Below are positions 1 to 64,000 of a stretch of DNA of 64,000 nucleotides, in pieces. The notes under the pieces are model-generated. The model saw only the letters and a list, made by a program, of their open reading frames with translations. It made no database searches and was not told where the DNA came from. Source of the stretch: Cladocopium goreaui. Taxonomy: Eukaryota > Sar > Dinophyceae > Suessiales > Symbiodiniaceae. The DNA lies in contig CAMXCT020001113.1 in NCBI GenBank assembly GCA_947184155.2, forward strand, positions 840,206 through 904,205, in the 5' to 3' direction. The number at the start of each line of letters is the position of its first letter. Within the stretch, counting starts at the first letter, position 1. Both the position numbers and the translations under genes were made by a program.

Positions 1-1806
1 CAGCTGCCTGTTACTTTGGGTAAGCCTCAACTATGTGGATATGTAGTGATGCGGTGGCGCACTACCACTTGCGATCATGAGAGACCACAAACACGGAATC
101 CATCTACAATACCTTAGCAACTTGCACGTTGAATTGCGCAGCAGAGGGGTATCACATAACTCAAATGCTTGACACACCTTCCATACAATTCAAGAATTTT
201 ACTGTCTTAATCTGTATTGCATGCATTGCAGTAGCCTGTGCTACAGCAATCTTAGCCAATCTTACATGAAGTTCCATATGTAGAGCAGGCTTGCAAGCAA
301 TTCCATCCATTGTCGTGGTTTGTTCAAACTTCCCTTTGGGCTCCCCATGACAAGGCCAAGACAGTGGACCAACCCTGTCTCTATCTGTCCATGTGAGTCA
401 AGAAAAAACTCTACGTACTATCATGCAATATCTATGAAGATAAATATGATTGTCTATATCCAGAAATCACACGTAAACATTACATGAACGCAAACAGTTC
501 AATCTATTTGTGTGAGACTTGAATTGTCGGACATCCTTTTCGTGAGATTGAACCCACTGGAACTAGATATGTTTCTCCATTCCTGAATGAAGCCAAAATA
601 TCAATACCACTCACAATGGAAAACAACCCCCCAAACTCCTTTTTTCCGAGGGCCTTGTCGTGCAGGTACATGACAAGCCTTCCAACTTTTCCAGCCAGCT
701 CCGCACCAGCAGTCACATTCACCTCGAGTTTGTGCGCCTTGTGATAAAGGCATCGTGGTCTTTAGCAAACACGCTGCAATTGATCTTGGATTCTCTTGGA
801 TGTGTATACATGGATAAGTTTGTTTACTCATTGCCAAGGTGTCCAAGGTGGTTCCCTTTGCACATCAGAATCTGCCGAGACTCTGTCCATTGAAAAGGAA
901 TGTGAATATGTATATATATACATATTATATTGATATGATATGGCCCATTAGGAGTGGGATATTCCGATATGGCAAACAGGTTTTACAAAATTGATTGGTT
1001 TACTAGCATGATCTGCGGGTTTAGACTTGCTGTCACATCTGTCACAGAAAGACAGATTCGACCAGGCTGTTTCGATATTTGAAACCAAAACTCTCATAAG
1101 TTAGACGCCACTCAATCAGCTGCCCATTTGAGCCCCGTGGCCGTGATCTTGACTGGAGATGTGCCACTCATCGCTCAAGTTGGGTGAAATCACTTCCACG
1201 CGTCTCACACCATGGAGGGAAACTTCGAAGCAATAAAGTGTCATTCGACGTGCGGTGTGCTAATGATGTGCTTAGGTCTTAGAAAATGTCGATGTCATTC
1301 GATGCCATGTATGTTCTGCAAGCAGTTTCACTTCGTCAGCCAAATCACAGCAGATTCCAGGCATGTTACTACACAATGCTAGACCCATTGATACAATTGA
1401 ATCCTATTGATACTGCAGAGACCACTGAGTGAACGCCATTTTCTGGAGCAGTCCCATAGACTGGGTTGCTTCTCACAATGCCAAACTATGAATTTCTCTT
1501 AAAATGAAACAAGAGAATGAGAAACCTGGTCAGACCCTTCTCTTCTGGGCACCGAACCTCTTGCATATCGACCTCCTGACTTTGGACAAGAACAGTTGGA
1601 CTGACCTTTGAACTGAAGGTTCATCACCTACTGCATCATATAGTTGTGCATTTACCGTAATATTTATATATATATGCATTGTGTCTGTGTATTTATTTGT
1701 GTTGTTTAAATCTATTTAAGATGTCATAGGGGGATCCATGATGTGAGAGGGATACATGATGTGATGTACGTCTACAGTTGATACACAGTCATGTACAATG
1801 CATTTC
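1..1806. other. Unassigned single-copy DNA
   Basis: Mixed-composition DNA with only short open frames (under about 80 codons) on both strands that show no third-position GC bias. I see no exon, RNA gene or repeat that I can defend here, apart from short TATA runs near 910 and 1665. Confidence 0.4.
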
Positions 1807-2740
1807 TATGCATGCATGCATGCATGTATGTATGTATGTATGTCATGTATGTATGTCATGTATGTATGTATGTATGTATGTATGTATGTATGTATGTATG
1901 TATGTATGTATGTATGTATGTATGTATGTATGTATGTATGTATGTATGTATGTATGTATGTATGTATGTATGTATGTATGTATGTATGTATGTATGTATG
2001 TATGTATGTATGTATGTATGTATGTATTTATGTACGTATGTATGTATGTATGTATGTATGTATGTAGCGTATGTCATGTATGTCATGTGGTATGTACGTA
2101 TGTACGTGTACGTATGTACGTATGTACGTATGTACGTATGTATGTATGTATGTATGTATGTATGTATGTATGTATGTATTGTATGTATGTATGTATGTAT
2201 GTATGTATGTATGTATGTATGTATGTATGTATGTATGTATGTATGTATGTATGTATGTACGTACGTATGTATGTATGTATGTATGTATGTATGTATGTAT
2301 GTATGTATGTATGTATGTATGTATGTATGTATGGTATGTATGTATGTATGGTATGTATGTATGTATGGTATGTATGTATGTATTGTATGTATGTATGGTA
2401 TGTAGGTATGTATGTATGGTATGTATGGTATGTATGGTATGTATGGTATGTATGGTATGTATGGTATGTATGGTATGTATGGTATGTATGGTATGCATGG
2501 TATGTATGGTGTGTATGGTATGTATGGTAGTATGGTATGTATGGTATGTATGGTATGTAGTATGATTATGTAGTTATGTATGATTATGTTGATTATGTAT
2601 GCTGGTATGATTATGTATGATTATGTATGATTATGTATGATTATGTATGATTATGTATGATTATGTATGATTATGTATGAATGTATGAATGTATGCATGC
2701 ATGCATGCATGCATGCATGCATGTATGTATGTATGTATAC
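1807..2740. repeat. TATG microsatellite block
   Basis: About 900 bp of near-perfect (TATG)n beginning after a GCATGCAT stretch. It degrades rightward into (GTATG GTATG TATG)-type units, then (GATTATGTAT)n, then back to GCATGCAT at 2690-2720. All six frames stay open because TATG units read as Met-Tyr-Val-Cys or Thr-Tyr-Ile-His; these are not genes. Confidence 0.97.
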
Positions 2741-3889
2741 AATTGATTTTTTGTTTTGTATTGAGATATACATGGTATAGTACATCATGGGAATCATGGG
2801 ACGTCACACAAGAGACCCAAACCTACAGTCCAAATCACTAAGCCTTTCTGGATATGGTGGCAGCAATCAGCGTTTTGTGGGCGGGTCATCTAAAATTATC
2901 TAAGCCTAACCCGTGGTGAACTCGTTTCCCAGTCGATCTGAGGTCATGGGCCATTGGCAAAGATGCGAGGTGCCCCAGGGTCGCCCATGTAGTCTGCCCC
3001 AGATTTGCTCAAGAACAGGGCCTCAGGACAAGCTCTTGGCTGAGGCCCCCATGGGTCAAACAAAAATGTAGTACACTGTTGGACATCAAGATAGCTGGTA
3101 AATGGACGTCCATCCGCCTGAATATTGTATAGCTATTGACCCAAATTCATTCATTTTGTACAATGAAATCTTTACGCCACTTTGCGACGAACCAGCAACC
3201 TGAGGTCATGCTAGGTAAGAGTAAAGTTGTTCGGAGCTCAAACAGGCACGTCCAGCACCAATTCACTTGCATTTGTCATCGACTTCACGTCCCCAGTGTC
3301 TTCAAAAGAGTTTCCTTTTAGAAGTGACAGAAAGACACAGAGTGCCTCGCACCATCCGAAAATGCTTTCATTTTCATTTTTCCCCTTTTCCATATCTTCC
3401 CACATCGAGCAGCCAGGTTTGCTTGCAGTCCTTGAATGACCGCCTCGCGAAGCTCAATACTGCACATGTGATCTGCATGAGGTTGCAAGGATATCTTTAG
3501 GATACATACACATACACACACACACATACGTACGTACATTACATGCACCGAAACATATATAGATAGATACATATGTAACATGTATGTATGTGTATATATA
3601 TATACACATTATGTATCTGTGTCTGTGTGTGTTTGCATCAATGGCAAAGAAGACATGCATGCTTCGTGTGAGTGTGAGTGCTTGGGGTTTGGTAATCCGG
3701 GAGGTTTTTGGGGCATTGGTGTGGGAGGCTGTGACACCTGCATGGGACCCAAAATGCTGGCAATCCTTCTCAAGTTCTTATGGAAAACATCTACAAAACT
3801 CTCAACTAACAAATGCTCCTATCAAAATTCCCTTCCAGAATCAGTCTTGCATCATCCTGCCTGCCCCACAAAGCGAATGTGTGGTTCAT
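2741..3889. other. Unassigned DNA with a short CACA/TACG microsatellite
   Basis: No convincing exon. A short ACAC-TACG-TATA simple repeat lies at about 3508-3615. The remainder is moderate-GC unique sequence with small frames on both strands. Confidence 0.4.
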
Positions 3890-4084
3890 TCGACCTTCCA
3901 AAGGCCCTGCAGCGCGACGATGACTCCAGAAATGATGCCATCTTCAAGCAAACTGTGGTACTACACCCGCCTGAAACACAATCTGCAAGTGTCAACACTG
4001 CAGAAGTTCACAATTGCCAACTTCGTCCAAGGCATGTACCTTGTGCAAAGTTTCTGCGAAGGCACTGGGTGTCAACGTCAATGA
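3890..4084 (+). CDS. Candidate 3' exon, unknown protein
   Basis: The frame ending at the TGA at 4082-4084 contains a tract with LWYYTRLKHN and LQKFTIANFVQGMYLVQ, amphipathic and with moderately biased third positions. The left edge is not defined by a clear splice acceptor; the frame is open leftward to 3584 but the upstream part is low complexity. The opposite strand is also partly open. I do not recognise the protein. It could be noncoding. Confidence 0.22.
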   Translation, partial: STFQRPCSATMTPEMMPSSSKLWYYTRLKHNLQVSTLQKFTIANFVQGMYLVQSFCEGTGCQRQ

Positions 4085-4394
4085 TTTGTTGTATTCCGGA
4101 TGTATCGTGACGTATTCTGGTTATTGAGAATCTCATGGACGCACCAAGCATGTGTGATGCCAGCGACTCCTCACTCGTCTGAGAATGACTAATGCAACAA
4201 GCTCTGCGGGGGTATATAGGTAGATACAGTAGGTAGATGGACGGATGCGATCGATCGACCGATCAATCATGAATAAGTACATACGGACGTACGCATCAAT
4301 ACATACGAGTACATGCGTATACACAAAATTAGATGTATACATAGTATACAAACATCTTTCCAATGTACATACACACATACATACACTGACAGCA

Positions 4395-4877
4395 TTTGAA
4401 CTGAGCAAACACAGACGCAGACACCCAAATGCAGCAGCGCAGGCCAACGAGCACGCAGAGAGAAGATTAAAGGCGCAGTGGAAAATGCAGAAAGGAGAAC
4501 GAGGGTTTGTGACTAGCAGACTGCCTTCACTTTCATGGCAAATCAACACAGCCAACAAGATTCGGATGCCAGATGGACAGTCCATGACAATGCTGCAAGA
4601 ACCCAACATTACTTCAAAACTTCTGACAAACACCATGACAATCTCTGTAACTATGCAAATCTCTGTAAGACCTCGTGGCATGGTTTTACAAGCCTCTATT
4701 GCGCAGTCACAGTCTCCAGACCATGCATATCACGTCCATGTTCAATCTTGTATTTTGACCAGCGAAACGCAGTCCGCTTTTGAGCCTTTGGACTACACGT
4801 CAGCAGTGCATGCCAAGAGAACTCAACATGCTGGAACAAAAATCTTCCCTAACAAACGAAAATGGATCCTGCGCTAA
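4395..4877 (+). CDS. Weak candidate coding stretch, unknown
   Basis: A 161-codon open stretch with a basic N-terminal part (KHRRRHPN, AERRLKAQWKMQKGERG) and stop TAA at 4875-4877. The frame continues left into TACA microsatellite that cannot be coding. The minus strand is also open over much of the same interval with Cys/Leu-rich content, so strand and reality are both uncertain. No domain recognised. Confidence 0.15.
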   Translation, partial: FELSKHRRRHPNAAAQANEHAERRLKAQWKMQKGERGFVTSRLPSLSWQINTANKIRMPDGQSMTMLQEPNITSKLLTNTMTISVTMQISVRPRGMVLQASIAQSQSPDHAYHVHVQSCILTSETQSAFEPLDYTSAVHAKRTQHAGTKIFPNKRKWILR

Positions 4878-5076
4878 CTTGCGCCCTTTTCGGAAGGGGA
4901 CAGCACCCTGCTAGGGTGAAATTCATGGTGCTGCCAAAAAGAGGCCTACAAATTTGAAAGACTACCTGCCTGATTTGAGGAGGGCTCCCCTCCGCCGCAC
5001 TGTGGGGTTCGTGACCACTTGCATGTCATAGAGGAGGCAAATGCCGGCGTAATGAAGAGTCATCATCTGTACGCAG

Positions 5077-5225
5077 ATTGCCGCGGTCTCCCGGTCAGCC
5101 ACTGGCGGCCCCCACGCGCGAGTTTCGATTCGGAAGGAGTGCGCAAACAGATCTTCGGCAAAGTGCTCACAGCAATGGTTGTGCTGAACGAAAAGGAGAA
5201 AAACGTGCCATCACTGTCAAAATAG
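5077..5225 (+). CDS. Candidate terminal exon, unknown protein
   Basis: It starts after an acceptor-like ACGCAG (5071-5076) with two leading bases, runs 48 codons and stops at TAG 5223-5225. Third positions are strongly G/C in the first half (TGC CGC GGT CTC CCG GTC AGC CAC TGG CGG), which is not true of the other frames. The C-terminal end (GVRKQIFGKVLTAMVVLNEK) is a helix-like amphipathic stretch. No family recognised; upstream exons were not found. Confidence 0.38.
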
Positions 5226-8200
5226 GAGGAATCCAAGCATGAGGGGCATGCAGTCTGGGTGCCCCTAACCCAGGACGAAGGAGATCTCCGGCAGAATTGG
5301 CAGCAGAAGTCAGAAAAACGAAATGAAGGGAGCGCCCATTGTATTTGCGGTATTGAAAAGGCCATGAATAGGCAAATAGTTGATCCACAAAAGGATGCAC
5401 CATAACGGTAAGCAGAATCGTCCTTGGCCCTCACCATTTGACAAAGAGCAGCCATTGTAGATTTCCCTTAGTAGAAAAAACAAACATTAGTAGAATGGCA
5501 AAGCAGCAAAGCAGTTGCGCCATGGCAGAGAGAGTAGATCGATCCGCTCAATTTGCTCACGCTTGTGCCAAAGACCTCCATGTTCAATCTGTGGAGGTAT
5601 TTATGTGTTTAATTGACTGTGTCGCAAGCACAAAACAGCAGGAGTCCACAAAATGGATGAAAAAGAGTTTGGCTTTGTGTTTGTCTAGTCGTGGTGGTGC
5701 TTCCTCGGCCGTGATTGATATGTGATTGATCTTCTTGGTCATACACCAATGCCACATGCTCCACAATCTAAAAAACCCTCTGCGATCAACAAATCCAAGT
5801 TGCACGAAGTCGTAGGCATGTTGACATTCCGCCAGGGTACAGACTCTGTCAAGCCTGGTTCAGACCCGTTTGGGCGGAGTGGAGGACTGAGGAAACAATC
5901 TTACCAGAAACGGTTGAAAATACGAAAAAGCCAGGCCGGCAAAGGAAAGGCTTGTCTCATTTTGGTCATGGAGACTCAACAAGGAGCTCAGCCACTAGCA
6001 TATCGGCTAGAAACCATTCAGAACACACCCAGCCGCTCAGTCGTATGATTTGCCTTCTAATGTTTGGTTTTTAGGTCCAACCATTCACGCATTGCTAAGT
6101 CCCAGCTTGTTCCCTGAACTGTCCCATGGAAGCTATGGGAAGCTCTGGAACGCCCCCTCTGTTTCGCCAACAGCAATAGGAACTCTTAGAGTGCAATCGG
6201 CAAACCATCGAAGGCGAGTCCAGCCAACAAGAAAAGGTTACAACTTGTGGCAACTGCTGGTGCCATTTTGAATAGACGGTTTGGGACTTGACCTGAGACA
6301 TACCCAGATAGACTTGCATGACTTGCACCCGCTGGATTTGTTCTTGCAAACCCAGTTGCACAGTGAGCATCTGTCGAAAAGTCAGCTTCCTTGGGAGCTG
6401 CTACAGCAGGACCGAAAGTGATGCCACTTGTTTTTCAGGGGGCAGAACTTGGATCTTTGATGATCTTTGATGATCTTTGGTCTTACATACAACTTCAAAA
6501 GGGAAACCTCTATAAAGAACCATATCTCTGTTGCGAACCGGTTTTTCTTTAGGGCCACTGGCGCAGCATTGCGTCATTGCGCCACGGTGCTTGGAGGTTC
6601 GCAAAACCAGAGTAGTGGCGGAAGCATCAAGGTCACCCATCTCCATGGTGGCACCTCGCTGAGACCGATCAGCTATCAGTGACATAGACTACATAGATAT
6701 TGATAGAGACTGATACACAGTTTAGGCATGTTTAGGCGATGCAACTGACTCATCCCATCCTAATTTTTTGGCTCACAAGTGCTAACATCTCGGGAAACCT
6801 CGTTTCACTACTCCTGCACCGGTGCCTAGACTGGGCACCAAAATCTGGATCCACTGGCTCCGCCCTTGTGCTAAGCCTCAAACTCACTCCGCAGAGGTTG
6901 CCGTGTGATCCAGGGGATTTGGTTCCCAATCCCTGGATGAACCCACGGAATCAGCTGACAACAGTGAACAGTGAGATGATCATTGATTGACAGTGATGAA
7001 TACATATGTGTATACAATATAAGCATATATAAGCTGTATACACGCATGGTTAATATGTATATATATATAATATGTCATGTTATGTCATTTATCCCTTCGG
7101 CGATGATCATCCATCAATCAGCTTACCGCGTCTCGTCAGCTGATTCACGCTGGGGTTGCGGGTTCCTTGATCAAACGGACGAGCACAAGTCGCAGCACCG
7201 CAAACAGCTTGACCAGGGCTGTAGTAATTTTTAGTACACTTTCTGCCTCTGACTTTGCAGCATATGTATATATATATATGTATATATATATATATTTCTA
7301 TAATATATATATATAATTGTATACGTATTTATGTATCCACCATGGTTCGGCAGCCTGGAAAAAACTAGAGTCAGAATTTAGAAGCTAGACACCCTTTTGC
7401 CGTGGGCTGTCATAGCTTTCTGTATGAAAGTCCCAAGAGTAAAACTTGTTCAAGCTGATTGTCCTAAGTTTCCTTGACGAGGTTGGTCCATCAATACTGA
7501 GCAATGTGAAGTGTTATCTCCATCGCAACCCCTCATTTCTATTCATTTCTCATATGATTCGTGGCTTCAACATGGACATGATCCAGCAATACAAAGCCAG
7601 CAGCCCCATATCACGCGACATAGGGAGCATCCGAGTGGTTCGCTCAACCTTGCACTCCCCATCCACCCATCTTAAATGCACGCATCTCTTGCCTGTGTCA
7701 TGGCGATGACACGGATTGACAGTGGCACTGGCTTCAGTCCGAATCTGTGATTTGCTTGGTTCTCCTGCTTTCTGTATGAACTACCAGGACTACCATTTGT
7801 CCTTCAGCAAAAGGAGAATAGTCAGTAAGTCTGACTTTTTGGGCATGAAAATTGACCAATTCTCATGCATATGCTGGGGTGCATTGAATCGTTTCACATT
7901 TTGTCTCTGGCTTTGCCTGTCTCGAAATTACCTATATGCATCACCCTAGGCCACTGGGCCAGTGTCATCTGCAACAAGATAAGGATACCGTTTCCTTAAA
8001 GCAAAATATGTGTCTGGCTTTGATCCTCAGCATCTGCTCCAGTTGTATGCAGCAGATGGGTGCTGATCATGAAGAGTGGGACACTGCATCGTAAAAACTC
8101 TCGAATATGGAAACTATTCAGGCAAACTGAAAAATGGAGCCATGTACATATGGTTGAAGCATCTTGGATACCCGGTGGCTTCTTCGTGAAGCTTAAACGG

Positions 8201-8644
8201 TCCTATCAGCAGCACTGCGCTGTCGTCGCTGACATCGTTTTTCTGCAATAGGAGCAACGCTTCAGGGTCGAAGGATTCAACCCATCCCAGGTGCCAGGTC
8301 AGGACCCAATAAACTTTGCCCCTCTGGAACCATGAAAATGTCAAACCGCCAATGGAGATGGAACCAAATAGTCATGAAGTCATGAAGTTTCAAGGCCAAC
8401 TACCCACTTTGGTGTCTTCCTCTTGGAAGCCGTTGGGCCGTAACCTCCAAAGTGGGGCGAGGCAATTGCCAAAGGTGAGACACTCCACCTGAGTCCGGAG
8501 CTTTGATGCATCGATTTTAGCAGAAAAAATGGTAGAAGCATAATGAAACTCTCAGCATGAATAGATATTCATACAACTGTGTCTGTAAATTGTAATATGC
8601 AATATATGCAATGCATGAAGACGCCAAAGCTTATGTGTTGAATA
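5226..8644. other. Unassigned intergenic or intronic DNA
   Basis: Over 3 kb without a defensible gene. Contents: short open frames on both strands without codon bias, small TATA microsatellites near 7035-7080 and 7262-7320, and a short GATGATCTTT duplication near 6453-6480. A CAGCAG-flanked tract near 8030-8060 is not supported as an exon. Confidence 0.4.
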
Positions 8645-8849
8645 TGTAATCCCTTCCCCCTATTACAAAACGTCCCCCAAATACTAAAAACAGGGGTCCA
8701 TCTCTAATTTCGGAAAATTTCAGATTGGCCAATTTGACTTTTAATTGATCCCCTTTAGAAAACAATGTCAAAATAAAGCTACCATTTGTGGGTTTTGCCC
8801 CCTAATAATAAAAACTAGTTCACCCCGGGGTGTTTATTATTAGGGTCTG

Positions 8850-9140
8850 TCCGAAATTTTTGGCAATATTTTAATTGCGTTATATAAGGAAAATTAATTC
8901 ATTTTGAAATCGGAAAAAACAGTTTTATTATTCAGGGTTTAATTTCATTAATAGGGTCCGCTTCGAAATCGAATTTTTGGCAATATTTTAATTGCGTTAT
9001 ATAAGGAAATTTAATTGATTTTGAGATCGGAACAACTAGTTTTGATTACTAAGGTTTTAATTTTATTAATAGGGTCCGCTTCTTCGAAATCGAATGTTTG
9101 TCAATATTTTAATTGCGTTATATAAGGAAATTTAATTGAT
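8850..9140 (+). repeat. 118-bp direct repeats, left cluster
   Basis: About 2.4 copies of an AT-rich unit containing GGCAATATTTTAATTGCG, TATATAAGGAAATTTAATTG and AATAGGGTCCGCTTCGAAAT. The same unit in the same orientation recurs at 10565-10878. A 21-bp stretch at 9120-9140 is repeated exactly at 10565-10585, so 9141-10564 looks like material inserted into a once continuous array. Confidence 0.85.
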
Positions 9141-9160
9141 TCCCTAAGATGCTTTGCGAA

Positions 9161-9964
9161 GCATTTTATAGAGAAAATTGGTTATAAAATGGTCCTCCGT
9201 CAGCCAACATCCAGACAGCAAGTGGGAACCCTCTATGAAATGACCTCTCCGTCATCTCTATGAAATGCTTCTCCGCAGACGACGCGTGTGCAAAGACACG
9301 CAGTGCGACATCGGGCAACAACCCAGTTATCCTCTATAAAATGCTGCTCCAATCTAGGTGTTGTCTTCGAAGCGCTGCTCCAATATGGCACGACATGTCT
9401 ATAAAATGCCTTTTCCACAGGCGGTTGCTAAATCCTTAGCTGGCTAAAGCCAGTGGGCGCTAGCCCAGGGATTTTAGATGGCTGGCCCAGCGGTATTTAA
9501 TAAAGGTTGCAAGGCGCACGCGTGTGTTCGACTCAGACCCTACAGTTGCAAGAATCACTGTGCATCCATGTGCATCCTTCAAACTGCCACCTACGGAATA
9601 CCAAGAAAGTAAAGCCTCTATAAAATGCCTGTTCCATACAAGCCAGTATATGCTCTTAAAGCATCTTAAAGATCAAGGTTGCCCCCAGTTTCCCTCTATA
9701 AAATGCACTTTCCTTTCACAACATGGTCCATAAATAACGGTAATATTTTGCAAAGAATCCCTCCTATAAAATGCATCATCCATCTGCAACATCTTGCACC
9801 TCTCTATAATCAACTATAATCTTTGATCCTGGGAAGGAAGCTCTCTCTAAAATGGTAAAAGAGGGAGCTCTGGAGGGGCATTTTATAGACGGCCAAGCAA
9901 GTCCTCTATAAAATGAGTCCCGGAACAGCATTTTATAGAGGTAAAGCATGTGCATTTTATAGAG
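9161..9964. repeat. Cluster of about 14 CTCTATAAAATGC 13-mers
   Basis: Exact or one-mismatch copies of CTCTATAAAATGC occur on the plus strand near 9180, 9232, 9256, 9332, 9398, 9616, 9694, 9761, 9843 and 9904, and inverted near 9161, 9878, 9928 and 9952. Most plus copies are followed within about 4 bases by TTCC or CTCC. Spacings vary from about 24 to 218 bp and the DNA between copies is unrelated. This is neither a tandem repeat nor a regular-spacer CRISPR array. Function unknown. Confidence 0.8.
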
Positions 9965-10015
9965 GATCAAGGGGTATATATGGTGCAGCGTTGGCCACCC
10001 CCCCTCCCGTGGTGG

Positions 10016-10490
10016 TGGTATGTTGGTATGCTGGTATGCTGGTATGCTGGTATGTTGGTATGTTGGTATGTTGGTATGTTGGTATGTTGGTATGTTGGTA
10101 TGTATGTTGGTATGTTGGTATGTATGTGTGTATGTATGTATGTATGTATGTATGTATGTATGTATGTACGTATGTATGTATGTACGTAGGTATGTAGGTA
10201 GGTAGGTAGGTAGGTAGGTTGGCAGGTAGGTAGGTAGGTATGTATGTCTGTGTGTGTGTATGTGTGTATGTATGTTGTATGTATGTATGTATGTATGTAT
10301 GTATGTATGTATGTATGTAGGTAGGTAGGTAGGTAGGTAGATAGGTAGGTAGGTAGGTAGGTATGTCTGTGTGTGTGTGTGTCTGTGTGTGTGTGTATGT
10401 ATGTATGTATGTATGTATGTATTTATGTATGTAGGTAGGTACGTAGGTAGGTAGGTAGGTAGGTAGGTATGTATGTATGTATATATATAT
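10016..10490. repeat. TATG / GTAG / TTGG microsatellite
   Basis: Successive blocks of GGTATGCT, GGTATGTT, TATG, GTAG and TGTG units. Long frames across it (Tyr-Val-Cys or His-Thr-Tyr repeats) are artefacts of the simple sequence. Confidence 0.96.
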
Positions 10491-10564
10491 ATGTATATAC
10501 ACCACCACAGGGGCACCATACCCCCCCATCCAATGGGGGGGGTGGGAACACGGGACACGGGACC

Positions 10565-10878
10565 ATATAAGGAAATTTAATTGATTTTGAGATCGGAACA
10601 ACTAGTTTTGATTATTAAGGTTTTAATTTTATTAATAGGGTCCGCTTCGAAATCGAATTTTTGGCAATATTTTAATTGCGTTATATAAGGAAATTTAATT
10701 GATTTTGAGATCGGAACAACTAGTTTTTATTATTAAGGGTTTAATTTTATTAATAGGGTCCGCTTCGAAATCGAATTTTTGGCAATATTTTAATTGCGTT
10801 ATATAAGGAAATTTAATTGATTTTGAAATCGGAAAAAATAGTTTTTATTATTAAGGGTTTAATTTTATTAATAGGGTT
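10565..10878 (+). repeat. 118-bp direct repeats, right cluster
   Basis: About 2.7 copies of the unit seen at 8850-9140, in the same orientation, leading into a GGGTATTTATTATTAGG stretch and then the right terminal inverted repeat. Confidence 0.85.
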
Positions 10879-11263
10879 CCCTAATAATAAATACCCCCCG
10901 AATACTAAAAACTACCTGAGGTGTTTATTAATAGGGGGGGACGTCTAGTATTAGGGGGAAAGGATTACAAATCTAAGTGTATGATACTAGATGCAATGTA
11001 ATTGTGAGATATTGTAAGTACACACAAGAAAAATAAAAACACATCCATGTCAGACCTTGGGCCCACTCAGCACGTTACGACTACGACTCGATCAGACGCT
11101 TGCCTGGGCAGACGAACAACGCAATGATTGCCATGGGCATGTTGCAAAAAGTGGGGATCTTCTCGCCAAAATCGAGTGTTTAAAGGTTTTTCTTCTGCGA
11201 TTTAAGTGTCCCAAATCGTTGCAAATCTCTAAGCCCCGCAATGCTTCGCAATTGAAATCCCCA

Positions 11264-11299
11264 GCCTTTTTGCAAGAATTGGAAGACTGCCGTCGCAAC
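11264..11299 (-). CDS. J-domain protein, exon encoding VATAVFQFLQKG
   Basis: Read leftward from 11299 this short exon encodes VATAVFQFLQKG, which I recognise as the segment that follows HPDKNPD in many dinoflagellate J-domain proteins. The preceding intron ends GGTGGACAG. The left boundary is placed at a GC donor-like AAAAAG/GC; the last exon beyond it was not identified. It joins in phase 0 to the exon at 11493-11618. Confidence 0.65.
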
Positions 11300-11492
11300 C
11301 TGTCCACCAGAGTGCAAATCTTAAGTGTCTGCAGGCTGGCTAACCGAGTTTCTTTCGAAGTTTGTTGGCATCTATTTGCGCGATGGACGCGCAGTTTACT
11401 GTTTTTCAGATGTCAGGTCTCATGGAAACAAATGAAAAACAGAAGAATGCTGATGTACCGAAACCAGGTAACGATCTTCCGGAGTGGGCCTC

Positions 11493-11618
11493 CTGCTGAT
11501 CTGGGTTCTTGTCTGGATGCCACTTCCGAAGCAAAGCCCTAAACTCCCTCAGGGACAACGCCACGCCAGGTGGAGCTGAAGAATAAGTCACTTGCAGTTG
11601 GCAACCATGTGGCTGTGT
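11493..11618 (-). CDS. J-domain protein, exon carrying the HPD motif
   Basis: This 42-codon exon follows a strong acceptor (CCCCTCTTTTCAG). It contains LREFRALLRKWHPDKNPDQQ, that is helix II and the HPD loop of a DnaJ/Hsp40 J-domain, the part that stimulates Hsp70 ATPase. The donor is not GT: after CAGCAG the intron begins GAGG, so the simplest reading is a GA donor, a class reported for dinoflagellate nuclear introns; a CAG-repeat shift does not create GT. Both edges are phase 0. As only helix II and the HPD loop are visible, the client and compartment are unknown. Confidence 0.72.
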
Positions 11619-11707
11619 CTGAAAAGAGGGGTATAGCCGGTATAGCTCGAAATGTCCAGTTTAACTGGGAAAAGGATGCATAGGATGATGCATAGGATGA
11701 TGCAGAC

Positions 11708-11776
11708 ATGTTGCTTGGAGCGATTTTCCTTCGACTCAATCTCTTTGAGCTTCATCAGCTTTTCCAAGGCCTCACG
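11708..11776 (-). CDS. J-domain protein, charged coiled-coil exon
   Basis: A 23-codon exon beginning at an AAAG acceptor, with the charged helix EKLMKLKEIESKENRSKQH, and a GT donor at 11707-11706. Phase 0 at both ends, so it joins directly to the HPD exon. It gives the protein a coiled-coil or linker segment just N-terminal to the J-domain. Confidence 0.55.
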
Positions 11777-11915
11777 CTTTCGCCATATTGAGACCCCGGT
11801 TCAACTGGTTCTTGTGTTTTGAAATCCCACTAAGGGACTCATCCAATCCCCGAAAGGGAACCAACGGAATCAAGAATAAAGACCATGTTTGTACAAGTAA
11901 AGTTCCATTTCATAC

Positions 11916-12009
11916 AGATGAAATGAGGTGTTCAGTGGTCCCGCAATGCCAGGAAGGACCTCCGCTTTGGCTTTTTCAATTTCCGGATTTGTTTCCTGCA
12001 GAATGCCAG
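11916..12009 (-). CDS. Candidate exon upstream of the J-domain exons
   Basis: It starts after GTTGCGCAG with two leading bases and encodes GILQETNPEIEKAKAEVLPG. Its first codon is completed by the single base left by the exon at 12076-12158, so the two are phase compatible. The donor used here (GT at 11915-11914) leaves two bases, which does not fit the phase-0 start of 11708-11776; a different donor or a missing exon is likely. Confidence 0.42.
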
Positions 12010-12075
12010 CTGCGCAACTTGAGGCTCAGAATGCTTAAAGTCAGGCCCTTCTGAAAATCTGCGACATTCATGCAC

Positions 12076-12158
12076 CTTCATCGATGTTTTGGTCCCAGAG
12101 TAGCCCGCTGTCCTTTGGCTTATCAGGATCCTCGTCATCCTTTGGCCCTTCAGCCGAC
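12076..12158 (-). CDS. Candidate acidic exon upstream of the J-domain
   Basis: A GTTAG acceptor and a GT donor (GATGAAG/GTGCAT) bound a frame rich in charged residues: AEGPKDDEDPDKPKDSG followed by LLWDQNID. Such acidic Lys/Asp/Pro segments are common linkers in this kind of protein. One leading and one trailing base; the trailing base fits the next exon leftward. Confidence 0.45.
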
Positions 12159-12371
12159 CTAACGCTACTCTTTGATCCTTGGCGGGGCGGCGAGGTCTGA
12201 CCGAAGCGTTCAAGAGGACTATGGTTTTAGATACGAATGACAGGAATCTCGTGGAACTTCATCAAGACTCTTTTGTTGGCTTTCGGATTCCAAAGTGCCG
12301 GCACAGATTGCAGAAAATAGAAAAAACGTTCGGGTTATTCTGAAACGCATATTAACCTCTGTTCTGACTAG

Positions 12372-12645
12372 TTCGCTAAGAGAGCACATCCAACAGAATA
12401 AACACTGTCAGATGTGTGCCGCTCCATTGTTCTATCAATATGAGGAAACCGTTGGAGAACCAAATGGAAGACCCATTGAATCCGTTGAATCCCATATAAA
12501 ACCAATGAATCCTCTGCCCACTGGCCACCGAGTTGCTTGATGAGCTTGAAGAAGAGGAACTGGGCACGGGGTATAATGAGGCGACAAGAGTTGGTTTCTG
12601 ATGGTTCCTGTTGTTCCATGAGGTCCCCAACTTTTCACAACCTAT
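12372..12645 (-). CDS. Weak candidate Ser-rich exon
   Basis: One frame reads a run of eight serines then NSVASGQRIHW, the sort of low-complexity stretch found in nuclear linker regions. Edges are undefined and the plus strand (LDELEEEELG) is also open here, so this may be noncoding. Confidence 0.2.
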
Positions 12646-12767
12646 TTGCTACTTACCGGATCATTTTTTCGCCAAGATCTGCATCTGTCCCCACCAATGT
12701 CGGTGTACATCCTGTTCAAAAAATTAGTCTCTTCACCAGCAACAAAAACGTTCGGCCGAAAAGTTGT

Positions 12768-12851
12768 GCGCTCCTCTTGCCCTTCTTGTGTTTCTTGTGC
12801 TTGTGTTTTTTCTTGCGCCTCAGAGGCCAAGGACATTCAAGGACCATATGG
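12768..12851 (-). CDS. Candidate Lys/His-rich exon
   Basis: It follows an acceptor CGATTTTCAG whose flank resembles that of the HPD exon (both continue ACACA(T/G)CCA(T/C)AT), suggesting a duplicated exon start. One frame gives RRKKKHKHKKHKKGKR, a basic nuclear-type tract. The right side is set by the acceptor; the left edge is a guess. Confidence 0.35.
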
Positions 12852-13121
12852 ATGTGTCTGAAAATCGTGGTATACCCCCTTGTATGGCCATTTGAATAAG
12901 CAAAATGATGTTTTCAACATGTTCAACCATCAAATTTGGATGTTTTTCCTCCATTCAGTTTCACCCAGATGTGCTGAGTCACCAAGTCCCCCACTGCTTG
13001 GCGCTGCTACTGGAGGAGCTACTGCAGGCCGAGTTCACAAACCAGGCCCTCATTTATGCTGATAAATAATAATGAAAATATGATCATAAAAATAATCATT
13101 ATAATTCATGATTTTAGTCAG

Positions 13122-13182
13122 AAACCCTTTGGAGCTAGACAGTCCCAGTGCCAAAGGTCGGTTGAATGAAGCGGCGCAAAAG
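13122..13182 (+). CDS. Candidate single exon with GT-AG borders, unknown
   Basis: TTTTAGTCAG precedes and GTGTGTG follows a 61-bp frame encoding NPLELDSPSAKGRLNEAAQK. The borders are canonical but the donor merges into a TG microsatellite, and the surrounding genes are on the other strand, so support is limited. Confidence 0.25.
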
Positions 13183-13434
13183 GTGTGTGTGTGTGTGTGC
13201 GTGTGTGTGTGTGTGTGTCTCATGCTCCATCCGAGTACTGAGTACATGATGCCAGCTGGCCCTGCCACAATTTGGATGTGTTTGAAAACGCTTTGAACTC
13301 AAAGTAGGGCTTGATCTCGAGAGCACTGCATTCCTTGAAACAAAAATAGATACATGTGTATGTGTATATATATATATATACATAAATATGAACATATTGA
13401 AATATATATATATATCATATATAGATATGATTGA
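13183..13434. other. TG microsatellite and unassigned DNA
   Basis: A short (TG)n at 13183-13218 and a small TATA microsatellite at 13368-13420; nothing else recognised. Confidence 0.6.
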
Positions 13435-14740
13435 TTGATTGATTGATTGCTTGATTGATTGACTCATTGATAGATAGATAAATAGATAGATAGATACATA
13501 CATACACACATACACACATACACACATACACACATACACACATACACACATACACACACACAGACAGACAGACAGACAGACAGACATACATTACATACAT
13601 ACATACATTACATTACATTACATTACATTACATTACATTACATATCATTACATAACATACATACATACATACAATACATGCCATACATACCATACATACC
13701 ATACATTGCATACCATACATTGCATACCATACATTGCATACCATACATTGCATACCATACATTGCATACATTACATACATTACATACATTACATACATTA
13801 CATACATTACATACATTAAATACATTACATACATTACATACATTACATACACTACATACATTACATACATTACATACATTACATTACATTACATTACATA
13901 CATTACATTACATACATTACATTACATACATTACATTACATACATTACATTACATACATTACATTACATACATTACATTACATACATTACATTACATACA
14001 TTACATTACATACATTACATTACATGCATTACATTACATACATTACATACATTACATACATTACATACATTACATACATTACATTACATTACATTACATT
14101 ACATTACATTACATTACATTACATTACATTACATTACATTACATTACATACACTACATACATTACATACATTACATTACATAACATTACATACACTACAT
14201 ACATTACATACATTACATACATTACATACATTACATACATAACACAACATTACATTACATTACATTACATTAGATTGCATTAGATTACATGACATTACAT
14301 TACATACATACTTACCTTACATTACCTTACATTACCTTACATTACCTTCAATTACCTTACATTACATTACATACATACATACATGCATTACACTACATTA
14401 CATTACATTACATTGCATATTACATTACATTACATTGCATTGCATTGCATTCCATTACGCTACACTACACTACAATACATTACATTACCTTACATACATT
14501 ACACGCGTTTCCTGCATTACACTTATTGCCTTAAGAAATGTATATACATCACATAAGTTAAATACATTACATACATGTACATATACAGATACAGATACAT
14601 AGTCATATACAGATACAGATACATAGTCATATACGTATACATGAGACATGATACATGATAGATGAGACATGAAACATGATATATGATACATGTTATATGA
14701 TACATGATCCATACATATTGCATATAATATGACATGTATA
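13435..14740. repeat. 1.3-kb compound simple repeat, mainly TACAT/TACATTACAT
   Basis: Ordered blocks: GATT, GATA, ACACAT, GACA, TACAT with a nested higher-order CATTACATAC and CATTACATTACATA register, then degraded TACATGAT units to about 14740. The apparent His-Tyr-Ile-Thr proteins are repeat artefacts. Confidence 0.96.
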
Positions 14741-14794
14741 TTATATATATATATACATATATATTATACTATCATATACATGCTTCCTCCGCAG

Positions 14795-14859
14795 TCCCTG
14801 ACCTGGATGCACTCCTGCGACTACGACCTGAAGTGCCAGAACATCTCAGAGCAAAGATG
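14795..14859 (+). CDS. Candidate exon, unknown
   Basis: Acceptor CTTCCTCCGCAG, then a frame SLTWMHSCDYDLKCQNIS with 18 of the first 19 third positions G or C, then GATG/GTCT. The GC3 bias is much stronger than in the two other frames. No neighbouring exon joins it. Confidence 0.35.
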
Positions 14860-14954
14860 GTCTTGATTTTATATGAAACCTGTTTCCAAATGCAAGATGT
14901 TCTTTAAAAGTACCAGTACAGAAGAGTTCATTGAAGATAAGATCCAGCTATCAT

Positions 14955-15085
14955 TTAAGACTTTCCTCCAGTCCATGGCCCCAGTTCCTCAATGGAGTCG
15001 GCATTTTTCAGGTCCCACACTTCGCGAAGGCTCCGCTGGGGGTGGCGGGGCGGTAGGAGCTGGGCCCAGCAGGCCTTGTTTGTAC
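14955..15085 (-). CDS. Candidate exon, frame ambiguous
   Basis: An acceptor-like GTTTTCCAG/G is followed on the minus strand by GC-rich DNA open in all three frames for 25 codons or more. The longest reads LREVWDLKNADSIEELGPWT. Which frame is used, and whether it is coding, cannot be decided by eye. Confidence 0.22.
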
Positions 15086-15099
15086 CTGGAAAACTGCTC

Positions 15100-16297
15100 G
15101 CAGCTTGGGGGAAACCTTGGTTGGGTAGTTTAATGGTCTGAAAATGGTGCCTAAATGGCACCAGAAAGGCTACATGTGGTTTCTCAAATTCATCTGATAC
15201 TAAAACTGCTTGACGTTTGCCATCAAGGCGGTCCGAAAATTGGAGGCCCCAAAATCATCTAAGTTGGCAATTCTGAATGGGGAAAGCAATGGTTACTGGG
15301 AGTGTCTAGGGACTGAAGCCTTCAAGTCCAAATGAGGCTTGCATTGGTCGTCGTTACTCCTTGCTCAGCAAAGAAATTCCTAGCAAGGCTACATGATCCA
15401 GAGTCATCTAGTAAGACAGTAAGGCTGTTAGTTGAGATGCTCACAAACATCAAGGAACTCCTGTGACCATGATGTCATCATGGAAGTTCCGGAATCCTGG
15501 ACTTCTTTCCATTCCAACTCTCAGGTTCTCTGATTCCAGCACTACTGTTCTAAGTTCCATTTGAAACCTTGAAACTCAATTTCACCAGCAGTTGGAGTCC
15601 ATTCTGCATCAAAATGCACTTCAATTCCAAACACCACGATCTACAATGATCTACATTGAAATCTACATCTATTGAGGGCAACTTTCCCCAAATCTGTCCG
15701 AGCGCACATCTCCCGCATAGCCCGAGAGCCAGCATGCGGTGAGAGGTTGCGCTTGGGCGCTGGGATGACTACTGGTCACGACGGTCACGCTTCCAAAATC
15801 GAGCTTCGATACAAAAATAACCATGAAACTTTTCGAAAAACCGTAAAACCTTTGCGGGAAAATCATCTCTGGGTCACTTTTCGAATCTTTAATTTGCTGG
15901 CTAAGTTTTTATTTAAAAGACAGGCAAAGACATGTGCTAAGGACTCCAAATCATTCAAATGCCGAAATTCAAGCAGACTGGGCCTTGTGGGACCTGTACT
16001 TCCCCAATCTCTGGAGGTTTAGGTGTTTTGCCTTGGTCAATTTGGTCAATGGTGACCCCTGAAAGAACTCAACGAATGTGGAAGCTTTGGCTCGGCAAAA
16101 AGCGCAGGTTTGGGCCACCAAACACTTGAAGCACTCGAAGCGCTTCATGAAGTTTCGCTCACCACCTGAGTTGGGACTGAGCTTGGAGAGTTTGAGTCAT
16201 ACCGAATACCACGCTGTTTTTTAATTAGGTGATAAGCATGATACAGTAAACATCATTGGCCTCACCAATAGCTGTTCATGGTTCTTCTACAAAGACT
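15100..16297. other. Unassigned, probably intergenic
   Basis: No supportable exon. A GC-rich patch at 15690-15790 is open on both strands without decisive codon bias. Confidence 0.35.
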
Positions 16298-16428
16298 TCA
16301 GATCCCACCAGAAGTCTCACTAATATCTCGCACTTTTCGGCGCCAACTCTCTTGGATCATGGCAACTCTTGCAGTACCAATCTCGGCTTCGATCTTCGTC
16401 CTCTTGCCGCCATCGATTTTTTGCGCCG
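16298..16428 (-). CDS. Terminal exon, basic helical C-terminus, unknown protein
   Basis: The minus-strand frame encodes KRTKIEAEIGTARVAMIQES followed by WRRKVRDISETSGGI and TGA (16298-16300). It starts with two leading bases after TTGGAG, which completes the single base left by the exon at 16538-16774 through a GT donor. Composition (alternating basic and acidic, amphipathic) and phase agreement support coding. No family recognised. Confidence 0.55.
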
Positions 16429-16537
16429 CTCCAAGATTGTTCATTCAAACTTGCAGGTGTTGCACTCAATTTGGAAAAAAGAAACGGGTCAAAAAACAAG
16501 GTCAATTGAGTCAATTTCACATAATTTCACACTTTAC

Positions 16538-16774
16538 ATTGATACTGGCCCCTCGCCTGCAGACCCGCCGAGCGGTGAGAATTGAAGAACTGTGCACGAA
16601 CCCCGGCACCGTATTCCCTGGCAGTCGACTGAGCCCCAGCTATATGCTTGAAAGGATTCAGCGTTGCCGGGTTCATCCTGACGAGGTGAACCCGTGGATT
16701 GTTCAACGCATCATCATTCTTTTTCATCCACTGCCAAACTCCGATGAAAGGCAGGTTGCAACTCCAGTAAATGG
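16538..16774 (-). CDS. Internal exon of the same minus-strand gene, unknown protein
   Basis: Acceptor ATTTTTTGCCAG, two leading bases, 78 codons, donor CAAT/GTAAAG. It encodes LPFIGVWQWMKKNDDALNNP, then VHLVRMNPATLNPFKHIAGA and a Gly/Ala/Arg-rich end. Third positions are biased to G/C and no stops occur. A GC donor at CTGCAG/GCGAGG (16557) is an alternative but breaks phase with the last exon. Function unknown. Confidence 0.55.
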
Positions 16775-17987
16775 CTGGCAAAAAATACGTGTCTCTTCAT
16801 TTGGGGTTCATTGTACTACTTCCCTACTTTCAAGACTCAGAACCCCCAACCTAATCCCCAACCTGTTAGCACCGTAGCTGCTTCCTTTGAAGTCGCTCAC
16901 GTCGCCCAAGGCACGAAGGTTCCGCGCCTGCGGTCGTGTTTCCCCGATGCCATGCATTGTCACGGCACCCAATAATTTCATGTGTAGTGAAAGAATAATG
17001 GAGCTATTGGAAGCGATTGGACGTTAGTGGCACGGTGGCACTGGAAGATATCCCCTCACCTGCAGCTTGCCATCGTGGAACCGATGAATCTCGAACCTCA
17101 GAGATTTCAGAGGATTGCCATGTCCATCAGCGATCACAGCCGAGGTTTGCGGATCACTAATGAGAATTTCTTAGCAATTCTGAACAAGTCTCAGCAGTCT
17201 TAGCAATTCTTAGTACCTCAGAATCGCGAGTCTTTTCTCGTCCCACAGTCAAAGTCGGTCTGACGACATGGTCATCTCATGAGACCAAATCGGCTGGTGA
17301 GGAGCCCCTGATAATGAGAGTAAATTGATTCACTGCCCCATTCAAAACTGGCACAAAACCAAGTTGTTCGAAAAAGGTTTGGAAGTGGAAATCAACGGAA
17401 ATAAGTGGCGAATTTCCCGGACATGGAGTCTGCCCTAACTTTTACTCTCCCCTCACCTTTCCCTTTGACCAAAGGAGCTGGATCTGCTCCCCAGCCAAAT
17501 CGGAGGTCTGCAGGTTGGGATGCAGACCTTGGTTGATCGCAGACGATCTTTTCACCTGCCGAACAACTCTGATGAAAAGGTTCAACCGGTGTTAGGCAGC
17601 CAAATCAACACTCACAAACAAGTCCAAGCCTTGGAAAAGTGACCCTGTTGAAATGCTGAAAGCACGGAGAACCAGGAGTCTGAAACTTCAGCATCCCAAT
17701 TGAATCCCACACCAGATATCACCCAATGGTTCATCCTCTAAGATAAATCTGCAAGCAGCTAATCACAGCTGTTCATGCTGCCTCCCCTTACACATGAAGG
17801 GCCCAGAGGTGTCGCAGCCCGGTGTCAACTGGCAGCCCCCCACTTTCCCGTGAGAAGTAGATGTCCTGTTCAATCGCCTCACGTTGGCAATCAGCTTAAC
17901 CCCACTTGTGCCCTGGCATTGCCATCTTTGGTGATAAATTCCAGACTTGCAAAGGGTCAAGTTGGCAGAAAACAAAGGAACATTACG
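16775..17987. other. Unassigned DNA upstream of the minus-strand gene
   Basis: Further 5' exons probably lie here but none is clear. A minus-strand tract near 17780-17940 is open but lacks codon bias. Confidence 0.35.
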
Positions 17988-18330
17988 CATATATATATAT
18001 ACATAACATATAATATAATACAATACAATTTAATATAACATAGTATAATACAACATAATATAACATAATGTAACATAATATAATATAATAAAATAATGTA
18101 ACGTAATATGATAATAATATAGAATAATATTATGTAATATAATAAAAATGTGATATAAATATAACAAAATTTTATATAATATATAATATATAATATAATA
18201 TATAATATAATATATAATATAATATATAATATAATATATATAATATAATATATAATATAATATATAATATAATACATAATATAATATAATATATAATATA
18301 ATATATAATATAATATATAATATAATATAT
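17988..18330. repeat. TATAATATAA microsatellite
   Basis: About 340 bp of A/T-only repeats directly abutting the outer end of the DIRS-type element at 18331, which probably inserted into or beside it. Confidence 0.95.
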
Positions 18331-18479
18331 AACAACTCTTTAAGACCATGAGAGCAGCAATAGAAATGTGCATCGGAGCCGGACGCACTTTTTGTAAACG
18401 TTGGCCATGAGTGTGACTCACTCAGCTAGCTAGGATCACTTTTGAAGTGTCCCACTCTGGCTGAGTCAAACATGTGCTT
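18331..18479 (-). repeat. Split direct repeat, outer copy (B2), element 1
   Basis: 149-bp outer terminal repeat beginning AACAACTCTTTAAGACC. It is repeated at 18637-18785 and, inverted, at 25266-25414 and 25572-25720. Confidence 0.93.
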
Positions 18480-18530
18480 CCCTCCCCTTTTGAGTTAGGA
18501 GAGGGCGGGTGGGGATTTCAAAATCACACC

Positions 18531-18546
18531 CTTGAGCCAAAATGGC
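18531..18546 (-). other. DinoSL-like 16-mer, element 1
   Basis: On the minus strand this reads GCCATTTTGGCTCAAG, identical to the last 16 nt of the conserved dinoflagellate spliced leader. It lies in the 157-bp middle segment (18480-18636) between the two 149-bp repeats. It is the element-1 copy of the site at 25505-25520. Confidence 0.6.
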
Positions 18547-18636
18547 CCCAGGCCAAGCTGGTTCAAGGGTTTCCCTCCCACAAACACCCCTCTCATGTCA
18601 TTTAGTTGTTACAACAACAGCTTCACTGTTTCACCC

Positions 18637-18785
18637 AACAACTCTTTAAGACCATGAGAGCAGCAATAGAAATGTGCATCGGAGCCGGACGCACTTTTTG
18701 TAAACGTTGGCCATGAGTGTGACTCACTCAGCTAGCTAGGATCACTTTTGAAGTGTCCCACTCTGGCTGAGTCAAACATGTGCTT
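18637..18785 (-). repeat. Split direct repeat, inner copy (B1), element 1
   Basis: Second 149-bp copy; the recombinase stop lies 47 bp inside it. With the middle segment it forms the B1-A2-B2 end expected when an A1 copy lies at the 5' end. Confidence 0.93.
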
Positions 18786-18831
18786 GATTGAGTCCATGAT
18801 GCCAACTTGGTCCATTCTGCGTTCGAGCGCA

Positions 18832-20418
18832 TTATGACTCCGATGAAGATGATGAAGAGGTAGAGGGCTCATCATCCAATTTCTGTTGCTTGGGCTTAAA
18901 ACATTTATTGCATTCTGGCTTGTCTGGGTCCGCTTGACTTGCAAGTGCATAGTCTGCGTGGCCACGTGCAAAATACCAGTTGCATTGGGTGCGCCATAGG
19001 TAGTGAGGACGCGTTGGTCCACTACAGGCTACCTTGTGGATCTTGCCGTAGGCAGATCTGTTAATCACAAACTCCACTGAAGCTGGCTGCTCCGATGGCG
19101 GAGCAATATCCACTGCAGCCTCGCAGTCCGCAAGGCAGCCCACGGACTGGTTCCGTAAGGAAACTGCTGCGGCTGGCGGGGAACAATTTTGCGCCTGGCT
19201 GAGGATCGCAGAAAGTTCCGCCCGGGCTGCTGCTAAAGAAGTTGTGAGAGAAGCTTCTTTTGCCAAGGAATGTAGCTGCTGAAGTGGAGCGTCGCGGATA
19301 TATATCCTGAAGCACTCCGAACCCCAGCGCCCAAATAGCTGGATCCTCCAGAGTTCGATCTGGGTCTGTGCCAGGTACACTGCGCCAGTTGCCCGGGCGC
19401 TGTGTCCGGTGAATCTCCTTGCCCCAGTGTCTGTGTGAGTAGGAAGATTCAGCTGCTGTGCCATGCATTGCATGGTGTCGGCCCATCCGCATTTGGATGA
19501 CTGCTCACCTGTGGCTGATGGGAAAACCCAGCGATCGCTGATAGCTCCCACTGCCTCTAGGTGCTCCACCATGGCATGGTATGGACACTCTGGCTGCCGG
19601 GCATTCTGTTCGCAATTACAAGAATGCGTTCGAGTTGCGCCCAGGGCTTGCCAATCCGCCTTACTGGATGGAAGCTTCCAGTGGATAAGTCTTTGGACCT
19701 TGTCGATTTCGATGTGCGACCTCTCTGCCGAGCTTGCCTCGATTTCACGAAGGAGCCACCATGATGCCAACATGACCGACCTCATCGGGAAAATTGGTCC
19801 TCCAGGAGCTGCTGGGTCCTTGTGAACTTTCAGCTTCGCTAGCTCGATCATCGGCAAAGGTTGCGCCTGTTTGGCTGGCCCTCGGCCCCTTTGGCACGCC
19901 CTTCTGGCTTGCCTAGAGGCCTGGGCAAGCTGTGCTGTCCAATCAAGTCCTCTCTCAATGTGTATCTGCTTGGCTGTATCCATGTACAGCTCTGCTGATC
20001 TATAGCCGGCCATGTCCATCGCTCCCATCACCGTGTTGATGAGGTCCGGGGACAGACGGAACGGGTCTGAGAAACCCGCCGCCCTGGCCAAGGCAGACCA
20101 CGTTGATTTCCTTGACTCGTAGGGGCCTCTGGATGTATCTGCCTTTGCTCTCTTTGTGATGTGTTCTGCACACTTTTCCGGACCTGTGGATGCGTGCCTT
20201 ATGGCGTCGTTTAGCGAGCCCCTAGCGTAAGCCTTGACACCTGGCTGTGCCAATGGTGCGGCTGCTTCGGGATGCCCGGGGTCGACGGCCCCATAGACGG
20301 GCCCCTCCTGCAATGGGCGTAGCCCTGCAGAATGGGTGGCTGGTTTTGCCTGGGGTATTCCCTGGCCCAGCCAAAACCGTGGACCTAGACTACGCTTCAT
20401 TTCGAGCCCAAAACTCAT
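18832..20418 (-). CDS. Tyrosine recombinase of DIRS-type element, copy 1
   Basis: 528 aa, ATG at 20418. Residues about 100-390 form a tyrosine recombinase/integrase core: Arg224 in WWLLREIEAS, His339 and Arg342 in TGHSARATGA, Trp365 in GRWGSECF and the nucleophile candidate Tyr373 in FRIYIRD. These are the catalytic Arg, His-x-x-Arg, Trp and Tyr of the family, all present. It would integrate the circular cDNA without making target duplications. A C-terminal Cys tract (C465, C479, C503, C506) with WRTQCNWYFA looks like a zinc-binding tail, and the protein ends in a serine run. It starts 114 bp downstream of the RT stop. The protein is identical to the copy at 23633-25219. Confidence 0.92.
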   Translation of the reverse strand: MSFGLEMKRSLGPRFWLGQGIPQAKPATHSAGLRPLQEGPVYGAVDPGHPEAAAPLAQPGVKAYARGSLNDAIRHASTGPEKCAEHITKRAKADTSRGPYESRKSTWSALARAAGFSDPFRLSPDLINTVMGAMDMAGYRSAELYMDTAKQIHIERGLDWTAQLAQASRQARRACQRGRGPAKQAQPLPMIELAKLKVHKDPAAPGGPIFPMRSVMLASWWLLREIEASSAERSHIEIDKVQRLIHWKLPSSKADWQALGATRTHSCNCEQNARQPECPYHAMVEHLEAVGAISDRWVFPSATGEQSSKCGWADTMQCMAQQLNLPTHTDTGARRFTGHSARATGAVYLAQTQIELWRIQLFGRWGSECFRIYIRDAPLQQLHSLAKEASLTTSLAAARAELSAILSQAQNCSPPAAAVSLRNQSVGCLADCEAAVDIAPPSEQPASVEFVINRSAYGKIHKVACSGPTRPHYLWRTQCNWYFARGHADYALASQADPDKPECNKCFKPKQQKLDDEPSTSSSSSSES

Positions 20419-20532
20419 ATGTTACCTACCCAAGAAAACATGCAGTGCACAGCCTTAGTTCTTATGTGAAAACCTATGCCCCCCAAACCACTTTTCCCCC
20501 TTTGAAAGATCTGGCGTACCCTTTGGTAAATG

Positions 20533-22590
20533 TCAAAACGAAGAATCCACTTGGATGGGTATGCGTGATGCAGCCCCCAGGTCTTCGTGCGGAAAACATG
20601 GTGGGGTAGGTTCAAACTGCCGGCTCAATGCATCTGCTACTTTATTGAGTTTGGTGTTCAGATGTTGAAGGATTGTGAACTCGTATATTCCCTTCGCCTG
20701 ATCTAAAGCTATTTCTCTGGCGACCATAGCCATCCCTGGCGACTTGGCCTTGCCTTTTGCTAACATGTGGAGGGCCGATATGTTGTCCGACTTGACACGA
20801 AGGATGGACCCAAGTGGAAACCTTATCAGCCAAGTCCTTGCGGCTAGTAAGAGGCACAGGGATTCCCAAAGCGCCATGTGGCTGGGGTCCCCTGGTTGGG
20901 CACCAGTACGAACGATGAACTCTTGGGGTATGATTGTGCTGAAGAACTCGACTGGTCGGTCCCCAACTATCATAATAGCCCCCAAGCCTCTGGTTGATGC
21001 GTCCGTAATAATAATGCATTTTGTCTGTTGTCTGAATGCCCTCACTACCCTGGTGAACGGAGCTGCCTTTTCTCCCAGCAAGGCGTCTATCCACTGTAAG
21101 GCTATCCCAATGCGGCGCACATGGACAACATTTCTGGTCTGCTTCGGACCGTCATTCGTTGCCAGTGCAGCCCACAGGGAATTCAAGAAAGGTCTCATGA
21201 GAGGGACCAATCCCGCCACGAAGGACAACGCGCCTGCTAGACTTTGTAGCTGTCTTCGTCCAATGACCGGCCTCCTCAGGTAGGTCTGGACTTTTGATTT
21301 CAGCTCAGCAACTTTGTCTTCAGGTATAGTTACAGATATGGTGTGGTTATCATGATCTGCTTTTATAACGGCTCCTATCCACTTCACCTCTGTTCCTGAA
21401 TCAGACTTTTCCAGTTTGAGTGGGTACCCGGCTATTTGTGACCAGAGCAGGGAGATCCCCACCCTTTCCTTGTGATAGGGGTCCGTGCAGTCAAACGTGA
21501 ATAACGGGTCGTCCACATACGTTTGCAGTCTGATGTCAGGGTTGATAGAGGCAAGGGACCTTCCAAACCACGCTGCATATCTGCCCCATAAAGTTGGAGA
21601 TGAAACTGAACCGAAAACCAGGACATCATAAACCACAATTTTCAGTGTGCCAGTTTTGTCCCTGAATGCAGCTGAAGTGAAGGCTCTGTCTTTACCCGAT
21701 GGAATGTTGTGGAAGGCATCGCGGATGTCCACTGCTAGAAACGCTGGCTTCCCCCGTTTTCGGAAAATTTCCAAAGCGTCCTCAATGGCGTCGGTGACCC
21801 TCGGCAGTAACACCCTTTCGCCTTGGGAGCATAGCTTGTTTGTGCCGCTCTCCCTCATGTCCCAAATAATCCGTGCCTTCCTAATCACTCCCTCAGGTGT
21901 TTGTTTCTCCTTGACCAACAGACCCAGTTTGTTTAATACGGGTTTTATTCCGATTTCCCTTTCCGCAGCAGCCATGTTGGGGTAGACTGAACAGAAACCT
22001 TTTGATGCAGCCTCATCAATAAGTTTGTGTAGATCTTCTTCCCACTCGACGGCTGATGGATGGTTATCCCAGTTTTCGAATGACCTTTGTAATTGTTCTG
22101 CTGCCTCAGCTTCCCATTCAACCTCCTTAACCACGGGGAATATGCCCGTACAAGGAATGGGTTCGGTGAAGCCTAGGGGAGCGCCCGACCTCAACCACTG
22201 CACCAGCACCGGGGAATCTGGGTCCCCACTTATTCTTCCCCAAGCATCAAAAATCTGAGGTTGGAGTGGTGTGCATGCTTTTGCAGTACTAGGTTGAATG
22301 GTTCCTGGGGACAACGAACATACCAGTTGCCTAAGCTTGTCAATAAGCTGAGCTGAAATCGGAGCTGCATGTCCACCCGTTAAAATTTGGTCGACTAGCG
22401 ATTTGACAGAGGGGTGAGATGTTGCTTGCTTGAGAAGCTTGAAGACGGCCCTGCCCGCCATGTCGGATTTTGGGATCCTCCTGATGGACTTTAGCGGGTT
22501 GCGCATCCCCCCAATGGCTTCGGCATTCTCAATCTCCCTCTGTCTCATCGCTTGGTCCTCTAAGACTGGTCCTGTCGGTCCGGCACTCAC
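20533..22590 (-). CDS. Reverse transcriptase/RNase H of DIRS-type element
   Basis: About 685 aa. RT spans roughly residues 215-410: motif A AVDIRDAFHNIP (Asp near 288), motif B-like FGSVSSPTLWGRY, motif C TYVDD (357-361). RNase H follows at about 525-660 with D530 in IIITDAS, E576 in ALWESLC, D602 in VKSDN and D653 in VADALSR, a complete D-E-D-D set. No methyltransferase domain is seen. There is no ATG at the left limit; the frame runs back through GTG and GGC into an in-frame TGA that ends the Gag-like frame. The first internal ATG is at about residue 15. It copies the element RNA into cDNA. Confidence 0.93.
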   Translation of the reverse strand: MSAGPTGPVLEDQAMRQREIENAEAIGGMRNPLKSIRRIPKSDMAGRAVFKLLKQATSHPSVKSLVDQILTGGHAAPISAQLIDKLRQLVCSLSPGTIQPSTAKACTPLQPQIFDAWGRISGDPDSPVLVQWLRSGAPLGFTEPIPCTGIFPVVKEVEWEAEAAEQLQRSFENWDNHPSAVEWEEDLHKLIDEAASKGFCSVYPNMAAAEREIGIKPVLNKLGLLVKEKQTPEGVIRKARIIWDMRESGTNKLCSQGERVLLPRVTDAIEDALEIFRKRGKPAFLAVDIRDAFHNIPSGKDRAFTSAAFRDKTGTLKIVVYDVLVFGSVSSPTLWGRYAAWFGRSLASINPDIRLQTYVDDPLFTFDCTDPYHKERVGISLLWSQIAGYPLKLEKSDSGTEVKWIGAVIKADHDNHTISVTIPEDKVAELKSKVQTYLRRPVIGRRQLQSLAGALSFVAGLVPLMRPFLNSLWAALATNDGPKQTRNVVHVRRIGIALQWIDALLGEKAAPFTRVVRAFRQQTKCIIITDASTRGLGAIMIVGDRPVEFFSTIIPQEFIVRTGAQPGDPSHMALWESLCLLLAARTWLIRFPLGSILRVKSDNISALHMLAKGKAKSPGMAMVAREIALDQAKGIYEFTILQHLNTKLNKVADALSRQFEPTPPCFPHEDLGAASRIPIQVDSSF

Positions 22591-22593
22591 GCC

Positions 22594-23139
22594 TCACTTC
22601 GCTGCCTTCCTGAGACTCCCCTCGCGATGCTTCATCACTCGGGGAAGGTCCGCCTTCTCCATCGCCTCTGCCAAGGCCTTGTTCAAGGCTGGCGGGTACT
22701 CACTCAAAGCTTTGGATGCTCGCTCCTTTTCTCCTCTGACTGTCCTCCACCTCTGGACCAAGGACTCATGTGGTGAAACGTAGGTCTCTCCGTTTGGTCT
22801 GGTCCATTCCTTCGGAGGATGGTTGCACCTCCTCCCCTTGATTTGTCCAAGGGGAAGGGAGTCCGTCTGAATCCTTGTGGGCTTCGTTGTTTCTGCTCCA
22901 AATTGGCATTGGTCGAACAACGCCTTTTCCACCAGCGCGTGACCAGTCATCTCTTTGAACCAGCTCGTTTTCCACATGTCGAGTTTCTCCTTGTGGTCTG
23001 GATTTTCTATCCAGTAGGCCGCTCTGACGCGCCTCACTTCTCTCGTCACGTGTGTGGAAAATTCGATGAGATGATTTGCCTCCTTGAGCTGTTTTCTCTC
23101 CTCCGAGGAAAGGCTTTTGAGAGGCAGCCCATCCGGATG
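22594..23139 (-). CDS. Gag-like frame of DIRS-type element, 5' truncated by gap
   Basis: Partial frame running out of the gap and ending with TGA at 22594-22596. It is charged and Trp-containing (EVRRVRAAYWIENPDHKEK, DMWKTSWFKEMTGHALVEK), consistent in position with the nucleocapsid-like first ORF of DIRS elements, although I recognise no zinc knuckle. The TGA is in the same frame as the RT frame. Anything read to the right of 23139 comes from the other side of an unknown-size gap and should not be added to this protein. Confidence 0.7.
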   Translation of the reverse strand, partial: HPDGLPLKSLSSEERKQLKEANHLIEFSTHVTREVRRVRAAYWIENPDHKEKLDMWKTSWFKEMTGHALVEKALFDQCQFGAETTKPTRIQTDSLPLGQIKGRRCNHPPKEWTRPNGETYVSPHESLVQRWRTVRGEKERASKALSEYPPALNKALAEAMEKADLPRVMKHREGSLRKAAK

Positions 23140-23239
23140 NNNNNNNNNNNNNNNNNNNNNNNNNNNNNNNNNNNNNNNNNNNNNNNNNNNNNNNNNNNNN
23201 NNNNNNNNNNNNNNNNNNNNNNNNNNNNNNNNNNNNNNN
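23140..23239. other. Assembly gap (100 N)
   Basis: 100 Ns, the usual placeholder for unknown length, at the centre of the inverted pair of DIRS-type copies. Confidence 0.99.
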
Positions 23240-23517
23240 GGTCCATCCTTCGTGTCAAGTCGGACAACATATCGGCCCTCCACATGTTAGCAAAAGGCAA
23301 GGCCAAGTCGCCAGGGATGGCTATGGTCGCCAGAGAAATAGCTTTAGATCAGGCGAAGGGAATATACGAGTTCACAATCCTTCAACATCTGAACACCAAA
23401 CTCAATAAAGTAGCAGATGCATTGAGCCGGCAGTTTGAACCTACCCCACCATGTTTTCCGCACGAAGACCTGGGGGCTGCATCACGCATACCCATCCAAG
23501 TGGATTCTTCGTTTTGA
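23240..23517 (+). CDS. RNase H C-terminus of DIRS-type element, copy 2 (partial)
   Basis: Enters from the gap at SILRVKSDNISALHM and ends with the same last residues and stop as the RT frame of copy 1. The third and fourth RNase H aspartates (KSDN, VADALSR) are present; RT and Gag are lost in the gap. Confidence 0.88.
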
Positions 23518-23632
23518 CATTTACCAAAGGGTAACGCCAGATCTTTCAAAGGGGGAAAAGTGGTTTGGGGGGCATAGGTTTTCACATAAGAACTGAGGCT
23601 GTGCACTGCATGTTTTCTTGGGTAGGTAACAT

Positions 23633-25219
23633 ATGAGTTTTGGGCTCGAAATGAAGCGTAGTCTAGGTCCACGGTTTTGGCTGGGCCAGGGAATACCCCA
23701 GGCAAAACCAGCCACCCATTCTGCAGGGCTACGCCCATTGCAGGAGGGGCCCGTCTATGGGGCCGTCGACCCCGGGCATCCCGAAGCAGCCGCACCATTG
23801 GCACAGCCAGGTGTCAAGGCTTACGCTAGGGGCTCGCTAAACGACGCCATAAGGCACGCATCCACAGGTCCGGAAAAGTGTGCAGAACACATCACAAAGA
23901 GAGCAAAGGCAGATACATCCAGAGGCCCCTACGAGTCAAGGAAATCAACGTGGTCTGCCTTGGCCAGGGCGGCGGGTTTCTCAGACCCGTTCCGTCTGTC
24001 CCCGGACCTCATCAACACGGTGATGGGAGCGATGGACATGGCCGGCTATAGATCAGCAGAGCTGTACATGGATACAGCCAAGCAGATACACATTGAGAGA
24101 GGACTTGATTGGACGGCACAGCTTGCCCAGGCCTCTAGGCAAGCCAGAAGGGCGTGCCAAAGGGGCCGAGGACCAGCCAAACAGGCGCAACCTTTGCCGA
24201 TGATCGAGCTAGCGAAGCTGAAAGTTCACAAGGACCCAGCAGCTCCTGGAGGACCAATTTTCCCGATGAGGTCGGTCATGTTGGCATCATGGTGGCTCCT
24301 TCGTGAAATCGAGGCAAGCTCGGCAGAGAGGTCGCACATCGAAATCGACAAGGTCCAAAGACTTATCCACTGGAAGCTTCCATCCAGTAAGGCGGATTGG
24401 CAAGCCCTGGGCGCAACTCGAACGCATTCTTGTAATTGCGAACAGAATGCCCGGCAGCCAGAGTGTCCATACCATGCCATGGTGGAGCACCTAGAGGCAG
24501 TGGGAGCTATCAGCGATCGCTGGGTTTTCCCATCAGCCACAGGTGAGCAGTCATCCAAATGCGGATGGGCCGACACCATGCAATGCATGGCACAGCAGCT
24601 GAATCTTCCTACTCACACAGACACTGGGGCAAGGAGATTCACCGGACACAGCGCCCGGGCAACTGGCGCAGTGTACCTGGCACAGACCCAGATCGAACTC
24701 TGGAGGATCCAGCTATTTGGGCGCTGGGGTTCGGAGTGCTTCAGGATATATATCCGCGACGCTCCACTTCAGCAGCTACATTCCTTGGCAAAAGAAGCTT
24801 CTCTCACAACTTCTTTAGCAGCAGCCCGGGCGGAACTTTCTGCGATCCTCAGCCAGGCGCAAAATTGTTCCCCGCCAGCCGCAGCAGTTTCCTTACGGAA
24901 CCAGTCCGTGGGCTGCCTTGCGGACTGCGAGGCTGCAGTGGATATTGCTCCGCCATCGGAGCAGCCAGCTTCAGTGGAGTTTGTGATTAACAGATCTGCC
25001 TACGGCAAGATCCACAAGGTAGCCTGTAGTGGACCAACGCGTCCTCACTACCTATGGCGCACCCAATGCAACTGGTATTTTGCACGTGGCCACGCAGACT
25101 ATGCACTTGCAAGTCAAGCGGACCCAGACAAGCCAGAATGCAATAAATGTTTTAAGCCCAAGCAACAGAAATTGGATGATGAGCCCTCTACCTCTTCATC
25201 ATCTTCATCGGAGTCATAA
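23633..25219 (+). CDS. Tyrosine recombinase of DIRS-type element, copy 2
   Basis: 528 aa, identical in predicted sequence to the 18832-20418 protein, with the same Arg224, His339-x-x-Arg342, Trp365 and Tyr373 set and the Cys-rich tail. Two intact identical copies mean a very recent event or an assembly duplication. Confidence 0.92.
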   Translation: MSFGLEMKRSLGPRFWLGQGIPQAKPATHSAGLRPLQEGPVYGAVDPGHPEAAAPLAQPGVKAYARGSLNDAIRHASTGPEKCAEHITKRAKADTSRGPYESRKSTWSALARAAGFSDPFRLSPDLINTVMGAMDMAGYRSAELYMDTAKQIHIERGLDWTAQLAQASRQARRACQRGRGPAKQAQPLPMIELAKLKVHKDPAAPGGPIFPMRSVMLASWWLLREIEASSAERSHIEIDKVQRLIHWKLPSSKADWQALGATRTHSCNCEQNARQPECPYHAMVEHLEAVGAISDRWVFPSATGEQSSKCGWADTMQCMAQQLNLPTHTDTGARRFTGHSARATGAVYLAQTQIELWRIQLFGRWGSECFRIYIRDAPLQQLHSLAKEASLTTSLAAARAELSAILSQAQNCSPPAAAVSLRNQSVGCLADCEAAVDIAPPSEQPASVEFVINRSAYGKIHKVACSGPTRPHYLWRTQCNWYFARGHADYALASQADPDKPECNKCFKPKQQKLDDEPSTSSSSSSES

Positions 25220-25265
25220 TGCGCTCGAACGCAGAATGGACCAAGTTGGCATCATGGACTCAATC

Positions 25266-25414
25266 AAGCACATGTTTGACTCAGCCAGAGTGGGACACTT
25301 CAAAAGTGATCCTAGCTAGCTGAGTGAGTCACACTCATGGCCAACGTTTACAAAAAGTGCGTCCGGCTCCGATGCACATTTCTATTGCTGCCCTCATGGT
25401 CTTAAAGAGTTGTT
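25266..25414 (+). repeat. Split direct repeat, inner copy (B1), element 2
   Basis: 149 bp, starting AAGCACATGTTTGACTCAG, 46 bp after the recombinase stop. It differs from the outer copy by one base at 25392 (CCC for CTC). Confidence 0.93.
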
Positions 25415-25571
25415 GGGTGAAACAGTGAAGCTGTTGTTGTAACAACTAAATGACATGAGAGGGGTGTTTGTGGGAGGGAAACCCTTGAACCAGCTTGGCC
25501 TGGGGCCATTTTGGCTCAAGGGTGTGATTTTGAAATCCCCACCCGCCCTCTCCTAACTCAAAAGGGGAGGG
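25415..25571 (+). repeat. Middle segment (A2) of split direct repeat, element 2
   Basis: 157 bp between the two 149-bp repeats. In split-direct-repeat elements this segment copies the 5' end of the element, which here lies in the gap. It contains an imperfect hairpin (about 25480-25522) whose right arm is the DinoSL-like 16-mer, and ends in a purine-rich AAAAGGGGAGGG. Confidence 0.75.
25505..25520 (+). other. DinoSL-like 16-mer, element 2
   Basis: GCCATTTTGGCTCAAG, identical to the last 16 nt of the 22-nt dinoflagellate trans-spliced leader, followed by GG. A chance exact 16-mer match in a window this size is improbable (order 1 in 30,000), though it sits in an inverted repeat (left arm CCCTTGAACCAGCTTGGCC), which could have produced it independently. 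A relict leader would mean a trans-spliced element transcript was reverse transcribed. Confidence 0.6.
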
Positions 25572-25720
25572 AAGCACATGTTTGACTCAGCCAGAGTGGG
25601 ACACTTCAAAAGTGATCCTAGCTAGCTGAGTGAGTCACACTCATGGCCAACGTTTACAAAAAGTGCGTCCGGCTCCGATGCACATTTCTATTGCTGCTCT
25701 CATGGTCTTAAAGAGTTGTT
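25572..25720 (+). repeat. Split direct repeat, outer copy (B2), element 2
   Basis: 149 bp, right terminus of the element at GAGTTGTT (25720). The boundary is set by the loss of similarity to copy 1. Confidence 0.93.
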
Positions 25721-27106
25721 TCAAGCTAATTACACAGCCATCAGAAGCATTAACTGCACATTCTATCATACTATCACAGTTTTTTTCTAGACGGCCAGGA
25801 CCCAGTGTCACTCTGTACAGCGCGAAATCGCAACCGCTTCTGAGCGACAATCAGCGAGAGCAGAAGTTGAAGGTCAAGGACTGCGTGACACAGCAAGTTA
25901 GTTCTTGTGCGCTGGGATGGTAAGACTGGTAAGGCACACTTTCATGCTATCAGTATTTTCATAATTGTCATTATCAGCGTACCTTGAAACAGGATGACTC
26001 CACGTCGCTGATCAGATGGTTTCGATTTCTTGCCCTTGGTGTTCCATCCTCAGCATCAGCCTTTTTCATCAGTAGCATTTGTGAACAATCATGTAAATGT
26101 GCAGAAGTTCTTTAACTTGCAAGGTCAGCGGCTGGTTTGCATCCAATTCCGTGTTCGCCTCGCCATTTCCTGAGAACAAACAATGATGTAATCAACTCCA
26201 GAGGCAGGCAACAAACAGCACCTATGGATACCTATGGCCCATTGGCATTATTCTTTTCAAAGCGCAAAAAGTAGACACCGGGCCGGGCAGAATCGGCAGA
26301 ATGCTTGCGGCACCTCGAGGCTGCCGATGTTTGTGCAGAAACTACCAGAGGGCGCAAGGACAGCCAGCCTTGTCAATGCGAGTACGCAGATTGGAGCTGT
26401 CTGCGACTTAAGCAACTTTAAGCAACTTAAGTAGTACCAGTAGTCCCTCATAGATCTCATAGTCCCTCAATGTCTCTCATTTCTCTTGTGAAGAGAAGCT
26501 CAGAAACCGAGGTTTATGCGATCATTTTTCATGTGGTGGAGTACAACAAGAGTTTGGAGGAGAGAGCACCTTTGCAGCAATCTTCTGCCGCTGGAGTGAT
26601 ATGTTGGGAGTGTTCTTTCAGCCGGTCCACTTTGACGGACCGCAAGATGATGCTTAGAAGCTCAGGGACTAAGCCACTAAGCATTATCATTATCTTGCTG
26701 GTATATTAATATACTACATCTACACGGCATCTACACAACTGTTTGGATCACGTGCAATGTGCTGGTGCATGGTCCATCAACATGCAAATCAAGTGATAGT
26801 TTTACGGGCTTCGTTTTTTTGAACCATGCTGCCCTCATTTGTCTCGACTTTGTCCCACCAAGGCAAGCGTGGCTCGATCAATGGAGCTTCTCGATTGACA
26901 TTGTTTGGCCTTTCAGCTGTCTTCTTAAGGATCTAAGCAGCCACAGTAAGCATTTAGAGAACATTGAGTTCGCATGGTCAGCAAATGTCAGAGAGAACCC
27001 AGCTAGATTCTTTTAGAATCAAGTGAAGATATAAGCATTGAAATTGAATCAGAGAATAATGAACTCTCCAATCCAAGTAGTTACTCCATCTGCATATGGT
27101 GCCCAG
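25721..27106. other. Unassigned DNA right of the DIRS-type copies
   Basis: No exon I can defend. Short duplications occur near 26405-26470 (AGCAACTTTAAGCAACTTAAG; TCCCTCA). Confidence 0.35.
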
Positions 27107-27158
27107 GGAAATGAACGAAAAACGACGACTCTTCAAGGAGGAGCAGCAGCGGAAGAAG
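27107..27158 (+). CDS. Candidate coiled-coil exon, unknown gene
   Basis: After GGTGCCCAG the frame reads EMNEKRRLFKEEQQRKK, a highly charged helix, and meets an AAG/GC donor-like site. The frame stays open past the donor to a TGA at 27230. GC donors are an accepted minority class in dinoflagellates. Confidence 0.45.
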
Positions 27159-28970
27159 GCAGCGAAACCAGCAAGTCATGGCAAGACATGGCAACTGGAA
27201 CGGTTTGGAATATGGAACAGCCATGAACCAACTGGATGAACAGATATGAACAGCCTGTTTGGCAACTGGAGCACTTAGTGCACTTCCAACTCATCACAAC
27301 TCATCACAACTCATCACAACTAAGCACAACTCATCCAACCAGCTGCCAGTATTGGCAACCTGAAGGCAGCAGCTCATGCTGCTGAAAATGTCCACATTGG
27401 GCAACTCGCTGCAGTCGCTGCTCTGGTGCTCTTCATCTTTTTGCAGCTGGACAGCATGGAGATGGCTGTGCAGGCTGTGAAAGTCTAAGCTCTTATACTC
27501 TCTTATGTCATCCATCCTTCTCGGGGGTAGCATGCCATAGCAGATCCTAGTTGCGTTTTGCTGAGGACTGCACCACCCAACTCAGCAATCAGAAATTGTG
27601 TAAGCTCCCTCAGAATCGCACGATAATTGTGTAATGCGCTAAGCAGCCGCGAATGATGCAGGAACGGTTGAAGAATTGGGGCAGAACAGAATAGCACATG
27701 AATGCCATTCAGATCCATTCAGAAGGATGCGCATGATTTGGCACTCTGTCTGTGATCTCTTGAGTTATACAGCATGAGCATGATGGACGTGGCGAAAAGG
27801 AGAATGTCATCGAGAAAAGGTTCTTTGATGTTCTTTGAATATGTTCGAGTCAATCGGAGTTCCGAGTTGTACTCCAAGTGTGCTGAGCTTCACAACTGTC
27901 TGACTTCGACTGCCTTCGTGCTAAGGTGGATGTGGGATGAGCAGACCATTGAGCTAGTGGTTCTTGCGGCTCTTGCAGGCAATGGGAAATGAGTGTCCAC
28001 TAGATTACCTGGATGCTGCCTTGGTAAGGCGTTGGCAATCAGTGGCTTTGCAGTGGCTGTGCAGTGGCTTTGCAGTGACTTTGCTGTCATGATTTGTTGG
28101 AGTATGTTGTGGCAGTGGACCGCATCTGTCAGGTGCAGTTGGCAATGTGGCGGAATCTTGGGCCCTGAAACATGATGCTAACATGTCATGCGTCGTGCGT
28201 GTGGGTACTTCAATTCTGCCCAAAGACCAAGGACTTGACCGTGTGGCCAATCGCACTTCAGCACCTTGCTTTGACTCGTGAAGTTGGGACTAGGACAAGC
28301 TGGACAGCTACTACCTTTGGCTGGATCAAGGGCCTGTCGCAATGATCAGATACGCCTGTGCAGGCATCCTAGCCGCTATGCAGCGGACTCTTGGCTGAAT
28401 CTGAAATTGCTGAGTTTATCTTGGCGCAAACATGTTCCTGCTGTTGCCGCTCTTCTTGTAAGCATAGAACTTCATAGAACTATGTTTTAATATCCGGGCT
28501 CACAGGCGATCCAAATTGGGGGCTCTGTCAGTGGAGTTGTTCCAAACATCATTGAGGCGGGGCACTAGATTTCTCACCTGTCTAGCAACGTGCTGACAGT
28601 GAGACTTTCACTGGAACAACTGGTACTGTCTTACAGACTCATACATGTTGGGAAGTGTTTGGGCCATGCTCCATAGTGCTTGCCAGGCATACTTGGCCGA
28701 ATTTGGCATCATATGGTTCCTTGTGATCGTGGTCCTTCTGCACCTTGCCTGTAGATGTTTGAAGCTATTTGAAGCTAGCTTACAGCAGATTGTGAGTCTG
28801 GTCTTGCATGCAGGGTTTGATCATGTTTGATCTCCAATCATAGTTATATAGTCAGTTTCTCCAGATTCTCAAGTTTTCTGCAGTTTGGACCAACCGACGT
28901 GTTGCTTCATTTGTTTGACCACAAAGGCAGATTTTGTTGTGGAAGGCCATCAGCGTAAAGGATGTAGCAG
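27159..28970. other. Probable introns with unplaced exons
   Basis: A CTTTTTGCAG acceptor at about 27452 precedes a short frame LDSMEMAVQAVK. The minus strand at 27560-27700 is open (HNYRAILRELTQFLIAELGG). A plus-strand hydrophobic frame at 28645-28830 could encode a membrane segment. None is decisive. CAACTCATCA and GGCTTTGCAGTG short tandem duplications occur at 27288-27335 and 28040-28082. Confidence 0.3.
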
Positions 28971-29008
28971 GGCCAACGCCAACAAATTTGCTTCCCTTTG
29001 GAGAGAAG
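28971..29008 (+). CDS. Candidate micro-exon with canonical borders
   Basis: GATGTAGCAG / 38 bp / GTGGGATTT. The frame encodes ANANKFASLWRE. Borders are canonical GT-AG, but the size makes the call weak alone; it is supported by the run of similar exons to the right. Confidence 0.35.
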
Positions 29009-29192
29009 GTGGGATTTTCCTTGCGACATTAGCGCAAAATCGTCATTTTGCACCATTTTGTACCGTCCAAAATGTCACTGGAATGTACTGAATGGATGGC
29101 TTGACACAGTTTATGTCTCTGCTATTCTCCCTCGGAAGAATCTGGGCAACTATATGGAAAACATATTGAGTCCTTCAAGCCTGATCAAGCAG

Positions 29193-29244
29193 GCCAAATG
29201 CAATTGTGCCGGATGTGATGGCTGCAACTTCTCTGAGAATCCAG
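29193..29244 (+). CDS. Candidate Cys-rich exon
   Basis: After GATCAAGCAG the frame gives AKCNCAGCDGCNFSENPG, with five cysteines in 14 residues, and ends at a CCAG/GC donor-like site. The CAGCDG motif recurs in the exon at 52469-52597. It could be a small extracellular or metal-binding module; family not recognised. Confidence 0.4.
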
Positions 29245-29317
29245 GCTTGCACTGCCTCGCTTTCCAGACCCTATTGCTCCCATTATCATTAAGCTGTAAC
29301 AGCGTGAAATTTCGCAG

Positions 29318-29364
29318 GTTCTCCGACTGTCTTGAAGACACCATGTGCCACTACCAGTGCAGAG
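29318..29364 (+). CDS. Candidate Cys-rich exon
   Basis: After TTTCGCAG the best GC3 frame is FSDCLEDTMCHYQCR, ending AGAG/GA (a GA donor candidate). Its phase does not match the exon at 29193-29244 directly, so an exon or border between them is misplaced. Confidence 0.35.
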
Positions 29365-29471
29365 GACGGCCAAGCATCCTAAGACTTAGAGGCTACCATT
29401 TTTAGCGGATTAAACCGATTGCGTCGATTGCGGCTCATAGTGATAGTAGTCACTTGCTTTCCTACTTGCAG

Positions 29472-29533
29472 GAGACCGACCCAAGCTCCGGTGAAGAAGA
29501 AAGTTCTAGCAGTGTGTCAAGAATGGCTGGAAG
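29472..29533 (+). CDS. Candidate Ser/Glu-rich exon with canonical borders
   Basis: CTACTTGCAG acceptor, frame ETDPSSGEEESSSSVSRMAG, strong GTGAGG donor at 29534. Twenty codons plus two bases. A typical acidic disordered linker; function unknown. Confidence 0.45.
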
Positions 29534-30281
29534 GTGAGGACTAAAATGGACTAAACGTTACCAGCTTTCCTTGCAACCAACACTGAAGACGGTCAGGTTC
29601 TACAACGCCTTGCGCGGCGGTACGGACCACTGCAGAGATGCCGCTTGATAGCATGGTGTTGTTAGAAAAATTACTTTACTTCGAGTGATCCCCACCATGA
29701 CATTTCAAAACAGCTTGTTGACAGCACTTTTGTCTGAAGCTTTTGTCACGGGACTTTTGCCCAACTAACTATCCCAATCATTTGTTTCACCTGGCAGGTC
29801 ATTGTGCAGGTCATTCTGACATATCTTTGCCCAACTAACTATCCCAATTATTTGACTGTCAAACAGGATATAAACATGTCAGTGGACCATGTGAAGTAAA
29901 CTCCAGAGCTCTCAACAGGTTTGTTTAAACATGACCAAACAGGGCAGTGGACCACCTGAGCCAAACAAACAAACATGCCCAAACATGTCAGCACACCGCC
30001 TGTCAAACATGTTTGTACAAACATGACTGAACCAAGCCAGTGGACCATGAACCAAAGTCAAAGGCTCGCAAGCTCACGTGTAAACTCGACAAAACCATGC
30101 CAGTGTTACTTCATCAGATCGCTGCAGCTGCAACTCTCTATTTCTCCACCAGACCTCTTCAATCAAAACCGATTAGGTCCCACTGGCAGAGCACTGTGTC
30201 AGGATGCTTGCAATGCATCATAGACAGGCCAGGACTGCAGCCGCTCCAGCGTCGAAGCAGCTTTGGCTTCCAACTTGTCAG
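29534..30281. other. Unassigned DNA with dispersed AAACATG words
   Basis: No clear exon. TTTGCCCAACTAACTATCCC occurs twice (about 29756 and 29826), and AAACATG(T/A) words recur about nine times between 29870 and 30040, sometimes next to CAGTGGACCA. A loose short-word cluster of unknown meaning. Confidence 0.4.
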
Positions 30282-32593
30282 TCAGTTCTCGCAAGTAGGT
30301 ATAGGAGGGCCTTTGCGTAAAAGCTCCTCCACTTGCTCCGTGAACCCCAGCAAGATGAGATTCTTCAGTTTGCGGGCACGCGTCAGCATGACATAGATGG
30401 CTAGCCACCAGTCCGCATCCTCTAGGCCACCACCACGACGCAAATCAACCAGCACACCTCCGTCCAAAGTCAAGCCTTGCGCGCTGTAAGCAGTGCGCAG
30501 CATGCCATGCAAAAGAGGAAACTGCCAGCGAATCACTTCAATTTTCTCGGTTTCCTCGCCTAGCTTCAAATCAATTTGAACTCTGCATGCACCAATTCCA
30601 CAAAGAACAATGTCTTTGCGTCAGTTGTGTGATCGGCCACATTCTGAAACTTTTCTTCCCACGTCTGCAACAGAGCATCTTCCATGGGCGAATTCTTTCC
30701 TTTAAGTAATTTCACCCATATACCTTTGGCCATGTAGTCCGGAAAAAAATGACAGAATCCAGGTTCACGACGGTCCAGGCGCTTCTGATCTTCATGGTGC
30801 AAATCCACTTTTACTACCACTGCCAGTTTGTCTTTAACCAATCCAAGGTGTGGAGCCAAGACATCCGCCAGTCGCACAACCATGTTCTCGTGCACCAGTA
30901 GCATGCCTTGCAATTTGCCAGTGCGATGCGGGTTTGGAACAGTGAGCAGTTGATGTGTCAGCTGCTTGTCTATGGCTTTATTTTTTCTGGAATGCCTTTG
31001 GTCAGCAGCTTGCAAACAAAATAACGGCACATCCAGGTCTTGCGCATCTCGATTTGCCCGTTCCACCATGCTGCGAGCAATTTTCTCCCAATACATTCCA
31101 ATGACGTGACGTGACCATGCTTGAACAAGTCCGTGGTTAGTTCTTTCTTGCAATTTTCGATTTTGCGAGTGCGCAGCTGAGCCAAGTGATCCTCGGACAA
31201 AGGAGCAGCAGGCGTGCACGTGCGCATGGCTGTTGTGATTTCTGGCAGGTGAGCATCCAGAAACCGCTTCGACTTCTTCAAATGAATCACTGTATCAATG
31301 GTCATCAATGGCGCCTGGGCAGCATGGTGTTCTGTCTGCACTCTGTGCGGCATTTTGCGGATCAGCTCTTCGAGATTGTCAGCTAAGGAGATCTCGTTGG
31401 CAGGCTTGATCTGCAAAAAATCACCTGCAATCAGCAAAATTGGTATGTGTCCCATGAGCTCTCCTGGGTGGAAATAGCTGGCTGGATCAAGGCCTTCATC
31501 TTGACGGGCGCGCATGCTGCGGTAAAGCATCATGTTTTCCACTGCAGCTGGCACCAAACTGATTTCATCTTGAATGATTAAAATTTTCGGCTGCCAGCGT
31601 TGTTTCATCTCTTGCTCTTTTGTCTTCAAGGCCAAATGCTTGTTGCGCAAACTGGCTACACGATACGAGCAAGCAGTATGACATGTTCGCGCGCGCGATA
31701 GACATCATTGGAAATGGCATCCGATTGGGCATGGCTGAAGGTGGCAATCATGTATCGCTCTTCTTCTCCGGGCCTGGCTGGAAAAAAGTGACAAAAAACA
31801 TCCAGCATGAGCTCCAAAATGATTGTCGTCTTGCCAGTGCCACCGGCGCCAATCAAAAGGCATGCGTGCTGCGCGCGTTTTCGCAAAGGTATTTTGTTCT
31901 CTTCTTCCTGTAAAGCGACATCCATTGCCTCACCAAACCATCTGCAAGCAGACAATTGCTCCGGCGCCAGCTTGAATCCAGCGGCAGACTTTTCAAACGC
32001 AGCAACCTTCCGCGCCATCGCTGCAGATGGCTTGCTAAAGGTACGCCATTCTGCTTCTGGCATCGCGACATCACTGTTTGCAGCCAACTCTCCTGCGCGC
32101 TCTGCGCAGTCGCTCGTAGCAGCCCGGTCCGCCGACAAGCGGCTGAGGCCCATGCTATCATTTGTCATGGCGGCGCGCTGAGCATCCAGTAGCGGCTGCG
32201 TGATCATGGGCACTTTCTCTTTCAACCTCAGTTGTTCTGCTCGTGGATTCACTGCAGTGCCACTCGCGGCTTGCAGGCCGCAGTTCTATGCAACGCTTCT
32301 TCATCCCCTGTCAAGGGCAAAAGGCCGACAGAAATCATGTCGCGCACAAACTTGGTGGAATCTTCCCAACGTTGAATCTCTTCTAGCTGCGGTGCAATGA
32401 AATCTCCAATCTCGAAGAAGGGCGTTCCCTCAGCACAAGCGCCTTTGGCGAATAGCAAGAAGGATTTATTCGATCTATGCGGCAATCTCTCTGCATAGTT
32501 CTCAAAGGCAACGTCTACACCAAACAAAAGCTGCGCAAATTTCACAGTGTCATCCCAACTCGTGACACCAAATGGCCATGATCTCTTTGCCAT
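30282..32593 (-). pseudogene. Pif1-like helicase, broken by frameshifts
   Basis: Read leftward from the ATG at 32593, five overlapping frames carry one continuous homology. Walker A is LLIGAGGTGKTT, Walker B is IIQDEIS, motif III is LIAGDFLQIKP, and the end carries AYSAQGLTLDGG and VMLTRARKL, the motif V-VI pattern of superfamily 1B Pif1 helicases, including those of Helitron transposons. Frame changes occur near 32250, 31655, 31100 and 30568, so no intact protein results unless unusual introns remove the breaks. I see no HUH nuclease (Rep) domain, so Helitron origin is a guess. Codon bias is preserved, so decay is recent. N-terminal 115 residues (MAKRSWPFGVTSWDD) are unrecognised. Confidence 0.8.
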
Positions 32594-33539
32594 GGCTCTT
32601 GAAACACAAGACCTTCCCGGTCAAAACCAGTTCAGTCCCAATGTGTTCAAACTTCCCAAGTGCAAAAAGACAGTGTCCATCTTGCAGTGTCAAGCGACAT
32701 CTAAATATCTAGATCGTATGTAACTTCTCCACTCTTTCTCACTGAAACATTTCGAAGAGATACACCTACTACATTTATATTCTCAAGCGTTTCATCTCCC
32801 TATCCTTTGAGCACTATTATCTTATTCACGTTTCTGCTTGTGCTTGAGCTCGCGTCGGCTGTTGCGCAAGGTCCCAAAGCACAAGCTGCTTTCCAAATCA
32901 CTTATCCAACACTTTTGAAAGCAGCCACTGGCCAATGTGCTTACTTCCACTCAAACTCCTCGCCTGCGCAGCACTCGCAGATTGGTCACCCTCGGCCATC
33001 ACCTGCCAAGCAAACAAAAACACGCAAGAAGACACTACTGATCACATAACCTCCTCCTGCTGAATGCTTCTATGATGATGTCCATCCTGCCTCTGGCCCG
33101 CGATCGAGTAGATGAGGGCTCAAATGCTCCAACAAATGTTCCGATGTCACATATCCACCATGCTACCATAGCTGTGATACACAATAGAAACTCTGTGTGA
33201 TGTTGACTGTCTCAAGCATCAATCCAGCATGAGATCCCTTCAAGTAATTTGTAGTAACTTGCTGTAAGATGTTGCCTGTCTCAAGCGTCTTTGCAAACAG
33301 CTCCAAAGGTACAGAAATGGAAATGTCTCTGTCCACCCCAGTGACTCTGTCATCTGTTCAAACTGATTGCTTCAAACTTTGCCACCCGCAAAGTCAGAAG
33401 TGGCATTGCCCCGATCACACTACCACACACCTGCAAGTTCGCAAGTAATATATCACATACTTGTCTGATATTCTTTCTAACTTTCTTCTGCACATTCTTT
33501 GTCCCATATCTTCCTACATGAGGTCCGGCAGGGAAAGAT
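32594..33539. other. Unassigned DNA
   Basis: Contains a plus-strand 80-codon frame at 32807-33049 beginning MSTIILFTFLLVLELASAVA, which resembles a signal peptide but has no codon support and no context. GTAACTTGCTGTAAGATGTTG-type near duplications occur around 33200-33290. Confidence 0.3.
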
Positions 33540-33773
33540 TTGCCAGGTAGAATGCCAGAAAATATGCCAGAAGATATGCCAGATAGATATGCCAGAAGAT
33601 ATTCCAGAAGATATGCCAGATAGAATGCCAGATAGAATGCCAGATAGAATGCCAGATAGTAGAATGCCAATAGAATTTGCCAGAAGGTACATGTGCAGAT
33701 AGAAAATGACCAGAAGATATGCCAGATAGAATGCCAGAAGATTTGCCAGATAGAATGCCAGAAGATATGTCAG
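33540..33773. repeat. AGAATGCCAGAAGATATGCC tandem array, cut by gap
   Basis: Irregular tandem units built from GATATGCCAGA and TAGAATGCCA words. The array runs into the gap at 33774 and does not resume on the other side. Confidence 0.9.
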
Positions 33774-33873
33774 NNNNNNNNNNNNNNNNNNNNNNNNNNN
33801 NNNNNNNNNNNNNNNNNNNNNNNNNNNNNNNNNNNNNNNNNNNNNNNNNNNNNNNNNNNNNNNNNNNNNNNNN
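33774..33873. other. Assembly gap (100 N)
   Basis: 100 Ns after a tandem repeat; true length unknown. Confidence 0.99.
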
Positions 33874-33981
33874 GCAGGCGCAAGGGATTGTGCACCTTGT
33901 CAAAAGTGAGCAATAGTGCAGTGAACCTGACACATGCCTCGCGTCAAAAGTGAGCAAAATGTGAGGGTTTTGTAGCATTTT

Positions 33982-35185
33982 GAACTACAACCACCATTAC
34001 ACCACACTACATTCCACTACACTACACTACACTCCACTACACTCCACTACACTACACTACACAACACTACATTCCACTACACTACACTCCACTACACTCC
34101 ACTACACTACACTACACAACACTACATTCCACTACACTACACTAAAATTACACTACGCTCCACTACACTACACTACAACTTCACTACTCCACTTTAAACT
34201 ACACTACACTGAATGACACTGCACTAGACCTACAACTACAACTGCAACTCCAACTACACTACATTACACTACACTAATGACATTACACTACACTACACTA
34301 CAGTACACTACATTTCACTACATCACACTAACTACAACTACAACTACATAAGACTACACTACACTACACTAATTACATTACACTACACTGCGCTACACTA
34401 CACTACACCCCACTCCACTCCACTACACTACACCTCACCACACTACACTCCACTACACCGCAGTACACTACACCACGCGACGCTACACTACACTACACTG
34501 CACTACACTACACTACGCTAGACTAGACTAGACTAGACTAGAGTAGGCCAGACTACACTACATTACACTACACTACACTACACCACACTACACTACACTA
34601 CACTAACTACAACTACAGCTCCAACTAAAACTACAACGACAACTACAACACATTACATAACACTACACTACAACTACAACTACAATTTACAACTACAACT
34701 ACACTACACACTACACTACACTACATTACATTACATTACACTACATCACACTAACTACAACTACAACTACAACTACAAAAGACTACACTACACTACACTA
34801 CACTAATTACATTACATTACACTACACTACACGACACTACACTACACGACGCTACACTACACTACTGTACACTGCACTACACTACACTACACGACACTAC
34901 ACTACACTACACTACGCTACATTACGCTACGCTACGCTACACTACACTACACTACACCACTAATTGCATTGCACTACGCTACCCTACACCACACTACACC
35001 ACACCACACCACACTACACTCAGCTGCACCACACCAGCCTACCCCACATTGCATTACATTACATTACATTACACTACACTCATTACACCACCACAAAGGC
35101 AACTGCAACTACACTACACTAATTACAGTACACCACAACTCCACTACACTACAACTACAACTACAGCTGCGCTACACCACACTAC
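33982..35185. repeat. ACTAC pentanucleotide microsatellite
   Basis: About 1.2 kb of degenerate (ACTAC)n / (CACTA)n with interspersed CAACTA, CATTA and ACTCC variants and a few higher-order duplications. Not a CACTA transposon: there is no terminal structure. Confidence 0.96.
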
Positions 35186-35267
35186 ATCCAGCAGTTGTGG
35201 GTGAGGTGACCGACCAGGTGACCACTGCAACCATTGCAGCCCTCCAAAAAACACAGCTCAGACCACC

Positions 35268-35380
35268 ATTCGGTCCATCAGTGGATTCGCTCTGCCATCC
35301 GTGATTCACAACAACCAACCTCTCCTATAGGTCTTCTATTTTTGAAACTTCCGCCACCGCCTTGTGCGGCACTACTGGTA
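35268..35380 (+). repeat. 113-bp repeat, left copy
   Basis: From TTCGGTCCATCAGTGGATTC to GCGGCACTACTGGTA. A copy about 95% identical, same orientation, lies at 38098-38210. Both follow an ACTAC microsatellite. Confidence 0.9.
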
Positions 35381-36384
35381 TATGGGATAATCCTTCCCAT
35401 TGACTAATATTGTTCAAGATGGTTAAAACCACCAACCAGATGAGTATACCCCGTTCCCCATGCGCTGATGTAAGACATGACCCAACTAACGGTTCGTCAA
35501 TGGGATGGTTTCGGAATGATATCCAATGGCCTGTTTTCTATCCCAACTATATGGTGTCATCCCCTATAAAACCATTGTGAATGGCGGGATGAATGATGGA
35601 CGCTTCCCGATTCCGAAAATTTTCGACATCAAAAAGTGCTTTTTAAGGCTAAGGGGAATCTAAGAAGTTTGCCAAAAGAACCGTTGTTCATAGGTAAATC
35701 ATGGTCTGGTTGGTGGTTTCAAACATTTTTTGTTTGCCATAATATATGGGATAATCCTTCCCATTGACTAATATTTTTCAAGACGGTTAAAACCACCAAA
35801 CAGTGGTGTTTCACGGGCAATGTTCATCCATTTTTCCCGGCAAACTGGATGGGGGGAGTAACCCAGAAACCTATGAGGACCACTGCTGAAAGGTGTTGGA
35901 TCTCTGGTGCATCCAACTTCGACTCTCCGGTAAACTAAGATAACTATCAAAAATGATCATTTATATTCATTTATGACTCAGTTTAAGATAACTATACACT
36001 ATATAGATATTTAGTACGCCTTTATTATTGGTTGCGAGTGATTGATAAGCCCTTAATAAGCCCTTATTTTCATCAATCATCAACAACCACTAGTAAAATG
36101 TTTACGAATATGAGAGCTAGCACTTAATCGAAGGAAGTTTAGAAGTCAAACTTCCGACAATATGGACAGATGAAAAGCAGAGCAGGGCAGAGGCAAAGAG
36201 AAGAGAAAGATTAGAAGAGAGAAGAGTAGAAGAGAAAGAGTCAGAAGAAAGAAGATACAGATGCGCGAAAAGGTAGGAAAGTCGCGAAACACTGTGTTTT
36301 TCCAATGATTTGTGGCTCCGGAGGGTCGAAAAGTAGGCTCGCTAAAGCGGCGGGTGCGGACCCAGCTGGCCACAGGAGCGATGA
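35381..36384. other. Dispersed-repeat DNA between two satellites
   Basis: No gene. It holds family-B MITE pieces (35381-35447; a fuller copy at 35708-35812 from TCTGGTTGGTGGTTTCAAAC to AAAACCACCAAACAG), and a GA-rich GAAGAGAAAGA tract at 36195-36260. Confidence 0.6.
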
Positions 36385-36387
36385 AAA

Positions 36388-37135
36388 ATTGCACGCCGTT
36401 GTGGCGCGAAGCACATTTCCAAGTCAAAATGTACAAAACACACCAGGTCCGGACCACTTTTGGAAGTTGGGATGTCGAAAAAGTGCACGCCGTTGTGGCG
36501 CGAAGCACATTTCCAAGTCAAAATGTACAAAACACCTCAGCGTCGGACGACTTTTGGAAGTTGCAATGTCGAAAAAGTGCACGCCGTTGTGGCGCGAAGC
36601 ACATTTCCAAGTCAAAATGTACAAAACACCTCAGCTCCGGACCACTTTTGGAAGTTGAGATGTCGAAAAAGTGCACGCCGTTGTGGCGCGAAGCACATTT
36701 CCAAGTCAAAATGTACAAAACACCTCAGCTTCGGACCACTTTTGGAAGTTGAGATGTCGAAAAAGTGCACGCCATTGTGGCGCGAAGCACATTTCCAAGT
36801 CAAAATGTACAAAACACCTCAGCTTCGGACCACTTTTGGAAGTTGAGATGTCGAAAAAGTGCACGCCGTTGTGGCGCGAAGCACATTTGGAAGTCAAAAT
36901 GTACAAAGCACACCAGCTCCGGACCACTTTTGGAAGTTGAGATGTCGAAAAAGTGCGCACCGTTGTGGCGCAAAGCACATTTCCAAGTCAAAATGTTAAA
37001 AACACCACATGTTCGGACCACTTTTGGAGGTTCAGATGTCGAAAAAGTGCACGCCGTTGTGGCGCGAAGTACATTTCGAAGTCATAATGTTAAAAACACC
37101 AGGGGTTCGGACCACTTTTGGAGGTTCAGATGTCG
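36388..37135. repeat. Eight-copy 94-bp satellite
   Basis: Starts of GCACGCCGTTGTGGCGCGAA occur at 36391, 36485, 36579, 36673, 36767, 36861, 36955 and 37049: exactly 94 bp each time, with substitutions but no indels. As 94 = 3 x 31 + 1 the frame rotates from unit to unit, so the overlapping open frames (KCTPLWREAHFQVKMYKT and so on) are not a repeat protein. The array ends directly in ACTAC microsatellite. Confidence 0.96.
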
Positions 37136-37139
37136 CTTC

Positions 37140-37835
37140 GCTTCACTACACTACACTACACTACACTCCGCTACACTACACTACGCTACAATACACTACA
37201 TTACACTACGCTACACTACACTACACTACTTTCCACCACACTTCACTACACTACACTCCACTCCACTACATGACAACTACAACTACAACTACACAACTAC
37301 ACCCCACTACACTCCACTACACTACATCACACTACACCACACTACATTACACTACACTACACTACCTTCCACTACACTTCACTACATTACACTACACTAC
37401 GCTACACTACAAATACAACTACCAAACGACACAACTACACAACTTCACAACTACATTCCACTACACTCCACTACGCTAAATTACACTACACTACACTACA
37501 CTACACTCCACTACACTTCATTACACTACACTCCACAACACTACAACTAAAACTACACAACTACACAACTACACTCCACTAAATTACACTACACTACATT
37601 ACACTACACTACACTCCACTACACTACATTACACTACACTACACTACCTTCCACTACACTTCACTACATAACATTACACTACAACTACAACTACAAAACT
37701 ACACTCCACTACACTCCACTACACTAAATTACACTACACTACACAACAGTACACTACACTACACTACATTCCACTACACTCCACTACACTACACTACATT
37801 ACACTACACTGCATTACACTGAATGACACTGCACC
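37140..37835. repeat. ACTAC pentanucleotide microsatellite, second block
   Basis: Same unit as at 33982-35185, with ACTCC and CAACTA variants. Confidence 0.95.
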
Positions 37836-38060
37836 ACAGATAGACAGGTAGACAGATAGACAGATAGATAGATAGATAGACAGATAGACTGGTAGACAGC
37901 TGGACAGATAGCCAGGACAAAGAGAGAGAGAGATAGATAGATAGACAGATAGATAGATAGATAGGTAATGAGATGAAAGAGAGAGAGAGAGACAGATAGA
38001 TAGATAGATCGATAGATAGATAGATACATAGAAGATAGACAGGTAGGTAGGTAGATAGTC
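37836..38060. repeat. GATA/GACA microsatellite
   Basis: GATA and GACA tetranucleotides with GAGA runs, directly before the second 113-bp repeat. Confidence 0.95.
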
Positions 38061-38097
38061 AGAGCAAGAGAGAGAAAGAGAGGAGACCTCAAGCACC

Positions 38098-38210
38098 TTT
38101 CGGTCCATCAGTGGATTCGCTCTGCCATCCTTGATTCACAACAACCAATCTCTCCTATAGGTTTCCTATTTTTGAAACTTCCGCCACCGCCTTGTGCGGT
38201 ACTACTGGTA
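38098..38210 (+). repeat. 113-bp repeat, right copy
   Basis: Direct repeat of 35268-35380. Its partner and the similar upstream microsatellite suggest a duplicated unit. Confidence 0.9.
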
Positions 38211-38565
38211 GACAGCCAAACGCTAACAGTATCAATCACAAACAGCCCTTAAGCCATACAGCCAAGCCAGCCACTTGAGGAATGTGAGAGTGAGTTGGAC
38301 AGCTGCATTGAAAATCCGATGCTTGACAGCAACAAAAAATCTGCAAGGTTCCGATATCTCAATGTGTGCAAGTCATGCAAAGGAAACCACTCCCTGATTC
38401 TGATTGGCCTCGACTTACACACATGACGCGCAATCACTGGTTTATTTACAAACAAGCAAAGTGTACCAAATGATTCGCTTCCACACATTTGATTGGTGTT
38501 GTTTGGTTGATTTCCAATGTGTCGCATCCGGGGAGCTTCCTGAAAAAGCAGAAAAATAACAAATT

Positions 38566-38665
38566 CCCTCTGGTAAACAAACATAGCTATTGAAAATTGC
38601 CATTTATAGTGGATTTTCCCATGAAAAATTGTGATTTTCCATAGTTATGTTAGTTTACCAGAGGG
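38566..38665. mobile_element. Family-A MITE-like element
   Basis: Inverted termini CCCTCTGGTAAAC and GTTTACCAGAGGG, with the shared interior AATGGTGATTTTCCATAG. About 100 bp, no coding capacity. Confidence 0.8.
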
Positions 38666-38683
38666 TAAATGAAGGATCAATTT

Positions 38684-38848
38684 CTGGTTGGTGGTTGATT
38701 GATGGTGGATTGACATATCTATACTGGTTGGTGGTGACTGGAACCATGGAATTTTCCATGACTTTCCATCTCTTGGGAATGCCATAATCCCAACCGACTT
38801 TCACTCCATCATTTTTCAGATTTGTAGGTAGGTATACCAGCAACCAGA
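38684..38848. mobile_element. Family-B MITE-like element
   Basis: Opens CTGGTTGGTGGTTG, contains GGAACCATGGAATTTTCCATG and CTCCATCATTTTTCAG, and closes ACCAGCAACCAGAT. The GGTTGGTGGTT / AACCACCAACC ends define the family. Confidence 0.75.
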
Positions 38849-39019
38849 TTTTCAATAGCACCTTGATTGCTTTTTGTATTGCAATGAAGAGCCCTCGTCA
38901 GTCTCATTGACAATCTTGTTTCTTGTGGTTTGATCGGGATATGCTGGTCATATCCCATGATTCTCGCCGGGTTGAACAATGGTTGTATCGTTGTTGGTGA
39001 CATCATCATAGAAGGTTTG

Positions 39020-39125
39020 CCCTCTGGTGAACATACAAAAAACTATGGTTAAAATCACCATAGAAAAAGTGAGTTTTCCCATGAAAAATGGTGATTTTGC
39101 ATAGTTATGGTTGTTTACCAGAGGG
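39020..39125. mobile_element. Family-A MITE-like element
   Basis: CCCTCTGGTGAACATACAAA to TTTACCAGAGGG followed by TA; same interior as the 38566 copy. A decayed relative lies at 39468-39556. Confidence 0.8.
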
Positions 39126-39754
39126 TAATTACCCTCAACCCATATGTTTTGGGTTGAACTCGCTTTGCCATTGCTTTCATCACCATTGGATAATTGATAG
39201 CAACTTCAAACGACCTCACCATGGTCTAGATCCTCAAAACAGTGAGCACTTTGAAACCGTTTCTTAAAATCTTGCTTCAGGTTTGTTTGATGTTTTCCTT
39301 GACACATAGTCATACTCCATAAAAAAACACGATGTTTGCTGATTGAACCATGTTTTGCTGATTAGATTCCCATGTTATCCATTGTTTGGGCGTGTCCGCT
39401 TTGGTCAATTGCAGTACGGTATATGTCAGGACCATCCAGATTTGAAAGGTATGAGTTTAACATGTTACCCTTTGGTAATTGAACATAGCGACAATGCCCA
39501 TGTACAGTTGATTTACCTACTATTTTTTCCATAGCTATGTTAATTTACCGGTTGCCTTATACAAAGTTGGGTCGCCTGGAAAGTCGTTCTTTAACTTGTT
39601 GTTGCTAGTCGGACGGATTTGAGGGTTTCCATAAATGGGAGGGACCACAAAATGGTTGCGTTACAAGGGAACATAAATCTTTTTTTGGGGCGGGAATATC
39701 CCATGTTTCATGGCAATTAATGGGATATATATATATAGTAATAATTTACTGGTT

Positions 39755-39865
39755 TGTGGTTTGGAACATGAATTTTATGACTTTCCATATATTGGGAATA
39801 ATAATCTCAACTGACTTTCATATTTTTCAGAGGGATAGGTATACCACCAACCAGATTAAGATGGA
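39755..39865. mobile_element. Family-B MITE-like element
   Basis: TGGTTTGTGGTTTGGAACATG to ATACCACCAACCAGAT, with internal CATATTTTTCAGAGGG. Confidence 0.7.
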
Positions 39866-40097
39866 TGATTTGGGGGTACCCCTATTTTAGGAAACCTCCA
39901 TTTATGGCTCAATTTTTAGTTGTACGGTTGCAACCAAACCGCCTCAATACTGAGGGGCTCATTTTGTAAACAAAATGCAATAGCTCGTCGTATGATGATC
40001 GGGGATCAAACATGATCATACGACATTCCGAATAGGATGACATCAATGCAGCAAGTTTGATGTACTCTGTCCTGATACATTCTATTCATACAATGTG

Positions 40098-40213
40098 GCC
40101 CCCCCAGTTATAAAAGTTGGTTTATAAGCCCCAGTAACTATAGGTATAAGTACCATAAACCATAGTTATTGGAGTTATGTTCACCAACTTAGCTATCGAA
40201 CGGGGGCCTCACA
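40098..40213. mobile_element. Family-C MITE-like element
   Basis: GGCCCCCCCAGTTATAA to TATCGAACGGGGGCC, with internal AAGTTGGTTTATAAGCCCC and an ACCATAGTTATTGG core shared with the copies at 57324, 58165 and 62359. Confidence 0.7.
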
Positions 40214-40654
40214 TTGTATTCATAGAAAGTGGTCCGCCCAACCTTTCAGGTTGGTTCAGTTGCACCCATCCAACCATAGAAAAAAATCCACCAAGGTTGG
40301 CCCATTGAAGCGCCTTAAACGGAAACGGACGTAGCTGTTATTCTCAGGGGGCATCACATTCCTAGAATGGTTGAAGCAAACATCGACAGGACACCTCCTG
40401 TTTTGGGCGTTTGTTGCTTCTATGTTTTACCTATTAAACCATTCCATTGACACATTGTGAAGGGGATTACCCCCATTAGACTTTTGTATATGAATATCAT
40501 CTAAATAGAAATATATATATATATATCATTACCATAGTTAGATGTTTATAAATCCTTAATCCTTCTAATATCATTGTAATATCATCTAACTATACTTTGA
40601 TATATCTGCCACAACTAAATGAACCTTGCCAAGTGGAACTACCGTGTAGGTATT

Positions 40655-40900
40655 GAGTGTATATATATATGTATGTATGTATATATATATGTATGTATAT
40701 ATATATATATGTATGTATATATATATGTATATATATATGTATGTATGTATATATATGTATGTATGTATACATATATATATTGAATTATACCTATTATATA
40801 TATATATTTAAAAAAAAACGTATACCTAATATATATATATTTATAATTACGCACATTTGTGTATATATATATTTACATTTGTATCTATCTACCAACCAAA
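40655..40900. repeat. TATATATGTATG microsatellite
   Basis: Alternating TATATA and TGTATG runs; all frames open but not coding. Confidence 0.93.
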
Positions 40901-40934
40901 TCGTCATTTTGTTGGTTATGAACCTATTACATCT

Positions 40935-41010
40935 CCATGTTCGTTGCTTCGGCATCGCGGCATCGCCCAGGAACTGCCACAACTACCTGGAAGCCGAAGC
41001 TGGGCGATGA
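40935..41010 (+). CDS. Candidate exon, frame ambiguous
   Basis: A GC-rich island in AT-rich DNA. One frame (RCFGIAASPRNCHNYLEAEA, about 17 of 23 third positions G/C) ends at TGA 41008-41010 or at a GG/GC donor just before it. Another (WKPKLGDEEILHQL) runs to a GTAGAT donor at 41030. An exon is likely but I cannot fix its frame. Confidence 0.35.
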
Positions 41011-41734
41011 AGAAATCCTGCACCAGCTGGTAGATGATAAACACCCTTTTACAATCCCATTAGTTACTAACTGGTATTGATTTGTATTGATAGTGTTGAA
41101 TTCCTATTAAAGAGGATGATTTGTTCTGATTCGGTATATACAAAATCCGACTAATGGTCATATAAATATCCGCTTATACTCCCATTATAGCCACAGAGTT
41201 GAATTATGCGATCCGAGTAGTCACTAACTGCTACAGGATTTCGCAACCATCCACAGTAGGATTTAATCCAACACGAAATCGGGATTTAATGGCTTTTACG
41301 GCTGATTTATGGGTTGAGTGCCTTAAGTCTATTTTCAAGAAAAAAGGGGGAGCCAGTTGGAGCTACAAATAGAGTTTCCCAACCGATAATTAGGACATTC
41401 CTTCTTGGCAGATAATATCTAAGATTAGCACTGAGCCAGTGCTATCGAATGGGCTTAATATTCTTGTGTAAATATGTGTAAATATGTATAGATGCGGATA
41501 GATACTAGCCATGCCAAAAGAAATGCAGATTGCAGGGTATCGTAGAAAGGTCATACATAGATCCACGTATACATGTACCAGTAGTACCCGCACGAGGCGG
41601 GGCGGAAGTTGCCTTAAAGATATATATAAGACCTTTCTCATCTATAGAACTTGCATGCGCCGTGCGCCAGCCAAGCCCGTGCGTGCGTGCACGCTGCGAA
41701 ACTGGTGTCTTGTTTCACATGTCACATTTGAAGC

Positions 41735-41975
41735 TCCACTTCACACTTCACACTTGACAGTCTTCACACTCCACACTACACACTTCACACTACACTCTTC
41801 ACACTGCACGCTTCCCACTGCAAACTCCACACTTCACACTTCACAGTCCACACTTCACACTTCACACTCCACACTTCACACTTCACACTCCACACTTCAC
41901 ACTTCACACTCCACACTTCACACTGCACTCTTCACGCCCCACACTTCACACTGCACTCTTCACACTCCACACTTC
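41735..41975. repeat. CTTCACACTCCACA minisatellite
   Basis: Imperfect 14-21-bp units of TTCACACT and CCACACTTCACA. The open frame (SHSTLHTSHST) is a repeat artefact. A 40-bp duplicated flank, GAACTTGCATGCGC(C/A)GTGCG, begins near 41648 and 42085. Confidence 0.9.
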
Positions 41976-42311
41976 ATCTCATCTGAGCTCTTCTCACCTT
42001 ATCCCAGCTCATCTCTTCTCATCTCATCTCTTCTCATATGTCACCTAAGCTTTCATGAATCACTTCCCAGTACTACTACTAAGGAACTTGCATGCGCAGT
42101 GCGCCAGCCAGGCCCATGACCTGCGCGCGTCCCCGGTGCAATGCAACGTGAAGCAAGCACTTTCCTCACACATCACATTGCACCCTTCACACGTCACATC
42201 TGAGCTCTTTTCATCTGGTTTCATGCCTTCCCATATGTCAGCTACGTTCTTCTTGGCTATTTTCATGTCATCTGAGCGCAGCTCAAACTTTCTCACGCGT
42301 TGGACCTACTT

Positions 42312-43115
42312 TCAACTTATCTCGGCGCTTCTGCACGTCAGCAAGGTTGAGCGTAACTCATGTCGATCCAGGATCTGCATGAACTTGTCTACCACATCAA
42401 CCGATGGAACGCACAACAATGCTTCCCATTCCTGCAACGTAGCCTTCATATCGTCATCCAGCTTGTCATAACTCCGTCGCCAAAAAATTCTGCCAAATAT
42501 GTATTCTTTGTTGCCTGTGCGCTCAGCCACACGAAGGAGTTCAAGCAACGAAGACTTTTGCATAGCTTTCAACTCATCTCTGTTATCTTCAAGCATTTTC
42601 ATGAAACCCTCGAACTGTTGCTGCATGGGACTATCATCCACACATATGCGCTCCTCCAGCTGCTTCCACTTTTCCCTTTCTTTCTCATTGAAAGTCTTAT
42701 ATGGATGCCTTGTCGCAAAACCACGACAAACGCCTCCCCAAGCACTATTCTCCATCGCGGCAAAACTCAAGCAGACCTCTTCCAATGTAGGTTTTCGCAA
42801 AGCTCTCATTGCATCTACATGCTGTTCTGCTATGCTGCAAAACTTTTGAAAAGCGGGTCGCAGTCCCACAGCGTCTTGCACGCAATTTCCTCTTTCCCAT
42901 TCTGCTAGCATGTCTCTTTGCTCCGCCGACATCTTATTCTGCAAAGCAAGGTACATCTTGTAATGCTTGAAGCGTTCAGCATTTCCTTCACGTTTGCTAT
43001 TTGCTTTTCCTGTCAATAAACATTCTTTCAAAGTCTGGCATCGCAAAAGCTTCAAAGTCTCTGTTTCTCTCTCAACATATGACAGCAGCTGCGTAAAAGC
43101 ATCCGGTTCCACCAT
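42312..43115 (-). CDS. Uncharacterised protein of three internal ~78-aa repeats
   Basis: A single-exon frame, 267 aa from the ATG at 43115; it is open to 43196 only through a GTG. Three internal repeats are visible, at about residues 7-82, 85-163 and 166-239. Each has an N-terminal helix (F..hh..hE...h..hh), a T/S-L-x-E-hh motif (QTLKECLL, PTLEEVCL, SSLLELLR), a Tyr-Lys or Tyr-Asp step, and a closing acidic Trp helix ending in Cys-Val (LAEWERGNCV, WKQLEERICV, LQEWEALLCV). A fourth copy begins (VVDKFMQILD) and is cut by the stop. All-helical, no signal peptide or membrane segment. Family unknown; as an intact intronless frame it may belong to a mobile element or a retroposed gene. Confidence 0.65.
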   Translation of the reverse strand: MVEPDAFTQLLSYVERETETLKLLRCQTLKECLLTGKANSKREGNAERFKHYKMYLALQNKMSAEQRDMLAEWERGNCVQDAVGLRPAFQKFCSIAEQHVDAMRALRKPTLEEVCLSFAAMENSAWGGVCRGFATRHPYKTFNEKEREKWKQLEERICVDDSPMQQQFEGFMKMLEDNRDELKAMQKSSLLELLRVAERTGNKEYIFGRIFWRRSYDKLDDDMKATLQEWEALLCVPSVDVVDKFMQILDRHELRSTLLTCRSAEIS

Positions 43116-43730
43116 GGCTGCAGAACGTGTCAGTGAGCAGGCCGCACTGCCGTGCCCAGAAATTGCGCGACGTGCGCTCGCAAGTCCGGGCCGCACTGCG
43201 GAACTTGCTCACGCACGAACTATTCCTTTGGATACGTCGACTCCAGAAATGAGTTAACACTTAACACATGATTCATTTGTGTGCTGCTGATGTATGAGCA
43301 TCATCACATGTCTGCTTGCTTCATTGACATTTAAAAATGTTTGCACAACAGCTTGAACCAGATGCTGTGGCTTCACAGCGTGTCTTGTCATCATGGAGAC
43401 CATGGAGAACCCGGTAGCTGGATATATTCTAACAAGCTTGTTTGTACTAATCTCTCAAAGCAGTGAACCCATCACCTGCGAACCAGCATCCATGGAAAGC
43501 CAACAACATCTAAAAAAGGGTTCCAGCAACATCTTACAAAAGTGAGACTACCAAAAAAACAAAACTTATCGCCGTCTTGCATCCGCCATGCTTGTATAGT
43601 TGTTTCATCTCTCATGTCCAATTCTATGTATTGTGCAACGTCCATACAGAAGCCTTTCGTGCATATAGATTCCGAACGAATCGTTCAATCCAAGTGGTAC
43701 AACCAAATGGAAGGGCATGGGGTGGAGCAT
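43116..43730. other. Unassigned DNA upstream of the repeat protein
   Basis: The first 80 bp continue the frame without ATG. Beyond that I see no promoter motif, exon or repeat. Confidence 0.4.
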
Positions 43731-44165
43731 CAACATCACCACTTCCCATCGTCACCACTTCCCTTCAACACCACTTCCCTTCGTCGCCACCCTATCTCAT
43801 AGCCTCTTATTCTTTTGTTATATATTGCTATTGTATTGTGATGTGATGTACCACCCTTCATCATAGTCAATTCCATCAAGTAAAAACATGATGCAACAAT
43901 CATGCAGCTTCCCTTTGTCACCACTTCTGCTCCTCACCACTTCCCCTCCTCACCACTTCCCTTCGTCACCACTTCCCTTCGTCACCACTTCCCATCGTCA
44001 CCACTTCCCTGCCTCGCCACTTCCCATCGTAACCACTTCCCTTCTTCACCACTTCCCTTCATGATCACTTCCCTTCCTCTCCACTTCCCATGGTAACCCC
44101 TTCCCTTCCTCACCACTTCCCTTCCTCAACACTTCCCATCGTCCCCACCTCCCTTCGTCACCACT
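43731..44165. repeat. 15-bp CACCACTTCCCTTCG minisatellite
   Basis: Two blocks (43731-43795 and 43908-44165) of 15-bp units with variable CGTCA/CCTCA starts, separated by a unique 110 bp that itself resembles the 61-bp unit to the right. Confidence 0.93.
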
Positions 44166-44480
44166 GTCATGTAAAGTCTCACACCACCCTTCATCAAGGT
44201 CAAGTCTCAATGTGATGTATTGTTATGTCATGTAAAGTCTCACACCACCCTTCATCAAGGTCAAGTCTCAATGTGATGTATTGTTATGTCATGTAAAGTC
44301 TCACACCACCCTTCATCAAGGTCAAGTCTCAATGTGATGTATTGTTATGTTATGTAAAGTCTCACACCACCCTTCATCAAGGTCAAGTCTCAATCGCGCA
44401 CCACCCTTCATCAAGGTCAAGTCTCAATCGCGCACCACCCTTCAAGGTCAAGTGGCAATCGCGCACCACCCTTCATCATT
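44166..44480. repeat. 61-bp tandem repeat with 34-bp derivative
   Basis: Three to four near-identical 61-bp units starting CATGTAAAGTCTCACACC, then shorter CACCACCCTTCATCAAGG units ending in TCTCAATCGCG. The array shortens its unit from left to right. Confidence 0.93.
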
Positions 44481-44557
44481 TCAAGTCTCAGAATTCTATT
44501 TGTCCGTAACACGGAAGTATTGCTTCCCAACTTCCTTTGATAATGTTTGAGAAACAA

Positions 44558-44634
44558 TAATAAACCACCCTCCGAATCACCATAAACAGATGGTATAAAC
44601 CATTCCCCAAATGGGTGGTTTATTGTTTTGCCCA
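44558..44634. repeat. Short inverted-repeat element
   Basis: AATAATAAACCACCCTCCGA and TGGGTGGTTTATTGTT are inverted about a GGTATAAACCATTCC core; a MITE-like hairpin of about 77 bp. A related sequence lies near 44795-44925. Confidence 0.6.
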
Positions 44635-44689
44635 CATTGGAAAGTTTCTTATGATAACCAGTTTGGCATTTGTTTGCCTCGTCGCTGAG

Positions 44690-44782
44690 GAAGGCAAGCC
44701 GGTCTTCCAAATCTGCGAAGAACGATTTGAACTCTTCCGGGAATCCTTTGAGTCGTGTGTCTTGGCGGAAATTATGAAGGGG
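44690..44782 (+). CDS. Candidate exon, unknown gene
   Basis: Thirty-one codons after GTCGCTGAG, reading EEGKPVFQICEERFELFRES and FESCVLAEIMKG, up to a G/GTCACC donor. Composition and codon use are exon-like and the flanks are MITE DNA. Phase 0 at the right end does not fit the next firm exon (45922), so an exon is missing between them or it belongs elsewhere. Confidence 0.45.
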
Positions 44783-45767
44783 GTCACCATCAGAATGTGG
44801 GTTTCCATAAATGGGGGATCTCCAAATGGATGGTTTATAATGGAAAACCCTATTGAAATGGATGATTTAGGAGTACCCCTATTTCAGGAAACCTCCGAAT
44901 CGGGTTGTTTATGGTTTAGTCATTTTTAACCATCATCAAAGATAGTTTGTATAACCAATACAACGTTCAAACAAATCATGGCTAATCTTTAAATCTCTCG
45001 GATTTGACCATTAACAATGGTGGGTTATTTCGTCGGGGCCAGGGAGTAGTTGAACATATGTTGACTAGTTCACCTTAGTTAACTAGTTGTTTGGTTGAGT
45101 AAGTATTGTTAGTTTTACCATCAATGGGCTTCAAATTGGGTGAAGATTTCGTATTTAGCGAAAAATGAGGATCATCCCACTTTTCCGAAAGCGGTGAGTA
45201 AGCGGATTAGGGAACTTTCTCCTAGAAATGGTTGAAGAACACCAGGAAATTAGGACCTAATTTGAAACGACCCAAACAGCCAGAGTCTATAGGCATAGGC
45301 TAGCACATGCGAATACATGGTTTTAAAAAGAAGAAGATATGGAAATTAGGGCCTAATATGACTTAATCAGGTTTATTATCAACCACTAAATAGACTGATC
45401 ATTCAGATTGGAGATCGGGGGTTGCCTGATGTTTGTTAGAAAATTCCAAATTTTGTTTGTGGCCATTGATCGCCATGGATATCTTGAGGAATGTCCTGTT
45501 GGGAGTGCCCTCTGGTATAATATACAGAAGGGGTACCCATGGGGGCTGGAGACCTTTCACAACTCCTCCCCCCATGCATACCTGCTCTCATAGTATAACT
45601 ATGGAAATTCACCATCGTTGATAGGTAAATCAACAAAGTAAATGGCCATGGCTTCAATAGCTATGTTAAACTACCAGAGTCTATCCACAACCGCAAGGAG
45701 CTTGGGCCTAGTTTCATACCGATGGTATCAGCCGACTACGTCATGCCATGGCTGGGTCGACAAAAAT

Positions 45768-45880
45768 CTGGTTGGTGGTTTCAAACATTTTTTATTTTCC
45801 ATAATAAAAAAGGGATGTCATCCTTCCCATTGACGAACTCCATCATTTTTCAAGATGGTTCAAATCACCAACTAGAAATT
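45768..45880. mobile_element. Family-B MITE-like element
   Basis: TCTGGTTGGTGGTTTCAAAC to TTCAAATCACCAACTAGAAA, containing CTCCATCATTTTTCAAG. It ends 42 bp before the acceptor of the exon at 45922. Confidence 0.75.
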
Positions 45881-45921
45881 GGAGGAATATTGTTTCCTAT
45901 AAATGTTGCAACCACTCCAAG

Positions 45922-45993
45922 CAGACATTGAACTGGCCCCTGTATGCGTAGCTGACATCATGGGCTCAGTGGATGAGTTGTTGGAACGGCTTG
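45922..45993 (+). CDS. Plus-strand gene, exon a of six in phase
   Basis: Two leading bases after CTCCAAG, 23 codons (DIELAPVCVADIMGSVDELL, ending ERL), one trailing base before GTGGAT. The trailing G joins the AT that opens the next exon. Acidic and helical; no family recognised. Confidence 0.55.
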
Positions 45994-46353
45994 GTGGATG
46001 CCGGTTTTCCACGTTTTGGGCATTTTTTCTAGATATTTATAGGAAGAATCAGAAACCTCTCAATGACTATGGGATTCATCATCCCAACAAATGACTGCTT
46101 GGTGGTTTGGAACATTTGGATTACTTTTCCATTTGGATTATTTTCCACATTTTTCAGAGGGGTAAGGTGAAAAGCCACCAATGGGAAAATCCACCATTTT
46201 TAATAGGTAAACCCAGGTAAACCATCTATTTCTTTGAGCCATCTATACCATGGCTATGTTAGTCATAGCCAGAGGGTAGCATCTTTTAACCAGGCTAAAC
46301 CATACAAATCCAACAAATGATGTGGTTCTTTGATGGCTTCCACATCCCCTCAG

Positions 46354-46413
46354 ATCAGACGGAACGGTGGCTTCCCGGCAAGCTGCGGTTCAAACTGAGA
46401 AACGCCCTCCAGG
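46354..46413 (+). CDS. Plus-strand gene, exon b
   Basis: Acceptor CATCCCCTCAG, then QTERWLPGKLRFKLRNALQ with about 15 of 19 third positions G or C. One trailing G before GATGATGG implies a GA donor. It joins the two leading bases of the exon at 51004. The intron between them contains the AT-only block and several MITE-like copies. Confidence 0.55.
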
Positions 46414-46464
46414 GATGATGGGTCAACATTGTTGCGAAGGAGTATGTTATTCCAAAAACACACA

Positions 46465-47785
46465 CATTATATATTATATTATATTACATTTTATTGTGTT
46501 ATATTATGCTATATTATATTAAATTATATTATATTATATAAATTTTGATTTTTTTTAATTATATTATATTATCCTATATTTTATAATATTATATTTCAAT
46601 ATATTATATTATAATATATTATATTATCATATGTTATATTATAGTTTGATATATTTCATTTGAGTATAATATATTAAATAATATCAAATTATAATATATT
46701 ATTATATAGTTTTATTTTATAACTTTATAATAAATTAAATTATATTTTAAATATTATATTGTATAATCTATTAATTTAAATTATATTGTATATTAAATTA
46801 TATTAAATTTTGTTATATAATATGATTTTTATTGTATATTATATTCTAATCTATTTTTATATGTTTTACATGTTTTATATTTTATTATAGTATATTATAT
46901 TATATTTTATCTTTATATTTTGTATATTATATTATATTCTATTATAATATATTATATTATTTTTTTTATATTATATTATATTATATCATAATATATTACA
47001 TTATATTATCATATATTAAATTATATTATATTATTTTATATTATATATTTTTTTAAATATATTATAATAAAATATATTATATTATATTATATTTAAAAAT
47101 ATTATATTATATTATATTCTCATTTATTTTAATATATTTTTAAAAATATAATTTATTATATTAAATTAACTTTTATCATTTTATATAAAATTATTTTATA
47201 ATTAATTATATTTTTTTTAAATAATATTATGATATATTGTGATTTAATATAATATAATGTAATAAATTATAATATTTTAAAAATTAACATAATATAACAT
47301 AATGTTATTTAATAAATATGTTAATATTTTATATTTTGTTATTTTCTATTCTATTACATAAAACTATAATGTATTAAATTATAAAATTATATTATATTAT
47401 ATGATAAAACAAATTATTATATTATATTTCTTTTATTATAATATATTGTATTATATTATATTTTTTTTAATTGTTTTATTTTATATTATATTAAACTATA
47501 TTATATTTTATTGTATATTAATACAAATTACTATATTATATTTTAGTATATTTCAATATGTTATATTATTTTATATCATATTATATTATATTATTATAGT
47601 ATATTATATTATATTATATTGTATTATATTGTATTATATTTTATTATATTATATTATATTATGTTATATTATATTATACTATAATATATTGTATTATATT
47701 ATATAATTTTATACTTTTTAATATTGTATAATATTATATTATGTTATGTTATATTGTAATATATTTTATTATATTATATATCGGA
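46465..47785. repeat. 1.3-kb A/T-only repeat block
   Basis: Almost pure TATATTATAT-type sequence with scarcely any G or C, made of ATATT pentamers with TTTT and AAA interruptions. It lies within the inferred intron between exons b and c. The frame at 47401-47706 is an artefact. Confidence 0.95.
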
Positions 47786-48448
47786 ATGTCGAAGGATAGC
47801 AATATTTAACTATTTTTTTTATATTGATATATTGATATATTGACAATTATAGTAGGTGCCATAAATTCAACCATTCGGCGTTGTTTGGTCATGTGTTTCA
47901 TCTTCCTATGATTCTACAAGAACCATGGATGGGTTCTGCAGTCGTTTAATCTCTTGTCATTAATGAGGATGTGTACTATAGCCAACAAGAATATGCATGT
48001 TATCTATCTAAGATTGGCCATTGTCATCCATGACCTTTTTACATGTATATATATAAATATAATATTCTTCGGCAATCAAACGTGGCAAGTGAAAATCCAC
48101 TAGCAAAAGTTCGATGATTTTCCCAACTATACACCATTTAGGGCCCGGGCATTTCCTACGTTACTCGGGCTCGGGTGACTGCCATTTTCCAGCGCAGTTG
48201 ACTTCGAAAAACGTCAGGGCTCGGATACATTGTTTTTGCGTGGTATATCTATAGTTTTCATGTTGATCATGTGGTGTATAAACCAGAAATGTGCTAATGT
48301 TGTAGATATACTTGGTCAACTATAGTGTATTTTGTTTGTTCATGTGGTGTTCTCAACATCACTTTTATTTTTAGGGCCTCACCTTGTGGTGTAGCATATC
48401 AAAAGATATCAGAACCATTTTATGATTATAGTAAACCCCAAAAAGATA

Positions 48449-48580
48449 CCGTCTGATTATGACTAACAGTTCGCCATGGAAAATCCCAACCATAAATGGT
48501 GGTGGTCGTTCGCTGGGAAAATCATCCATTTCTATGGGCCATCGAACTACCATGGCGAACTGTTCGTCATAACCAGACGG
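48449..48580. mobile_element. Family-A MITE-like element with TA flanks
   Basis: The cleanest example: TA, then CCGTCTGATTATGAC, ending GTCATAACCAGACGG, then TA. The long inverted repeat continues inward (AACAGTTCGCCATGG / CCATGGCGAACTGTT). TA duplications are the mark of Tc1/mariner-type transposition. Confidence 0.85.
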
Positions 48581-48593
48581 TATGCAGACCATA

Positions 48594-48745
48594 TCAATGA
48601 GAATTTCAGGATCCTAAAATGGAGGTACCTACCATATATAAGGCCTATATAAGGCCTAAATTTCAGGGAATATCCCTAGAAAATATGGCCAAAAATATGG
48701 TACTAACGTACCTCCAATTTAGGATCCTGGAGATCTCCCATTGAC
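48594..48745. mobile_element. Family-D MITE-like element
   Basis: TCAATGAGAATTTCAGGATCC to GGATCCTGGAGATCTCCCATTGA. It contains GGAGGTACCTACCATATATA and TACTAACGTACCTCC, the signature of family D. A partial copy lies at 48796-48904. Confidence 0.8.
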
Positions 48746-48906
48746 CATACATCGCCTCCATGGGCAATGAATCTCCAGAAGCTGAGCAGCCGTATGTTTT
48801 TGTCAATGGCCATGCAACAGGAACCGATTGTGGACGGAGGTACCTACCATATATAAGGCCTATGTAAGGGGATATCCCCACAAAATAGGATCCTGATACT
48901 CCCAAT

Positions 48907-49230
48907 GTTTTTGCGGACGTTGCGTTTTTGATACCCCACAAGGACTGGCAGTGCGGCAGCCCACAAGCGACAGGCACACCATTTTTTTTAGCCATCGAAC
49001 GGCATCTGATCGATGGACCTACCTGCCCCGCGTGTCTCATTTTTTTCTGGACAAGGCAACGCCTTTACCAGCACTTGGCTTACATACCCCGCAAGACCCG
49101 TGTGAATGCTTGCTTTCAAGATCTGCAGCGCAGAGGATTTAGGGTCTTGGAAGAAGTAACACCAGCCCAGCCATCCAAGCCTGTTGGCTTGCAGAGAAGT
49201 GAAGTGAAGGATTTCATGTTGTTTTTTTGA
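48907..49230 (+). CDS. LINE-type retrotransposon C-terminal zinc finger, 5' truncated
   Basis: A 107-codon tract ending TGA 49228-49230. CPACLIFFWTRQRLYQHL followed by NACFQDLQRRGF is a C-x2-C-x12-H-type finger that I recognise from the C-termini of dinoflagellate LINE polyproteins, downstream of the RT. No RT or endonuclease precedes it: the left edge lies against a family-D piece (GGATCCTGATACTCCC), so this is a typical 5'-truncated insertion. Confidence 0.6.
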   Translation, partial: VFADVAFLIPHKDWQCGSPQATGTPFFLAIERHLIDGPTCPACLIFFWTRQRLYQHLAYIPRKTRVNACFQDLQRRGFRVLEEVTPAQPSKPVGLQRSEVKDFMLFF

Positions 49231-49412
49231 TCTTTTGGGTTACTATGCCGATTTGAGACCCTGAGGCTTGGAACAGAAACGCAACGGCTGCAGTGGCGTG
49301 GGGTGCATGAGGCATGCCAAATCCGCAGTGGGGCAGTGGCTGCTAAATCCTGTTGATTGATGAGGATTCAAGTAATTAGTTTTTGGTGATTTCACCACCA
49401 TCAATCATCTAT

Positions 49413-49522
49413 AACTGGTTGATGGTTTAGAACCATGGAATTGTATGACTTTCCATATATGTCATCATCCCAACTGACGAACTCATATTTTTCAGAGGGG
49501 TTGAAACCACCAACCAGATAAA
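49413..49522. mobile_element. Family-B MITE-like element
   Basis: AACTGGTTGATGGTTTAGAACC to TTGAAACCACCAACCAGAT, with internal ACTCATATTTTTCAGAGGGG. Confidence 0.75.
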
Positions 49523-49635
49523 TTGACATTTTTTCATAGCTGTGTTACACAACCCTTTGGGGTTGTACAAAGTACCCATCCAGTTGGTTACCCTAGATAA
49601 ACCATGCCCAATAGGTTATTTAATCATAATTATCT

Positions 49636-49767
49636 AATGTCAACCCTGGATTAATAAACCCCAAACGGCTGTTTAATTGGGAGAATTCCATTTAAGTATC
49701 ATATGAGTTGGAGGAGGTACCCCCCCCAATGAATAAACCATGATTTATTAATCCGGGCTTGACATTG
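49636..49767. mobile_element. Inverted-repeat MITE-like element, separate family
   Basis: AATGTCAACCCTGGATTAAT and its inverse ATTAATCCGGGCTTGACATT bound about 130 bp. The ends differ from families A to F. Confidence 0.7.
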
Positions 49768-50049
49768 TGATTTCAGCATCATGATAAGGGTTTAGCCATC
49801 CAATTCGGATACATCATGCTTGAATGATTCGGATGACGAGCGCATGGGACTTTACTATCCTAGATCATCCACAAAATGGGCATATCTTCTGAGGCAATTT
49901 TTTAAGGGACGACGTAAAGCGGGTTTTGAACACTTCTGGCGGTTGATATTTCTGTGTAAATTTTCAGTAGAGACCTCCCACGGGAAATCACGGGAATCAT
50001 CCCATTTTTTGGCCGAACTTTTCAGGCGAAATTATGATAGTTTATCCTA

Positions 50050-50158
50050 CCCTCTGGTTATGACCAACATAGCCATGGTATAAATGGCCCATTTATAGAG
50101 GTTTACCTATTAAAAATGGGTGGATCTTTCCATGGCGAACTATTAAATAACCAGATGG
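50050..50158. mobile_element. Family-A MITE-like element with TA flanks
   Basis: TA-CCCTCTGGTTATGACC to TAAATAACCAGATGG-TA; interior contains CATAGCCATGGTATAAATGG. Confidence 0.82.
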
Positions 50159-50493
50159 TAATATCATGGTTGAAGAATAAACAGAACATCTTTGGAGTGT
50201 ATCCCTCAGAATCGCCAGTGAAATGCCAGTTTACGGTAACCCCAAAGGCTTGTGTAACACAGCTATGAACAATTGCCAATTTATAGATGATTGATGATGA
50301 TTTACCTATTTAAAACGTTGATTTTCCATAGCTATATCTTAAATACCAAAAGGTACATGTGGACCAATGATCAGTGGACCAGTTTTTATTGGTTCGTATC
50401 CTCATCGTTCTCCATGAAATCATCGTAATTAGAGGTGGCTAGATGGAAAATCGCTTGTAAATGGAGGTTTGTTGCTGGGGAAATCATCTATTT

Positions 50494-50602
50494 CTATGGT
50501 TATGACTGACATAGCCATGGTATAAATGGCCCATAGAAATAGATGGTTTACCTATTAAAGATGGTAGATCTTTCCATGGCGAACTGTTAAATAACCAGAT
50601 GG
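50494..50602. mobile_element. Family-A MITE-like element
   Basis: Close relative of 50050-50158 (shared CATAGCCATGGTATAAATGG and GGATCTTTCCATGGCGAACT types), ending CCAGATGG-TA. The left end is slightly decayed. Confidence 0.78.
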
Positions 50603-51003
50603 TATTTCTATGGTGGATTTGTTTGTTTAGGAAGCCCATGGTTTTTGATTACCGGAGGGTATCTATAGACCCCTAGTCCTCTTAGTTATAAACGCTTGCT
50701 GGGGATTGGGGGCATGCCATTACCACGAATAAACATGTGCGATGATGTTCCCAGGTTAAGCATTGGTTCATCCTTAGTAAGAATTCCAACGGTGAAACTC
50801 CAAACTTACCAAGCATTCATTCAGCAGTTGGTTTACCATGATATGTCGATTTTACCACCATTAAATCGCAATGTCCACACCTAAACCAAAAATTAAACTA
50901 AATCCCATGAAATCACCATTGAATTCCATTAAATCACATTCAATGTATGCCCATGAAACCACCATCAAGTCACCAGATGCATTTTTTTCACCATGAAAAC
51001 CAG

Positions 51004-51055
51004 CAGACGCCAGGATTTATCGTGCCTGCCGCATCTCAACTGGCCTCGAGGACGG
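51004..51055 (+). CDS. Plus-strand gene, exon c
   Basis: After GAAAACCAG: two leading bases, DARIYRACRISTGLED, and two trailing bases before GCAAAAG, a GC donor. It fits the phases of exons b and d. A second frame of this GC-rich island (QTPGFIVPAASQLAS) is also open, so this is the least certain member of the chain. Confidence 0.42.
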
Positions 51056-51544
51056 GCAAAAGATGGCAACAATTTGACAAACCGAAAACATTGTGACGTG
51101 GGAATTGTGGTGAAGTTTTTGGGGACATGGCCGAAAAAAATCAGGGTAGTGAATTCTCAAAATTTACCCAGATTATCAATTTGACAACAAGTTCCGTTGG
51201 AAACGATTGAGCCAATAAAATTGAAGAATGTCGGTGTATCACAGTGTATCATATCATACTCAGTATCCCATGTAGCTAACGTACAACTTGTGTGTTACGG
51301 GCCCATTATCACTCCCTAAGATAAAAATATCAGGTGCCCCGGTGCCCAGTTTTCTTCGTTGTTGGATTATAAACCCATCTTAGTATAAACCAACTTACAA
51401 TCAAAATACATGGATTTGTTTATCTTCCATAAACCATCAGATGGATGTGTTTGGATATATCTTCCATGTGCTCCAGACAGACCAAGATCCTACTTGTTGG
51501 AATTCCAACTTAGCTGACCCGCTAGGGACCAACCTGTTCGAATC

Positions 51545-51704
51545 TCAATGGAAATTCCAGGATCCAATACATGGAGGTACGTTTTAAAGTACCATATTTT
51601 GAGCCGTAGAAATTGGGGGGTATATCCCCGGAAAAGTAGCCCAAAAAATATGCCAAAAATATGTGGTAGGTACCTCCGGTTTGGGTTCCTGGAATGGCCA
51701 TTGA
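51545..51704. mobile_element. Family-D MITE-like element
   Basis: TCAATGGAAATTCCAGGATCC to GGTTCCTGGAATGGCCATTGA, with internal CATGGAGGTACG and TAGGTACCTCC. Confidence 0.8.
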
Positions 51705-51795
51705 CCTCTGGTCATTTTAAAACTATTAAGAATAGCTATGGAAGCTCAGAATGGAAATGGATAGATTAAATCATCCTCTACTTTCATGGGCCATA

Positions 51796-51903
51796 CCCTC
51801 TGGTAAACATACAACAAACTATGGAAAATCACAATGTTTAATGGGAAAACTCACTATTTCTATGGCCATTTTCAATAGCTTTTTGTGTGTTTACCAGGCC
51901 GGG
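51796..51903. mobile_element. Family-A MITE-like element with TA flanks
   Basis: TA-CCCTCTGGTAAACATACAA to GTGTGTTTACCAGGCCGGG-TA. Confidence 0.78.
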
Positions 51904-52468
51904 TAGTTTCCGTGTAAGATCATCATTTTCCCCACTTCAAATTACTTATGGTTTCCGGGTAAATCAACCACAACTGGGCCATCTATACCATATATTCAAT
52001 TGAGGGAAAGGCCGAGGCTATGAAGATTTTCAGAAGGCTATGAACTGAAGCTAAAATCATATTTTTATCATGGTTCAAAACTAATTAATCCCGTGCTTCT
52101 TGGTTATATTCTCACACGATGGTCCCATTCTATTTCCATTGATATCCCAGAAATCCTTGTGGATCCATCATTTGTTGCGGTATATATCCAGATTAATCCC
52201 ATGTTAATAAGTTATATACCCACTATATCAACATGTTTCTTGGATGAATCTGGATGAGTTATAGTGACACCTCACTGTGACGTCACTGGAATTGTGGTTA
52301 AGTAAGTGGAAACATCCCCAAATGGCCATAATTCAGGGTAGTAAATTCTCAAAATTTACCCAGATTATTATAAGTGTTGGTTTATAAACCCCACTGACCA
52401 TATATACAATATATATATATATATCCCAATTGTTCAAGGCATATCAGGTATATCCCATATTTATGCAG

Positions 52469-52597
52469 GATGAATCCCTGTTGCTTCACTGCTGTTGGTT
52501 CCGGTGAGGTGGATCACATCTTCAAGGACGTGGGCTGCGCCGGTTGCGATGGTTGGTGGAGTAGCCGCTCGGTGACCTCGGTAACCTCGTTGACACG
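52469..52597 (+). CDS. Plus-strand gene, exon d (Cys-rich)
   Basis: Acceptor TTTATGCAG, one leading base, then MNPCCFTAVGSGEVDHIFKD and VGCAGCDGWWSSRSVTSV, ending at a strong GTGAGG donor with two trailing bases. Third positions are largely G/C. The CAGCDG motif recurs at 29193-29244. Possible metal-binding or disulfide-rich module; not recognised. Confidence 0.62.
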
Positions 52598-52847
52598 GTG
52601 AGGTGAAACCATAGGGGACCATAGGGGTAGAAAAAACTGTTGGTTGATGATTAGTTTGCCATAACTGTATGGTATATGGTAGATTATACCATATGGTCCC
52701 CTATGGTATAATGGTATAATACCAACAGTTGGGTATAATATGGTATAATACTGTTGGGTATAATGGTAGATTATAACAAACGTATGGGTATAATTAATGG
52801 TATAATATGGTATACTGGTTGGTGGTATACCTACCTACCCCTCTGGA

Positions 52848-53020
52848 GGATCCAATACATGGAGGTACGTTTTAAAATACCATATGTCAGGCCATAGATT
52901 ATAGCCATATATACTGTTTATAATCATCTACAATCATCTACATATATACATGTTAGTTCCGGGATTATATCAATGGCCATGCAACAGGGACCGATTGATT
53001 GGAGGTACCGATTCCATATA
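52848..53020. mobile_element. Family-D MITE-like element, rearranged
   Basis: GGATCCAATACATGGAGGTACG at the left and ATCAATGGCCATGCAACAGG with GGAGGTACC at the right; internal order differs from the full copies. Confidence 0.6.
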
Positions 53021-53085
53021 TTTTTGGCCGAAAAAAAGGAAGGGGATGAAATAGTGATAGATTATTTTATGTCTACTTAGTTACA

Positions 53086-53243
53086 TCAATGGGAATTCCA
53101 GGATCCAATACATGGAGGTACGTAAACGTACCATATGTCAGGCCATATTTTGTGGGGATATTCCCTGAAATTTAGGCCTGAAAAATAGGCCAAACATATA
53201 TGGTAGGTACCTCCAATCAATCGATTCCTGAAATGGCCATTGA
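53086..53243. mobile_element. Family-D MITE-like element
   Basis: TCAATGGGAATTCCAGGATCC to CTGAAATGGCCATTGA, with GGAGGTACGTAAACGTACC and TGGTAGGTACCTCC. A model copy of the family. Confidence 0.83.
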
Positions 53244-53284
53244 TTGATGATTAGTTCCGGGATTATACACCCAAATTATCCTTG

Positions 53285-53392
53285 GCTATACTACTGGTTG
53301 GTGGTTTGGAATCATGGAATTTTTAATGACTTTCCATTCAGTTGGGAATGTCATCATCCCAACTGACATTCAAACTCATTTTTTTCAGGGGT
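53285..53392. mobile_element. Family-B MITE-like element, right end replaced
   Basis: CTGGTTGGTGGTTTGGAATC to ACTCATTTTTTTCAGGGG. The right inverted terminus is missing and an open frame begins at the CAG. Confidence 0.7.
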
Positions 53393-53717
53393 TATACATT
53401 GCTGACGCAAGTCTCTTGTCCATGGTGCCAGCAGCCGCACGGTCGATGTCGCTTCCTTGGTGGCGTCTTCTGGCATCCTGATGTTTTATCAGGCACAACT
53501 TGAGGCATGTTGCTGCTGCCAGCAATTTGCCTACTTGGGCAGAAAGCGACTTTTTGTTAGCATCCCGAGTTGATGCGATGGTGGCATTAACCAGGAAATT
53601 CCTTGCAAGGGATCCTTTGGACATGTTCGCAGAAGAGTTTGCTACTCTTTGACCATTGAGCCAGTGACCGTATGGATTAATTCTCCTGGTCTTTGACAAC
53701 GGAATGTCCTCTATCAT
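53385..53717 (-). CDS. Open frame of 110 codons, strand uncertain
   Basis: The minus strand is open for 110 codons with a plausible Ala-rich helical composition (NPYGHWLNGQRVANSSANM, SAQVGKLLAAATCLKLCLIK). The plus strand is also suggestive in two pieces (TVDVASLVASSGILMFYQAQ, then LASRVDAMVALTRKFLARDP to TGA 53651) needing one frameshift, and there it would start at the CAG of the family-B copy. Coding DNA is likely; the strand is not resolved. Confidence 0.35.
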   Translation of the reverse strand: MIEDIPLSKTRRINPYGHWLNGQRVANSSANMSKGSLARNFLVNATIASTRDANKKSLSAQVGKLLAAATCLKLCLIKHQDARRRHQGSDIDRAAAGTMDKRLASAMYNP

Positions 53718-54227
53718 CCTCTATCTATGATTCCGGTTCCTCCATCCCTCCAATTTGGGTTCCTGGAATGGCCATTGATATTTTTGATCTGTTTCAAGGA
53801 ATTGAGCAGTGTTCAAAACCCTGGTTGGTTGATGATTATAGGGGATTATACTACCAAATACATTTGGAATCATATGGAATTATAATAATCCAATAGGAAA
53901 ATCCCTATCAATGTTTCTGGAATTTATGTAAGATTATATGCTATGTTTAAGGGATTTACATGGTCTAATCACCATTCTCGCGGTTCATCTGCACCATGCA
54001 ATTCTTATAATTAAATATATATATATATTTCTTGAAGCCACATTTCGTGGAGAAATGCACACCTTTGTTCCTCATACTCGCATTTGATCACCTTTTTGCC
54101 AATGAACTCCCCTCTTTTCCTTAACATATAGCCTCCAGTAAATTAACATAGACCAAATTCTGCACCTTTAAGTAGGGAATACGATCTTTTTTCGAACATG
54201 TATGAACAGTACTTATTCAAACAATAG

Positions 54228-54352
54228 CTGGTAGGTGGTGACTGGAACCATGGATTTTTTCATGACTTTCCAGAAACAGTTGGGAATTTCATAATCCCAA
54301 CTGATGAACTCCATCATTTTTGAGAGGGGTAGGTAGCTCAAAACCACCAACC
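54228..54352. mobile_element. Family-B MITE-like element
   Basis: AGCTGGTAGGTGGTGACTGG to CAAAACCACCAACCAGAT, with GGAACCATGGATTTTTTCATG and ACTCCATCATTTTTGAGAGG. Confidence 0.75.
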
Positions 54353-54797
54353 AGATAGCAATCTTGATCCAAAAAACATCCTACTTGATGGATCACCCCA
54401 CTTAGTAAGTGGGTTATAACCCCAGTTATAAATGGGATAAATAGAGTTAATCAACTCAAAAAACTGGGGTGAACTAACCCACTTACGAGCCGTGGGATGA
54501 GCCACCAAGCACCAACCAGAAATTAATATGTGCGTCAACTTATCGATTTGGTCCACCGGGGCACCACCTTGTAGTGACTGTAGTCTGCAGAGGCAGCAAA
54601 ACCCGCCAAAATCTCCATGTTTTCCCCAGGGGATTGCTATAAATGAAAGGGGGCAACACTCCCACAAAAAAACGCGTTTCTTTGGGGAATCGCAAAAGAC
54701 ACAATTCACCAAACAAATATCTTTGCCCAAAGCTTCTTGGACAGGCACTGATTATACCAAGTATAATTCCCCGAGATTTCATGGTGATTTTTGGAAG

Positions 54798-54875
54798 CGC
54801 CAATCCCTTCGATCCCTTAGACCGTGCCTCGCGGGAGTTGCAATGCGCTGAAGAGCTGAGTGTGGAGCAATGCAG
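54798..54875 (+). CDS. Plus-strand gene, exon e
   Basis: TTTTTGGAAG acceptor, one leading base, ANPFDPLDRASRELQCAEEL then SVEQC, two trailing bases before GTGTGG. It agrees in phase with exon d to the left and exon f to the right. Acidic helix with two cysteines. Confidence 0.62.
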
Positions 54876-55309
54876 GTGTGGAAAAAAAAATCGGGAATTG
54901 TGGAGGCCCCAGGTCTTTAACTATGCTTTGTTGTAGGTATAACATGGTATAACTGTATATATAACTATAGATAATTTTCTAGATAACTAGAAAGTTGGTG
55001 CAAATAACTATGATAACAATAGTGTATGATACTAATTATATTTAGATGGGGTTGTAAACCAAATTATAACTGGGAAGCAACATCCTGTAAGGGCTTTGTG
55101 AAGAACAATTGCCTGAGCGGATGTCATATGAAAGTGATGGGCCATGTGAAATTGTTTGATTATTTCAGCATTGAAAAGGAACCTAGAATACATTAGAACA
55201 TTTACAATTTGGCTTCAAAATATTCAAACAGCTTAAGGCTTTGATTTCGCCATTTTTTGACTTGGTATATAACTATGTAACTATTTGATCATATTTTCCC
55301 AGATTTGAG

Positions 55310-55469
55310 CAACAATCCCATTGAGATTTTTCGAGCGACGAGTCATTTCATCCGCGCCAGGTGGAACGTCCTCACTCAGTCAACCGAATCCCAAGCATGC
55401 GCAAGGGAGTGCGTTTGGGAGGTGTGCGATCAGGTGCGACGACTTATGGGTCGCGATTCGCGCAGTTAA
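55310..55469 (+). CDS. Plus-strand gene, terminal exon f
   Basis: Starts after CCAGATTTGAG with one base, which with the AG left by exon e makes a serine codon. It encodes NNPIEIFRATSHFIRARWNV, LTQSTESQACARECVWEVCD and QVRRLMGRDSRS, then TAA 55467-55469. Third positions are GC biased. It is the C-terminus of an unrecognised protein with basic and Cys-containing helices. Confidence 0.65.
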
Positions 55470-55493
55470 GCGGTGAACGAAGCGGTGGGGTTA

Positions 55494-55594
55494 CCCTCTG
55501 GTTATGTCAAAGTAGCTATTGAAAATGGCCATTTATAGTGGATTTACCCATTTAAAATGGTGATTTTCCATAGCTATGTTAAATTACCAGAGGG
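55494..55594. mobile_element. Family-A MITE-like element with TA flanks
   Basis: TA-CCCTCTGGTTATGTC to TTAAATTACCAGAGGG-TA, with AAAATGGTGATTTTCCATAG inside. It lies 25 bp after the stop of the terminal exon, hence in or next to the 3' UTR. Confidence 0.85.
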
Positions 55595-57323
55595 TAACAT
55601 TTTTTTCAATGGGAGGAACGGTCAGACATCGCAATGATTCGAATTGATCCCATGATGAATCCGATTTTATTAGTTCCATGTAATCAATGGGAAGTCATTA
55701 TTATTTGAACTAATAACGGTGTGTTGTGAGATGTCGACTGGGATATTCCAGTATAAATGTTTGGCAACAACAATTGGAATAATATGTTTACAATGTTTGG
55801 ATAAATTATAACGACATATAACGACCTCAATGCGACGTCACTGGCAATGATGGTAAGGTAAATCATCCCCCAATGGCCTTATTGTAGGTGCTGTGTTGGG
55901 GCCTATGGATTATGATTTGTAATTCATGCAGATGTTGTTGGTATATGCGGGAACATACCGGGATATACAACCAATATTGTGATTTCAAAAGAACGCTTTG
56001 ATTTTTGATTCAATGAGGATTATATAAAAATTAAAGGTGTATTTGAATTGTAGGGGAATTTAACCACAACAAATTATTTCGATACAAGTGGAAAATGATG
56101 CTCGGTCGATTATTATTTTGTATGTTGGTTATACTACCAATAGTTAAAATACAGGTGACTGAACCATTAAATGACATAGCTTGGGACCTAAATATCAACC
56201 AAAATATGGTTAATATCATATGTGGAATTGGATATTTTATGATGGTAATAAATCGGATATATTTGATATACTGTAGTTTTGAAATGATACGAACCAATGG
56301 GGTTTTCCAAAGTCAGTCACGGGGAAGCCTTTTTTGGGGGGGCCTGGATTATAGCCTCAACAGCTGAGCAGCGGGGATAATTTTGGAATAATGGTATTTC
56401 ATATTGGAAGAATTGAATGAATTGATGAGTTGAAAACGGAAGACCCCGAAGGTCTCCAGATGAGGAAATATAGCAAATCCCAAAAAACATATAATCGTAT
56501 AGTATAATGTATAATGATGGTATCTCAAAAAAATATGATAATGTTCTGGTATACTATACCAACTAGAACATGTTTCCAAGATGTATGTTGTATAATGATG
56601 TTCTCCCCCAGTCTCAAAGAGGCAGACAGGTCAGCCGGGGTTTCTCTAATTGGACGATCAATATTCACAACTTACTTGTAGAATTGTTTACGTATATGTC
56701 TAAATCTCAACTATATATATATATACATACATGATTATTTATATATATATATGTTTATATCTATATGTATCTTGTTCTAATCATCCTGAAGTAGATAAAT
56801 TAACTTGTCTTAGAACATATTCATAGTGATAAAACCATACAGATAAGATAAATCACTATATCTTCCCATTTTTTATAAAACAATAAATTATCCTGTATGT
56901 CATTAACTATCCCATCTACTAGTGATTTGGTTTTGAAGAATCCATTATAATCATATCTCCAGAGAGGATGGCTAGAGATATCCAAAAACGAAATATAATT
57001 AATATTCCTCTTTTTCTGATATACATTTAATAAATATAAGATATGAATAAGAGGAATGGTAGATAGGAATATGTTTTTTTAATACATAGGTCATATTTGA
57101 TCATATTTGGTGGTTCATTCCATTTAGTAAATAGGTTATCCCTGAAGTATTGCTAGTGAGAGTGAAGTGAATCCATGTTTAACAGTTCAGCCGGGGTGAA
57201 CTAACCATCCGGAGATGGACATCCCGTTCTCATCGATACTCCTTGACCTTCCATGGTTTTGTGTTGAAGATACCCAGGTTGGTAACTTTTCCCATGTTTT
57301 TTTTCAGATATCCCCAACAAGAT
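55595..57323. other. AT-rich unassigned DNA
   Basis: A plus-strand frame at 56095-56367 has a hydrophobic look (MMLGRLLFCMLVILPIVKIQ) but AT-rich codons and an equally open minus strand; I do not call it. Small TATA microsatellites at 56710-56760. Confidence 0.4.
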
Positions 57324-57448
57324 GGTGCCCCCCAGTTATAAATGGGTTATAATCCCATGAAAACTAGTTCGGTATATCACCAACAAAAACCATAGTGAAA
57401 ATAGACTTATTTGCACCAACTTAGCGATTTAGCTCACTGGGGCACCAC
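57324..57448. mobile_element. Family-C MITE-like element abutting an exon
   Basis: GGTGCCCCCCAGTTATAA to TTAGCTCACTGGGGCACCACC, with ACTAGTTCGGTATATCACC inside. Its right end is followed by CTGTTCAG and a GC-rich exon candidate at 57458. Confidence 0.78.
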
Positions 57449-57457
57449 CCTGTTCAG

Positions 57458-57628
57458 GATCCCCAAGGATCCCAAAGCGACGGCCGGATCTTGGTTGTTG
57501 GTCGGTTGTCGTCTGTCCGAACGCCAGGCCTTTTCCGAATGCCAGATCGCCGGAGGATCGTTGTCAGAATGCAACGATCTGACCATCGCCATGAATCAGT
57601 TTCTGAGCTTCAGACTAGAACTCTATAG
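57458..57628 (+). CDS. Candidate exon, unknown gene
   Basis: After CTGTTCAG with one leading base: IPKDPKATAGSWLLVGCRLS, ERQAFSECQIAGGSLSECND, LTIAMNQF. Strong GC3 in AT-rich surroundings. The right edge at ATAG/GTCC is tentative; the frame closes at TGA 57645. It begins a second plus-strand gene or a continuation after 55469. Confidence 0.5.
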   Translation, partial: DPQGSQSDGRILVVGRLSSVRTPGLFRMPDRRRIVVRMQRSDHRHESVSELQTRTL

Positions 57629-58164
57629 GTCCACGATTCATGGTTGATATGGGGCCCCTGGGATCAGGATAATCTGGGTAAAGCGATGTGGAGGGTTTTA
57701 AACCATTTTTTTGGCCGGGCCCATTTAAAAATGGGATTTGACCAAGCAATATTGGGATGAACATGGATATGGTGAGATATGGCCATCAATTTTAGGTCCT
57801 TAAGATCCAGGGAGTACGTGGGCGTTTTGGACTGTTTCGTAAACGGTCAAATTTCAGGAGTCGAATTGGACTCGTGCCCGGCAACACGATGCAAAACGCA
57901 ACAAGCCTTAACCCATTTTTCCAGCACAGATTAGCAGGAATGCGAATCAGGAAAGGAAAGTATAGGCATTCAAAAACAAAACTTAAATCAACATATTGGG
58001 GGGTTCTCAAATTTTGGGATCCCCAAGTCACCGTTTCTTTCAATGCTAAGTCATGGTCGTTCATGACTCGGATGATTTGGGGAAACGCCATAACGCACAG
58101 CCCAGTGGGTGAAACATCGAACCGTGGCCATTTGAATTCGCCAATTCGATGATGGCTACAATGT

Positions 58165-58284
58165 GAGGCCCCCGTTCGAAAGCTAAGTTGGTGCACACAA
58201 CTCCAATAACTATATGTTTTATGGTACTTATAACTATAGTTACTGGGGCGAATCTAAACCAACAAACATAACTGGGGGGGGCCA
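58165..58284. mobile_element. Family-C MITE-like element
   Basis: AGGCCCCCGTTCGAAAGCTAAG to CATAACTGGGGGGGGCC, containing AAGTTGGTGCACACAACTCC and a TATAACTATAGTTACTGG core. Confidence 0.75.
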
Positions 58285-58474
58285 CATTGTAGGGGAAATC
58301 ATCCCCAAATTTCTGCATATTACACGGATTCCGTTGTGGTTTTCAGTGGGAAACCCAGTTGCAATGGACCAACCAACCGGTTCATCAACCGATTTTCCCG
58401 ATAAGCTGGTGCCCCCGTACTTGGCCACATTTTTTATGAAACATCGGTTCAGTGTTGGGTTTATGCCGGATATA

Positions 58475-58574
58475 CCCTCGTAAACATACAAAAAAACTAT
58501 GGAAAATCACCTTTTCATGGGAAAACTCACTATAAATGGCCATTTTCAATAGCTATTTTGACATAACCAGAGGG
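58475..58574. mobile_element. Family-A MITE-like element with TA flanks
   Basis: TA-CCCTCGTAAACATACAAAA to GACATAACCAGAGGG-TA. The two ends belong to different subtypes (TAAACATAC and GTTATGTC), as also seen in other copies. Confidence 0.8.
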
Positions 58575-58739
58575 TAATTTCATGGGGTGATATCAACCAA
58601 CAAAAAAAAAATAGACTTAGGAGGCACCACCTTTAGATCAGAAATTGCCATGAAGTAGGTGCAGTCGAAATTCCTCAACGTTTTTTCCAAGCATTTTCCA
58701 GCCTTTCCTTGGATCAAAGCTGTGACTTTTTCGGATCAG

Positions 58740-58819
58740 GTGCCGAGAATGTAACTTTATCCATTGCGAGGTGCGCGGCCGCGATGGAAGTTATGGAAAC
58801 CATGGCCGATTTCTGGAGG
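58740..58819 (+). CDS. Candidate exon, unknown gene
   Basis: After TTTTTCGGATCAG, two leading bases, then AENVTLSIARCAAAMEVMET and MADFWR, ending G/GTTTCT at a codon boundary. Helical, GC-richer than its surroundings. Confidence 0.48.
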
Positions 58820-59683
58820 GTTTCTGAAAAAACCATGGCTTTACCTAATCAACATGGTGATTTTCCAGTTCACTAAGTTCACAGAAATTACCAGAGGCTA
58901 AGCAAAATTTTGGATTTGGGTTTCATGTGATCTTCCAGTTCACTAATAGTGAACAAAATCCTAGAACTACCAGAGGGTAAGCAAATAGAAAAAACAATTG
59001 GATTTTGAAAGATAAAAAACACTAGACCAGCGGATATCATGAGATTTGGTGCTAGCCTGTGGGCAAAGCCAGATCAACTGGTGGATTTTCTCAAGCAAAA
59101 TGCGAAACACAACCAGAATACGCAGGAATATCTCGAGGGATCCAACTGGTTTTTGAGGTCCATCGGATCCACGAATTTGAACTTGACAATACTATGCGAT
59201 AATCAAACGTGGCTTTGGAACCCCGGTAAATTGGAGGTTTATGTAAACTAACAGTTTGCGAACTGGAAAATCACCATGTTTAATTGGTAAATCAACTATA
59301 AATGGCAATTTGACATAAACAGAGGGTACTGAGTACTGGTTTATAGCTGGAAAGCCACGTTTGATTACTGGAGTGTAATCCTGATGACTGTAGGTCTGCG
59401 GAAGTTTCACTCTTCATCTCTTGGACTTGAAGGGTCTGAACAATCGCAGAACACCTGTTTTGCTTGGTAAAAACCTTGGTTTCAGGTTATGTTTTGTCCA
59501 TATAGTTTTCCATATGTTCATTTCTTTTTGGCATATGTTTCCCATCTGTTTCCTATATATTTTCCCATATAGTTTCCATATGTTCAGAAATCTTCACATG
59601 TTTTTTTCCTTTTCGTTTCACGCTTGTTTCTGTACATCAGATTGTCCCATTTGTTTCCTATATGTTTCCCATACCCATAGGAT

Positions 59684-59773
59684 CCATGGTGCTGCTATAT
59701 ATGGTAACATGGATCCCATCAATATACCCCAGTCATGTTAGCATATATACCAGCACCATGGATCCGTCATGGG
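59684..59773. mobile_element. Family-F palindromic element
   Basis: CCCATAGGATCCATGGTGCTG to CAGCACCATGGATCCGTCATGGG about a TATATGG core. A nearly identical copy is at 60372-60479. ATA flanks both ends, a possible 3-bp duplication. Confidence 0.8.
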
Positions 59774-59810
59774 ATAGTTTCACATGATTGTTCCCATTTC
59801 GTTTCACATA

Positions 59811-59883
59811 CCCTCTGGTAAACATGCAAAAACTATGGAAAGATCCACCATTTTTAATGGGAAAACTCACTATAAATCACAAT
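59811..59883. mobile_element. Family-A MITE-like element, left half only
   Basis: CCCTCTGGTAAACATGCAAA through AATGGGAAAACTCACTATAA, then cut; exon-like DNA starts 36 bp later. A weak relative is at about 59235-59326. Confidence 0.65.
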
Positions 59884-59918
59884 TTTTCGCCAAGGATCCC
59901 CATCATCACCATCCCCAG

Positions 59919-60001
59919 CTGCCAGATCTGCCAGGATGGTTGCAGCAAGGGCGCCTGCGATGTGATCTTCGGCAGCCGGGACGAAGCCTACAGGCGTTCG
60001 G
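59919..60001 (+). CDS. Candidate Cys-rich exon, unknown gene
   Basis: After ACCATCCCCAG, one leading base, CQICQDGCSKGACDVIFGSR then DEAYRRS, one trailing base before GTACC. About 20 of 27 third positions are G or C. Cysteine spacing C-x2-C-x3-C-x4-C suggests a zinc or disulfide module. Confidence 0.5.
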
Positions 60002-60240
60002 GTACCGCAACAAACCGGCGCCATGGAAGTGGCCCAAAAAAAGGGTGGGGTCGTTCGTTAGCTAAGTTGGTTTATTGGACTTAACTATAGATAGATCACC
60101 TATATATAAATATCACCAACAAAAACCATAGTGAAATTTAAGTCTTATTTCACTATGGTTTTTGTTGGAGATAGATGAAACTAGTTAATGGAATTATAAT
60201 GCATTTATAACTGTCATGGCTTTTGGGTAAATTATACAAT

Positions 60241-60528
60241 GTGGAGCCCCCGTAAATGAAATCGCTAAGTTGGTGCACAGTTCACGTGGTGAATTCTATG
60301 GCTTGTGGTGGATATAAGTGATTTTTTCGAACTAGTATTCATGGGGTTTATCAACCAACAAATATTCATGGCCCATAGGATCCATGGTGCTGCTATATAT
60401 GGTAACATGGATCCCATCAATGTACCCCAGTCATGTTAGCATATATACATATATACCAGCACCATGGATCCGTCATGGGTGGGCTTTATAAACCAACAAA
60501 CGTAACTATCGTAAAGGAGGGCCCCACA
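60241..60528. mobile_element. Family-C MITE-like element interrupted by a family-F insertion
   Basis: The C ends (GTGGAGCCCCCGTAAATG and CGTAAAGGAGGGCCCCAC) lie unusually far apart because a 108-bp family-F element (60372-60479) sits inside, next to TTTATCAACCAACAAATATTC. This gives an order of activity: F moved after C. Confidence 0.7.
60372..60479. mobile_element. Family-F palindromic element, nested copy
   Basis: Same as 59684-59773 with an extra TATATACA step. Flanked by TGG on both sides, a possible 3-bp target duplication. Confidence 0.8.
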
Positions 60529-61310
60529 TCAAAAAGTACTTGGTCATTTCAGTCATTTCTTTGAGGAAAATGCTGGTTTTTCATGATGGGTTTTTCATAT
60601 TTTATCTCAGTAGAATTTCTGATTTGGTTAGGATGGAAAGCTAGAAAATGGGATACAAAATTTGGATCTCAATGGGAATATCAATAGTATACAGTAGGAT
60701 TCGGATATGAATGGGAAAGTGGTATATTATATTATATTATATTATCATCATTGAGGATAGTTTTAAAATGTTATAAATCACAAACACACTGACATTAGGA
60801 AGATCTAGTAAAATAATACCATAGTAAAATATTGTAAAATAATATCTGGCTACCCCAGAACTTATAATTTGTTGTGTTTATAGGGTGTGTTCTTCTTTTC
60901 CCGATGGGAAAAAAACCAGACATGTGAAATCGATAGGGGGTATATTTGATTTGAGGGTTCCTTAAGCAAATCCAAATCAACCAGACATTGAGGATAGATA
61001 TGAAGCACTCAAAGGTTTAGCAGGGGTGGTGATCATAAGCCATGACAGGGGTATATCCGAGTAATCGAACTGGAGTATCATATGACTAGGCAAAAGTCAA
61101 AAGTCCGGAACGCGACTGGTTGATCACCTGGTGATGGTAGACCCCGTTAATGGACATCGGACGTTATAGCTATGATGACTAACCAGTTACTGAGTGCGAT
61201 AATCTCCAAGGACCAAAGTGCCCCCCCCAGTCATGTTTATTCGTGAAGTTGTATCTATCCAACTGTAGGTATATCCAATCTGTATGCCGCTCATATCAGT
61301 TTATACATCA
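60529..61310. other. Unassigned AT-rich DNA
   Basis: A (TATTA)n short run at 60720-60745; no exon or clear element. Confidence 0.5.
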
Positions 61311-61464
61311 TCAATGGCCATTTCAGGAACCTAAATTGGAGGTACCTATCATATATAAGGCCTATTTTTCAGGCCTAAATTACAGGGAATATCCCCACAA
61401 CATATGGCCTGACATACGGTACTAACGTACCTCCATGTATTGGATCCTGGAGATCTCCCATTGA
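61311..61464. mobile_element. Family-D MITE-like element
   Basis: TCAATGGCCATTTCAGGAACC to GGATCCTGGAGATCTCCCATTGA, reverse orientation relative to 53086-53243. Confidence 0.83.
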
Positions 61465-62358
61465 CATCATCGAGCACCTATTGTCTGGGGGCACCGCATC
61501 ACCGCTAAGTTATCATTGGAAATCCAATGGTACAGCAAGGGCCCCAAAACAATATTTAAGTTGTTCAATATATATATATACACATTAGATTCACTGGTAT
61601 CTATAGCAAACATAAGTCGGGGGGCCCACCATTCAGGTATGACAATATGATATAAATGGGATGGTAAGGCAATTTTGATGTTAGTATGGGAGGATGATTC
61701 CTAATCAGGAACTAGGTTTGTCCAAACATGGTGTTTAAAACTGGTCCACAGCCACGAATATAACCCAGCTATGTTATTTTGATCAAATTTCATTTGTTGA
61801 AACCGCTCAATAAAAATGCGATGATGGGCCCCCACCAGGTATACACAGAAACATTTTTTAGTATCACCGGGGTTACAACTACGATAAGTAGGTTGAACTA
61901 GGTTGGGAATACGACCACCCAGGAGGCAAGAAAAAAAGACACACCAATGTTTTGCCATATACAAATTAAGGCAGACACCATGCAGACACCTATATAGAGA
62001 AGTTGCAGCTTCCGATTGCCCCAACACTGGTAAGACCTTGGTTTATGATGATTTATGCACAAACATCTTAGTTTCCCAACGCTGCGCTGTTTCCGTGCCA
62101 TCCCCCATGTTAACATAGACCCTGAACAGAACATAATTCATCTATAATTAATCATAAGTTCATCTATAATTCATAAGTCATCTATAATTCATCTATAAAT
62201 AAGCCATATTTTCCATAGCAATTAATACCTTTTCATAACAGCGATCTTCCAACTCATGTCGCAGATCCTGCGCTGGCTGTGACACATCAGCACAGTGCAA
62301 TCCAAGTTCGCCCTGTTCCTTGGTTTCAAAGGGGAAATGGGCCAATTTTACGTGCAGG
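61465..62358. other. Unassigned DNA with one weak exon candidate
   Basis: A Cys-containing plus frame after CATGTCGCAG at 62264 (SCAGCDTSAQC, then PSSPCSLVSK) could be an exon to about 62327, but an alternative frame is equally good. ATCATAAGTTCATCTATAATTC duplications lie at 62140-62205. Confidence 0.35.
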
Positions 62359-62480
62359 GTGGTGCCCCAGTTCGTTAGCTAAGTTGGTTTATAAGTCCGA
62401 CAACTATGGTTTATAGGTGATATATCGAACTAGTTAATGGGATTATAACATATTATAACCCATTTATAACTGGGGGGGCT
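62359..62480. mobile_element. Family-C MITE-like element
   Basis: GTGGTGCCCCAGTTCGTTAG to CATTTATAACTGGGGGGGC, with AACTATGGTTTATAGGTGATA and GAACTAGTTAATGGGATTAT inside. Confidence 0.8.
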
Positions 62481-62544
62481 ACTTACAATGTTCCTTGGAA
62501 ATCTATGGCCCAATTTTTTCTAGAACTGTTGGTAAGTAAAATTG

Positions 62545-63094
62545 ACCCATCTTTACTGTACTAGAAAAATGGAACCCATCTTTACTGTACTAGAAAAATG
62601 GAACCCATCTTTACTGTACTGGAAAAATGGAACCCATCTTTACTGTACTAGAAAAATGGAACCCATCTTTACTGTACTAGAAAAATGGAACCCATCTTTA
62701 CTGTACTAGAAAAATGGAACCCATCTTTACTGTACTAGAAAAATGGAACCCATCTTTACTGTACTAGAAAAATGGAACCCATCTTTAACTGTACTAGAAA
62801 AATGGAATCCATCTTTACTGTACTAGAAAAATGGAACCCATCTTTACTGTACTAGAAAAATGGAACCCATCTTTACTGTACTAGAAAATGAAACCCATCT
62901 TTACTGTACTAGAAAAATGGAACCCATCTTTACTGTACTAGAAAAATGGAACCCATCTTTACTGTACTAGAAAAATGGAGCCCATCTTTACTGTACTAGA
63001 AAAATGGAACCCATCTTCACTGTACTAGAAAAATGGAACCCATCTTTACTGTACTAGAAAAATGGAATCCATCTTTACTGTACTAGAAACATGG
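62545..63094. repeat. 29-bp satellite, about 19 copies
   Basis: Units of CCCATCTTTACTGTACTAG plus AAAAATGGAA, highly uniform (occasional ACTGG, ATCC, one extra A, one 28-bp unit). TTTACTGTA and TACTGTACTAG words give dyad symmetry within the unit. Confidence 0.96.
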
Positions 63095-64000
63095 AATTAA
63101 TTGTACTTTCAATGGAATAATGGATCTAGTGGTTCCTGACTTACAATCAGACGAAAGACGATTTGTAAAATTGACCAACTTCGGCCTGGCGGCCAAGATA
63201 ATCATTGCGACTCAATGGTTTACTTACAAGGTTCCTTGGAAAGAAAAAAAATTGTTGGTCAAATTTACTATGGAACCATTGTGATTTATGCATATTCATG
63301 TCTACAGTCTATATATTCTAATTATATCATTTCCATAAATCGACATTCAACTCGCGATTTGCTAGTATGATGAGAATCTGGTGGGATATTTGGGTACAGC
63401 CACAAAGTGGGCCTTTCAGTTCTGTTTGTTGGTTTCATTGAACCGTTCAACTGTGTTGTGTAGATATAAATATATATCTTGATAAATTATAACGGCCTCA
63501 CTCCGACCTCACTGGAATCATGGTTGATAAGGGGAATCATCATAATCATTCCCAAATAGCCTTAATTCAGGTTAGTGAAATATTATAATTTACCCGTATA
63601 TATATATTATTTTTATTATCATTATTATTATCATTATCATTATTGCTAGTAGTATTTTTATTGTTCTTATTATTATATATCGCCCATAAAGCTGAGTTAT
63701 TGGACCAAGTTACCCATCTTGCGGGACAATAATCCATTCTGGGCAAATTGTTTCCTCGTCACTGGGTGAACTGACCATGATAGTTTAGCATTGGAGCAAC
63801 AATCCCAAAGATGTTTGATTTCAGGTTTGGGAAGTGCCAAGAATATCTGGGTAGACATTGGTTGGATAGGTTTTTTTTGATATTTTATGGAGTTTTGAGC
63901 TATCCATGGGGAAACCGATTTTATCATATATTCTTGTTTCTACATCAAAGATTGGCACACATTGATTCACAGGGCTGCGAGTCGGGGCTGCGAGTCGATT
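63095..64000. other. Unassigned AT-rich DNA
   Basis: (TTATTA/TCATTA) microsatellite at 63600-63680. No exon or complete element recognised; the window ends in a GGGCTGCGAGTCG duplication. Confidence 0.45.

Follow-up and report, generated by a model that had tools for sequence, protein, structure and literature searches.

Split direct repeats have been described in Ngaro-like, PAT-like and VIPER-like elements, where they are arranged as A1 ... B1 A2 B2 (PMC6681497), the order that is also found here. VIPER, like the element studied here, lives in trans-splicing hosts, and annealing between the repeats during reverse transcription is part of a published model for such elements (PMC6681497). The SymbioDIRS elements described from Symbiodinium (de Mendoza et al. 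2018, PMC5890265), as presented in the main text of that paper, share with the element described below the A-coding-B-A-B arrangement of repeats and the reverse transcriptase; they encode a tyrosine recombinase, and the element below has a recombinase-like ORF. Dinoflagellate genomes are also known to contain DinoSL relics, in which genomic CCATTTTGGCTCAAG derives from the leader on reverse-transcribed mRNA (PMC12014239, PMC7245778, PMC6050394), and stacked relics of this kind are a known mark of dinoflagellate retroposed genes (PMC12014239).

The element in the window

The window is the whole stretch of 64,000 nucleotides of Cladocopium goreaui DNA that was analysed. The original prediction placed the last 16 nt of the 22-nt dinoflagellate spliced leader in the middle segment of the 3′ repeat block of a DIRS-type retrotransposon. 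In agreement with this, the 16-mer GCCATTTTGGCTCAAG was found at 25505-25520 on the plus strand, between 149-nt repeats and at positions 91-106 of the 157-nt A2 segment. The features of the element are as follows.

18331..18479, minus strand: B2 repeat of copy 1, direct repeat
18480..18636, minus strand: A2 segment of copy 1, identical to the A2 of copy 2
18531..18546, minus strand: putative leader-derived core of copy 1, from the pattern search of the window
18637..18785, minus strand: B1 repeat of copy 1, direct repeat
18832..20418, minus strand: tyrosine recombinase-like ORF of copy 1, same protein as in copy 2
20533..22590, minus strand: reverse transcriptase / RNase H ORF, 685 aa (PF00078, E 2.3e-11)
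22594..23139, minus strand: end of the gag-like upstream ORF, truncated by the gap (ORF list)
23140..23239, no strand: scaffold gap of 100 N separating the inverted copies
23240..23517, plus strand: 3′ end of the reverse transcriptase / RNase H ORF of copy 2, truncated by the gap
23633..25219, plus strand: tyrosine recombinase-like ORF of copy 2, 528 aa; weak PF00589 matches in relatives
25266..25414, plus strand: B1 repeat of copy 2, 149-nt direct repeat, 99% identical to 25572-25720
25415..25571, plus strand: A2 segment of copy 2, 157 nt, flanked by B1 and B2
25505..25520, plus strand: putative leader-derived core of copy 2, last 16 nt of the 22-nt leader
25572..25720, plus strand: B2 repeat of copy 2, 149-nt direct repeat, right end of the element

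The right part of one element occurs twice in the window, in inverted orientation (18331-20810 vs 25720-23240, 99.8% identical), and the 16-mer therefore has a second site at 18531-18546 on the minus strand. When up to two mismatches were allowed, the window contained 2 sites, compared with 0.03 expected in shuffles. The near-identical element ends within 18331-25720 face outward about the 100-N gap, which may reflect either a head-to-head insertion or a scaffolding artefact.

The A1 segment is absent from the 64-kb window. It was found in three whole copies of the same family elsewhere in the genome (L024, L026 and L030), which show the layout of the DIRS order with A1 on the left and B1-A2-B2 on the right; the reverse transcriptase expected of that order is encoded by the window ORF with the PF00078 match. 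In all three copies the 16-mer is present in both A segments and A1 equals positions 1-125 of the 157-nt A2, so that the middle segment duplicates the 5′ end of the element as foreseen. The imperfect hairpin of which the 16-mer was said to form one arm is likewise real in the 157-nt A2 of the window (z = -3.4).

The recombinase-like ORF of the window gave no PDB match (copy 2) and no Pfam match (copy 1). It is 55% identical to an ORF of L027, and the PF00589 matches of its relatives L027 (E 3e-4) and L018 (E 2e-3) are both under the curated cut-off; an HSAR motif is present in the recombinase-like ORF of the L024 copy. The gag-like ORF, for which a Pfam search returned no match, is 99% identical to an ORF of L024 and 51% identical to one of L027. 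No relatives of the element's reverse transcriptase and recombinase were found in the viral contig set, and a reverse transcriptase search of the general genome contig set gave 21 pattern matches, none of which was confirmed. Elsewhere in the window, at 30566-32285 on the minus strand, fragments of a P-loop, helicase-like protein were recognized by eye, one of them with weak AAA matches under the cut-off.

Genome-wide counts of the 16-mer

The survey was carried out on the window's own assembly (1,165,616,438 bases in 6202 contigs); for patterns with more than 100 places, the first 100 were listed individually. The exact 16-mer has 746 matches and its reversed control has 0, which makes a chance origin of the core very unlikely. 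The 16-mer is preceded by A at 301 of these sites and by another base at 445, and the former resemble leader genes or retrogene relics. Relics stacked 15 nt apart were present, among the matches listed, on contigs C324, C796, C846, C856, C1017 and C1147. The leader followed by GTA occurs at 6 genomic sites, which may be leader RNA genes, and two of the three that were read have common downstream sequence. Of 24 unpaired sites read, 12 were preceded by A and 12 were not.

The cores of the window belong to neither of these classes. They continue with GGTGTG, where a spliced-leader RNA gene has a GT/GC donor after the leader, and the preceding base is not the A of a retrogene leader relic (DinoRL), in which the leader has its AG at nt 6-7 and lies ahead of a host gene. 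Across 22 groups, the base directly after the core is A in 8, G in 7, T in 4 and C in 3.

Two further observations were made in these searches. Multiple TCCATTTTGGCTCAAG sites lie on one strand of contig C191 (G000:C191:445133-449932), mostly about 630 bases apart, and are perhaps a tandem array of an element end block. Six viral contigs contain the 16-mer, five without the CCGTAG context and one with it. The latter (L001:1936-2913, IMGVR_UViG_3300045993_001077) is giant-virus-like with 22% GC and carries two leaders with CCGTAG on the minus strand, one of them just before a GC-richer ORF of 254 aa with only a Pfam match below the cut-off; this looks like a processed dinoflagellate-type mRNA within a viral contig.

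The core in A1 and A2 of other families

Twenty loci were fetched around paired 16-mer sites among the matches listed, the presence of paired sites being the basis of their choice. Two same-strand sites were 6.4-9.2 kb apart in 19 of the 20 loci and 311 bases apart in the remaining one (L034). In all 19 loci with the larger spacing the core is contained in an A1 + A2 direct repeat, whose ungapped homology extends from 14-195 bases before the core start to 31-65 bases after it. The core is 57-111 nt inside A in 17 of the 19 loci. It is unlikely to be a recombination site, as the left end of A1 is 57-195 nt away in 18 of the 19; in the other locus (L020) this distance is 14 nt and the A1-A2 homology is partial.

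Besides the three copies of the window family, the paired loci represent about nine families, and their repeats have no match to those of the window. In seven of the nine, reverse transcriptase and/or recombinase matches were obtained, with 22-62% identity to the proteins of the window across the matched stretches; the match of L021 to the reverse transcriptase profile is weak. Among ten representative families, B repeats are present in nine (the exception is L016), and the first ATG follows the core at 19-58 nt in seven (76 nt in L021, 250 nt in L023 and 158 nt in L032). The A1-A2 homology ends 0-26 nt before the first ATG in 6 of the 10 families, and 14 nt past it in L018. Such a spread of the core over many families is no local accident.

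The sequences on either side of the core were compared using 39 contexts with the exact 16-mer, which fell into 22 families after those preceded by A had been dropped. The mean anchored identity between groups was 27% on each side, with a maximum of 45-48%. A comparison of core and flanks within a family (24 sequences) gave no telling excess of conservation over the rest of A; the A segment as a whole varies so little there that the comparison is uninformative. In one copy (L064), 7 bases of the core have been lost.

The L016 family (6.4 kb; 40 matches scored of 177 candidates) is represented by numerous copies that closely resemble one another and carry both A1 and A2. No reverse transcriptase was found in it with Pfam or a custom profile and no B repeats were found; a recombinase-like motif was recognized by eye in one ORF, and the family is possibly a non-autonomous relative. 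Inspection by eye also showed a C-rich, CCCACCC-like stretch beyond the A1-A2 homology in most A2 segments of the paired-locus families, and a G-rich stretch upstream of the core in many A segments that could pair with this C-rich tail.

Elements chosen by their reverse transcriptase

Since the families above had been found through the 16-mer itself, the count was repeated from the side of the reverse transcriptase, for which the searches gave 68 and 64 matches (65 of 1154 and 62 of 1022 candidates scored). The census set comprised 18 reverse transcriptase elements on contigs below C489, for which the site lists are complete, and cores were sought within 6 kb on the same strand. The exact core was found on both sides in 11 of the 18 elements, one exact site in 2 and none in 5. 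C50 has an exact core upstream only (A1 only), and C448 has an exact site downstream only, outside its B-A-B block. A damaged core was present in A2 of four of the seven elements without two exact sites (C25, C215, C297 and C448). The seven also include C11:26875 and C176, and no block was located for C176. Absence from most other copies, which the original prediction had named as evidence against itself, is not what this genome shows.

In addition, 12 right-end stretches were fetched from the 68 matches, five of them picked because the list showed no nearby 16-mer. A B-A-B block was found in nine (none in L083, L085 and L086), and eight of the nine blocks have the core in A2. It is exact in L076, L077 and L078; the other five have 1-3 changes. 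L080 has one change and L082 two, L075 and L081 each contain a single inserted base, and L079, whose core carries CTCTAG, has three changes. In L084 the core is missing from A2, and a similar sequence lies in B. Each of the eight A2 cores beat 200 of 200 shuffled 16-mers. When the A2 segments were shuffled, seven of the eight core-bearing blocks beat 1000 of 1000 shuffles, L082 was equalled by 1 of 1000 and L084 by 44 of 1000. The reverse transcriptase frame is open in all five elements with damaged cores (L075, L079, L080, L081 and L082). The expectation that the leader segment would be variable or absent in other copies was thus not borne out: it is generally kept across deeply divergent families and damaged in some.

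Edges of the core

The 3′ edge of the core is sharp and coincides with the last base of the leader at the splice junction, with 1191 sites ending in G and 49 otherwise. The form with the last base altered, CCATTTTGGCTCAAH, has 49 sites and a control of 18. The five non-G sites that were read all end in CAAA (L090-L094, two families) and each continues with G, so that the additional A still leaves an AG.

The 5′ edge is ragged at leader bases 7, 8 and 9. CCATTTTGGCTCAAG is preceded by a base other than G at 445 sites (control 2) and CATTTTGGCTCAAG by a base other than C at 572 (control 1). A conserved core of exactly 16 nt in which base 7 is needed is ruled out by the 445 sites with another base 7 and the 572 with another base 8, and the raggedness means that there is no single stop point. 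The families read lack the first 6-8 bases of the leader; GTAG is retained in L081.

None of the 20 paired loci has A as the base before the 16-mer, and this base is A at 301 other genomic 16-mers. Such an A, which would create an earlier AG, is avoided in the paired loci; L081, which belongs to the set defined by reverse transcriptase, has an A preceding the core. Among the 16 dinucleotides, AG is the least frequent in the 10 bases that precede the 14-base core in 28 families (103 sites). It occurs in 2 of the 28 families, compared with about 10 of 28 expected by hand calculation from the AG content of the more distant upstream sequence (54 in 28 x 34 steps); 12 AGC sites had been dropped before this count, which removes one possible position. 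Both the non-A base before the core and the scarcity of AG are compatible with the core ending in a 3′ splice site.

Trans-splicing as a possible step of replication

Leader addition in a trans-splicing host removes the 5′ part of a retroelement RNA, and to our knowledge the way in which retroelements in such hosts regain a complete 5′ end is an open problem. In the elements described here, the core is present in both A1 and A2, is kept amid flanks that cannot be aligned, and ends exactly at the 3′ splice junction of the leader. This arrangement suggests that many families of tyrosine-recombinase retrotransposons have built the addition of the host leader into their own copying. We give an even chance to the proposal that a piece of the host's spliced leader is at work in the A repeats in the form of the core, as a splice acceptor in A1 and as a landing site in A2. 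The broader proposal is more tentative, and we place it somewhat short of even: host trans-splicing would be obligatory for replication throughout this radiation of retrotransposons, the leader joined to each element RNA would supply the terminal homology on which strand transfer relies, a use that would keep the genomic core close to the leader.

We infer the following cycle. The RNA made from A1 would undergo trans-splicing at the terminal AG of the core. The upstream part of A1 would be lost, and the element RNA would consist of the leader and a short 5′UTR followed by the rest of the element. On reaching the 5′ end of this RNA, reverse transcriptase would produce a cDNA whose 3′ end is complementary to the leader and 5′UTR. 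This end could then pair with the copy of core and 5′UTR in A2, on the 3′ side of the RNA, and its extension through upstream A2 into B1 would restore the lost promoter part, regenerate A1 from A2 and join the ends. Annealing between the repeats is taken from the published model for split-direct-repeat elements (PMC6681497); the part given to the leader is new here.

As the first 6-8 leader bases are missing from the elements, the cDNA would need an early stop or trimming, and it may stop short of the cap region. In dinoflagellate mRNA, the cap is described as not established (PMC6027434). Full-length cDNAs of Polarella often begin at leader positions 2 and 8, and the authors propose capture at possibly methylated cytosines (PMC7245778); with a ragged 5′ edge of the core, the link to these start positions is only suggestive. 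Element copies in which leader base A6 is followed by the core and the family's 5′UTR were found in none of the 3 families searched, which counts against the cycle. The families with an open frame and a damaged core also count against it, as they indicate that exact renewal in each cycle would not be required. Further points on this side are the ragged 5′ edge, the CTCTAG of L079, the lack of a core in A2 of L084, the A that precedes the core in L081, and the within-family comparison, with its copy that has lost 7 core bases.

Hairpins and alternative explanations

Many of the cores are surrounded by potential stems. The 22-base flanking arms pair at a mean of -14.5 within groups and -8.2 when swapped between groups, and none of 20000 permutations was as good. 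Individually, the flank stem is striking (<=0.05) in 12 of 22 groups, and 10 have no good stem; the groups are not fully independent, as L018, L034 and L045 seem to be relatives. Inspection by eye showed that in the window family, L016 and L098 one of the arms is formed by the core. The proposed trans-splicing cycle has no need of these hairpins and leaves them unexplained, which counts against it. They give some weight to another explanation, in which the core, set in a hairpin, imitates the leader RNA and so attracts a protein that binds the leader, an Sm-type protein or the element's own Gag; it would act in packaging, nuclear traffic or translation, with no strand transfer on the leader. 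The family-specific stems that have the core as loop or arm favor it, as does the proposal of AUUUUGG in the leader exon as an Sm site (PMC6616646). However, that paper itself doubts the exon site, CTCAAG is kept as well although it is outside the proposed site, the edge at the splice junction is sharp, and nearly half of the groups have no good flank stem; we consider this explanation rather unlikely. The stems could also be taken to mean that the core arose by chance or by hairpin convergence, as the GCCA-TTT-TGGC of the leader might appear in any hairpin and the window core does form one arm of an imperfect one. The original prediction had allowed for this, but the arms vary from family to family while the core stays constant, so the hairpin cannot be the cause of the constancy. 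With 746 exact copies against 0 in the control and a 3′ edge at the leader end, this origin is already refuted by the genome counts and retains a negligible probability.

The short distance between core and first ATG in 7 of the 10 families would suit elements that encode a ready-made leader, with transcription starting near the core and giving an RNA with a leader-like 5′ end that is translated like host mRNA without trans-splicing. We regard this as improbable: the first 6-8 bases of the leader are absent, no element can encode a cap, the core is well inside A in 17 of the 19 loci, and the tendency to avoid an A just ahead of the core would go unexplained. Passive inheritance of a trans-spliced element RNA that was captured once, in the distant past, would account for an intact or damaged core in most of the reverse transcriptase-defined elements examined. 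It would not leave the flanks randomised between families (27% identity) and the core intact, and we attach equally little credence to it. Of the original idea of a leader capture tied to trans-splicing, the parts that are supported are the match to the leader up to its junction, its presence in both A1 and A2 and its sharing by many families; a one-off capture is disfavored, and the tie to trans-splicing would follow from the proposed cycle. Retention across divergent families points to a maintained function more than to such an event.

Comparison with known systems

In the literature searched, which included PMC11453091 and had most subscription journals outside it, no report of a leader in DIRS repeats was found. 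The main text of the paper on Ngaro-like, PAT-like and VIPER-like elements does not contain the term "spliced leader", and no description of a leader in the repeats was found there (PMC6681497). Neither "spliced leader" nor "splice leader" occurs in the main text on SymbioDIRS, where trans-splicing is mentioned once, with regard to the host (PMC5890265). Some SymbioDIRS carry a DNA methyltransferase domain (PMC5890265), and by eye this seems to be the case for L021 too. Its pol ORF (L021:954-3917), for which a Pfam search gave no match, opens with a cytosine-methyltransferase-like motif followed by reverse transcriptase, and a recombinase-like ORF is located upstream of pol, as in the published SymbioDIRS-Dnmt3 (PMC5890265).

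What distinguishes the elements described here is that, family after family, their end repeats hold the leader up to its splice junction. If the proposed cycle is true, it would be a direct answer to the problem of how retroelements in trans-splicing hosts restore their ends, and the split-repeat design would gain a new use in such hosts. DinoSL relics differ from the element cores in that they stand in front of host genes, retain the A that precedes the 16-mer and may be stacked 15 nt apart, whereas the cores lack this A in all 20 paired loci and form A1/A2 pairs in 19 of them. If the cycle holds, the core also provides a marker by which such elements can be found and separated from leader relics in retrogene counts.
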